A stretch of DNA of 43,680 bases, taken from Thermoplasmatales archaeon. Its GTDB lineage: Archaea; Thermoplasmatota; E2; UBA202; JdFR-43. Numbering within the stretch: the first letter of the stretch is position 1; the number at the start of each line of letters is the position of its first letter. Shown here piece after piece: positions 1-43,680 of the stretch. The position numbers and the translations under genes were made by a program. The stretch lies in NCBI GenBank assembly GCA_014361195.1, contig JACIWA010000003.1, positions 1 to 43,680 of the forward strand, written 5' to 3'. The notes beneath the pieces were generated by a model that saw only the letters and a program-made list of their open reading frames with translations, did not search any database and was not told where the DNA came from.

Positions 1-1314
1 TGCAACTGGTGGATCATTTTTTGAATTTATTGTTATATTTACCCATGCTTCATTACTATCTGCTCCATCATTATCCTTTACTTTATATTTGAATGAATCT
101 GAGCCATGATAATTTGCGTCTGGTAGGTATGTTACTGTTCCATTTGCATTTACTGTTACATTTCCATGAGATGCATTTTGGGTTATTGTTACACTGCTTG
201 CATTTATTGTTCCATCTATATCATAGTCATTTTCCAATATGTTTATTATAACAGGTGTATCTTCATCTGTTGTGCAATAATCATTATTTGCAACTGGAGG
301 ATCATTTACTGGTGTTATAGTGATATAAACTGTTGAAATGTTGCTATAATCTTTTCCATCATATGCTTGATATGTGAAATTATCCTCGCCACTATAATTT
401 GCATGAGGTGTATAAGTAAATGAGCCATCTGAATTTAGTGTTAATGTTCCATGAGATGGACCGTTTTCTAAAACAGCAGTTAAAGGATCATTATCGCCAT
501 CATAGTCATTTCCTAATACTCCAGGTGCATTTACAGTTAAAGTAGTATCTTCATCTGTGCTATAATAATCATCAATTGCAACTGGTGGTGAATTTTCTAC
601 ATTAACATATGCACTATCTTCATCATAAACAATAATATAGCTTATATTTCCTTCAGCGGTTACATTTGCTAAATTTGTAAAATTTCCATTTCCGCTAACA
701 GTAACATTAAAAGTAATATAAAACCATGTTGAATTTGAAAATGGCCCTGTCAAATTCCATGAAATATTATTTCCCCATTGAATTGGATCACTTAAGGGTG
801 TATCATTCTTTTTAGCGGATCCATTTATATAACTAAATGAATTTGGTAATATATCTGTAATATTTATATAAGATAAATTCTCTGTCCCAGTGCTGATCAC
901 TGTTATATTAAAAGTAACTATATCTCCAGAACGAACATTAACAGATTCATCCCAATATGAATTATTCCATACAGTTTTACTTGCTGTTATGTTTGGATAT
1001 CTTGGAGTAATTGGAGGAATACTTACATTTGCATAATTTGAGTTATAGTGATAACTTTTTCCCTTATTATCTTGAATTATTGCATTAATATCAGCAATAC
1101 CGCTTCCAACCGCACGGAATCTGTAAATTACATAGTGATAATCTTCTGCAAAAGAGGAATTACTGGTATACACCTCATGAATAGTTGCTAGTGTATCATT
1201 ACTCTCATTTTTTTTATGAACTGTAACATTAACTAATTCAATTATAGCGGGATCGTATTCTAATGGAAAACCACATTCATCTATATCCCTAGTGACATTA
1301 TCCCATACATGACT
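1..1314 (-). CDS. Repeat-rich cell-surface protein, downstream part in a shifted frame (open at left edge)
   Basis: This reading frame is open from position 1314 to the window edge and is clearly coding. It continues the protein that starts at 1889, but in the -1 frame. In order it holds the end of a beta-rich domain, a DUF11-type segment (DITVTF-like region with 'DILPNSFSYING'), and at least two cadherin-like/VCBS-type Ig repeats. Each repeat has the signature DEDT...LxNDYDxD...HGTLT/HGNVT...YTPxANYSGxDxFxY, and each ends in NDPPVA about every 290-300 bases. N-x-S/T sequons are frequent, as expected for an exported archaeal glycoprotein. There is no start codon of its own with a credible ribosome site. 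The product is probably the body of an adhesin or S-layer-associated protein. The C-terminus lies outside the window. Confidence 0.75.
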
Positions 1315-1889
1315 TCAAATTCTTCCCCTATTGCAGGATTTGCATTTGAAATATAAACAAACTCCGAGCTGTCTTGACTCTGCTCTTGTAATCCCTCAAC
1401 CCTTAAAGTTTGGCTTGCATTTGCGGGAGTTGCATTATCCGCTGTAACAGTTATTGTAAATGCTCTTGTATATCTCTCTTTACTTGTTATATTATCTCTT
1501 GTTATATTTACAACAAAGAAAACATCCTTACTGCTATTCGCTTCTATGATTCCAATATTTTTTGTTGTTCTTTCATTTCCATGTAGGTAAATATAAGTTG
1601 AATTATTTATTGAATTCCAGTTAAAATTTACAACAACATTTTTTGCATTAGAAGAGCCATTATTCCATATTCTTAATTGAACAACTGAACAATTCGGCCC
1701 TTGTGTAGCTGGCTTATTATTATCTATTCCTATAACATTCCATGAGACAATTGCCACCTCTAAAGTAGGGGTGTTTTGTCCTTCTATTATCCTTGGAATC
1801 AAAACTCCTCCCGCTATTATTATCGCTATCCCTATTATTCCCAATTTTTTGAGAGAATGCCCTCTCTCAGCTTTTTTCTCATTTTTCAT
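1281..1889 (-). CDS. N-terminal part of the frameshifted surface protein
   Basis: This frame encodes 202 residues with a basic N-terminus (MKNEKKAERGHSLKK) followed by one hydrophobic segment at about residues 16-33. That is a signal-anchor or uncleaved export signal. Residues 40-175 look like a CARDB/Ig-type extracellular domain with many N-x-S/T sequons. Coding character stops at EEFEV (about nucleotide 1311); the last ten or so residues before the TAG are out of frame. The frame below continues as HVWDNVTRDIDECGFPLEYDP, which reads naturally after EEFEV if one base is restored. The start is preceded by GAGGC about 12 bases upstream and by TATA-like TTTAAATA. The whole locus is probably one large surface protein broken by a single-base deletion or a sequencing error. 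Confidence 0.75.
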   Translation of the reverse strand: MKNEKKAERGHSLKKLGIIGIAIIIAGGVLIPRIIEGQNTPTLEVAIVSWNVIGIDNNKPATQGPNCSVVQLRIWNNGSSNAKNVVVNFNWNSINNSTYIYLHGNERTTKNIGIIEANSSKDVFFVVNITRDNITSKERYTRAFTITVTADNATPANASQTLRVEGLQEQSQDSSEFVYISNANPAIGEEFEVMYGIMSLGI

Positions 1890-1904
1890 TTTTTATCAGC
1901 CTCT

Positions 1905-1936
1905 ATTTAAAAATGAATTGAACGGTATTTAAATCT
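1905..1936 (-). promoter_or_regulatory. Promoter region of the surface protein gene
   Basis: On the minus strand an ATTTAAATA box lies at about 1926-1934 and a second TTTAAATA at about 1905-1912. Initiation about 25 bases after the first box would give a leader of roughly 18 bases carrying a GAGG Shine-Dalgarno-like element before the ATG at 1889. Confidence 0.4.
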
Positions 1937-1948
1937 TTCTACTGAATT

Positions 1949-1966
1949 AAAAAATTTTACTAAAAA
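1949..1966 (-). terminator. T-rich terminator after the C11 peptidase gene
   Basis: Read on the minus strand, two oligo-T runs (TTTTT then TTTTTT) follow the stop codon at 1990 within about 45 bases. Runs of this kind are the usual archaeal intrinsic termination signal. No hairpin is needed and none is obvious. Confidence 0.4.
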
Positions 1967-1989
1967 TTACGACTTTGCTATCAATTTGC

Positions 1990-3819
1990 TTATTTTATCG
2001 ATTTCAAAAATTCATCCCACAGCGTATTTTTTGCAAAATCAGTGGAAGAATAATATTTTGAATAATATAAGGGCAATGGGAAATAAATTGAACCATTTCC
2101 ATATAAAATTGAGGACAAATTAAAATTAATCTTGTTTGCAAATGAATAAAGCTCAATATATTGCGTATTTATTGCGCTTTCATTTCTTGCATCCCAGAAA
2201 CTTGAATTTCTTACCGCATCAATAAAGCATTCAAATTGCTCCATAAATTCATCAAACATGCTCAAATTCCATATCCCGAGCTTTGGAGAAGCATAAGAAT
2301 AATATCTCATATATTCCTCATAAATTATCCCGCAAAATTCCTCCACGCTTTCATCCCCACAAACCCTTCCAAAAATTGCCCCATGCGGCAAGCCCGTCGC
2401 AAGCACCGCCGAAGGACACGCAAGCATATATTCAGAGCAATTTCTCAGAGCAAATGCAACCTCTATGCATCCCATATGGCATGAAGAAAAAACTATTATG
2501 CTCATATTTTTATTCTCCAATACATTTTTAATTTCTCCTAACTCCAGCGTGTCAGAGCTACTTTTATCTAAGCATGTTCCCGCCCATCCATTTCCATGCC
2601 CCCAAAATTCAATCACATAATTTTTTGCTTTTAAATTTTCCTGAGCAAATGTTACAAATTCCTCCAAAATTGAAGCATCACCCATATTCAGCTCATTTTT
2701 TTCAATTATTGTTATAGAATTATTCATAATTATATAGAGAGCGGAATCATTGTTTAGTGAACCATCAAAAAGAATTGCAATTCCTACGCTATTGTTGATG
2801 GAAAGCAATTCATTTACCTCATTTACTGCATAATTATATAAATCATTATCCCCGCTAATATAAACCAGATAACCCCAATTGAGCAAGTATTCATGTTCTA
2901 AACTTTCATTATAAGTATCTTCAATTTCATCCTCATTGGTTTGATTCGATTCGATTAAATCATTGTTTTCATTTTCCTCATTTTGGTATTCATTCTCCTC
3001 GGTTTCATTTTCTCCCTCCCCGTTGCCATAATTGCTTTCTTGCGCACTTTCATTAAATTCTTCAGCTATGCTTTCGCTATCATTGCTTCCTCCTGATGCA
3101 CTTTCATTTTGCTGGTTTTCCTCTTCTTCATTACCATCTATTTCATTTTCTTCACTTTCATTATATTCTTCATTTTCTCCCTCCCCGTTGCCATAATTGC
3201 TTTCTTGCGCACTTTCATTAAATTCTTCAGCTATGCTTTCGCTATCATTGCTTCCTCCTGATGCACTTTCATTTTGCTGGTTTTCCTCTTCTTCATTACC
3301 ATCTATTTCATTTTCTTCACTTTCATTATATTCTTCATTTTCTCCCTCCCCGTTGCCATAATTGCTTTCTTGCGCACTTTCATTAAATTCTTCAGCTATG
3401 CTTTCGCTATCATTGCTTCCTCCTGATGCACTTTCATTTTGCTGGTTTTCCTCTTCTTCATTACCATCTATTTCATTTTCAATGCTTTCATTTCCTTGAA
3501 TTGGCTCATTTTGATTTTCTGTATTCACTTCATTTTCTTCACTTTCATTATACTCCTCTATCCCTGCGCCATCATTTTCATTTTCCTCTTTAATCCCATT
3601 TTCATCTTGAACTGGCTTTTCTGGCAAATTATCAATATTTTTTATTGCATCAAAAAGCTTCGGGAAAATTAAATAAAAAAGGGAAAGAAATGAAGAGGGC
3701 AAGTGACGAGATAATTTTTCCTCAAGCGAAGATGATTTTACATAAATGCAAGTAGATGAGGAAACAATGCATATACAAACAAACATTGCCAATAATTTAT
3801 TTAATTTCATATTGCTCAC
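1990..3819 (-). CDS. Secreted clostripain-family (peptidase C11) protease with repeat stalk
   Basis: The product is 609 residues. Residues about 7-27 are a hydrophobic export signal. Residues about 65-300 are a low-complexity Glu/Asn/Ser region containing almost three 55-residue repeats (residues 114-271). The C-terminal part, from about 310, is a caspase-fold (clan CD) domain. The catalytic dyad is visible as His408 in FWGHGNG and Cys447 in SSCHMG. Clostripain-type enzymes cut after basic residues, but the specificity here cannot be read. The signal peptide and sequon-rich linker indicate an extracellular or cell-surface enzyme for protein breakdown. No C-terminal anchor is seen, so the N-terminal hydrophobic segment may itself be the anchor. 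A TATA box (TTTATATAA, 3850-3858 minus) lies about 35 bases before the ATG. Confidence 0.85.
   Translation of the reverse strand: MSNMKLNKLLAMFVCICIVSSSTCIYVKSSSLEEKLSRHLPSSFLSLFYLIFPKLFDAIKNIDNLPEKPVQDENGIKEENENDGAGIEEYNESEENEVNTENQNEPIQGNESIENEIDGNEEEENQQNESASGGSNDSESIAEEFNESAQESNYGNGEGENEEYNESEENEIDGNEEEENQQNESASGGSNDSESIAEEFNESAQESNYGNGEGENEEYNESEENEIDGNEEEENQQNESASGGSNDSESIAEEFNESAQESNYGNGEGENETEENEYQNEENENNDLIESNQTNEDEIEDTYNESLEHEYLLNWGYLVYISGDNDLYNYAVNEVNELLSINNSVGIAILFDGSLNNDSALYIIMNNSITIIEKNELNMGDASILEEFVTFAQENLKAKNYVIEFWGHGNGWAGTCLDKSSSDTLELGEIKNVLENKNMSIIVFSSCHMGCIEVAFALRNCSEYMLACPSAVLATGLPHGAIFGRVCGDESVEEFCGIIYEEYMRYYSYASPKLGIWNLSMFDEFMEQFECFIDAVRNSSFWDARNESAINTQYIELYSFANKINFNLSSILYGNGSIYFPLPLYYSKYYSSTDFAKNTLWDEFLKSIK
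3006..3480 (-). repeat. 165-bp tandem repeat, about 2.9 identical copies, inside the C11 peptidase gene
   Basis: Copies begin at about 3011, 3176 and 3341, so the period is 165 bp (55 codons, frame-preserving). The copies look identical at DNA level over their shared length, which suggests recent expansion or continuing homogenisation. Each unit encodes four N-x-S sequons (three NES and one NDS) in a highly acidic context. Confidence 0.95.
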
Positions 3820-3873
3820 ATTTTGCTAACAAAATGTAAATAAATTGCAATTATATAAATTTTTCCAAAACAA

Positions 3874-3880
3874 TTATAAA
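3874..3880 (+). promoter_or_regulatory. TATA box of the response regulator operon
   Basis: TTATAAA is centred about 26 bases before the ATG at 3903. No Shine-Dalgarno sequence lies between them, so the transcript is probably leaderless. Confidence 0.5.
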
Positions 3881-3902
3881 TTAGCAATGCATTAAAAACG
3901 AG

Positions 3903-4325
3903 ATGAGGAAAAAAATAATGCTGATAATTGATGATGAAAAGGAAATACATGAATTGATTAAGGAATATCTATCTCCATTAAATATTGAGTTTTATTCTGC
4001 TTATAGTGGCGAGGAGGGTGTGAAAATGTACAATGAGTTGATGGCAAAGAATAAAAAACCTGATTTAGTAGTGATGGACTTAAATTTATCTGGATCAAGA
4101 AAGTTTGAAGATTTAATAAAGCAGATTGAAGGAAAAGAAATGGATGGAGTAAAAACAACAGAAGAGATATTGAAAATAGATAAAAATGCAAATGTTGTTG
4201 GATTTACCGCATTTGCCCATCTTGAATGGGGAAAGAGGTTGAAATCACTGGGAATAAAAAATGTTTTTGGAAGGGAAATAGGATTTGACGGATTTGCTAA
4301 AAAAATAAATGAACTCCTATCATGA
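3903..4325 (+). CDS. Stand-alone response regulator receiver domain
   Basis: The product is 140 residues, a single CheY-like receiver domain with no output domain. The acidic pocket is Asp10-Asp11, the phosphoacceptor is Asp59 (VVMDLNL) and the switch Thr is Thr102 (GFTAF). Two oddities are visible. The loop after the phosphoacceptor is longer than usual: about 20 residues separate DLNLSG from the MDG motif, where canonical domains have about five. The position normally held by the conserved Lys reads Arg124 (VFGRE). The TGA overlaps the ATG of the prenyltransferase gene by four bases, so the two are translationally coupled. No histidine kinase lies in the window. Confidence 0.85.
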   Translation: MRKKIMLIIDDEKEIHELIKEYLSPLNIEFYSAYSGEEGVKMYNELMAKNKKPDLVVMDLNLSGSRKFEDLIKQIEGKEMDGVKTTEEILKIDKNANVVGFTAFAHLEWGKRLKSLGIKNVFGREIGFDGFAKKINELLS

Positions 4326-5320
4326 AGAAGATCTTTTCTTATTCAAAGCTGATTCGGCTTCCTGGGCTTGGGGGGCTTGCAATTCCACCTGTGTTTGGAG
4401 CTATATCTGTTGGAGTTTATGATTTTTATTCTCTTGCCCTGCTTTTTATAATCGGGGCGGTTTCGGCAATATATGGTTTTGTTCTGAATGATTATGCGGA
4501 TGTTGAGCTCGATAGTTTGGTGCCAGAGTTAAGAGGTAAGCCAATTGTCAGTGGAGAAATTTCAAGAAAAAATGCCATAGCGGTATGTTTCTTTTCAGTT
4601 CTAATTGCATTTCTTTCAATAACAATATTATGGAGGGGGAAAGTTATAGATGAGCTTAAATTTTCCGCATTTGTAAGCATTTTTCTTGCAGGTGTATTAG
4701 GGAGCATATATAATTTATATGGAAAGAAAATTGCTGGCTCCGATTTTTTTGTTGCAATTTCAATGTCTTTTGTATTTCTATTCGGTGCTTTATCTTTTGA
4801 TAAACCAAATTTGCTGACATGGATAATTTTTATTCTTACTTTTGAGCAAACATTGCATATGAACGCAATTGAAGGAGGAATAAAAGATGCGGATCATGAC
4901 TTTCTTATGGGTGTTAAAAACATTGCACTGACAAGCGGTTTAAAGGTAGAGAAAAATAAAATTTTCATTCCCATGTCATTTAAATTATTTGGCTTTTTAC
5001 TCCGCCTCTCTTCAGCAATCTTAATTTTCATTCCTTTCATATATGGCCTAAATTATGATATATGGCAAATTTCCCTGCTTATTCTCCTAACCCTCTCTTT
5101 TCTTTACATTGAAATAAGATTTTTGAGCATAAAGGAATTTGATAGAGCAAAAATAAGAAAAATGATAAGCTCAGCAGCATTTATAAGATATGCGGTTGTT
5201 CCCATAATGCTTGTAAGCAAAATTGGCTTCCTTGGCATATTTCTCGCAATTTTCCCTATATCATGGTATATAGCATTTGTTCCTCTAACAGGCGTAAAGC
5301 CATTCCAGCCTGAAATGTAA
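4322..5320 (+). CDS. UbiA-family membrane prenyltransferase
   Basis: The product is 332 residues with about eight or nine hydrophobic helices. The first Asp-rich motif, NDYADVELD (Asn56, Asp57, Asp60, Asp64), and a second one, KDADHD near residue 188, are the Mg-diphosphate binding sites of UbiA enzymes. The acceptor cannot be read from sequence. Candidates are geranylgeranylglyceryl phosphate (archaeal ether lipids), a quinone or heme ring, or lycopene (LyeJ-type elongase). The gene starts inside the response regulator stop codon (ATGA) and is followed five bases later by a carotenoid-desaturase-like flavoprotein. This arrangement resembles the lyeJ-crtD pair of halophilic archaea and favours an isoprenoid pigment or quinone role. 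Confidence 0.8.
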   Translation: MKKIFSYSKLIRLPGLGGLAIPPVFGAISVGVYDFYSLALLFIIGAVSAIYGFVLNDYADVELDSLVPELRGKPIVSGEISRKNAIAVCFFSVLIAFLSITILWRGKVIDELKFSAFVSIFLAGVLGSIYNLYGKKIAGSDFFVAISMSFVFLFGALSFDKPNLLTWIIFILTFEQTLHMNAIEGGIKDADHDFLMGVKNIALTSGLKVEKNKIFIPMSFKLFGFLLRLSSAILIFIPFIYGLNYDIWQISLLILLTLSFLYIEIRFLSIKEFDRAKIRKMISSAAFIRYAVVPIMLVSKIGFLGIFLAIFPISWYIAFVPLTGVKPFQPEM

Positions 5321-5325
5321 AAGGG

Positions 5326-6621
5326 ATGAAAATGAAGGCATGCATAATCGGCGCGGGCGTCGGCGGGCTCGCAACGGGCGCAATGCTTGCAGAAAATGGA
5401 TGGGAGGTGGAGATTTATGAAAAGGAAAAGATAGCGGGCGGGAGGGCAATGTCCTTGAAATTGGGCGAGGAGTATTTTGAAATGCTGAAGAAATTTAATA
5501 TTTCTGTTTTGGAAGTTTCTGGAGAATATGAGGAAAAAGAGCTGGATTTAGGTTTTCATTTAATTGGGGGTGGAAAGAAGGGTGGATGTGCAAGATTGCT
5601 GAAAAATTTAGGAATAGAAGTTGAATTTATTGGCTCAAAAATCGGTTTTATAGGAAAGGAAATAAATTATCCATTTTTAAGCGGGTATGATAAAATAAAG
5701 ATGTTGCCAAGAATAATACAGCTCCTTACAACAAGGAAAAGCAAGATAGAGGAAATGAAAAAAAATTCAATGGAGGAGATGATCAAAAAATATGGGAAGG
5801 GGAAAATGAAAGATGTTCTTGAAATTTTCCCCCGTCTTGTAACAACTGTTAATGATTTGAGTAAAATTTCCGCGGGCGAATTTTTTTTTGCACAGCGTGA
5901 ATTGCTTGGGGGTGAACCAGTTGTATATCCAAAAAATGGTTTGGGAGAAATATCAAAAAAGTTAAAGGAATATATAGAAGGGAAGGGAGGGAAAATATTT
6001 TTTGGGGAGAAAGTAGATGAAATTTTAATAGAGGATGGAATTGCAAATGGAATAAGAACTGGAGAAGAGGAAAAATATTATGATGCAATAATTTCAACAA
6101 TTCCATTGCAAAAAATTTTTTCAATAGCAGATGAAAAGCATTTTCCAAAAGAATGGGCAAATTATATAAAAAATCTCAGGCCAACCGCAAGCCTTGTTTC
6201 ATATCACGCGGTTGATTTCAATGGCTTAAAAAATAAATCATTTGTTTTTATTGAAAAAAATTGTGGGTTTGAAGGAAATGATGTTGTTGGAATGATTGAT
6301 TTTAAGAAAGAGGGAATAATTCAATCTTATGCAATATGCTCACCAGAAGAAGCAAAAAGCAAAAAGAAGATGGAAGAATTGAGAAAAATAATTGAGAAAA
6401 ATTTAGAAAAACTTATCCAGGGAAAGAAAATAAAATGGTATATTTATTCAGCGGTAAGATATTTAGATGGAGTTGCAAAGACAATTGATTGCATAAAGCC
6501 AAATGTTACCACACCATTGAAAAATTTATATGTTGGGGGAGATTATGTTAATTCAAAAGGAGTTGGAGTAAATTGTGCGGTTGATTCCGCGAACTTAATT
6601 TCTTCTATTCTTTTAGCATAA
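5326..6621 (+). CDS. FAD-dependent oxidoreductase, phytoene desaturase (CrtI/CrtD) superfamily
   Basis: The product is 431 residues, shorter than the roughly 490-520 of classical CrtI. The N-terminal dinucleotide motif IIGAGVGGLATG is followed by the Glu of EIYEKE and by the GGRAMS segment typical of the family. The C-terminal FAD motif is LYVGGDYVNSKGVGVNCAVDSA. Two Met codons (residues 1 and 3) are possible starts. It lies directly behind the UbiA-family gene and is almost certainly cotranscribed. The likely role is desaturation or isomerisation of an isoprenoid substrate, for example 3,4-desaturation of an elongated carotenoid if the neighbour is a LyeJ-type enzyme. A reductase or saturase role on polyprenyl chains is an alternative. 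Confidence 0.75.
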   Translation: MKMKACIIGAGVGGLATGAMLAENGWEVEIYEKEKIAGGRAMSLKLGEEYFEMLKKFNISVLEVSGEYEEKELDLGFHLIGGGKKGGCARLLKNLGIEVEFIGSKIGFIGKEINYPFLSGYDKIKMLPRIIQLLTTRKSKIEEMKKNSMEEMIKKYGKGKMKDVLEIFPRLVTTVNDLSKISAGEFFFAQRELLGGEPVVYPKNGLGEISKKLKEYIEGKGGKIFFGEKVDEILIEDGIANGIRTGEEEKYYDAIISTIPLQKIFSIADEKHFPKEWANYIKNLRPTASLVSYHAVDFNGLKNKSFVFIEKNCGFEGNDVVGMIDFKKEGIIQSYAICSPEEAKSKKKMEELRKIIEKNLEKLIQGKKIKWYIYSAVRYLDGVAKTIDCIKPNVTTPLKNLYVGGDYVNSKGVGVNCAVDSANLISSILLA

Positions 6622-6625
6622 CTTA

Positions 6626-7573
6626 TTATTTCGGCATAACTTTTTCATTCTTTATCTTAATAATTTCCGCCTTCTCCATTACTTTAAGAATTTCTTTTAT
6701 TGCTTCCTCCTCAATTAATATTTCTTCCTCTCCTTCTTCATCTTTCCTATATATTTCCATCATTTCTTCAACAATTTCATTAATACCAAACTTTTTCCCT
6801 TTCAATTTTCCTAATATTTCATCAACCAAGGTAAGCATAAAGAAGAGTTTTCCATATCTTGGTTTCTCTTCACATAATTTCTTTACCCTATCAATCTCAT
6901 ATAAAACGTCGAGCATATTTGCATAAACATCTGAGTTTTTAAAGACCTCTATTGTATATTCTTTTTTCAAACCCAATTTATCCGCTTCTTCATCACTTAC
7001 ATCAAAATATCTCCTTATGGAAAGATTATCCGCTATTTTTCCATACATTTTTCCTTCTCTGTGCTCTACTCCATTGTTTATCAAAAGGGTATGAATGTCT
7101 TTTATAATATCCAATTCTTTAAGCCATTGGAGAATATATTTATTAAAATTTTCCTCTCCTAATTTTTCAATAATTTCTTTCTGTTTTTCCTCTGTTTGCT
7201 CAGCAATCCATGGAATGATGCTAAGTCCATCAGGCATTTCCGCTATATTCAATGATTTTTTAATCTCTTCATATTTTTTCCTCTCTGGCAAGAATTTTTC
7301 AAGAAATATATTATCAAAATATTCTATTTCCATTCCTTCCTTAAAAATTTCTCTTGCAGCTTCAATCTTCTTTTCCACATCTAAAATCGCTTCTGCAATA
7401 ATCCCTTCCTTATATTTCTCTTTCAGCTCTTTTATATCTCCTTCAACAAAATATTTTAACTCAATCGTTGCATCTAAATAATTCCTTATATCGCATCCAA
7501 CACCCGCTCCCCTCAAATCTCCCATTACTTCATCAATCTCATCTTCAATAAATGTCCCAACATATACTCGCAT
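6626..7573 (-). CDS. Conserved-looking soluble protein of unknown function
   Basis: The product is 315 residues from the ATG at 7573 (MRVYVGTF). In-frame TTG and ATG codons at 7591 and 7585 would add a short Phe-rich extension and are less likely. It is very rich in Glu, Lys and Ile, mainly helical, with no signal peptide, membrane segment or cysteine cluster. An N-terminal beta-alpha-beta-like part (about 1-55) is followed by long amphipathic helices. I do not recognise a family. It converges on the FAD protein, whose stop is four bases away, and lies 35 bases downstream of the tRNA-Leu on the same strand. It may therefore share a transcript with the regulator and tRNA. Confidence 0.65.
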   Translation of the reverse strand: MRVYVGTFIEDEIDEVMGDLRGAGVGCDIRNYLDATIELKYFVEGDIKELKEKYKEGIIAEAILDVEKKIEAAREIFKEGMEIEYFDNIFLEKFLPERKKYEEIKKSLNIAEMPDGLSIIPWIAEQTEEKQKEIIEKLGEENFNKYILQWLKELDIIKDIHTLLINNGVEHREGKMYGKIADNLSIRRYFDVSDEEADKLGLKKEYTIEVFKNSDVYANMLDVLYEIDRVKKLCEEKPRYGKLFFMLTLVDEILGKLKGKKFGINEIVEEMMEIYRKDEEGEEEILIEEEAIKEILKVMEKAEIIKIKNEKVMPK

Positions 7574-7608
7574 GAAGAAAAACATCGCCAACTATTTTAA
7601 TTTATCTA

Positions 7609-7690
7609 TGCGGGGGGTGGGGATCGAACCCACGAAGGCCTTCGCCACAGGGTCCTAAGCCCTGCGCCTTTACCTCTTGGCTACCCCCGC
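7609..7690 (-). tRNA. tRNA-Leu (anticodon UAG)
   Basis: The gene is read on the minus strand. The acceptor stem GCGGGGG pairs with CCCCCGC, the discriminator is A, and no CCA is encoded. The anticodon stem CAGGG/CCCTG encloses the loop CTTAGGA, so the anticodon is TAG (reads CUA and possibly other CUN codons). The T arm has GTTCGATCC. An extended variable arm marks a class II (leucine) tRNA and accounts for the 82-base length. No intron is seen. The first ten bases are also the last codons and TAG stop of the upstream regulator gene. Confidence 0.95.
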
Positions 7691-8709
7691 AGGAGCTTAA
7701 TTGCTATTGGTAAAAAATTTAATTCTTTAATAATCTTTGCTTTATCGGTGCTGAATGTCCTTATTGTGTATTTTTCCGCCTCCCATCCATTTTCCCTTAT
7801 CTTCTGCAAAGCCTGCATTTTGTGTAATTTATAGTTTTCATAGTTACGATGCATTGAAATTGATACATATTCAAAATTTCTTGAGGCAAAGAATATTGTT
7901 GGATCATCAATAATTTTTTTAATTTCATCATTAGCAGGAGAATATTTTGGATCAAATATTAAATGACAAAATGAGAGAATTTTCAAATTCATTTTTGAGA
8001 AATCTGGAACAGCTATTAATTTTATCATTTCGTTAAAAAATTTTTTCTTCATTCTTCCAACTGTATGGCGAGTTATACCAACTTCTTCAGCAATTTCTTT
8101 AATTGATGTTTCTGGATTTTCAATAAATTTGCAAAATACCTCCACTTCCTTTTTGCTCAAGTTTGCTTTCTTTACTCTAAACAAATTTTCATCCTGAGAT
8201 TTATCATTTATATCAAATAAATTGCTCAACAGGGGGGCAAAGGTAAAAAAGCGATAAATTCTGCTTATTTCAAATGGAAATATAACTTCTTTTGGATATT
8301 CCCTGTCAAGCAATCCAAGTTTTCCAAAGGTTCTTGCCCTTGTATCATTTATCTTTCCTATATCAGTATAATTTCTTGAAAAACTTATTGAAAATCCTTT
8401 ATCTTCTTCACCCATGGAAAATACTATTTCTTCATAAGCCTCAATATTTTTTTCAGTTATCTCTATTCTCTTTTCAAGAGGGATTACTGGATTGAAATTT
8501 GTATGGGTTAAAACAAGCATTTCCGCCCCTAAATTCTGGAGCATTGGAACTGATAAAATCTTGTAATATCCCTCTTTCTTTAACCTTTTCCTAATGGCGG
8601 AAACTGTTGATTGTTTTAAAGAAATTTTTTCTGATAAAAGCTTGTCATTATAATTTGGAAATTTTACAATTCCATAAAGAACCTTTTTTTCATTATTTGT
8701 CAAATCCAT
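7681..8709 (-). CDS. Transcription regulator with two winged-helix/HTH domains, Lrp-like organisation
   Basis: The product is 342 residues built as a duplicated unit. HTH 1 lies at about residues 20-47 (DKLLSEKISLKQSTVSAIR) and HTH 2 at about 203-228 (IKEIAEEVGITRHTVGRM). Each is followed by an alpha/beta segment ending in an aromatic SISxxRNY or SISMHRNY strand. It looks like an internal duplication of an HTH plus sensor module. It is transcribed divergently from the kor-hdr-mvh operon across a 327-base spacer, so regulation of that operon and of itself is a reasonable inference. Its TAG stop lies within tRNA-Leu, and RNase P cleavage of a joint transcript would trim the mRNA just before the stop. 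Confidence 0.8.
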   Translation of the reverse strand: MDLTNNEKKVLYGIVKFPNYNDKLLSEKISLKQSTVSAIRKRLKKEGYYKILSVPMLQNLGAEMLVLTHTNFNPVIPLEKRIEITEKNIEAYEEIVFSMGEEDKGFSISFSRNYTDIGKINDTRARTFGKLGLLDREYPKEVIFPFEISRIYRFFTFAPLLSNLFDINDKSQDENLFRVKKANLSKKEVEVFCKFIENPETSIKEIAEEVGITRHTVGRMKKKFFNEMIKLIAVPDFSKMNLKILSFCHLIFDPKYSPANDEIKKIIDDPTIFFASRNFEYVSISMHRNYENYKLHKMQALQKIRENGWEAEKYTIRTFSTDKAKIIKELNFLPIAIKLLRG

Positions 8710-8819
8710 GTATGAAAATGGATTAATGAATTAAAATATTTTTCCTAAAAATTTTCTCGACTTATGTATTTTCCTTTAACTTCCGGATACTTGCTTCTCT
8801 CATAATTCTCGCACCATTT

Positions 8820-8838
8820 CTGGTTTTACAAAATCCAG
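8820..8838. promoter_or_regulatory. Imperfect palindrome, candidate operator
   Basis: The 19-base element has CTGG and CCAG ends around T-rich and A-rich inner arms, with 14 of 18 outer positions symmetric. It lies about 200 bases before korD and 110 bases before the regulator start. A single copy without experimental support makes this a weak call. Confidence 0.25.
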
Positions 8839-9005
8839 ATTCGCTTTCTCCTCTTTAATATAGCAAAGATTCTTTAATCACAATTTTATTTAAACCATGA
8901 TTTTAAATTTAACTCTTTATCAAAATATAATTTTGTAAATTTTTATTGAAAAAAAATTAACATTTTTGCAAAAATTTAAGCTTTTTTTTCTCGAGCTGGA
9001 AAAAT

Positions 9006-9016
9006 ATTTATATATC
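9006..9016 (+). promoter_or_regulatory. TATA box of the kor-hdr-mvh-tfr operon
   Basis: ATTTATATAT is centred about 26 bases before the ATG at 9037. There is no Shine-Dalgarno sequence before that ATG, whereas korA has a strong internal one. The first gene of the operon is therefore probably translated from a leaderless mRNA. Confidence 0.6.
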
Positions 9017-9036
9017 AAATTTTATATCGCAATAAA

Positions 9037-9291
9037 ATGAAATACTGGACAAAAGAAGAGCTAAAACCACCTCATGGAAAGATTTACTTAATAAAGGATA
9101 GATGCAAGGGTTGTGGATTTTGTATTGAATTTTGCCCTAAAAAAGTGCTGGTTGAAAGCGAGGAATTCAATTCAAAAGGATATCACCCTCCAAAGCTCGA
9201 TGAAAGCAGGGATAAATGCATTGCATGTGGTTTCTGCGCCCTTGTGTGTCCTGAATTTGCAATTTATATGGAGGAAGAGAATGAAAGCTAA
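9037..9291 (+). CDS. korD: 2-oxoacid:ferredoxin oxidoreductase delta subunit (2x[4Fe-4S])
   Basis: The product is 84 residues, the usual size for the ferredoxin-like delta subunit. Two cluster motifs CxxCxxCxxxCP are present, with cysteines at 23, 26, 29, 33 and at 61, 64, 67, 71. They carry electrons from the thiamine diphosphate site to soluble ferredoxin. It is the first gene of a 13-gene run and overlaps korA by 11 bases. The order delta-alpha-beta-gamma matches archaeal 2-oxoglutarate (KOR) clusters. A branched-chain 2-oxoacid enzyme (VOR) has similar subunits and is the main alternative. Confidence 0.9.
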   Translation: MKYWTKEELKPPHGKIYLIKDRCKGCGFCIEFCPKKVLVESEEFNSKGYHPPKLDESRDKCIACGFCALVCPEFAIYMEEENES

Positions 9292-10384
9292 ATTTTACAG
9301 TGGAAATATTGCCTGTGCAGAAGGAGCATTGCGTGCGGGCTGCAGATTTTTTGCGGGCTATCCAATCACTCCTTCAACAGAAATTGCAGAGCACATGGCA
9401 TTAAAGCTACCAAAAGTGGGAGGAATTTTCATCCAGATGGAGGACGAGATTGCATCAATAGCGGCGGTGCTCGGCGCCTCCTGGGGCGGGCTGAAGGCAA
9501 TGACCGCCACAAGCGGGCCAGGCTTCAGCTTGATGCAGGAGAATATAGGGCTTGCTGCGATTACAGAAACACCTTGTGTGATTGTTGATGTGCAGAGAGC
9601 GGGACCGAGCACAGGAATGCCTACTCTTGTTGGACAAGGAGATGTGATGCAGGCAAGATGGGGGAGCCACGGGGATTATGAAGTAGTTGCTCTTTCTCCT
9701 TCTACACCCGAGGAATGCTTTTATATGACTATAAAGGCGTTTAATTTATCTGAAGAGTATAGATGCCCAGTTATCCTTTTGATGGATGAAAGTGTTGGGC
9801 ATACAAGCGAAAAGATTATAATTGATGATGAAAAAATTGAGATTTTTGAAAGAAGAAAGCCAACAGATAAGCCATATTTCCCGTTTGATGAAAATGCTCC
9901 AATGGCATGCTGTGGAGGTGGATATAGGGTTCATGTAACTGGATTAACTCATGATAGGAAGGGTTATCCAATGGCTACTTCTCCAGAAGTTCAGGAATGG
10001 CTTGTAAGGAAAATATGCGATAAAATAAGAAATAATGAGGCAAGGATAAGGAGCATTGAAGAATTTTTGATGGATGATGCAAAGCTTGCGCTTGTTTCTT
10101 TTGGTGGCCCTGCAAGAAGTTGCAAATCCGCAGTAAAAAAAGCAAGGAATGAAGGATATAAAGTTGGATTGATAAGGCTTAAGACAATATGGCCATTCCC
10201 AGAGGAATATTTTGAAAAAATGAAGGATATGGATTTTTTGGTTGTTGAGGTTAATTACGGGCAGATAAAACTTGAAGTTGAGAGATGTGTAAGGAAAAAA
10301 GTTCATTTATTGCCAAAAATGGGAGGAGAAATACATAAGCCCGATGAAATATATGAAAAAATAAAGGAGGTTTACAATGATTGA
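9281..10384 (+). CDS. korA: 2-oxoacid:ferredoxin oxidoreductase alpha subunit
   Basis: The product is 367 residues from the ATG at 9281, chosen because GGAGG lies just upstream and because MKAKFYSGN begins the conserved fold. Longer in-frame starts read through korD. It shows the alpha-subunit hallmarks GYPITPSTEIAEHMA, the glutamate-bearing QMEDEIASI, SGPGFSLMQE and the substrate-region Thr/Arg block RAGPSTGMPT. With KorB it oxidises a 2-oxoacid plus CoA to acyl-CoA, CO2 and reduced ferredoxin, or runs in reverse. It overlaps korB by eight bases. The 2-oxoglutarate assignment rests on overall resemblance and operon context, not on a diagnostic residue. Confidence 0.9.
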   Translation: MKAKFYSGNIACAEGALRAGCRFFAGYPITPSTEIAEHMALKLPKVGGIFIQMEDEIASIAAVLGASWGGLKAMTATSGPGFSLMQENIGLAAITETPCVIVDVQRAGPSTGMPTLVGQGDVMQARWGSHGDYEVVALSPSTPEECFYMTIKAFNLSEEYRCPVILLMDESVGHTSEKIIIDDEKIEIFERRKPTDKPYFPFDENAPMACCGGGYRVHVTGLTHDRKGYPMATSPEVQEWLVRKICDKIRNNEARIRSIEEFLMDDAKLALVSFGGPARSCKSAVKKARNEGYKVGLIRLKTIWPFPEEYFEKMKDMDFLVVEVNYGQIKLEVERCVRKKVHLLPKMGGEIHKPDEIYEKIKEVYND

Positions 10385-11186
10385 AATAAAAGAGCATCCT
10401 TTGGATAAATATCTTCGTGCGGATAGAATACCTCATATATGGTGCCCCGGCTGTGGGCTAGGAAGCATTTTAAATTGCTTCCTTCATGCATTAAAAGAAT
10501 GTAAAATTGATTTGGATAACCTTGCAATTGTATCTGGAATAGGTTGTACCGGCAGGGTTGCTGGCTATCTTAATGTTGATTCCTACCATACAACTCATGG
10601 AAGGGCGATACCTTTTGCAACAGGATTAAAGCTTGCAAATCCAAAAATAAAGGTAGTTGTATTCAGTGGAGATGGTGACTTATTTGCAATAGGAGGAAAT
10701 CATTTCATACATGCTGCAAGAAGAAATGTTGATATCACAGTTATATGTGTAAATAATTACAATTATGGAATGACAGGCGGGCAACTAGGCCCAACCACTC
10801 CTATTGGAGCAAAAACAACAACCACTCCATATGGAAACTTTGAGCATCCTTTCAATCTTTGTAAGGTTGCAGCGGCGAGCGGGGCGGTTTATGTTGCGAG
10901 ATGGACCGCATTGCATGTAAGGAGACTTAAAGAGAGTATGAAGGAAGCGCTTATGAAAAAAGGATTTTCGTTCGTTGAGGTTATTGCTTCTTGCCCAACA
11001 ACATATGGAAGATATAATAAAATGCCAACTGGATTGGATACAATGAAATACTATAAAGAAAACTCCATTATAATGCATAGTATAGACCCAAATAAAACAG
11101 ATATAGATGATAGGATAATTGTTGGAAAATTTGTTGACATAGAAAAACCAACATTTGATGAAATGCTAAAAAAGGTGGGCAAATGA
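10377..11186 (+). CDS. korB: 2-oxoacid:ferredoxin oxidoreductase beta subunit (thiamine diphosphate binding)
   Basis: The product is 269 residues. CPGCG near residue 23 supplies cysteines for the proximal [4Fe-4S] cluster, with further conserved cysteines at GIGCTGR and in the C-terminal third (ASCPTTYG). The thiamine diphosphate/Mg motif runs from GDGD (near 99) to VNNYNYGMTGGQ. AGGAGG precedes the ATG inside the korA 3' end. It overlaps korC by ATGA. It forms the catalytic core with KorA. Confidence 0.92.
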   Translation: MIEIKEHPLDKYLRADRIPHIWCPGCGLGSILNCFLHALKECKIDLDNLAIVSGIGCTGRVAGYLNVDSYHTTHGRAIPFATGLKLANPKIKVVVFSGDGDLFAIGGNHFIHAARRNVDITVICVNNYNYGMTGGQLGPTTPIGAKTTTTPYGNFEHPFNLCKVAAASGAVYVARWTALHVRRLKESMKEALMKKGFSFVEVIASCPTTYGRYNKMPTGLDTMKYYKENSIIMHSIDPNKTDIDDRIIVGKFVDIEKPTFDEMLKKVGK

Positions 11187-11719
11187 GGAAAGAAATAAAA
11201 TTTGGTGGATTTGGAGGGCAGGGAATTGTTTTAATGGGCAATATAACTGCAAAAGCGGCGGCAATATATGACAACAAATATGCAGTTTTTACTCCTTCAT
11301 ATGGGCCAGAAGCTAGAGGAGGGGCGGCGAGCTCAAATGTTGTAATAGATGATGAGGAAATTGATTATCCTTATGTCACAAAACCAGATATACTTGTTGT
11401 GATGAGTCAGGAGGCATATGAGAGATATGCTCCATTACTTAAAGAAGATGGCCTGCTTATAGTGGACGAAGATTTGGTAAAGCTGAAGAATGGGTGCGGG
11501 GCAATAAAAATACCAGCAACTAGAATTGCAGAATCTCTTGGAAAAAGAATTGTTGCAAATATAGTTATGCTTGGATTTTTTGCGGGTGTAACAAAAATTG
11601 TTTCATATGAAGCAATAAAAAAGGCGGTTCTTGAAACTGTGCCAGAAAAATTCCGTGAGCTAAATGAAAATGCTTTAATGAAGGGATATGAAAGAGGCAT
11701 AGCATGGCAAAAAGAATAG
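11183..11719 (+). CDS. korC: 2-oxoacid:ferredoxin oxidoreductase gamma subunit
   Basis: The product is 178 residues. The N-terminal GFGGQGIVLMGNITAKAA and the SYGPEARGG block are diagnostic of the gamma subunit, which contributes to CoA binding. Length and position after korB are standard. Its 3' end overlaps hdrA by 16 bases. That links the oxidoreductase directly to the Hdr/hydrogenase genes in translation as well as transcription. Confidence 0.92.
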   Translation: MRKEIKFGGFGGQGIVLMGNITAKAAAIYDNKYAVFTPSYGPEARGGAASSNVVIDDEEIDYPYVTKPDILVVMSQEAYERYAPLLKEDGLLIVDEDLVKLKNGCGAIKIPATRIAESLGKRIVANIVMLGFFAGVTKIVSYEAIKKAVLETVPEKFRELNENALMKGYERGIAWQKE

Positions 11720-13626
11720 GAGTATTTGTATGTCATTGCGGAGTTAATATAGCGGGCACAGTAGATGTTGCAAGAGTTGTTAGAGAAATAGCTAACTATC
11801 CAGGTGTTGTATTTGCGGTGGACTATCAATATATGTGCTCTGATCCAGGGCAGAATTTAATAAAAAAAGCAATTGAGGAAAAAAATTTGGATGGAGTTGT
11901 TGTTGCAGCATGCTCTCCATCAATGCATGAAGAAACTTTCAGAAATGTCTGCAAACAATATTTCAATGAATATAGATGTGAGATGGCAAATATAAGGGAG
12001 CATTGCTCATGGGTTCATGAAGGAGAGGAGGCAACAAACAAGGCAATAAAAATAATTAAAGCAATGATTGAAAAATTGAAGGAAAATGAGGATTTAGAAC
12101 CAATTCTTGTGCCAGTTGAAAAGAAATGCCTTGTGATAGGCGGTGGCATCGCTGGCATACAGAGTGCTTTAGATATTGCGGATGCGGGCTATAATGTTAT
12201 TTTAGTTGAAAAAGAGCCAAGCATAGGCGGGAGGATGGCCCAGCTGAGCGAAACTTTTCCGACACTTGACTGTTCGCAGTGTATTTTAACCCCAAAAATG
12301 GTGGCAGTTGCAAGGCATCCAAAAATAAAGCTACTCACATATTCAGAGGTTATTGATATAAGTGGATATGTTGGAAATTTTCATGTAAAAATACTGAAGA
12401 AACCGAGATATGTTGATGAAGATAAATGCACTGTTTGCGGGGATTGTGAAAAAGTCTGCCCTGTTATAGTTCCAAATGAATTTGAAATGGGAAGAAAGCC
12501 GAGAAAAGCAATTTATATACCATTTCCGCAAGCGGTTCCATCAACATACACGCTTGATATAAAAAATTGTCTCGGTTTAAATCCTCTTATATGTGGAAAA
12601 TGCAAGGATAAATGCGAGGCAAAGGCAATTGATTATGATATGAAAGAGCAGATAATTGAGGAAGATGTTGGTGCAATTATTGTTGCAACTGGGTATGATC
12701 TTTATGATAAAAATAAATTGATTGAATATGGTTATGGAGAGGATGAAGATATAATCACAAGCATTGAATTTGAAAGAATGCTTTCCGCAAATGGCCCAAC
12801 AAAAGGGGAAATAATAAAGCCAAGTAATGGAAGAGAGGCAAAGAAAGTTGTTTTTATTCAGTGCGCTGGCTCAAGGGATGAGCAACACATGCCATATTGC
12901 AGTTCAATCTGCTGCATGTATACCGCAAAGCATGCATTGCTTTATAAGCATCATGTTCCTGATGGAGATGCATATATATTTTACATAGATATAAGAGCTG
13001 GGGGTAAAGGATATGAAGAATTTGTTTCAAGAGTTATGAAGGAGGAGAGGATTAATTATATAAGAGGAAAGGTTGCAAAGATTTATAGGGAAGGAGATAA
13101 ATTGGTTGTATGCGGGGTGGATACATTAACTGGAAGAAAAGTAGAAGTAAAGGCGGATTTAGTGGTTCTTGCTCTCGCAATCTTGGGAAAAAATGAAATA
13201 GCAAAAAAATTGAGGGTTGCAGTTGATGAAGGAGGATTTTTCAAGGAATCTCATCCAAAATTAAAACCTGTTGAATCATTATCTCGAGGAATATATTTTG
13301 CGGGCTGTTGCCAAAGCCCGAAGGACATACCCTCCGCGGTTGCGCAGGCGAGTGCATCAGCGAGCAAAGTCCTTGGCCTAATTTCCAGGGACAGGCTTGA
13401 AAAAGATCCTCTTATTGCTTTTGTTGATGAAAATTGCTCAGGATGTGGAATATGCATAAGTGTATGTCCATATGGAGCATTGGTTAAGGAGGGAGGGAAG
13501 GCAAAATGTATTCCCGCATTATGTGAGGGATGCGGAACATGCTCCGCAGCTTGTCCTAGCAATAATATAGAGATGAAAAATTATAGAGACAAACAAATTG
13601 AGAAAATGATTGAGGTGATAATATGA
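11704..13626 (+). CDS. hdrA: Heterodisulfide reductase subunit A, flavin-based electron bifurcation protein
   Basis: The product is 640 residues, close to methanogen HdrA. An N-terminal Cys-containing domain (VCHCGVNI at about 9-16) precedes the FAD Rossmann motif IGGGIAGIQSALDIADAGY (about 145-163). GGRMAQLSETFPTLDCSQC follows. A first ferredoxin-type cluster uses Cys242, 245, 248 and 252. A C-terminal two-cluster ferredoxin domain uses Cys578-588 and Cys607-617. In characterised systems this FAD splits electron pairs from hydrogenase between ferredoxin and HdrB. It sits between korC and mvhD, overlapping both. Confidence 0.93.
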   Translation: MAKRIGVFVCHCGVNIAGTVDVARVVREIANYPGVVFAVDYQYMCSDPGQNLIKKAIEEKNLDGVVVAACSPSMHEETFRNVCKQYFNEYRCEMANIREHCSWVHEGEEATNKAIKIIKAMIEKLKENEDLEPILVPVEKKCLVIGGGIAGIQSALDIADAGYNVILVEKEPSIGGRMAQLSETFPTLDCSQCILTPKMVAVARHPKIKLLTYSEVIDISGYVGNFHVKILKKPRYVDEDKCTVCGDCEKVCPVIVPNEFEMGRKPRKAIYIPFPQAVPSTYTLDIKNCLGLNPLICGKCKDKCEAKAIDYDMKEQIIEEDVGAIIVATGYDLYDKNKLIEYGYGEDEDIITSIEFERMLSANGPTKGEIIKPSNGREAKKVVFIQCAGSRDEQHMPYCSSICCMYTAKHALLYKHHVPDGDAYIFYIDIRAGGKGYEEFVSRVMKEERINYIRGKVAKIYREGDKLVVCGVDTLTGRKVEVKADLVVLALAILGKNEIAKKLRVAVDEGGFFKESHPKLKPVESLSRGIYFAGCCQSPKDIPSAVAQASASASKVLGLISRDRLEKDPLIAFVDENCSGCGICISVCPYGALVKEGGKAKCIPALCEGCGTCSAACPSNNIEMKNYRDKQIEKMIEVII

Positions 13627-14027
13627 GTTTTGAGCCAAAAATAGTTGCCTTTCTATGCAACTGGTGCAGTTATGCTGGCGCAGATCTGGCAGGAGTGAGC
13701 AGATTTAAATATCCACCAAATGTTGTTGCTATAAAAGTGATGTGCTCTGGAAGAGTTGATACGGAATTTATTATAGATGCTTTCAGGAAAGGAGCGGACG
13801 GTGTGCTTATTGGAGGATGCCATCCGGGGGATTGCCATTATGTGGAGGGAAACTATAAGGCGAGGAGGAGGGTTGAGATGATGAAAAGGTTGCTCGAGGA
13901 AATTGGAATAAATCCAAAAAGGTTAAGAATTGAGTGGATTTCTGCAACAGAAGGAAAGAAATTTGCAAGCGTTGTTGAAGAATTTGTTAAAGAAATAAAA
14001 GAGCTTGGGCCGCTGGTGAAAAAATGA
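13623..14027 (+). CDS. mvhD: F420-non-reducing hydrogenase iron-sulfur subunit D
   Basis: The product is 134 residues. Conserved cysteines in FLCNWCSYAGAD, VMCSGRVD and GGCHPGDCHY define the MvhD/FlpD family, which holds a [2Fe-2S] cluster and bridges hydrogenase MvhAG to HdrA. It overlaps hdrA and mvhG by four bases each. The adjacent MvhG and MvhA indicate that the electron source is H2 rather than F420 or formate. Confidence 0.93.
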   Translation: MSFEPKIVAFLCNWCSYAGADLAGVSRFKYPPNVVAIKVMCSGRVDTEFIIDAFRKGADGVLIGGCHPGDCHYVEGNYKARRRVEMMKRLLEEIGINPKRLRIEWISATEGKKFASVVEEFVKEIKELGPLVKK

Positions 14028-14902
14028 AAATTGCGATGTATTGGGGAGCAAGTTGTGGAGGATGTGATGTTTCACTGCTTAGCTTGCATGAGAAAATTCT
14101 TGATTTGCTTAAAGAAGTGGAGATAGTTTTCTGGCCATGTGCAATGGATTTCAAATACGAAGATGTGGAAAAAATGCCAGATGGAAGTATAGACATATGT
14201 TTTTATAACGGGGCAATAAGAACAGAGGAAAATGAAAAAATTGCAAAATTGCTAAGGAAAAAATCTAAAAAATTGGTTGCATATGGCTCATGTGCAATTG
14301 AAGGATGTGTTATAGGTCTTGCAAATTTATATAGTAGAGAGGAAATTCTTAAAGAGGTTTATTCGAAGGATGTGCCGGGAGAGGATTTGCCGGAATTCTT
14401 GCCATATTTAAAAACCCTTGAACAAGTTGTGAGCATAGATGCTTCCATTCCTGGATGTCCTCCTCCAACTCCAATTCTTGAAGATGCATTGAATGCTCTT
14501 TTGCAAGGAAGGCAATTTGGAAAAAATGTTGCATTATGCGATGAATGCCCACGCAAAGACAGCAAACCTGACAAAATAGAAATAGATAATATTTACAGAT
14601 GGCATGAAAAAAAGGATAGCGGGGAATGCTTCCTCGCCCAGGGAATAATATGCATGGGTCCAGCAACTAGAGGAGGTTGCAAAGCGGAATGCATTACCGC
14701 GAATATTCCATGTACTGGATGTGTTGGTCCGATTCCAAAAATTAAGGAGCAGGGAATTAGTATGATTTCTGCAATTGCTTCAATAATTAGCAATAAAAAC
14801 GAAGATGAAGTAATTGAAAAGATAGAGGATTATGTTGGCACATTTTATAAATATTCAGCTGCAAAGCTTTTGCCAGAAGGGAGGTTGAAAGATGAAAGTT
14901 AG
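14024..14902 (+). CDS. mvhG: [NiFe]-hydrogenase small subunit, F420-non-reducing type
   Basis: The product is 292 residues. The proximal cluster motif YWGASCGGCDVSLL has Cys11 and Cys14. Further cluster ligands are in YGSCAIEGC, SIPGCPPP and the C-terminal GPATRGGCKAEC...PCTGCVGP block. There is no twin-arginine signal or membrane segment, so the enzyme is cytoplasmic. It relays electrons from the NiFe site in MvhA to MvhD. It overlaps mvhA by 11 bases. Confidence 0.93.
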   Translation: MKIAMYWGASCGGCDVSLLSLHEKILDLLKEVEIVFWPCAMDFKYEDVEKMPDGSIDICFYNGAIRTEENEKIAKLLRKKSKKLVAYGSCAIEGCVIGLANLYSREEILKEVYSKDVPGEDLPEFLPYLKTLEQVVSIDASIPGCPPPTPILEDALNALLQGRQFGKNVALCDECPRKDSKPDKIEIDNIYRWHEKKDSGECFLAQGIICMGPATRGGCKAECITANIPCTGCVGPIPKIKEQGISMISAIASIISNKNEDEVIEKIEDYVGTFYKYSAAKLLPEGRLKDES

Positions 14903-16337
14903 TAGCATAAAAGTTAGTATTGACCCAATAACAAGGCTTGAAGGGCATGGAAAAATAGACATATTTTTAGATGAAAATGGAAATGTAACCAATGCAAGAG
15001 TTCAGACTCCTGAGCTGAGGGGCTTCGAGAAATTCTGCGTTGGAAGAAAAGCGGAAGATATGCCAATAATAACCGCCCGCATATGTGGTGTCTGCCCTGA
15101 GGCGCATCATATCGCTTCCGCAAAGGCACTTGACATGGCCTTCGGGGCGCCCCCGCCGAGGACAGCGCACCTGATCAGGGAGTTGCTATACAATGCTTAT
15201 ATATTCTATGACCACTGCCTCCATCTCTATTATCTAGGGGGAATTGATGTTTTGCTCGGGGATGTTGAGAAAAAGGACAGGAATGTTATAGGATTGATTA
15301 AAAAATTTGGCTTGGAGTTGGGAGCTGAGATAATAAAGCACAGGAGATATGCAATGGAGACAATAAAGATGGTCGGGGGAAGGGAAATTCATCCGGTATG
15401 CGCAATTCCTGGAGGAGTAAGCAAGAGAATAAAGGAAGAAGAGAGGAAAGAGATAGAGGAAAAGTTTTCAAAATGCATCTCATTTGCTGAGAGAAGCATT
15501 GCCCTATTTAAAGAAGTTTTTGATAGCGATAGATGGAATGAATTGCTTGGGCTTGATGAAATAAAAACTTATTATATGGGAATTGTTGATTCAGATAATA
15601 GGGTCAATTATTATGATGGAAACATAAGAATTGTCTCTCCTTCTGGAAAGGAATTTGCAAAGCTTAAACCAAATGAATTGATTGAAAACATTGATGAGCA
15701 TATTGAAAAATGGAATTATGTTAAATATCCCTATTTAAAGAAGGTGGGATGGCATGGATTTGTTGATGGAGAAAAAAGCGGGGTATATAGAGTTGGTCCT
15801 CTCGGAAGAATTAATTCTGCGGATGGAATGAATACTCCAATTGCAAATAAAGAATTTAAGGAATTCAGGAAAAATGGAATTGTTCACAAAACATTTGCAT
15901 ATTATCATGCCCGCTTAATAGAAATGCTAAATGCTGCTGAAAGAGTTTATTATCTTTGCCAGGAAAAGGATATAACAAGCGATGATATAAGGAGTATGCC
16001 AACAAAAACTGGCGAGGGAATAGGAATTGTTGAAGCGGCGAGGGGTGTTCTTATTCATCACTATGATGTAGATGAAAAAGGCCTTATAAGGAAAGTTAAT
16101 TTGATAGTAGCAACAACAAATAACAATGCTGCAATAAATATGAGTGTTGCAAATACCGCAAAAAAAGTTATAAAAAACGGAGAAGTGAATGATATATTGC
16201 TTAATAAAGTAGAATCATCTTTCAGATGCTATGATCCCTGCATGGCCTGTGCAAGCCATGCAATAGGAAGAATGCCAACAATCATAAACTTATATAGGAA
16301 TGGAGAGCTTTATAAGAGGTTGGTCAGGGATGCGTAA
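14892..16337 (+). CDS. mvhA: [NiFe]-hydrogenase large (catalytic) subunit
   Basis: The product is 481 residues. The N-terminal NiFe ligands are Cys65 and Cys68 in RICGVCPEAHH, and the C-terminal ligands are Cys450 and Cys453 in DPCMACASH. Twenty-five residues follow His456, consistent with a C-terminal peptide removed after nickel insertion. A maturation endopeptidase gene begins in the last codons. RLEGHGK near the N-terminus is also typical. With MvhG and MvhD it oxidises H2 and feeds HdrA. Confidence 0.94.
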   Translation: MKVSSIKVSIDPITRLEGHGKIDIFLDENGNVTNARVQTPELRGFEKFCVGRKAEDMPIITARICGVCPEAHHIASAKALDMAFGAPPPRTAHLIRELLYNAYIFYDHCLHLYYLGGIDVLLGDVEKKDRNVIGLIKKFGLELGAEIIKHRRYAMETIKMVGGREIHPVCAIPGGVSKRIKEEERKEIEEKFSKCISFAERSIALFKEVFDSDRWNELLGLDEIKTYYMGIVDSDNRVNYYDGNIRIVSPSGKEFAKLKPNELIENIDEHIEKWNYVKYPYLKKVGWHGFVDGEKSGVYRVGPLGRINSADGMNTPIANKEFKEFRKNGIVHKTFAYYHARLIEMLNAAERVYYLCQEKDITSDDIRSMPTKTGEGIGIVEAARGVLIHHYDVDEKGLIRKVNLIVATTNNNAAINMSVANTAKKVIKNGEVNDILLNKVESSFRCYDPCMACASHAIGRMPTIINLYRNGELYKRLVRDA

Positions 16338-16782
16338 GATAGTTGTTGGGGTTGGAAATCCTCTGCTTGGAAATGACGGGGTGGGAATTGCTGTTGCTGA
16401 TATGTTGCAAGATATATCAGATGATATATCTAGCGATATAAAAATTGAGAAATCAATGGCGGGGGGAATAGAAATCTGTGAGATGATATCTGGTTACGAT
16501 CTAGCAATAATAATAGATGCATATAGAGGGGAAAGAAATGGAAATGTGAAGGAAATAAGCATAGATGAGTATGAAGGAAGGGTAAATCATGATGTAAATT
16601 TCATAAACGCTTACAATATTTTGAAGAAATATTTTAAAATGCCTGAAGTTAAAATTATAGGTATTGAAGTAAGCGATATTGATTATGGAGAAATTTCTGA
16701 AGAAGTAAAGAAAGCTATTCCAAATGTAATTGAAAAAATTAAGAAAATTTTGGAGGACGAAAATGCTTGCAGAAAAGGTTGA
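16330..16782 (+). CDS. Hydrogenase maturation endopeptidase (HycI/HyaD family)
   Basis: The product is 150 residues from the ATG at 16330, chosen because MRKIVVGVGNPLLGNDGVGIAVA is the canonical start of the family. The in-frame ATG at 16300 would add ten unrelated residues. The Asp of GNDGVG and a later Asp/His pair (INHDVN-like stretch) are expected nickel-sensing residues. It should clip the C-terminal peptide of MvhA after the nickel site is filled. It overlaps mvhA by eight bases and hdrC by 20. Its presence inside the operon suggests a dedicated protease. Confidence 0.85.
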   Translation: MRKIVVGVGNPLLGNDGVGIAVADMLQDISDDISSDIKIEKSMAGGIEICEMISGYDLAIIIDAYRGERNGNVKEISIDEYEGRVNHDVNFINAYNILKKYFKMPEVKIIGIEVSDIDYGEISEEVKKAIPNVIEKIKKILEDENACRKG

Positions 16783-17116
16783 AGAATTATCTGGAGAAAA
16801 TCTATATGCATGCTACCAGTGCGGAAAATGCTCCGCGGGCTGTCCGATGGCTGAAATGATGGATTTTCTTCCAAATCAAGTCATATTGCTTATATTAAGA
16901 GGGGATGAAGGGGTTATAGATTCAAAAACTCCATGGATATGTGCTCAATGTTATCAATGCGGAACAAGGTGCCCAAAAAATGTTGATATAACAAAAATTA
17001 TGGAGGCTTTAAGGGCTATAAAACTCAGGAAAAATATTGACCATTTAAAGATAAATAAATTGAAGAAGTTGCCACAGATAGCGGTTGTAAGTGCAACAAG
17101 AAAATATACGGGGTGA
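16763..17116 (+). CDS. hdrC: Heterodisulfide reductase subunit C
   Basis: The product is 117 residues from the ATG at 16763, supported by GGAGG eight bases upstream; an earlier in-frame ATG at 16730 adds an unrelated basic tail. Two [4Fe-4S] motifs are present: Cys17, 20, 23, 27 and Cys60, 63, 66, 70. It is somewhat shorter than methanogen HdrC (about 185 residues) but complete in its cluster domain. It passes electrons between HdrA and HdrB. Confidence 0.88.
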   Translation: MLAEKVEELSGENLYACYQCGKCSAGCPMAEMMDFLPNQVILLILRGDEGVIDSKTPWICAQCYQCGTRCPKNVDITKIMEALRAIKLRKNIDHLKINKLKKLPQIAVVSATRKYTG

Positions 17117-17119
17117 AAA

Positions 17120-17914
17120 ATGAAAATAGCATACTATCCAGGATGTACTTTAAAAACAGATGCAAAAAATTTTGAGAATGCTACAATAAATTTATTTAAA
17201 AAATTAGGGGTTGAATTAATTGAATTGAAAAAATGGTATTGCTGTGGAACAGTTTATAGCCTAACAAAAGATAATTTGATGTACAGGCTCGCTGCAATAA
17301 GAAACCTAATAAAAGCAAAAGAGGAAGGTTATGATAAAATAACAACATTATGCTCCATCTGCTATAATACATTAAAACAAGCAAATGAGATGGCAAGAAA
17401 TGATAGGGAAGCAATGGATAAAATAAATTCTTTTATGGAAGAGGAAATTGATTATGATGGAAGTGTAGAGATTATTCATCCTCTAGAGATTTTAAAAAAT
17501 ATGGAAGATAAAATAAGGGAGAATGTAAAAAAGCCTTTGAATAAAAAATATGCATCCTATTATGGCTGTCTGCTCCTCCGTCCAAAAAATATTGCAATTG
17601 ATGAATTTGAAAATCCAAGCATTATGGAAAGAATGTTAGAAGCATGTGGTGGAAAGTTGATAAATTTTCCTTTAAAAAATGAGTGCTGTGGCTCATATAC
17701 TGTTGTAGAGGATAAAAATGCGGTGGTGGAGAGATGCTATCGCATAATAAGCAATGCAAAAATAAATGGAGCAGATGCAATAATAACAAGCTGTCCGCTC
17801 TGCCATTTTAACTTGAGTGAAATTCAGGAAGAAATAAAAAAATGCTATACAACTTTCACCGGCTTGCCTGTCCTTTATTTCACCGAAGTAATGCTGGAAG
17901 CATTGGAGGGATAA
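17120..17914 (+). CDS. hdrB: Heterodisulfide reductase subunit B-like (two CCG domains)
   Basis: The product is 264 residues, with YYPGCT at Cys9, WYCCG at Cys41-42, and CSICY in the first CCG domain. YYGCLL, ECCGS and SCPLCH form the second. These cysteines bind the paired non-cubane [4Fe-4S] clusters that reduce disulfides in methanogens. The window has no other methanogenesis gene, so the natural acceptor may not be CoM-S-S-CoB. The next two genes encode a fumarate-reductase-like pair, which is the obvious partner. It starts three bases after hdrC. Confidence 0.9.
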   Translation: MKIAYYPGCTLKTDAKNFENATINLFKKLGVELIELKKWYCCGTVYSLTKDNLMYRLAAIRNLIKAKEEGYDKITTLCSICYNTLKQANEMARNDREAMDKINSFMEEEIDYDGSVEIIHPLEILKNMEDKIRENVKKPLNKKYASYYGCLLLRPKNIAIDEFENPSIMERMLEACGGKLINFPLKNECCGSYTVVEDKNAVVERCYRIISNAKINGADAIITSCPLCHFNLSEIQEEIKKCYTTFTGLPVLYFTEVMLEALEG

Positions 17915-17915
17915 A

Positions 17916-18593
17916 ATGGAAGAAGTAAGAATATATATTATGGGAAAAGAGTATAAGGTGCCTGCGGGGCTAACAATAATGAAGGCTATGGAATATGCGG
18001 GCTACAGGTATATAAGAGGGGCTGGATGCAGGGCAGGCTTCTGCGGGGCTTGTGCAACGATTTACAGGAAGGAAGGAGATTATAAGCTCTATGCAGACTT
18101 AGCATGCCAGAAAACTGTTGAAGAAGGAATGCATCTTGTCCAGCTTCCTTTTTCACCCGCAAATAAGGCAATTTATGATATTGAGAAGATAAAGGTTGAT
18201 GATAAAACAATTTTATCTTTTTATCCTGAGATTGCGAGATGTGTTTCATGCAATACCTGCACAAAAGCATGTCCTCAGGAACTTGAAGTAATGGACTATA
18301 TTCAGGCATCATTGAGGGGGGATATAAAGAAAGCTGCTGAACTGGGTTTTGACTGCATCCAATGCGGGCTATGCGCTATAAGATGCCCAGCGGAGATAGT
18401 TCATTATCATGTTGCCCAGCTCGCGAGACGCCTGTATGGAAAATATATTGCACCAAAATCAAAACATTTGGAAAAGAGGGTAAGGGAAATAGAAGAAGGG
18501 AGATATAATAAGGCGATTAAGGAATTAATGAATAAAAGTTTAGAGGAATTGAGAAAAATGTATAATGAAAGAGATATTGAACCAGGTGATTAA
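17916..18593 (+). CDS. tfrB: Fumarate reductase-type iron-sulfur subunit, TfrB-like but lacking the CCG domain
   Basis: The product is 225 residues. The N-terminal [2Fe-2S] plant-type domain has Cys38, 43, 46 and 64 (GCRAGFCGAC). Two [4Fe-4S] motifs follow, Cys109, 112, 115, 119 and Cys147, 150, 153, 157. Both have all four cysteines, as in thiol:fumarate reductase TfrB, rather than the [3Fe-4S] site of SdhB/FrdB. Methanogen TfrB carries a C-terminal HdrB-like CCG half. Here that half is absent and hdrB lies immediately upstream, so HdrB plus this protein may equal TfrB in function. There is no membrane anchor subunit. Confidence 0.8.
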   Translation: MEEVRIYIMGKEYKVPAGLTIMKAMEYAGYRYIRGAGCRAGFCGACATIYRKEGDYKLYADLACQKTVEEGMHLVQLPFSPANKAIYDIEKIKVDDKTILSFYPEIARCVSCNTCTKACPQELEVMDYIQASLRGDIKKAAELGFDCIQCGLCAIRCPAEIVHYHVAQLARRLYGKYIAPKSKHLEKRVREIEEGRYNKAIKELMNKSLEELRKMYNERDIEPGD

Positions 18594-20243
18594 ATGTATC
18601 CAAAAGAAATGCAGAAATCTATAGAAAAAGTTGAGAAAAGCAGGGAAGAAAGATTGCATAAGTTGCCAGAAAGATTGAAAGAAAAGGAGAAAGAAGAATT
18701 GCTCCTTAAATGGCATCCTGACTATAAGCCGGAGGCAAAAAGGAAAATAAGGGTAGGAGTTAGCAAAAATGCAATTGTGCCAAATGAAGTTGCGGACTTA
18801 ATTGAGGCATATCCTCTAGAAAATCCAGCTGAAATAGATTTGAGTAACATTGATTATCAAACAGATATCCTTATAATAGGAGGAGGTGGAGCGGGCTGCA
18901 CAGCCGCACTTTTTGCATATTATAATGGAGTAAAGCCAGAGAATATATTGATTGCAACCAAACTAAGGAATGGAGATGCAAATACAATGATGGCTCAAGG
19001 AGGTATACAGGCTGCTGATAAGGAAAATGACTCGCCCTTGATACATTATTTAGATGTTATTGGAGGTGGGCATTTCGCAAACAAAACTGAGCTTGTTGAA
19101 AGGCTTGTTATGGATGCTCCTATTATAATTAAATGGCATGAGGAGCTCGGAGTGATGTATGACAAAAAAGATGATGGAGAAATGATTACTGTTCATGGAG
19201 GGGGCACATCTCGCAGAAGGATGCATTCTGCAAAGGATTATACAGGAATGGAAATAATGCGTGTTTTGAGGGATGAAATAAGGAATATTGGAGTAAATAT
19301 TATTGAATTCTCTCCCGCAATTGAGCTTCTTATTGATGATGAAGGGAAAGCAGCGGGAGCAATACTCTATAACCTTGAGACAGACCAATATTATGTTGTT
19401 AAAGCCAAAGCAACAATAATTGCTACCGGTGGATTCGGCAGACTACACATTCAAGGATTCCCAACAACAAATCACTATGGAGCGACATGCGATGGGGTTG
19501 TTCTTGCATATCGAATGGGGGCGATCTTGCGGGATATGGATTCTGTACAGTATCATCCTACTGGTGTCGCATATCCAGAGCAAATTGTTGGACTGCTTGT
19601 AACAGAGAAAGTTCGTAGCTTGGGGGCTCAGCCATTAAATAGCGAGGGGGAGCAATTTGTTCATCCACTTGAGCCAAGAGATGTGGAAGCGTCTGCGTTC
19701 ATAAAAGAATGCTATGGAAAAAATAAGGGGGTTATTACTCCAACTGGAATGCGAGGAATATGGCTTGATTCACCCATTATAGATATTTTGCATGGAGAAG
19801 GAACTATAGAGAGAAGACTTGGAGCAATGTTCAGAATGTTCAAAAGATTTGATATAGACATGAGGGAAGAGCCAATTTTAGTATTTCCTACATTGCACTA
19901 TCAGAATGGTGGAATAGAAATAAATTCAAATGCAGAAGTTTTATCTCCAAAAGGAGTTATAAAGGGGCTTTTTGCTGCTGGTGAAGTAACTGGTGGAGTC
20001 CATGGAAAAAATCGCTTGATGGGCAATTCCCTCCTTGACACACAAGTATTTGGAAGAATAGCGGGAATAAATTCAGCAAAATATGTAAAAAATTGCAAAA
20101 TTGGAAAATTGAGTGTGGAGCATGTAAAGAAATACGTTGAGGAATTAAAGAAAGAAGGGATAGAAGAAAAAAGGAGAGCACCTATGATATTACCAGACTA
20201 CAGGGAAAAGAGAGTTTTATCAAGAGCAATAGACATATTATAA
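18594..20243 (+). CDS. tfrA: Fumarate reductase/succinate dehydrogenase-type flavoprotein (TfrA-like)
   Basis: The product is 549 residues. A charged N-terminal extension of about 90 residues precedes the FAD motif DILIIGGGGAGCTAAL. Family landmarks follow in order: MMAQGGIQ (in place of AAxGGI), RRRMHSAKDYTG, His321 in VQYHPTG, the Arg of LEPRDVEAS, and HYQNGGIE. GEVTGGVHGKNRLMGNSLL closes the series. The His/Arg residues used for fumarate or succinate binding appear kept, so a dicarboxylate substrate is likely, though a related enoate cannot be excluded. There is no signal peptide, so it is cytoplasmic. It directly abuts tfrB and closes the operon. Confidence 0.8.
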   Translation: MYPKEMQKSIEKVEKSREERLHKLPERLKEKEKEELLLKWHPDYKPEAKRKIRVGVSKNAIVPNEVADLIEAYPLENPAEIDLSNIDYQTDILIIGGGGAGCTAALFAYYNGVKPENILIATKLRNGDANTMMAQGGIQAADKENDSPLIHYLDVIGGGHFANKTELVERLVMDAPIIIKWHEELGVMYDKKDDGEMITVHGGGTSRRRMHSAKDYTGMEIMRVLRDEIRNIGVNIIEFSPAIELLIDDEGKAAGAILYNLETDQYYVVKAKATIIATGGFGRLHIQGFPTTNHYGATCDGVVLAYRMGAILRDMDSVQYHPTGVAYPEQIVGLLVTEKVRSLGAQPLNSEGEQFVHPLEPRDVEASAFIKECYGKNKGVITPTGMRGIWLDSPIIDILHGEGTIERRLGAMFRMFKRFDIDMREEPILVFPTLHYQNGGIEINSNAEVLSPKGVIKGLFAAGEVTGGVHGKNRLMGNSLLDTQVFGRIAGINSAKYVKNCKIGKLSVEHVKKYVEELKKEGIEEKRRAPMILPDYREKRVLSRAIDIL

Positions 20244-20262
20244 TCAATAATTATAATCAATA
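20237..20262. repeat. Two perfect 13-bp direct repeats spanning the convergent stop codons
   Basis: ATTATAATCAATA occurs twice in immediate tandem. The first copy contains the TAA stop of tfrA and the second contains the minus-strand TGA of trkH, so the repeat fills the whole gap between the convergent genes. Confidence 0.9.
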
Positions 20263-21705
20263 AACTTTCCTCCCTGCCAGAGATTGAAATATGCTCCTAA
20301 CCAGAACAAGGAATGGTATTATTTCTAATCTTCCTATCCACATGTTAAGAATGAGCATAAATTTGGCAATCGCAGACATACCTAAATTTGTTATACCAAC
20401 ACTAAGCCCAACTCCTCCCTGAGCAGAACAAACTTCGAAAAATGAATTTATCAGTGTTTGTCCTGTTGAAGACGAAATTATTAATGAGCCAGAAATGATT
20501 AGAATAATCCATAAGAATGAAATTACAGAAGCTTCGCCAAGTATTTCCATTGCTTCCTCCTTAAGCAAAAATTCTCTTCCAAATTTGTAAGGAAATGTGC
20601 TTCTCGCTGGTAAAAAAGCTCTTTTCAATTTCCATCCAACACCCTTGAAAAGCAAAACTAACCTTATTAGTTTGATTCCTCCTGCGGTGGAGCCAGCTGC
20701 TCCTCCAACAATCATGGCCAGTGATAGCAAAAATTTTGCGTTTTCGCTCCAATTTGCTATATTTGCAGTAGAAAAGCCAGTTGTAGTTATTGCGGAAATA
20801 AATTGAAATGCGGAATCAAAAAAATTAACTTTGCCTAATATTGGCAAAATCATTAAACCGATTAAGATAATTAGAAACATTGCTTGAACTTGAATATCTC
20901 TGATAAATTTCTTTGCTTTTCTATAAAGGATTTCATAATGGGCAAAAAATGAAGTTGCTCCGAGTATCATCAAAATAACAATTACAAATTTTATTGGGGA
21001 GGAATAGGAGGCTAAACTATCGTCTCTAACTGAAAAACCACCTGTTGCGATTGCGGTCATGCCGTGATTTATCGCTTCCCAAAGAGGCATGCGAAGTAAA
21101 AAAAGTATAATTATTCCTACTACTGTATAGAAGAGATATATTATCCATATTATTTTTGCTGTTGAAATCACACTTGGCTTTATCTTTTCTTCTCTTCCCT
21201 CCGATTTATAGAGTGTGAAAGCACCGCTACCAGGGCGAAATAAAACAACTATTGCAAGAACTATTATTCCCGCGCTTCCAATCCATTGACTAAAGCTCCT
21301 CCAGAATTGAAGAATATGTGGCAATTTGCTCGGTTGTGAATACATTGTTAAGCCAGTCCCACTCCATCCCGCTGTTCCTTCAAAAAGGGCGGATAAATAA
21401 TCTAGCTTTAATCCATCACTATCAGGAATCAAGCAAAAGGGGATGGCGGAAATCATTGACAATATGATCCAGCATAATACTGCGGTTATCATCGCATGTC
21501 TCAATCTCGTTTCATAATCTGTTTTTCCTAAAAGGGAGAATATATACCCAACTATTAAAAAAATAGATGACATCAACACAAACCATTTAATATAATCAAT
21601 TTCTTTAAATACTACTCCAACTATATTTACAAAAAAAGATGCAATTCCTACAATAATTAATATCCGCCCTGTATCCCGGAATATAATTTTTAAATTGTTA
21701 TTCAT
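20257..21705 (-). CDS. trkH: Potassium uptake protein, TrkH/KtrB family
   Basis: The product is 482 residues and strongly hydrophobic. Four pore-loop signatures can be seen: EGTAGWSGTGLT, HGMTAIATGGFS, SAITTTGFSTAN and CSAQGGVGLS. The conserved GGAAGSTAGGIKLIR lies between the third and fourth repeats. It forms the membrane channel for K+ (or Na+/K+) uptake and is gated by the RCK protein encoded just upstream, whose stop codon shares one base with this ATG. Confidence 0.93.
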   Translation of the reverse strand: MNNNLKIIFRDTGRILIIVGIASFFVNIVGVVFKEIDYIKWFVLMSSIFLIVGYIFSLLGKTDYETRLRHAMITAVLCWIILSMISAIPFCLIPDSDGLKLDYLSALFEGTAGWSGTGLTMYSQPSKLPHILQFWRSFSQWIGSAGIIVLAIVVLFRPGSGAFTLYKSEGREEKIKPSVISTAKIIWIIYLFYTVVGIIILFLLRMPLWEAINHGMTAIATGGFSVRDDSLASYSSPIKFVIVILMILGATSFFAHYEILYRKAKKFIRDIQVQAMFLIILIGLMILPILGKVNFFDSAFQFISAITTTGFSTANIANWSENAKFLLSLAMIVGGAAGSTAGGIKLIRLVLLFKGVGWKLKRAFLPARSTFPYKFGREFLLKEEAMEILGEASVISFLWIILIISGSLIISSSTGQTLINSFFEVCSAQGGVGLSVGITNLGMSAIAKFMLILNMWIGRLEIIPFLVLVRSIFQSLAGRKVY

Positions 21706-22355
21706 TATTCTTTAATAAATATCTTCATTATGTCGTCTATTTTATCCTTCCTTGCAAGAAATGTTACAAGGTCACCCGCTTCAAAAAATGTGTCTGGAGA
21801 TGGTAAAATAACTTCCTTTCCTCTTTCTATCGCTATCAATGTAACCATTTTTGGAAGGCGAGCATCTTCTACTTTCTTTCCAACCATCTTTGAGTTTTCT
21901 GGAATGCCTATCTTGAATATTTCCATTTTATCTCCCAGACTTATATATTCCTTCACGAGAGGATGGCGAATCGCTCTGTAAAGATGTTCAGCGGTGATAA
22001 GACTTGGATTTTCTACAATATTTACCCCTTTTTCTATAAACATTGCCCTATTTTCTTCCTCATTCACTATTGATACGAGCAAGGGTATGCCAAGAGATTT
22101 TGCAAGAGAAATAACCAGTAAATTTGTTGCATCATCCGCGGTGGTTAAAATTGCATTTGCTGAATCTGCGCCCGCCTCCATGAGAGTTTCTTTCAGGGTT
22201 GCGTCCGCATTTATCACTATTACATCATATTTTTTTGATATTTCCTCGCATTTTTCTTTGTCCTTTTCTATAACAACAACATCATCCTTGTTCTGAAGGG
22301 CTAATTCTATGAGTTTTTCCCCTATTTTTCCAGCCCCAACGATTAGGAGATACAT
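21705..22355 (-). CDS. trkA: Trk/Ktr regulatory RCK protein (TrkA)
   Basis: The product is 216 residues, a single RCK unit. The N-terminal Rossmann domain starts YLLIVGAGKIGEKL with an acidic beta-2 end (VVIEKD) for NAD(H) or adenine nucleotides. The C-terminal TrkA_C domain spans about 135-216 (GIPENSKMVGKKV...FEAGDLVTFLAR). It binds the cytoplasmic face of TrkH and gates transport. The gene pair overlaps by one base (TAATG). Confidence 0.93.
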   Translation of the reverse strand: MYLLIVGAGKIGEKLIELALQNKDDVVVIEKDKEKCEEISKKYDVIVINADATLKETLMEAGADSANAILTTADDATNLLVISLAKSLGIPLLVSIVNEEENRAMFIEKGVNIVENPSLITAEHLYRAIRHPLVKEYISLGDKMEIFKIGIPENSKMVGKKVEDARLPKMVTLIAIERGKEVILPSPDTFFEAGDLVTFLARKDKIDDIMKIFIKE

Positions 22356-22401
22356 ATTTCATCAACTTCTGATAATATTTATAATGTATTAAACTTTTTC
22401 T

Positions 22402-22629
22402 TTAATGGAGGGAAATGCTAACAATATTATTCCCCCTAACCATAACCCTTCCTAATCTTTTTTCCAATTTTTCATTATCTTTTTCAATTTCCTCTTTCGC
22501 ATCCTCAAGAACAATATTGAGATAGGCATCATATCCACTTAATTTCCCAATCAAAATTCTCCCGTCTTTGAGGCGAATTGCCACCTCTCTGTTAATGCTT
22601 GTTTCAAGTAAATCCATGGGTAATACCAT
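22402..22629 (-). CDS. Archaeal Sm-like RNA-binding protein (LSm)
   Basis: The product is 75 residues. The Sm1 motif is present (REVAIRLKDGRILIGKLSGYDAYLNIVLEDAKE), with the Asp and Asn of YDAYLNIVL binding uridine. Sm2 is present as GRVMVRGNNIVSI. It is expected to form a heptameric ring acting in RNA metabolism. The ATG at 22629 is favoured over the internal Met5, because a TATA box lies 26 bases upstream on the minus strand. Confidence 0.93.
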   Translation of the reverse strand: MVLPMDLLETSINREVAIRLKDGRILIGKLSGYDAYLNIVLEDAKEEIEKDNEKLEKRLGRVMVRGNNIVSISLH

Positions 22630-22649
22630 AGATAAGAATAGATATCTCT

Positions 22650-22658
22650 TTTATATAT
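22650..22658 (-). promoter_or_regulatory. TATA box of the LSm gene
   Basis: Minus-strand GATATATAA is centred about 26 bases before the ATG at 22629, giving a leaderless transcript. Confidence 0.5.
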
Positions 22659-22765
22659 CTTATGGGGTTTTTAAAGAAGTTACAACCGATCATTTGTTAA
22701 AGAGAGAATTGATTGGAGCGGATGCAAAGACAAAGATTTTGTTAGGCAGTGTTTTGTTTGCATTT

Positions 22766-23632
22766 TTAGCCATAATATTCATCCAATCTTTCAGCCAGTA
22801 ATTTTGCTAATTGGGTAGAAGGAAGAGTATATTTCTCTCTGAAAAATCTTAACAAAAGTTCTAAAGTAATTCCTTCCTTAAATATCGCTTTTATTATTCC
22901 CTCCTCCCATAATTTTCTGTTTTCTAAAATTTTTCTCCAAGTTCTCAACTCTAAACTTTTAATTTCCTCAAAACTTTCTTCGGGTGATTTATCAAAATTT
23001 ATTTCAGGTAATTCTGGCAAACTCTCTTTCCACTGCTTTAACCATAAAAGAATATTGTTCCATATATCTGGTCGTTGTAAGTAATCAAATAATTCTTTAC
23101 CGTAGAAAAGATAAAGTTTGACACCATAAAATTTCTCAAGTCTCTTTAATTCCTCTTCATAATAATTCTTGTTTTTAGAAAGATCTGGGTCAATGAAATA
23201 CATAATACCGAATAGGCCAGAACCATGTTTCTTATGCAAAATCTCAAGTTTTGTTTCAAAATTGGAAATCTGTCCCCGTTTTTTCGTAGAGTCGTGGTCG
23301 TCCCTTACTTTCTGTTCGATAAAATAATATATTCTACCGTCTGTAAAATATTGATCTAATGATAGTTCCTCCCCTTCTTCATTTGCTATACTTTTGGATA
23401 AGATCCTAAAACCCATATCTTTAAGAATCTCCTCTATTATCTCTTCAAGAGCATCCCCCATACGAATTTCATGTGATTGGAGGAGATGCTGTAAAATCTT
23501 GGCACCAGGTTTTGTTGGCCTGAATAAACCTATAAAACGCTCTGGATTATCAGCTATTCTTCGGAGGAGTTCTTTCTTCTCGCCTTCAAATATATGTTTA
23601 TTCAAAATTTCACAGAATTTTTCGTAGTTCAT
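22766..23632 (-). CDS. Type II restriction endonuclease, PD-(D/E)xK fold, partner of the CcrM/HinfI-like methyltransferase
   Basis: The product is 288 residues. The likely catalytic core is Asp93 (SLDQYF), Glu106 and Lys108 in YYFIEQKVRDDHDSTKKRGQ. That fits a D-x12-ExK arrangement with a conserved basic DDHDSTKKRGQ tail. The gene overlaps the methyltransferase stop by ATGA, the standard organisation of a type II system. By partnership the recognition site is probably GANTC, but I cannot assign the endonuclease family with certainty. It converges with no well-supported gene on the plus strand. Confidence 0.82.
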   Translation of the reverse strand: MNYEKFCEILNKHIFEGEKKELLRRIADNPERFIGLFRPTKPGAKILQHLLQSHEIRMGDALEEIIEEILKDMGFRILSKSIANEEGEELSLDQYFTDGRIYYFIEQKVRDDHDSTKKRGQISNFETKLEILHKKHGSGLFGIMYFIDPDLSKNKNYYEEELKRLEKFYGVKLYLFYGKELFDYLQRPDIWNNILLWLKQWKESLPELPEINFDKSPEESFEEIKSLELRTWRKILENRKLWEEGIIKAIFKEGITLELLLRFFREKYTLPSTQLAKLLAERLDEYYG

Positions 23633-24576
23633 TTGAATTCCTCCAAGTTCATGTATCTGTTTATGTATCTTTTAGTTGGATATCCACTATCTGTTATTTT
23701 CAATGGATGCCTAAATCTCTCTTCTATCCCTTTTACATATTTCTGATTAATTTCTATCATAATAAAATTTCTTTTTAGCGCTTGAGCAACATATCCTGTT
23801 GTTCCAGTTCCAGCAACTGGATCTAAGACTAAATCCCCTTCTTTTGTAGATGTTAAAATAACTCTTTTAAGGAGTTCTATTGGTTTTTGTGTGGAATGTA
23901 ATTTCTTCCCTTTTTCATCTTTAAGTCTTTCATCGCCCCAACATATAGGTAAAACCCAAACATTTGCCCCTATCTTTCCGATACCAAATATTCTTGCATA
24001 TTCTTTATTAAAAGTATATCCTTTAACATTTCTATCTTTTACCGCCCATATGAGATTTTCTGTAGCATTTGTAAATCTGACACCTAACCAATTCGGCATC
24101 GGATTTGTTTTCACCCAAATTATATCATTAAGGATCCAGTAACCTAAATCCTGCATTATTTTTCCTATTCTAAAAATACTGTGGTAAGTAGCAATAACCC
24201 ATACTGTAGCGGATGGTTTCATAATCCTTTTTACTTCGATAAGGAGTTTCGTAATAAACTCGTCATATTCTTGAAATGATGAAAATTTATCCCATGCATC
24301 ATTTACACCTTCAACCACAGTTTTCACTGTCCATCTTCTTAACTCTTTATTCGGCAACTGTAAAAAGTAAGGCGGGTCTATAAAAACCATATCCACACAT
24401 TCGTCATCCAGTTTCTTAAGCACTTTAAAAGCATCACCCAATATTACTTTATTTATGATTTCATGAAGTTTATATTTTTGGATTTCTTCTTTATCTTCTA
24501 TCACAAGATTGATATTTTCATTTAAGAAAGAATTATTATTTAATAAAATCTTCTGCGAGTTTTTTGTCTCCTTCAT
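23629..24576 (-). CDS. DNA adenine N6-methyltransferase, CcrM/HinfI-like (GANTC type)
   Basis: The product is 315 residues in beta-class order: the catalytic DPPY at 67-70 comes first, and the AdoMet-binding LDPVAGTGTTG at 251-261 comes second. Long stretches follow the CcrM pattern, notably MQDLGYWILNDIIW, KTNPMPN, RFTNATENLIWA, KGYTFN, LPICWG and STQKP. In CcrM and M.HinfI these belong to enzymes methylating adenine in GANTC. Its downstream partner is a restriction enzyme, so the role here is probably protection rather than cell-cycle control. An AAGGA-type ribosome site precedes the ATG. The family is mostly bacterial, so lateral transfer is likely. Confidence 0.9.
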   Translation of the reverse strand: MKETKNSQKILLNNNSFLNENINLVIEDKEEIQKYKLHEIINKVILGDAFKVLKKLDDECVDMVFIDPPYFLQLPNKELRRWTVKTVVEGVNDAWDKFSSFQEYDEFITKLLIEVKRIMKPSATVWVIATYHSIFRIGKIMQDLGYWILNDIIWVKTNPMPNWLGVRFTNATENLIWAVKDRNVKGYTFNKEYARIFGIGKIGANVWVLPICWGDERLKDEKGKKLHSTQKPIELLKRVILTSTKEGDLVLDPVAGTGTTGYVAQALKRNFIMIEINQKYVKGIEERFRHPLKITDSGYPTKRYINRYMNLEEFK

Positions 24577-24760
24577 TTTTTCCTTATTTTGATATAGATT
24601 CGGATTTTAAAAATTTTACGTGTTAAAAGCCCATCAAGATAAACAACATGAATAAAACGAATAAAACCATCTGCATTATTATTTTTGGGTTTTTCTCAAC
24701 AGAAAAAATTTTATATGATTTAAATATAAAAATTGGGGTGTTAAAATTTACGAAATAGGC

Positions 24761-24994
24761 TTGTTTGCAAGTATTGTTGTTGCTGGCATATCATTGCTTC
24801 TATTTATAATTTCCATGATATCATTTAATAGGGTAAGAGAAACAAAGATTCTTTTTATAGGTCTTTCTTTCCTTATTTTTTTCATAAAATCAATAGCGGT
24901 GATATTCTTAAAATACTACAGGCAATTTAGCTACCTGGTTCTTTTTGATTTGCTTATAATTTTCTTCCTTTATATTGCTGCAGCGAAAAAATGA
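24761..24994 (+). CDS. Small integral membrane protein with three predicted helices
   Basis: The product is 77 residues starting at TTG (24761), the only usable start codon because no ATG occurs in frame upstream. Hydrophobic segments at about 3-22, 29-50 and 56-74 are separated by short basic loops. I recognise no enzyme motif. It overlaps the following HTH regulator by four bases, so it may be that regulator's membrane signal partner. TATA-like AAATATAAA at about 24720-24729 precedes it. Confidence 0.6.
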   Translation: MFASIVVAGISLLLFIISMISFNRVRETKILFIGLSFLIFFIKSIAVIFLKYYRQFSYLVLFDLLIIFFLYIAAAKK

Positions 24995-25521
24995 AAGAAG
25001 AACACCTTGCTTTAGAAACAAGAAGGAAAATATATGAATTAATAGCTTCTTCCCCTGGGCTTCATAAAAGAGAAATATCAAGAAAATTAAATCTCTCCCT
25101 TAGTACAGTTGATTATCATCTCCACTACATGGAGAAAAAAAATCTGGTTATTGCAAGAGAGGATAGTAGGTATAGAAGATATTTTGTCGCAGAAAAAACA
25201 TTGCCACAGGACAGCAGGATAATTTCCCTGCTCCGCCAGGAGACGCCCCGCAAAATACTGATTTTTTTGCTAGAAAATCCAGATGCAATCCATCGAGACA
25301 TATATCAGGGTGTAGGAAAAGCTCCTTCAACTATTTCATTTCATATAAAAAAAATGGTTGAGGCGGGAATTCTAGAAGAAATCTCCTTGGGAAAAGAAAA
25401 GGGATACAATATAAAAAACAAGGATAGAATTATTGATATACTTATCACATATAGGGGCACTTTCCTAGATAGAGCGGTTGATAAATTTTTAGATGCTTGG
25501 ACATCTTTTGGAAAGGTCTAA
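24991..25521 (+). CDS. Transcription regulator with tandem ArsR-like winged helices
   Basis: The product is 176 residues. The first winged helix is at about 10-75 (HKREISRKLNLSLSTVDYHLHYMEKKNLV) and the second at about 85-150 (HRDIYQGVGKAPSTISFHIKKMVEAGILEE). Both have the S-T-V/I-x-x-H-L/I recognition helix pattern of archaeal two-HTH regulators. No ligand-binding domain or metal-binding cysteines are seen. It is translationally coupled to the small membrane protein before it. Confidence 0.8.
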   Translation: MKEEHLALETRRKIYELIASSPGLHKREISRKLNLSLSTVDYHLHYMEKKNLVIAREDSRYRRYFVAEKTLPQDSRIISLLRQETPRKILIFLLENPDAIHRDIYQGVGKAPSTISFHIKKMVEAGILEEISLGKEKGYNIKNKDRIIDILITYRGTFLDRAVDKFLDAWTSFGKV

Positions 25522-26571
25522 TTATTTTTTGAATAGATATAGTGCAGCTAAGGATATAACAAAAATGCTCAAAATTAATATAATAATTTTTCCAGCTAAA
25601 CTTTCAATAAGGAATTCAATACTAACTTTATATTCACTAAAATGCGGTATGCTTATAAGCAATATTACTCCTTCTTTTGAGTCAAGTTTATAGTATTCGG
25701 GATATATACCATCATCATTTGGGTTTAAAATGTCCTCCAGGCTATCCGCTTCATCAATCTTTTTGCCATCAAATTTTACTGTAAATTCATCAGAGAAAAA
25801 GATATTTTTCCCCAGATTAATCTTTATTACTTTCCCAGATGATGAATTTCCTCTTACATTGAGCAATATTCTTCCCTGGGTTATATTAATTGCCTCTATC
25901 GATACTTCCCCAAAATAAGAAAGGGAATATGTTTCATTATTTAAATCAAAACCCGCTATTACTATTTCTCCACCTATTGATTTATTCAGAAAAGCATCCT
26001 CTATTTTTTCTTCTGAATAATAAAAACTTGCGAGAATCATGTTATCCTGAGCGGTTATATTTTCTCCATCAAAAAAAATGTTCCTGTCACTCATCAAAAC
26101 AACACCCATATCCCCTTTCCTCATTTTTATTAAGCTTTCATTAATTTTATTTATTTCATAACCATAAATCTCACTTATAACTATCCTATCAGAAAATATT
26201 TTTAGAAATCTGGTAGGCGCATCATGCAACTCCACCACGCATCCGCTATATTCAAATCCAAAAAATGCTCCCTTTATGTTTATAGGAACAAGAGCTTTTC
26301 TTATCTCTTCCTTTAAAAGAGGATCTCTTTCAATAATTTTTTCAAGAGCATCAAAAAACTGTATTGATACTTCTATTGATTCATTTTTATAAACCATGTC
26401 AATTATTTTTTTATCTTCCTTATAGCAAGAAATTTTTCCTTCAAGCCCCGCTGGAAGATATTTTCCACTTATTTTCCCATCCTCTACCTTGAAACCACCA
26501 ATTTCTATAGATTGAGCTTCAAAATTAATGAAAATGAATGCTAGCAATAAGTAAATCAGCAATTTCTTCAT
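25522..26571 (-). CDS. Exported protein of unknown function with C-terminal membrane anchor
   Basis: The product is 349 residues. A signal peptide (about 1-20, MKKLLIYLLLAFIFINFEAQS) is followed by a long, mainly beta, extracytoplasmic region with several N-x-S/T sequons. A transmembrane helix lies at about 325-345 and ends in KK. This is a type I topology with the domain outside the cell. The region before the anchor (PEYYKLDSKEGVILLISIPHFSEYKVSIEF) resembles a C-terminal beta-sandwich. I recognise no family. Its stop codon directly abuts that of the HTH gene on the other strand. Confidence 0.7.
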   Translation of the reverse strand: MKKLLIYLLLAFIFINFEAQSIEIGGFKVEDGKISGKYLPAGLEGKISCYKEDKKIIDMVYKNESIEVSIQFFDALEKIIERDPLLKEEIRKALVPINIKGAFFGFEYSGCVVELHDAPTRFLKIFSDRIVISEIYGYEINKINESLIKMRKGDMGVVLMSDRNIFFDGENITAQDNMILASFYYSEEKIEDAFLNKSIGGEIVIAGFDLNNETYSLSYFGEVSIEAINITQGRILLNVRGNSSSGKVIKINLGKNIFFSDEFTVKFDGKKIDEADSLEDILNPNDDGIYPEYYKLDSKEGVILLISIPHFSEYKVSIEFLIESLAGKIIILILSIFVISLAALYLFKK

Positions 26572-26611
26572 GATGTTTATACACTATTGTTTTATAAAAA
26601 ATCTGGTTCAA

Positions 26612-27499
26612 TCATCGAATAGAAGAGATCAGGAGAGGAAGTATAACTGTTGCATCTCCTTCTATTGTAACATGCTTCGCTTTTTCCTTTATCTTCCCCC
26701 ATGAAATCGCTTCTTTTGCCCTCGCTCCAGATAAAGAGCCGTCCCACTCCTGAGCAGATGTGATATAAATAGCTGCATCTAAACCATTGTGAAATTGAGC
26801 CCACCATATAAGATGATGCTTTGCAACACCTCCTCCAATTACAATCCCTCCTATTTTACCATCTCCAAAAAATATATCCGCCAGCTCATCCTCATCCTTT
26901 GAAAAATCGATTTCTATCCTATTCTTCATTCTCCATATCTGCCAGCCGACCGCCCCATCGTAAATTGCGGGCACATAAAAGGGTATTTTGTTTTTCCATG
27001 CCCAGTATAGAATTGAATTCTTGCTCAATTTTTCTCCTATTTTCCATGCTATTTCCCTGCTCCCTAATTTTCCTTTAAAATCTTTGAAAAATTTCTGGAT
27101 TTTTTCCTCTATTATAATTCCATAGCTCTCATTTGGAATGAATATATTTCCGAGCCTATTTATCCCTTTCTTATGTAGCTCCACATCGTCAGCATCAAAT
27201 GAACCATGATAATAATTTTTAAAATCCCTAGCCAAATCATGGTCAATCGTTCCACATGTTGTAATAACTCCATCAACTATTTTCTCTTTTAACATATCTC
27301 TTATAACACCTCTCGTTCCAGTAGCAACTAAACATGCGGGAAAAGTAAGAAAAATGAAATAATCTTCTTTTATCATTTCCTCCAATATTTTAAGTGCATT
27401 CCCTATTTTTTTTGTGGTGAAGCCTCCTGAGTAGTAAAATTGTTTTACTAAATCCCTGACATTTTTAACTTTTTTTAAATTTATATCTCTAACAATCAT
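26612..27499 (-). CDS. dys: Deoxyhypusine synthase
   Basis: The product is 295 residues. The catalytic lysine that carries the aminobutyl group is Lys227 in IGGGVAKHH. NAD and spermidine-site segments ATGTRGVIRDML, TCGTIDHDLAR, SAQEWDGSLSGARAKEAISWGK and EGDATVILPLL match the family. It makes deoxyhypusine on archaeal aIF5A, a modification limited to Archaea and Eukarya. A minus-strand TTTATATAT box about 15-25 bases before the ATG suggests a leaderless transcript. Confidence 0.95.
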   Translation of the reverse strand: MIVRDINLKKVKNVRDLVKQFYYSGGFTTKKIGNALKILEEMIKEDYFIFLTFPACLVATGTRGVIRDMLKEKIVDGVITTCGTIDHDLARDFKNYYHGSFDADDVELHKKGINRLGNIFIPNESYGIIIEEKIQKFFKDFKGKLGSREIAWKIGEKLSKNSILYWAWKNKIPFYVPAIYDGAVGWQIWRMKNRIEIDFSKDEDELADIFFGDGKIGGIVIGGGVAKHHLIWWAQFHNGLDAAIYITSAQEWDGSLSGARAKEAISWGKIKEKAKHVTIEGDATVILPLLISSIR

Positions 27500-27557
27500 G
27501 AAAGAAATACATAAAAATATATAAAAAGAATACTAAAAAGGGAAGAGGATTTAGAAT

Positions 27558-29189
27558 TTAGAATTCACTCTCTTCTTTTTCTTCCTCTGGTATCTTGCCT
27601 TTCTCTTTTGATACTTCCCTTGCTGCAATTACGTCGTCTATGCGCAAAATCATTATCGCTGCTTCTGTTGCGGAACGAATCGCCTGTTTTCCAACACGCA
27701 GTGGTTCAAGAACATTTTTTTCTCTCATATCAACTGTTCCTCCCTGATAAACATTCACTCCATGATATTTCTTGCCCTCAGAATGTACTTTTCTTAGCTC
27801 AATAAGTATATCTATCGGATCAATTCCAGCATTTGCTGCTAAAGCTCTTGGAACAATTTCAATTGCATCCGCAAATTTTTCTATTGCCAATTGCTCTCTT
27901 CCTCCAATAGTTGCCGCATAATCTCTTAAACCCATTGCAATCTCTATTGCTGCTGAGCCTCCTCCTGTTGTCATCTTTCCATCTTCTAGGGCTACAGCTA
28001 TTACACTCAATGCATCATGCAAGCCTCGCTCGATTTCATCAACAACATGCTCTGTGCCTCCTCTGAGTAATATACTCACTGCCTTCGCTTCTTTGCATTC
28101 TGTTATGAATGTCATTTTGTCATCGCCTATTTTTCTTTCTTCTACTCTTCCCGCATGACCGAGATCCTTTGGCTTTATTTCATCAAGTTCAGTTATTATT
28201 GAAGCCCCTGTTGCCTTTGCAAGCTTCTCCATATCTGATTTCTTAACCCTTCTCACCGCATATATTCCTGCTTTTGCTAGGTAATGCTGTGCCAAATCAT
28301 CGATTCCTTTCTGACATACAACAACATTTGCACCGCTCTTCTTTATCTTTTCAACCATGTTCCTTATCATTGCCTCTTCTTCCTCAAGGAATTTCTGAAG
28401 CTGAGATGGATCTGATATTCTTATCTGTGCATCTACTTCTGTCTTTTTAACTTCAAGCGCATTGTTTAATAAAAGTATTTTTGCATCCTTAACAATAGCT
28501 GGCATATCTGGATGGACTCTTTCCTTGTCAAGAATTATACCATTTATTAGCTCTGTGTCTTCAACTGAACCCCCTTGCTTTTTCTCAACCTTTATATTAT
28601 CTATATCAACTTTGGTTTCTCCATTTATCTCTTCTGCAACACTCTTAACCGCTTTATATGCAATAGCTGCAAGCAATTCCTTGTTTGTTTCTGCAACTTT
28701 TCCTGTTATCGCCGTCTCTGCGATTTTCTTTAGCAATTCCTCATCATTTGGTTTTACATCCAAAGCTATGCTTTCGAGTATTTCACAGGCTTTTTTGCTA
28801 GCCATCCTATACCCATCCGCTATCACTGTTGGATGAATATCTTGATCTATCAAATCCTGGGCATTCTTTAGTAACTCTCCAGCAAGCACAACAGCGGTAG
28901 TAGTACCATCACCACACTCTTGGTCTTGAGCTTTTGCGACTTCGACAATCATTTTTGCTGCGGGGTGCTCCACATCTATCTCCTTGAGAATTGTCACTCC
29001 GTCATTTGTAATCACTACATCTCCCATGCTATCCACGAGCATTTTGTCCATGCCTTTTGGCCCAAGAGTAGAGCGAACTGCGTCCGCAATTGCTATCGCT
29101 GCCCTTATGTTGTTATACTGTGCTTCTCTCCCTTTCTCCCTTTCAGTTCCTTCCTTCAATATTAAAATTGGCTGTCTACCTGTCAACAT
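27558..29189 (-). CDS. thsA: Thermosome subunit (group II chaperonin)
   Basis: The product is 543 residues from the ATG at 29189. A longer frame from 29273 adds a non-homologous stretch; [18 protein letters not shown] is the normal N-terminus. The ATPase motifs [20 protein letters not shown] and [16 protein letters not shown] are intact, as is the C-terminal [10 protein letters not shown]. The tail ends in an acidic EEEKEESEF, not the Gly/Met-rich tail of some paralogues. GGTGAT lies just upstream of the ATG. It folds proteins in a double-ring complex. No second subunit is in the window. Confidence 0.96.
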
Positions 29190-29280
29190 TTTAATCACCA
29201 AAGTATATAATAATTCTTCTATATAAATTTTTCTTTCAGCAATTGTGAGCTTTTCCTGATTTTCATTTCTCACTAAAATC

Positions 29281-29287
29281 TTATAAA
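29281..29287 (+). promoter_or_regulatory. TATA box of the ferredoxin-aldehyde oxidoreductase operon
   Basis: TTATAAA is centred 23-26 bases before the two possible ATG codons (29307 and 29310), consistent with a leaderless transcript. Confidence 0.5.
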
Positions 29288-29306
29288 CATCTTACTTATT
29301 TCATAA

Positions 29307-29699
29307 ATGATGTATGTCAAGGCAGTCCCTGAAAATTGTTCTGGTTGCAAGGCATGTGAGGTAACTTGCTCATTATGGCATTGGAAGGTTATAAATACAA
29401 AGAAATCAGGAATAAATGTGGTTAAGAAAAGTGTTGTTGAAGATATACCAAAATTATGTACTCATGGCAAAGATTGCAATTTTGAATGCGTCAATGCCTG
29501 CAAATTCGATGCGATGAAAAAGAAAGACGGGATTGTTTATGTAGAGCATGAAAAATGTACCGGTTGCAAAGCTTGCGAAAGGGCGTGTCCTTTAAATGCG
29601 GTGTGGATTCATGAAAAGAAGGCATATAAATGCGATTTATGCAATGGGGATCCGCAATGCATTAAATTCTGCTCTCAAAATGCAATTGTATTAGGGTGA
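29307..29699 (+). CDS. Polyferredoxin-type electron carrier of the aldehyde oxidoreductase
   Basis: The product is 130 residues with about 16 cysteines arranged for roughly four [4Fe-4S] clusters. CSGCKACEVTC lies near the N-terminus, CTHGKDCNFECVNAC in the middle, and CTGCKACERACP and CDLCNGDPQCIKFC follow. The layout is that of DmsB/HycB-like carriers found next to aldehyde:ferredoxin oxidoreductase genes. It ends four bases before that gene, so it is probably the electron-transfer partner or a small subunit. Confidence 0.85.
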   Translation: MMYVKAVPENCSGCKACEVTCSLWHWKVINTKKSGINVVKKSVVEDIPKLCTHGKDCNFECVNACKFDAMKKKDGIVYVEHEKCTGCKACERACPLNAVWIHEKKAYKCDLCNGDPQCIKFCSQNAIVLG

Positions 29700-29703
29700 G
29701 AGA

Positions 29704-31512
29704 ATGTGTTATGCAGGAAATGTATTAAAAATAGATTTGAGCAAGGAAGAAGGAAAGAAGCAAAAAATTGGTGAAAGCTTTGTTCTTAAATATCTCGGGG
29801 GCGATGGCTTCGGAGCATATTTTATGAATAAAGAGGTGGATGCAACCATAGATGCTTTTTCTCCAGATAATGCTTTAATAATCTGCCCTGGCCTATTTGT
29901 TGGTACTTCTGTTCCAACCGCAGGAAAAACATCCTTCTTTTCCAAATCCGCTTTAACAGATGGATGGAATGAAAGTGTGATGGGTGGAAGAATAGGATTC
30001 GCAATGAAGCAAGCGGGTTATGACGCAATAATAATTAAAGGAAAAGCCAGCAGGTTAAGCTATATTGTTATAAGAGACGATGAAGTAAAAATAAATTCGG
30101 CGGAGCATTTAAAAGGTGAAACAACAAGAAAAACAGCGGAAGAAATAAAGAAAGATGAATCCATTGATGTTGTTGCAACAATTGGCATTGCGGGAGAAAA
30201 ACTTGTAAGATTTGCAAGCATAGACTGCGACGAGAGGCAGGCGGGCAGGGGAGGCATAGGCGCGGTGATGGGGAGCAAGAATTTAAAGGCAATTGCAATT
30301 GATGGCACAAAGGACATAAAGGTTGCAAAACCTGAAAAACTCCTGAGACTTTCTGAGGAATTTTATGAAAAAATGATAAATCATCCTTCTTTTGAGGAGG
30401 ACGGGAAATATGGAACTGGAGAATTTCTTGAATGGATGAATTCTGAAAGAGGGACTTTTCCGACAAGAAATTGGAGGGAGGGAGTGTTCAATGAAAGGAA
30501 GGAAATAGATCCCTATTATTGGGCTCCAAGATATGCCAGGAAAAATAAAGCATGCATACAATGTGTGAAGCCATGTGGAAAGGCATTTGTTGCCAAGGAT
30601 TTCATGTTAGATGGAATTGAATATGAAACCCTCTTTGCTCTCGGCTCAAATTGTGGTGTAGGAAGTATTGAGGATGTTGCAAAAGCAAATGAATTATGCG
30701 ATTTATATGGTATGGATACGATATCCACTGGAGGAGTAATAGGATTTTTAATGGATTTATATGAAAATGGGATAGTTAAAAAAGAAGAGATAGGGTTTGA
30801 GGCAAGATTCGGGGATGGAAAAGCTTTAATTGAATTAATAAGAATGATTGCAAACAGAGAAGGCATAGGTAACTTACTGGCGGAAGGAGTAAGGGGGGCA
30901 AGCCAGAAGATAAAGAATTCGGAAAAATATGCGGTGCATGTAAGAGGGCTTGAGCCACCCGCCTATGATGTGCGGGGTATAAAAGGCATGGGGCTTGCTT
31001 TCATGAGCTCGCCACGGGGGGCATGCCATCTTCGCTCTGGAGCATATGCCTTAGAGCTAACTGGAAAGTTTTGGAAATATGAGGGTGTGGATAGATTTAG
31101 CGGTAAAAACAAGGGGAAGGAGATAATGGATATGGAGAATTTCATGGCGGTTTATGATGCTCTGGGAGTGTGCAAGTTCTCGAGGAAAATATTTCTGCTA
31201 AACTTTGAGGAATTTCTAGATGCATGTATTGGAAAGGGAATGAAAGAGGATGAATTACTTTTGATAGGGGATAGGATATGCAACTTAAAGCATATTTTCA
31301 ATATAAAAGCGGGATGGAGAAAGGAGGATTGCAAATTGCCGGAAAAATTCCACATACCAATTCCAGAAGGTGTTTCAAAAGGAAGTTATATAAGTAGGGA
31401 AGAAGAAAAGGAGATGCTTGAAGACTATTTCAAGGCGAGAGGGTGGAGGAAGGACGGAAAACCAAAGAAAAGCAAGATTAAGGAATTAGAAATAGAAGAA
31501 TTTTGGACATGA
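29704..31512 (+). CDS. aor: Tungsten-dependent aldehyde:ferredoxin oxidoreductase
   Basis: The product is 602 residues, the standard length. The [4Fe-4S] ligands are Cys284, Cys287, Cys291 and Cys490, the CxxCxxxC plus distant Cys spacing known from AOR structures. Pterin-binding regions include ERQAGRGGIGAVMGSKNLKAIAI near residue 178 and the ARGACHLRSGAY-like block near 436. It oxidises aldehydes to carboxylic acids with ferredoxin, or reduces acids in reverse. In peptide-fermenting archaea it clears aldehydes from 2-oxoacid metabolism. A GGTGAGAG ribosome site precedes it. The substrate preference cannot be read. Confidence 0.92.
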   Translation: MCYAGNVLKIDLSKEEGKKQKIGESFVLKYLGGDGFGAYFMNKEVDATIDAFSPDNALIICPGLFVGTSVPTAGKTSFFSKSALTDGWNESVMGGRIGFAMKQAGYDAIIIKGKASRLSYIVIRDDEVKINSAEHLKGETTRKTAEEIKKDESIDVVATIGIAGEKLVRFASIDCDERQAGRGGIGAVMGSKNLKAIAIDGTKDIKVAKPEKLLRLSEEFYEKMINHPSFEEDGKYGTGEFLEWMNSERGTFPTRNWREGVFNERKEIDPYYWAPRYARKNKACIQCVKPCGKAFVAKDFMLDGIEYETLFALGSNCGVGSIEDVAKANELCDLYGMDTISTGGVIGFLMDLYENGIVKKEEIGFEARFGDGKALIELIRMIANREGIGNLLAEGVRGASQKIKNSEKYAVHVRGLEPPAYDVRGIKGMGLAFMSSPRGACHLRSGAYALELTGKFWKYEGVDRFSGKNKGKEIMDMENFMAVYDALGVCKFSRKIFLLNFEEFLDACIGKGMKEDELLLIGDRICNLKHIFNIKAGWRKEDCKLPEKFHIPIPEGVSKGSYISREEEKEMLEDYFKARGWRKDGKPKKSKIKELEIEEFWT

Positions 31513-32486
31513 AGAAAGAAATTATAGCCCTTGCTTTAATTGTTGCATTCTCGCTTCCAATAAAGGGAGTTAGCAACAGTGATTATGATATAAATGATGC
31601 AGCACACTTCAAATATTATGAAAATGATGAAAACATAATATACTGGTATGAATGGTGGTACGCAAACATAAAAAGTGAAGATAAAGCAATAATGATTTCC
31701 TTTATTACATTAGGAAATTTAAATGATCCTCTGCTATCTATTGCTGGAGTTTTTACTACTTTTTTTAACAATAATGATTTTGTAAGCGATTTTATTTCTT
31801 TTCCATTTATACCATATCACCTTGATTATGAAAAATGCAATGTTACAATTCTTAACAATAGATTTTATGAAGAAGATGGAAAATTTTTTGTTGAATATAA
31901 CGGAAAAGATTTAAAAATTTATTTAGAAATTTGGCCTGAAGGAAAAAGATTCGGGAGCTATTGCAATATTGATGAATGGCAATGGATGAGCTGGTATGTT
32001 GCAAGTCCTTATGGAAAAGGAAGGGCAAGAGTTGTGTATAATGGAAATGAATATTATTTTGAGGGAAATACTTATCATGATCACAATTGGGGAATAGCAA
32101 AGTTCTATGATTTAAAATGGGATTGGGGAGAATTTAGTTTGGGCAATATTGCTTTAATATATGGCTTTGTCGAAGGAAAAGAAATGCAGGGAGGAGTGCA
32201 TATAGTTAGCCAAAATGAGCACATCTTTATTCCATATAGAAAATCAAATATGGAAATTCTTGAATGGAGAAGGTTTGGCTTGGAAAATAAGCCAAAGAAA
32301 ATTCTTTTAACAGCAAATGATGAAAATATAAATCTAGAGATGAATATAGAAATGTATAAGTTTTCCTACATAATTGATGAATTGAAATTAAAGCCTTATC
32401 TATTGGGAAAGGCATCTGGAATATTAAAAATTTATAACGAAAAAATTATTTTTTCTGGAATAAAAGGATTTTATGAGCATCGCTAA
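31509..32486 (+). CDS. Exported CrtC/AttH-like lipocalin-fold protein
   Basis: The product is 325 residues from the ATG at 31509, which overlaps the aor stop (ATGA). A signal peptide covers about 1-20. The family pattern is visible as WYEWWYANI near the start and YHDHNWG at residues 189-195, then WDWGEFSLG. These mark the AttH/CrtC (carotenoid hydratase-like, 'predicted secreted hydrolase') superfamily. A carotenoid 1,2-hydratase role is possible given the UbiA/CrtI-like pair at 4322-6621. The translational link to aor has no obvious explanation. Substrate unknown. Confidence 0.7.
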   Translation: MKKEIIALALIVAFSLPIKGVSNSDYDINDAAHFKYYENDENIIYWYEWWYANIKSEDKAIMISFITLGNLNDPLLSIAGVFTTFFNNNDFVSDFISFPFIPYHLDYEKCNVTILNNRFYEEDGKFFVEYNGKDLKIYLEIWPEGKRFGSYCNIDEWQWMSWYVASPYGKGRARVVYNGNEYYFEGNTYHDHNWGIAKFYDLKWDWGEFSLGNIALIYGFVEGKEMQGGVHIVSQNEHIFIPYRKSNMEILEWRRFGLENKPKKILLTANDENINLEMNIEMYKFSYIIDELKLKPYLLGKASGILKIYNEKIIFSGIKGFYEHR

Positions 32487-33304
32487 AGTTTTCCAAAATT
32501 TTTTTCATATCTTTCAACAAAATCCTCATATCTCGGAAAGTTTTGTGCACCAAACTTCTCAATTACAAAAGAGGCAAGGGTTGTTCCAATCTTACAGCAT
32601 TTTTCAATATCATATCCCTCGAGCCACCCATACCAGAAGCCCGCCTTGAAGGCATCGCCTGCGCCGGTTGCATCAATGCATTTCACCTTTATTGAAGGAA
32701 TTTTCTTCTTTTCCCTATAAATCATGCTACCCTTTTCGCCAAGAGTTATTATCATTTCCTTATCCTTTATAAATTCTTTGATTATTTCTTTAATTATTTC
32801 CGCCTCATGACGATTGCAGAATATTATATCCGCCTTCTCTATGATATATTTCAGCTCTCTTCTATTAAATTTTTTTAAATCTTGGCCTGGCTCGAAGCCA
32901 AAAAATTTGGATTTTTCAGCCATTCTCATAGCAAGCTTGGGATGACATGGAGAAATATGCAAAATATCGCTTTTTATTCCCTTCATATTTTCCATTTCTT
33001 CAGATGCTCCCCAGTAAAAATAAGTTTTTTGCTCCTTTCCAATGTTGAATATATAAGCTCTTGCACATTTTTTGTTGCTCTTAATTATCCTTTTATTTAA
33101 TTCAAATTTTTTTAGATAATTTTCATATTTTTTAAAATCTGTCCCCGCCACACTATAAAGTTGCACTTTTTTGCCTAATGAAGCCAGTCCGATCGCAATA
33201 TTTGTTCCACCTCCTCCATAGCATTTCCTGAAATATGTTATATAGTGAGAGTTATCCAAATTGAAGATATAATCATATGCTATATGTCCAACAACAGTTA
33301 TCAT
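32483..33304 (-). CDS. PfkB-family sugar or nucleoside kinase
   Basis: The product is 273 residues. The substrate-side motif GGGGTNIAIGLASLG and the PfkB signature DATGAGDAF (residues 211-219, catalytic base Asp217) are intact. NRHEAEI is the usual NxxE loop. It phosphorylates a sugar or nucleoside; an archaeal ADP- or ATP-dependent nucleoside or fructose kinase are both possible. It overlaps the peptidase gene upstream by ATGA and the CrtC-like gene tail-to-tail by four bases. Confidence 0.88.
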   Translation of the reverse strand: MITVVGHIAYDYIFNLDNSHYITYFRKCYGGGGTNIAIGLASLGKKVQLYSVAGTDFKKYENYLKKFELNKRIIKSNKKCARAYIFNIGKEQKTYFYWGASEEMENMKGIKSDILHISPCHPKLAMRMAEKSKFFGFEPGQDLKKFNRRELKYIIEKADIIFCNRHEAEIIKEIIKEFIKDKEMIITLGEKGSMIYREKKKIPSIKVKCIDATGAGDAFKAGFWYGWLEGYDIEKCCKIGTTLASFVIEKFGAQNFPRYEDFVERYEKNFGKL

Positions 33305-35304
33305 ATATTTATTATGAATACATTCATTTTTTCTTCTTTCCTCTCTTTACCATAAGCAACTAATTTTATTTCATGTTTTCCAATTAAAAATTCATCAAAT
33401 GTCCATGAATATGGTTCTGAAGTATCAACATATTTTAATTCATTATCAATATAAAATTCCACTTTCTCCGCATTATAAGCTCTTGCTTCTATTGTAATTT
33501 TCCCTATTATTATTGTTTTTCCAGAGAATGTTTTTATTATTTCCTTATCCCCTATATACAAGTAACCTTTCAATGGCTTACTGATGTATAAGAAAACTTC
33601 ATCTCCTATGTAACCACCAATTCTTAAAGTCGGGTCCCCAAAAAGTGTCCATTCTTCAATTGTTTTGTAATCCGCATCTCCTTTCTGTGGAATAGCAGAT
33701 ATATAACCATTTATAGATGTAGCCCATATATCCCCTATAATTTTCTTACCTTCCTTATAATAAGTGAAGAAATTTATTTCCATCCATCCAAGAAATGCTT
33801 TTGATGAATATGTTCCAAAGGCACCATATCCTATGCCAGATGATGCAAGGCTTGCTATTCCGCCACCATTTGGATTATCCAAAAATTTCCATGCAAAGCA
33901 GTCGCCAGAATCAAATCTGCCACATGAACAGGCATTTATTATCACAACAGGCAAATTTTCCTTATTTGTTGTTTGCAAAACATGTGTCATTCTATATTCG
34001 ATCCATTTACTTCCATCAAGAGGGGGGTGAGTTGCCCATTCAATTTTATTTCCATGTCCACTGAAATCAACAAAACCCGCACCATCACTTATAAAACTTG
34101 TTATTCTAGATGCATCAAGATTCCCAAGAGATGCCCATAATTTAGTTCCATTAAAATCACTCATTTTATTTAAAACAATACTATTCAAATATTCCCCTTC
34201 ATACACTCCAGATTTGTCGCCGTCATCAGGCGTGAATGTGTCACCCCCGCAAACTATTGTATTTCTAAACCATTTCTGAAATTCTGGAATACCATTTTCA
34301 TAAATTATTATCTTATTTACAATGTTTGATACATCTTCTTTGCTACTGCATGCAATTCTTCCAATATATACATCAGGTGATAAATCCACCAAATCAGTAT
34401 TACCTTGATATTTGTATTCTCCAAATTTGTTATTATTGTTTGTATCCCAGCTTGAAAAGGTACCATTTGGGAAATAGATGTCTGCAAAATATAAGTCGCT
34501 TGGGAAAGATGTTTCGTAATTTTCGCTCGGTATATATGAAAGCCTGTATGGCAAATTTTTCCCATCTCCAACAAGCATTACATATTTTATTCCCCATTCT
34601 TCAATTGCATTCTTTATGAAATACTTCACTTTTTCTGCATCATCTCTTCCCTTTCTTGCTGATGGATGAGCATAAATTTCATTTAACCCTACTACTATTG
34701 TTCTTATTCCCTTGCTTTCCTTATGCTCTTTAAGCAAAGATAGCTCGCTTACCCATGCATCAGGAGAAATTATTAGGAAATCATATGCTGAAGCGAATGT
34801 TTTCTCTGGCAAAGAATAATCAATTTTTATATCAAAGTCGCTTGCATGAAGAATTTCATTTCTTAATGCATTATATCTGAATGGATATAAATAAACTGTT
34901 AAGAATATTACTCTTTCACCATTATTTATTCCCGCATGAATTTCATATTCATACCAGCTTGATGGATAAAATTCATCCTTGCTATATATCTCACCCTCTT
35001 TTATTTCAAATTTTTTTGGATAAGGTGCTGGAGCGGGCTCTATCTTTCCACTTATTTTTATTTTTTCAACATTTTTTTCCATTACTTCTATTTCCTTTAT
35101 TTCTGTTCCAAATGGAAATATGTATGTTTCATATTTATATGGCAGAATAGGATAACCTTCTCTGTAAATTGAGGAGAAGTCTTTAACATAGATAGTATAG
35201 TATTCTCCGTTTTTTACTATTTTATATTCATTTCCTTCTGGGGTTGCTATATTTGATATACCTAAAAGTAACAAAGCCAATAAAGAGGCAATTATTTTTT
35301 TCAT
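33301..35304 (-). CDS. Secreted gingipain-type cysteine peptidase (family C25)
   Basis: The product is 667 residues. A signal peptide (about 1-20) is followed by a propeptide-like region. The C25 caspase-fold domain spans about 165-560, and a C-terminal Ig-like beta-domain (about 575-667) closes the protein. The catalytic His417 is in DFSGHGNK and Cys459 in INACSCGRF; EEWTLFGDPTLRIGG is a typical C25 end. Substrate specificity (Arg/Lys in gingipains) cannot be predicted. It should act outside the cell in protein degradation. A CTTAAATA box about 20-25 bases before the ATG suggests its own leaderless promoter, while pfkB is coupled behind it. Confidence 0.9.
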   Translation of the reverse strand: MKKIIASLLALLLLGISNIATPEGNEYKIVKNGEYYTIYVKDFSSIYREGYPILPYKYETYIFPFGTEIKEIEVMEKNVEKIKISGKIEPAPAPYPKKFEIKEGEIYSKDEFYPSSWYEYEIHAGINNGERVIFLTVYLYPFRYNALRNEILHASDFDIKIDYSLPEKTFASAYDFLIISPDAWVSELSLLKEHKESKGIRTIVVGLNEIYAHPSARKGRDDAEKVKYFIKNAIEEWGIKYVMLVGDGKNLPYRLSYIPSENYETSFPSDLYFADIYFPNGTFSSWDTNNNNKFGEYKYQGNTDLVDLSPDVYIGRIACSSKEDVSNIVNKIIIYENGIPEFQKWFRNTIVCGGDTFTPDDGDKSGVYEGEYLNSIVLNKMSDFNGTKLWASLGNLDASRITSFISDGAGFVDFSGHGNKIEWATHPPLDGSKWIEYRMTHVLQTTNKENLPVVIINACSCGRFDSGDCFAWKFLDNPNGGGIASLASSGIGYGAFGTYSSKAFLGWMEINFFTYYKEGKKIIGDIWATSINGYISAIPQKGDADYKTIEEWTLFGDPTLRIGGYIGDEVFLYISKPLKGYLYIGDKEIIKTFSGKTIIIGKITIEARAYNAEKVEFYIDNELKYVDTSEPYSWTFDEFLIGKHEIKLVAYGKERKEEKMNVFIINI

Positions 35305-35327
35305 GGGTTGTAAATTATTTTCTGTAT

Positions 35328-35597
35328 TTAAGCTTTGATGCTCATTCTTTCTAATCTTTGGGCCATTTTTGCAAGAGATGCATATTTGTTGTTGTTTGAG
35401 AAATATTCCGCAATTTCTTTTCCTAGAATGAATATTGCTCTTTTATGGGCACTTTTTGATTTATGCACATGCTGCGGCATAACTCCAAGTTGTTCATATT
35501 CCTTGAATAGGCCGTTTTTTTCTGGAAGTTGCCTCTCTATCTCGTTCTTTATTTGCACAAATAAAGCGTGTAGCTGTATCAGCTCTTCTTTCTGCAT
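35328..35597 (-). CDS. UPF0058-family archaeal protein
   Basis: The product is 89 residues from the ATG at 35597, chosen because MQKEELIQLHALFVQIK matches the family start and lies behind GGAGG. An upstream Met would add 18 residues. VMPQHVHKSKSAHKRAIFILGKEIAEYF is the conserved core. This small archaeal family has no established function; conserved His residues suggest metal or nucleic-acid contact. It lies upstream of the C25 peptidase with a 23-base gap. Confidence 0.8.
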   Translation of the reverse strand: MQKEELIQLHALFVQIKNEIERQLPEKNGLFKEYEQLGVMPQHVHKSKSAHKRAIFILGKEIAEYFSNNNKYASLAKMAQRLERMSIKA

Positions 35598-35697
35598 AAC
35601 CCATCTCCCTCCAACAGGTATATCTCTTTTCTTATATTTAACTCTTTCCAAATTTTTTGATTGGAAAAATTTAAATTTTTAGGTTAAATTAACAAAA

Positions 35698-36003
35698 ATG
35701 AGAAATATATTGGTGTTATTGATTGCAATATCTGTTTCCTTACTTTTATCTGTTTATCTCAAGGAACAATCTATTGCAATTTTTTTAACAATCATTGGTA
35801 TGTGGCTCGCTTCATTGGGAATAAAGGAAGGAAGTAAAAGCAAAGTATTTTGGGGCGGTTTCCTGGTTTCGATATCAATTTCATATCTCTTATATTGGAT
35901 TATGAAAACTAAATGGCAGATAACTGGAGTAATTTTTATTTGTGGGATAATTGTAACTTTGTTTATTCTTAATTCAATGAAGATGGAAAAAAATAAAAAT
36001 TAG
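35698..36003 (+). CDS. Small membrane protein, four predicted helices
   Basis: The product is 101 residues with hydrophobic segments at about 4-20, 27-43, 50-68 and 75-93 and a basic C-terminus. No family is recognised. It ends 15 bases before the aconitase-family gene and may be cotranscribed with it, but no functional link is evident. Confidence 0.6.
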   Translation: MRNILVLLIAISVSLLLSVYLKEQSIAIFLTIIGMWLASLGIKEGSKSKVFWGGFLVSISISYLLYWIMKTKWQITGVIFICGIIVTLFILNSMKMEKNKN

Positions 36004-36018
36004 AAAAGTATTGATGGC

Positions 36019-37257
36019 ATGCCAACAATAATTGAAAAAATTTTTCAGACTCACACAAAGGATAGAGTAGAAGTAGGGGAAACAATATGGCTGGATATTG
36101 ATTTAAGGACTGCACGCGACTTTGCAGGAGCGAATGTAGTAAAAAATTTAATCGAAAATTACAGCAAGGATTATATAGCGGATGCAAAAAAAACATTTTT
36201 TACATTTGACTGCAATGCCCCTGCAAATACTATTGAATATGCGACAAATCAGCAAATATGTAGAAAATTTGCAAGAGAAAATGGAATAAAGATTTATGAT
36301 GTGGATAGCGGGATAGGAAGTCATGTTGTCATTGAAGAGGGGCTTGCATACCCTGGAATAACCGCGGTTAGCACGGATAGCCACTTTAATCTTCTCGGAG
36401 CTATAGGAGCTTTTGGACAAGGAATGGGGGATGTGGATATTGCCTTCGCTTTCAAAACAGGCAAGATATGGTTTGAAGTTCCTCCAACAATAAAAGTTAA
36501 TTTTATTGGTATGCCATCTGGCCTATGGAATGCAAAAGATTTAGCTCTTTTATGTGTAAAGGAATTGAAAAGAATTTCTTTAGGAAAAGCGATAGAATTT
36601 TATGGTGAAATAATTGATTCTCTTTCTTTGGATGGTAGAATAACTCTTTCCTCAATGGTCACTGAAATGGGTGGAATAGCGGGATTTATTCCCCCAGATG
36701 AAAAAGTAATAAAATTTTGCGAAAAGGCCTCTGGAAAGAAAATAAAGCCATTTTATGCGGAGGATGCAAACTATGAGAAGGAAATAGATATAGATGTAAG
36801 GGATCTTGAGCCATTGGTTGCGATGCCTCCTTCTCCCAGCAATGTAAAAAGGGTTAGAGATGTGAAAGATGTGAAAATAGACAGTGTTTTTATTGGCTCA
36901 TGCACAAATGGTAGGATGGATGATATGCAATCCGCATGGAAAATAATAAAAGGAAAAAAGATAAAGGAAGATGTAAAAATGAAGGTTGTTCCAGCAACAA
37001 GAAGATTATGGAAAGAAATGCTTGATAGAGGCATAATAAAAGATTTGGTTGAAGCTGGAGCCATAGTAAGCCATGCATGCTGTGCCGGATGCGCCTCTGG
37101 CCAAATAGGAATGACTGGAATAGATGAAAATCAGGTATCAACTTCAAACAGGAATTTCAAGGGCAAGCAGGGGGCGGGCAACACTTATCTTGCATCTCCT
37201 GAAACAGCAGCTGCGAGTGCTTTAACTGGCTACCTTACTGGAGGTGATGAAATATGA
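36019..37257 (+). CDS. leuC: Aconitase-family dehydratase large subunit (LeuC/HacA type)
   Basis: The product is 412 residues, the length of archaeal IPMI/homoaconitase large subunits rather than monomeric aconitase. The [4Fe-4S] ligands are the Cys of IGSCTNGR and two from SHACCAGCASG. STDSHFNLLGAIGAFGQGMG is the usual active-site His block. It interconverts hydroxy-acid isomers by dehydration and hydration. Possible substrates are isopropylmalate, citramalate, homocitrate or citrate. The small subunit follows with a four-base overlap. No leuA, leuB or lysine-biosynthesis gene is adjacent, so the pathway is not fixed. Confidence 0.85.
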   Translation: MPTIIEKIFQTHTKDRVEVGETIWLDIDLRTARDFAGANVVKNLIENYSKDYIADAKKTFFTFDCNAPANTIEYATNQQICRKFARENGIKIYDVDSGIGSHVVIEEGLAYPGITAVSTDSHFNLLGAIGAFGQGMGDVDIAFAFKTGKIWFEVPPTIKVNFIGMPSGLWNAKDLALLCVKELKRISLGKAIEFYGEIIDSLSLDGRITLSSMVTEMGGIAGFIPPDEKVIKFCEKASGKKIKPFYAEDANYEKEIDIDVRDLEPLVAMPPSPSNVKRVRDVKDVKIDSVFIGSCTNGRMDDMQSAWKIIKGKKIKEDVKMKVVPATRRLWKEMLDRGIIKDLVEAGAIVSHACCAGCASGQIGMTGIDENQVSTSNRNFKGKQGAGNTYLASPETAAASALTGYLTGGDEI

Positions 37258-37766
37258 GAATATCTGGAAGAGTTTGGAAGATAGAGAGAGAAGGTAAACT
37301 TATTGATGACATTGATACAGATATGATTTATCACAACAAATATTTGCATATAACCGATAAAAAGGAGATGGGGAAATATGCTTTCAGCAATCTGCAGGGA
37401 TGGGAAGATTTTCCTAAAAAAGCAAGAAAAGGAGATATAATTTTTGCGGGGGAGAATTTTGGATGCGGTTCATCTCGCCAGCAGGCGGTTGACTGCTTTA
37501 TTCAGCTTGGTATAAATGCGATCGTTGCAAAATCTTTTGGGGCAATATACAAGAGAAATGCAATAAATAGCGGGCTTGCGATAATTGAATGTAAGGATAT
37601 TGATAAGATAGAAGTAAAAAATGGGGATGAAATAGAAATAGACCTTATAAAAGGAGAAATAATCAAGGATGGGAAAATTTTAATAAAAACAAGCCCAATG
37701 AGCGCCATTCAGTATGCTATTTATAAGGCAGGAAATTTATTTGAATATGCGAAATCAATTCAATGA
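37254..37766 (+). CDS. leuD: Aconitase-family dehydratase small subunit (LeuD/HacB type)
   Basis: The product is 170 residues. DIDTDMIYHNKYL near the N-terminus and GENFGCGSSRQQA are the family signatures. The substrate-recognition loop reads YLHI. In the characterised methanogen enzymes I recall YLVY for isopropylmalate and YLRT for homoaconitate; this sequence matches neither, so the substrate stays open. It overlaps the large subunit by ATGA and converges with a microprotein gene. Confidence 0.85.
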   Translation: MRISGRVWKIEREGKLIDDIDTDMIYHNKYLHITDKKEMGKYAFSNLQGWEDFPKKARKGDIIFAGENFGCGSSRQQAVDCFIQLGINAIVAKSFGAIYKRNAINSGLAIIECKDIDKIEVKNGDEIEIDLIKGEIIKDGKILIKTSPMSAIQYAIYKAGNLFEYAKSIQ

Positions 37767-37873
37767 GCACATTCTATTACTTCATGGACTATTTCCTGCG
37801 CGCCATTCATTATTCTTTCCGACAACTTTATGAAGAGCATTTCCTCAAGGAATTCTTCCTTTATTATTTCCAT
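37760..37873 (-). CDS. 37-residue microprotein of unknown function
   Basis: The frame MEIIKEEFLEEMLFIKLSER (first 20 residues) runs to a TGA that overlaps the leuD stop region tail-to-tail. A very strong Shine-Dalgarno element GGGAGGGG ends six bases before the ATG. A TATA box (ATTATATA, about 37909-37922 minus) lies where it would give a leader of about 16 bases carrying that element. The peptide is amphipathic and acidic at the N-terminus, and ends HEVIECAH with a Cys-Ala-His tail that could touch a metal. No homologue is recognised. Confidence 0.55.
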   Translation of the reverse strand: MEIIKEEFLEEMLFIKLSERIMNGAQEIVHEVIECAH

Positions 37874-37908
37874 TTTAATCCCCTCCCGGGTAAAATGTAA
37901 AACAAAAA

Positions 37909-37922
37909 GATATATAATATAT
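37909..37922 (-). promoter_or_regulatory. TATA box of the microprotein gene
   Basis: A/T alternation reading ATATATTATATATC on the minus strand is centred about 42 bases before the ATG at 37873. It lies just past the stop codon of the metallo-beta-lactamase gene, so the microprotein probably has its own promoter. Confidence 0.45.
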
Positions 37923-37934
37923 TTTCTAAAAATT

Positions 37935-38723
37935 TTATTGTTTCTTAATCTCTATCCTATCTTCCATATATACTCTCATTCCATCAAAAGCGGATATCGT
38001 TGGAATGCCCGTTTTTTCAGATAGCCAATTTGCCTGCAATGTTGCTTGTGGTATTGTTTTTAAACCCATATGAGTAAGAATTGCAATTTCGGGTTTAACT
38101 CCTTCTATTAAGCTAGCAGCATCTTCTGTGGAAAGATGATATGGTATTTTTCCATTCAAAGGGCGAGTTAAGCAAATTATAAGAATTCTGCTCCCTTTGT
38201 GGGCGTATATTAATTCATCAAAGAGTTGGGTATCACTTGTATATGATATTTTTCCGTTTTCAAGATTTATCTGAAAACCAACTGTTGTTTCATCAGAGTG
38301 AATTGCAGGGGTAATAGTCATTTCATACAACTCTTTTATTAATATCTTTTTTCCAGGTTTTGCAACAACAACATCTTTTACTAAGCTCTTATGATAAAAA
38401 GATATTGGTCTATAATTATTTATTCCTTCGATGACACTCTCACTCCCTATAAGCATCCCTCTCTTTATCTTTCCACCCATTGTTATTGCTTCAATCAATA
38501 TCTCCGCATCATTGTAGTGATCAGGATGAGCATGAGAAACAAAAATAACATCAGTTTGGGTTGGATTCAAATCAAGATTATACATTTCCACAAGGGCGCC
38601 TGGGCCAGGGTCAACATGCATAAGCAAGCCTTTTTCCGCTATATATATTCCTCCTGTTTTTCTGTGCTGGAAGATAGTTGCAAATCTCCCTCCGCCGGTG
38701 CCAATGAATGTAATCTTGCTCAT
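37935..38723 (-). CDS. Metallo-beta-lactamase-fold hydrolase
   Basis: The product is 262 residues. The metal site motif HxHxDH is His64, His66, Asp68 and His69 in SHAHPDHYND. Further ligands are likely in AIHSDETT, YTSDTQ and LTHMG. The glycine-rich start ITFIGTGGGRF resembles RNase Z-like and UlaG-like members. The substrate is unknown; nuclease, lactonase or phosphodiesterase activity are all possible. No signal peptide, so cytoplasmic. It stands between the ZIP transporter operon and the microprotein. Confidence 0.85.
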   Translation of the reverse strand: MSKITFIGTGGGRFATIFQHRKTGGIYIAEKGLLMHVDPGPGALVEMYNLDLNPTQTDVIFVSHAHPDHYNDAEILIEAITMGGKIKRGMLIGSESVIEGINNYRPISFYHKSLVKDVVVAKPGKKILIKELYEMTITPAIHSDETTVGFQINLENGKISYTSDTQLFDELIYAHKGSRILIICLTRPLNGKIPYHLSTEDAASLIEGVKPEIAILTHMGLKTIPQATLQANWLSEKTGIPTISAFDGMRVYMEDRIEIKKQ

Positions 38724-38764
38724 TGTTTGGAAATAATTTTAACTCTATAACCTTTTTGCAAAGT

Positions 38765-39499
38765 TTATTCAACAAGTGTCAAGAGATACATGATAATTAT
38801 TCCAGCGGAAAGCGACAAAAGCTGTAGGAAGGATTTTTTCAAATTTGATTCTTTATGCAATTCTGGCACTAAATCCGAGCCCGCAATATAAATAAATCCT
38901 CCGATTGTAACAGGGATAAGAATATCTATAAGAGAATCATTTTTTATTATTAGAACAAGTAATGTACCAAAAATTGCGGTGAGAGCAGAAAGGAAATTGA
39001 AAAGCAATGCTTTTGATTTATTGAAACCGCCATAAAGAAGAGAGCCAAAATCACCTATTTCCTGAGGTATCTCATGCAGTATAACCGCTATTGTTGTTGC
39101 AACTCCAAGACTTAAGCTAGCCATATAACTTGCTCCTATAATGAGACCATCTATAAGATTATGAAGAATATCCCCAAAAAGAATCATAAAAGAAAGAGTG
39201 TGAGGATGTTTATCGGAGGGGAGTATATGACAATGCCTCCAGCAAATGATTTTTTCAAGCAAAAAGTAGATAATAATTCCTAAAATAATATAAATAGCAT
39301 AATAACTTTTAAACCCCCTATCAACCATCTCAGGCAATAAATGAAGGAAGGCTCCGCCAAAAAGCCCTCCCGCAGAAAAGGCTACAAGATATATTAAAAC
39401 TTTTCTCAGTTTTTCATCATTTATCCATATAACTGCCAATCCAATAAGCGAGATCAGGCTAACGATAATAACGCTTGATATTGCATATAACCATATCAT
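38765..39499 (-). CDS. ZIP-family divalent metal transporter
   Basis: The product is 244 residues with about eight membrane helices. The helix IV metal-site motif HNLIDGLIIGASY and the helix V motif LHEIPQEIGDF are the ZIP binuclear centre. A His-containing stretch between helices 3 and 4 (CWRHCHILPSDKHPH) fits the variable cytoplasmic loop. It likely imports zinc or iron. The start overlaps the JAMM gene stop (ATGA) and is preceded by GGAGGT, so it is translated together with a zinc-dependent protease. Confidence 0.92.
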   Translation of the reverse strand: MIWLYAISSVIIVSLISLIGLAVIWINDEKLRKVLIYLVAFSAGGLFGGAFLHLLPEMVDRGFKSYYAIYIILGIIIYFLLEKIICWRHCHILPSDKHPHTLSFMILFGDILHNLIDGLIIGASYMASLSLGVATTIAVILHEIPQEIGDFGSLLYGGFNKSKALLFNFLSALTAIFGTLLVLIIKNDSLIDILIPVTIGGFIYIAGSDLVPELHKESNLKKSFLQLLSLSAGIIIMYLLTLVE

Positions 39500-39861
39500 A
39501 CTACCTCCAAAAATATTTCCTTGCCCATACTATCATAAGCTTTCCAATTTTTTTCATTATAAGGATATGCTATTATTATATGAATCCTTCCACTTTTCCT
39601 GAAAGAAAATAAATCCTCGCTTGATGGAAAATAATTGCCAGATGGATGGGAGTGCGCGGTTCCAACTACTGATTTGTCCGAAGGAAGCAATGCAAGATTA
39701 AAAGATGAGGATCTTTTGCCATATATCATCTGTGGGAGTATAATAAATTCTTCTATTGTATCCTTTTTTCTTCTAACCGCGAGAAATGCTAAAAATTCCT
39801 TTGGATGCATCTTCTTTGCGGATTCAATTATTGCATCCAAGCACTCTTTTTTTATTTTCAT
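39496..39861 (-). CDS. JAMM/MPN-family zinc metalloprotease
   Basis: The product is 121 residues from the ATG at 39861, just after the NAD kinase stop. An earlier Met would overlap that gene and adds a Lys-rich tail. The JAMM motif HxHPx6SxxD is complete: His70, His72, Ser80, Asp83, with the upstream Glu22. Archaeal JAMM proteins remove ubiquitin-like SAMP proteins or act in sulfur-carrier processing. The small stand-alone size fits that group. It is cotranscribed with NAD kinase and a ZIP transporter. Confidence 0.9.
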   Translation of the reverse strand: MKIKKECLDAIIESAKKMHPKEFLAFLAVRRKKDTIEEFIILPQMIYGKRSSSFNLALLPSDKSVVGTAHSHPSGNYFPSSEDLFSFRKSGRIHIIIAYPYNEKNWKAYDSMGKEIFLEVV

Positions 39862-39865
39862 TTTT

Positions 39866-40657
39866 TCATTTTTCCAATTTTTTATAAACTTTCTCAAAAA
39901 ATTTATCATTTATTTTTATAAATTTCGCTTTCTCTGGAGATGCCATTACTTCAATAACATCATCTTTTGAGATAATTTTATTATATAGCCCATCTATTGC
40001 AATTTCCGCATCTTTCTCAACCTCTATTTTTATCTTTCTTTCAGACGATAAAACTAAAGGATAAAAAGCTCTTCTGAATGGAGCAATTGCAACAATTAAA
40101 AAAGCATTCATTTTTGGTTCAATAATTGGCCCACCTAATGAGAGAGCATAGCTTGTTGAGCCAAGAGGGGTTGAAACAATCAAGCCATCTCCACTCCATT
40201 TCTTTACCATTTTATTGTCAATATAAACTTTAAATGGAAGAATTTTTCCAAGATTTGCGGTATGAACAACCATTTCATTTACCGCATCGGGCAATCTTTT
40301 TTTATTAAGCAAAATTTTTATCTTCATGCTTTCCTCAATGAAATAATTTCCTCTTAAAATCTCTTTTAGTGCTTTTTCCGCATCTTCCGCATCCACTTCT
40401 GTAAGAAATCCAATTCTTCCAGCATTTATAGAGAAAATTGGTTTTTTAACCTGGCTTAAAGTGAGTAAAATAGTCCCATCCCCTCCAATAACAATTATAC
40501 CATCGCATTTTTCCCCGAGCTCTTTAATTTTATATCCTTTTTCTCCAATAAAACTCGCTATTTTACTTTCAAGAGCAACATCTCCAATCATCTCATATAT
40601 TCTTTTTCCAATCTCAAATGCTTCCTTCGAAGGCTTGCAAACCATGCCCCATTTCAT
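39866..40657 (-). CDS. nadK: NAD kinase
   Basis: The product is 263 residues. The diacylglycerol-kinase-type motif IIVIGGDGTILLTL (GGDG at about 58-61), NAGRIGFLTE and the substrate block SGDGLIVSTPLGSTSYALSLGGP are intact. It makes NADP from NAD. It overlaps the IMPase-family phosphatase gene by ATGA. In some archaea these two activities are fused in one protein as NADP phosphatase/NAD kinase. Confidence 0.95.
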   Translation of the reverse strand: MKWGMVCKPSKEAFEIGKRIYEMIGDVALESKIASFIGEKGYKIKELGEKCDGIIVIGGDGTILLTLSQVKKPIFSINAGRIGFLTEVDAEDAEKALKEILRGNYFIEESMKIKILLNKKRLPDAVNEMVVHTANLGKILPFKVYIDNKMVKKWSGDGLIVSTPLGSTSYALSLGGPIIEPKMNAFLIVAIAPFRRAFYPLVLSSERKIKIEVEKDAEIAIDGLYNKIISKDDVIEVMASPEKAKFIKINDKFFEKVYKKLEK

Positions 40658-41403
40658 ATTAACACCTCAATCATTTCCTCATTGCAAACCGCAATAATTC
40701 CGCTTCTTACATTCAAATCAAATGGCAGATCAAGCTCCTCCCCTTTTTCATCCCTAACAATCCCTCCCGCCTCCTTCACAATCAAGCTCGAGGCTGCAAA
40801 ATCTGTAATTCGCAAGCTCCTTCTGCCCATATAATATGCCTGCACCGCCCCGCTGGCAACGAGGCACATCTCCAAAGATGCTGCCCCCATTGCCCTTACA
40901 TGATGTCTATTCGCTATTTTCCACGTTTTTTCATTTCCTGATTCCCCTAGAACAAGGCAAAGAAAGGGTTTTTTAGCCTTCCTTACTCTTATCCTTCTAT
41001 TATTCAAAAAAGCTCCTTTTCCTGCAAATGCTTCAAAAACATCACCCGTTGGAATATTTTTCACTATTCCATATAAAATATCATTCAAGCTCTCTTTACC
41101 TATTGCTATTGAAACCCCATAAAAAGGGATTCCAGCAATTGCATTTCTTGTTCCATCAACTGGATCAATTATAAAAGTATATTCACTTCCATTATCTATA
41201 AAACCACATTCTTCAGATAGAATATTTGCTTCCTTCCCTATTATTTTTAATCCAATTTCTTCAGCAACCTTATCTATATAATTTGTAGGTGTTCCATTCG
41301 CTCCCATGCATATAAATTCACTAAATTTATTTCTGTCCTCTTCTCTTATTTTTTTATCTATTTCATCCACTGCTTTCCTTGCAAGCTCTATAAGTTTTTC
41401 CAT
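40654..41403 (-). CDS. Inositol monophosphatase-family phosphatase (IMPase/FBPase/NADP phosphatase)
   Basis: The product is 249 residues from the ATG at 41403 (MEKLIELARKAVDE); a longer frame adds an unrelated leader. Metal ligands are the Glu pair in ILSEECG and the Asp residues of IDPVDGTRN, with the C-terminal ITDFAASSLIVKEAGG. Archaeal members hydrolyse inositol-1-phosphate, fructose-1,6-bisphosphate or NADP. Translational coupling to NAD kinase makes NADP phosphatase activity an attractive possibility. Confidence 0.9.
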   Translation of the reverse strand: MEKLIELARKAVDEIDKKIREEDRNKFSEFICMGANGTPTNYIDKVAEEIGLKIIGKEANILSEECGFIDNGSEYTFIIDPVDGTRNAIAGIPFYGVSIAIGKESLNDILYGIVKNIPTGDVFEAFAGKGAFLNNRRIRVRKAKKPFLCLVLGESGNEKTWKIANRHHVRAMGAASLEMCLVASGAVQAYYMGRRSLRITDFAASSLIVKEAGGIVRDEKGEELDLPFDLNVRSGIIAVCNEEMIEVLI

Positions 41404-41456
41404 TGTTTTTAAATAATTATTAATATTAAAACAATTCGGAAAGTTTGAGAGCAAAA

Positions 41457-41464
41457 GATATAAA
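41457..41464 (+). promoter_or_regulatory. TATA box of the citrate lyase alpha gene
   Basis: GATATAAA is centred about 24 bases before the ATG at 41484. This spacing is the main reason for choosing that start over the in-frame TTG at 41445, which lies upstream of the box. Confidence 0.55.
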
Positions 41465-41483
41465 CATTCTTCTAATTCTAATT

Positions 41484-43016
41484 ATGCGAAATGCGGTTGG
41501 AAGGGAAATACCTGAGGAAATAGCGGGAAGGAAATTAATTACTTATAATGGTCCTTTTTCTTTTAAGCCAGATAAAAGGCAATATGGAAAACCCTTAAAA
41601 TGCGTTTTCCCAGATGAAAAAAAATTATTGCCATCTATAAGAGATGCTATAAAAAAAGTGGGACTTGAAGATGGAATGACAATTTCTTTTCATCATCACT
41701 TAAGAAATGGAGATGCAGTTGTAAATTTAGTTGTTGATGAAATTGCTAAAATGGGAATAAAAGACATAAAGCTTGCTCCAAGTGCTCTCTTTCCTGTACA
41801 TGAAAAACTAATTGAGCATATAAAAAACGGGGTTATTACTTCAATAGAAGGAAGCTTAAATGGTCCTCTTGGGGAGTATGTTTCCAAGCATGGATTAAAA
41901 GAGCCGGTAGTGCTCAGAAGCCACGGAGGAAGAGCAAGAGCAATAAAAAGCGGGGAGCTACACATAGATGTTGCTTTTCTAGCTGCTTCAATTGCGGATG
42001 AATATGGAAATTGCAATGGAATGCTTGGCAAGTCCGCATTTGGAGCAATGGGATTTGCTTATGCAGATGCCCTCTTTGCGGATAATGTTGTAGTGATTAC
42101 AGATAATTTACAGCCATATCCTGTAATACCAATATCAATTCCACAAATATATGTTGATTATGTAGTGCAAGTTGAAAGCATAGGCGATCCTTCTGGCATC
42201 CAGACGGGAACAATGCAGATAACAAGAAGCCCCGCTCGCCTAACGATAGCAAAAAATGTTGTCAAATTCCTAGCAAAAGCAGGCATTCTAAAAGATGGCT
42301 TCTCGTTCCAAGCGGGAGCGGGGGGAATTAGCCTCGCGGTAACGAAATTTTTGCATGAATATATGAAGGAAAATGGGATAGTGGGAGATTTTGTGATGGG
42401 GGGAATAACCGGGTTTGTTGTTGATATGCTCATGGATGGAACAATTAGAAAAATTTTGGATGCTCAGAGTTTTGATTTAAAGGCGGTTGAGTCAATAGCC
42501 AAAAATGCGGGGCATGTTGAAGTGAGCCATATAATGTTCGGTGACCCTCATACATGTGGATGTGTTGTAAATAGGCAAAATGCTTGCTTTTTAGGTGCAA
42601 CAGAAGTTGATTTGAATTTCAATGTAAATGTAAATACTCACTCTGATGGACTGCTTCTACATGGAATAGGAGGGCACCAGGATGCTGCAGCGGGAAGTGA
42701 TATCACTATGATAACAGTTCCATTGCTAAGAGGAAGGTTGCCTGTAATAAGGAAGGAGGTTACAACTGTTTCAACACCCTGCCAAACTATTGATGTTATT
42801 GTTACTGATAGAGGAATTGCAATAAATCCTGAGAGGGAGGATTTAATTGAAGAGGTAAAGGGAAAAATTGATATTGTTGATATAGGAGAGTTATATAAAA
42901 AGGCGATAAATTTGGTTGGTGAGCCAAAAGAGCCAAAGTTGAGTGATGAAATTGTTGCAATAGTTGAATATAGGGACGGGAGTGTTCTTGATGTTATAAG
43001 GAAGGTGAAAGAATGA
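41484..43016 (+). CDS. citF: Citrate lyase alpha subunit / citrate CoA-transferase family
   Basis: The product is 510 residues from the ATG at 41484 (MRNAVGREIPEEIAG), close to bacterial CitF. Family landmarks are FHHHLRNGD, VLRSHGGRARAI, ADEYGNCNG, GDPSGIQTGTMQITRSP and GAGGISLAV. The C-terminal block ends DLNFNVNVNTHSDG, HGIGGHQDAAAGSD. CitF transfers the acyl group from acetyl-ACP (or acetyl-CoA) to citrate. No citD (ACP) or citE (lyase) gene is in the window. The next gene overlaps by ATGA and encodes an aconitase-family subunit. It may be part of citrate cleavage or act as a stand-alone CoA-transferase on citrate or a citramalate-like acid. Confidence 0.85.
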   Translation: MRNAVGREIPEEIAGRKLITYNGPFSFKPDKRQYGKPLKCVFPDEKKLLPSIRDAIKKVGLEDGMTISFHHHLRNGDAVVNLVVDEIAKMGIKDIKLAPSALFPVHEKLIEHIKNGVITSIEGSLNGPLGEYVSKHGLKEPVVLRSHGGRARAIKSGELHIDVAFLAASIADEYGNCNGMLGKSAFGAMGFAYADALFADNVVVITDNLQPYPVIPISIPQIYVDYVVQVESIGDPSGIQTGTMQITRSPARLTIAKNVVKFLAKAGILKDGFSFQAGAGGISLAVTKFLHEYMKENGIVGDFVMGGITGFVVDMLMDGTIRKILDAQSFDLKAVESIAKNAGHVEVSHIMFGDPHTCGCVVNRQNACFLGATEVDLNFNVNVNTHSDGLLLHGIGGHQDAAAGSDITMITVPLLRGRLPVIRKEVTTVSTPCQTIDVIVTDRGIAINPEREDLIEEVKGKIDIVDIGELYKKAINLVGEPKEPKLSDEIVAIVEYRDGSVLDVIRKVKE

Positions 43017-43680
43017 GCTTATCAGAAAAAATATTGTCTGAGAAATGTGGGGAGAAAGTTGAGGCGGGAGAGATAATTGAGGCAAGAGTTGATAAGGCAA
43101 TGAGTCATGACAATGCAGCACTTGTAATAAAAAGTTTTAAAGAAATTGCAACAGAGCCGTGGGATGCAGATAAGATAGTAATTATACTTGATCATAGGGT
43201 GCCAGCTAACACAATAAAAACAGCGGAAAATCATAAGCGAATAAGGGATTTTGTTAAAAAGCATGGGATAAAAAATTTTTATGATATAAACTATGGAATA
43301 TGCCATCAAGTAATGATTGAAGAAGGACATGTAAAGAAAGGAATGCTTATTGTTGGAACAGACAGCCATACAACAAGCTACGGAGCACTAGGAGCATTTT
43401 CAACTGGAATAGGGGCAACTGAAATGGCATCGGTTTGGGCTACCGGAAAAATATGGTTGAAAGTTCCCGAGACAATAAAGTTTGAGATTACTGGAAATCT
43501 CGGGAAAGGAGTTTTTTCAAAAGATATAATTTTGCATATTATAGGAAAGATGGGTTGCGAGGGGGCAAATTATAAAGCTTGCGAATTCTATGGAATAGTT
43601 GAGGATATGCCACTTGCTGACAAAATAACAATAGCAAATATGTCAATGGAAATGGGAGCAAAAGTTGCTCTTTTTGGAGG
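43013..43680 (+). CDS. Second aconitase-family dehydratase large subunit (3' end outside window)
   Basis: The first 222 codons are present, in frame to the window edge. SHDNAALVIKSFKEI, DHRVPANTIKTAENHKRIRDF, FYDINYGICHQVMIEEG and GTDSHTTSYGALGAFSTGIGATEM are diagnostic of the LeuC/HacA-type large subunit. The ATG overlaps the citF stop (ATGA), so the two are coupled. The cluster cysteines and small subunit are expected beyond the edge. Pairing with CitF suggests citrate or a homologue (methylcitrate, citramalate) as substrate, which is inference. Confidence 0.85.
   Translation, partial: MSLSEKILSEKCGEKVEAGEIIEARVDKAMSHDNAALVIKSFKEIATEPWDADKIVIILDHRVPANTIKTAENHKRIRDFVKKHGIKNFYDINYGICHQVMIEEGHVKKGMLIVGTDSHTTSYGALGAFSTGIGATEMASVWATGKIWLKVPETIKFEITGNLGKGVFSKDIILHIIGKMGCEGANYKACEFYGIVEDMPLADKITIANMSMEMGAKVALFG

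Follow-up and report, generated by a model that had tools for sequence, protein, structure and literature searches.

The genome of this Thermoplasmatales archaeon encodes a CitF protein and a CitD-CitE fusion (CitDE) that probably form a two-polypeptide, ATP-independent citrate lyase working on free CoA thioesters, with a CitD domain that would not be acylated. As far as its sequence tells, the archaeal enzyme resembles citrate lyase yet lacks the prosthetic-group site that defines the bacterial family. Citrate lyase is the textbook enzyme that depends on a dedicated covalent CoA derivative supplied by its own pathway. The window, that is the whole stretch of DNA that we analysed, comprises 43,680 nucleotides (C3:1-43680) of a contig that extends to 201 kb, in a genome of 1.25 Mb that is 96% complete with 0.5% contamination. 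The relevant genes lie in the window and on a second contig, C2 (f4, f7, f19 and f32 here and below are anonymous family numbers within our survey of the phylum):

41484..43016, + strand: citF, citrate lyase alpha subunit (CoA-transferase), 510 aa, a complete open reading frame identified by ORF call, Pfam CitF and TIGR01584.
43013..43680, on to contig position 44191, + strand: LeuC2, aconitase/homoaconitase (LeuC/HacA)-type large subunit, 392 aa, sharing an ATGA overlap with citF.
36019..37257, + strand: LeuC1, second hydro-lyase large subunit, placed in the module by synteny (beside HD and CitF in G006 and f4 genomes).
37254..37766, + strand: LeuD1, small subunit of the LeuC1-LeuD1 pair, sharing an ATGA overlap with LeuC1.
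C2:163388-163954 (L006:9389-9955), + strand: HD-domain hydrolase, overlapping the start of the CitDE gene.
C2:163951-165072, + strand: CitD-CitE fusion, 373 aa, identified by whole-genome profile search.
C2:198493-199602, - strand: PF00180 beta-decarboxylating dehydrogenase (isocitrate/isopropylmalate-type), adjoining LeuD2.
C2:199595-200083, - strand: LeuD2, a stand-alone LeuD, overlapping the PF00180 dehydrogenase gene.

The product of citF is a full-length CitF, matching the Pfam CitF profile at 546 bits over positions 2-466 of 466, and its score of 620 bits against the TIGR01584 equivalog (cut-off 501) places it among the CitF alpha subunits. Its start is the ATG at 41484, where the alignments of its relatives also begin; an alternative TTG lies upstream at 41445. 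Within the phylum, at least 79 of the 390 genomes have a CitF protein above the Pfam cut-off. A sequence-only reading of the window had claimed that citF overlaps an aconitase-like gene by ATGA with neither citD nor citE beside it, and both points are borne out: citF ends at 43016, LeuC2 begins at 43013, and no citD, citE or leuD adjoins the pair. We also read the contig to the right of 43680, as had been proposed, and none of these three genes follows directly past LeuC2, the next gene being convergent. The pairing of citF with LeuC2 is not a product of chance, because 12 relatives within the family share it. The convergent gene (L003:1185-2918) encodes a long, extracellular-looking protein of 577 aa and is present near the locus in several relatives.

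Genome-wide, exactly one CitE-type and one CitD-type domain were found, both within the single 373-aa open reading frame on C2, which rules out that citE and citD are wholly missing. The fusion scores 168.6 bits against PF03328 (CitE; cut-off 25), and its CitD part scores 41.5 bits against PF06857 (cut-off 25.1), so that an acyl-carrier domain is present. It falls below the equivalog cut-offs for CitE (TIGR01588, 265 against 443 bits), CitD (TIGR01608, 37 against 63.5 bits) and RipC (NF038242, 202.6 against 375 bits). We rejected contamination in view of the 203-kb contig and of fusions with 68-75% identity in eight named archaeal MAGs, seven of them labelled Thermoplasmata or Thermoplasmatota. 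The overlapping HD hydrolase carries a conserved H...HD motif and neighbours CitDE or CitF in both lyase types (relatives L009-L016, L115-L121, L128, L159, L168-L172); the solved structure nearest to its model is YhaM. We further note a glutamate-dehydrogenase-type gene 0.6 kb from CitDE on the opposite strand, which is compatible with either citrate cleavage or citrate synthesis. A diverged CitDE paralogue in G032 (contig C58, L153:2154-3260) has lost several otherwise invariant active-site residues, at the E132, D133 and D244 positions, and is perhaps a dead or repurposed copy.

In E. coli CitD, the prosthetic group is attached at Ser14, in the motif AGTLES14GD. The archaeal fusion aligns with this site without a gap and reads SGTENE14RD against the bacterial AGTLES14GD, with Glu14 where the serine would be. 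This loss extends well beyond one genome. Across 42 CitF-bearing Thermoplasmatota genomes there are 43 CitD matches, 42 of them readable at this position (the copy in G270 is truncated), and position 14 is Lys in 22, Arg in nine, Glu in six, Ala in two, and Gln, Asn and Pro in one each, with Ser in 0/42; the motifs were checked a second time, the G036 copy being one of those with Lys. By comparison, Ser14 is present in 10/10 bacterial CitD proteins examined, namely those of E. coli, Gluconobacter, Peptoclostridium, Fusobacterium, Azospirillum, Secundilactobacillus, Lelliottia, Klebsiella aerogenes, Enterococcus durans and one Clostridiales MAG; these controls were drawn from plasmid records, E. 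coli and one Clostridiales locus, and the Lelliottia CitD frame is broken further on. The remainder of the archaeal CitD domain is retained, including the flanking G10 and D16, and no substitute conserved Ser was found near position 14 in the archaeal alignment.

The genes that would make and attach a prosthetic group are missing as well. Bacterial CitD is an acyl carrier protein with a CoA-derived prosthetic group (PMC3832036). CitX was found in 0/56 CitF-bearing archaeal genomes and CitG is absent from 69 of 71, the genome under study lacking both, with E. coli as a positive control in each search. The completeness of 96% counts against the argument from absence in this genome, but the same absences recur across many genomes. 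The two exceptions for CitG are the CitD-bearing genomes G006 (C21:40310-41131) and G018 (C54:4657-5508), where the CitG-family gene may serve another purpose. We rejected these matches as proof of an ACP-type enzyme because both genomes have Lys14 and the CitG family also matches archaeal control genomes that have no CitF match. An E. coli CitC query gave no match in the sequences flanking the loci. According to the sequence-only reading, a complete citDE set elsewhere would make this an ordinary citrate lyase; the set does exist, as the fusion on C2, but we rejected an ordinary enzyme split over two loci because of the loss of Ser14 and the absence of citG and citX. These losses, together with the CitF and CitDE pair, support the CoA-using two-protein version that the same reading had put forward.

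The residues required for catalysis in the CitE-like superfamily (PMC3832036) are intact in the fusion by alignment correspondence (Arg164, Glu217, Asp244, Glu132, Asp133 and Asp356). An AlphaFold2 model of CitDE is confident (mean pLDDT 93, pTM 0.90), and the solved structures nearest to its barrel are free-CoA lyases; as the structure library had no true CitE to compete, this proximity is weak evidence. Because the CitE residues are intact and the confident model lies nearest to free-CoA lyases, we propose a free-CoA cycle. CitF would convert citrate and acetyl-CoA to citryl-CoA and acetate, and the CitE barrel, with Mg2+, would split citryl-CoA into oxaloacetate and acetyl-CoA, which would prime the next round. 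CitD would persist in a structural role, having lost its acylation, and the Lys or Arg at the former Ser14 (31 of 42 copies) could, as a guess, grip the CoA phosphates. Isolated subunits of the bacterial enzyme were reportedly found active with free CoA esters in the 1970s.

The dispersed genes of this module stand together in other archaea of the phylum. In G006, LeuC1-LeuD1-HD are followed by CitD-CitE-CitF on the other strand and then by LeuC2 and the dehydrogenase, and G032 has the order LeuC1-LeuD1-HD-CitF-citryl-CoA lyase-LeuC2-LeuD2-dehydrogenase. HD, CitDE and CitF are adjacent in f7 genomes, CitD-CitE-CitF are contiguous in f32 and f19, and in G077 no more than about 2 kb separates CitDE from CitF. 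The f19 operon runs from an aconitase (950 bits, cut-off 612) through CitD, CitE and CitF to an NADP-isocitrate dehydrogenase (653 bits, cut-off 335). In f32, a related LeuC2-like LeuC-LeuD pair directly follows citrate synthase.

Another group within the class, f4, has HD and CitF followed by a citryl-CoA lyase of 256-274 aa (NF004869, 303 bits against 212). The lyase lies beside CitF in all ten f4 genomes searched for PF00285. A search of f4 genomes for CitD gave no match, and their HD-CitF-citryl-CoA lyase operons lack both CitD and CitE. Any CitF that works with a citryl-CoA lyase must deliver free citryl-CoA. This pairing lends independent support to a CoA-using CitF in the phylum, although the f4 CitF proteins form their own branch. 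In several f4 genomes a LeuC-LeuD fusion follows CitF and the lyase. Separately, a PEP-mutase/isocitrate-lyase family gene follows HD-CitF-citryl-CoA lyase in G030 (contig C19, L161:5392-6336), which could hint at methylcitrate chemistry in that genome.

In a tree, LeuC1 and LeuC2 form separate types, with which the respective genes of the window group. LeuC1-LeuD1 (36019-37766) represents a hydro-lyase type of its own, with the small-subunit motif HN[KR]YL[HS]IT; in f4 genomes this type occurs as a fusion and shares an operon with CitF. The best scores of the PF00180 dehydrogenase are to homoisocitrate and isopropylmalate-type models, below their cut-offs, which tempers the case for citrate as the substrate. 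A role of the two LeuCD pairs in making leucine or homocitrate is unlikely, because the genome holds neither a citrate-synthase-type protein (PF00285) nor a PF00682 synthase of the LeuA/homocitrate/citramalate/Re-citrate-synthase type, and on the absence of the latter we rejected both assignments. Under the proposed scheme, the aconitase-like LeuC2/LeuD2 and the PF00180 dehydrogenase would tie 2-oxoglutarate, isocitrate and citrate to oxaloacetate and acetate.

Several other readings of these genes have to be weighed. That of an ordinary ACP-type citrate lyase, with CitD loaded through a different residue or by enzymes not yet known, draws on the conserved G10 and D16 of the CitD fold, which suggest that the domain still matters, and on the CitG-family gene of two relatives. 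We consider it very improbable, since Ser14 has been replaced by the chemically unlike Lys, Arg, Glu, Ala, Pro, Gln and Asn, no other Ser is conserved nearby, CitX is absent throughout and both CitG-bearing genomes carry Lys14. Cys17, three residues past the lost Ser14, might instead replace the prosthetic-group thiol and itself carry the acyl group; it is invariant in 19/19 CitDE fusions and is also found in f19, G126 and G323. However, f32 lacks it, as do the second copies of G032, G166, G055 and G081, and Ser14 is likewise missing from all of these; a side-chain thiol that has no long arm would scarcely be able to reach the two active sites. Such a role is extremely unlikely, and we rejected it because Cys17 is not universal. 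In this genome, as in most of its relatives in the family, CitF and CitDE are located on separate contigs. This would fit a stand-alone CoA-transferase and a stand-alone acyl-CoA lyase that are not partners, a reading to which we give hardly any credence in view of the adjacent HD-CitDE-CitF of f7, the contiguous CitD-CitE-CitF of f32 and f19, and the short distance in G077.

The same free-CoA enzyme might act on a different acid, (S)-citramalate or methylcitrate, with the LeuCD pairs as mesaconase or methylaconitase and with pyruvate (or oxaloacetate) and acyl-CoA as products. The two LeuCD pairs exceed the needs of one aconitase step and are kept with CitF in G006 and G032. Use of CitDEF on citramalate is exemplified by a clostridial set next to genes for methylaspartate mutase, and the last gene of one f4-like operon belongs to the PEP-mutase/isocitrate-lyase family. 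We nevertheless regard such a substrate as unlikely. Citrate is the likely substrate predicted from gene context, because the f19 operons combine a true aconitase, CitDEF and NADP-isocitrate dehydrogenase and because the LeuC2-like genes of f32 come after citrate synthase; the lack of citrate-synthase-type and LeuA-type enzymes in the genome under study points the same way.

No citrate-synthase-type protein (PF00285), ATP-citrate lyase, citryl-CoA lyase or member of the Re-citrate-synthase family was found in the 96% complete genome. Since citrate synthase, ATP-citrate lyase and citryl-CoA lyase all went unfound, CitF and CitDE look like the sole citrate-forming or citrate-splitting enzyme of the organism. 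At low oxaloacetate, cleavage of citrate derived from 2-oxoglutarate is the easier direction. It seems rather improbable that CitF and CitDE, as the only link between acetyl-CoA, oxaloacetate and citrate, run synthetically in place of citrate synthase, through citryl-CoA to citrate and on to isocitrate and 2-oxoglutarate.

The proposed enzyme shares features with several known systems. Bacterial CitDEF (EC 4.1.3.6) has homologous CitF, CitE and CitD, the same CitF equivalog and the same CitE catalytic residues, whereas the archaeal CitD is fused to CitE and lacks Ser14, citG and citX are missing, the genes are dispersed, and the partners are of aconitase and dehydrogenase type. Free citryl-CoA would be an intermediate in common with the citryl-CoA synthetase and citryl-CoA lyase of Hydrogenobacter, the latter type of lyase being used by the f4 relatives; in the archaeal system, however, citrate would be activated by CoA transfer from CitF and not by ATP-driven ligation, and the genome under study has no PF00285 match. 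The clostridial citramalate lyase of the methylaspartate pathway also has CitDEF-type subunits, and a LeuCD-type hydro-lyase can partner that pathway, but Peptoclostridium CitD retains Ser14, with citX and citC adjacent. Malyl-CoA lyase, CLYBL and the citramalyl-CoA lyase RipC/Ccl share the barrel fold, the catalytic residues and the use of free CoA; they differ in lacking a CitD domain and in not having CitF as a partner, and CitDE scores below their family cut-offs.

An archaeal CitF/CitDE of the free-CoA kind is not described in the open-licence PMC papers searched, which present citrate lyase as an ACP-type enzyme; for one ammonia-oxidising archaeon, citE is the sole component reported. 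For citrate cleavage in Thermoplasmatota, one study (PMC9802188) takes account of ATP-citrate lyase and of the synthetase/lyase pair, setting other cleavage aside, and the free-CoA citryl-CoA route is absent from current reconstructions of this kind. If the proposed reading is true, genomes in this group that are listed with citrate lyase CitDEF would make free citryl-CoA, and their annotation would shift. A carrier subunit without carrier chemistry, spread across an archaeal phylum, together with the sister systems in which citryl-CoA lyase takes the place of CitD and CitE, would then be proof that the enzyme can do without the prosthetic group, and it would become possible to ask which form of the enzyme came first.
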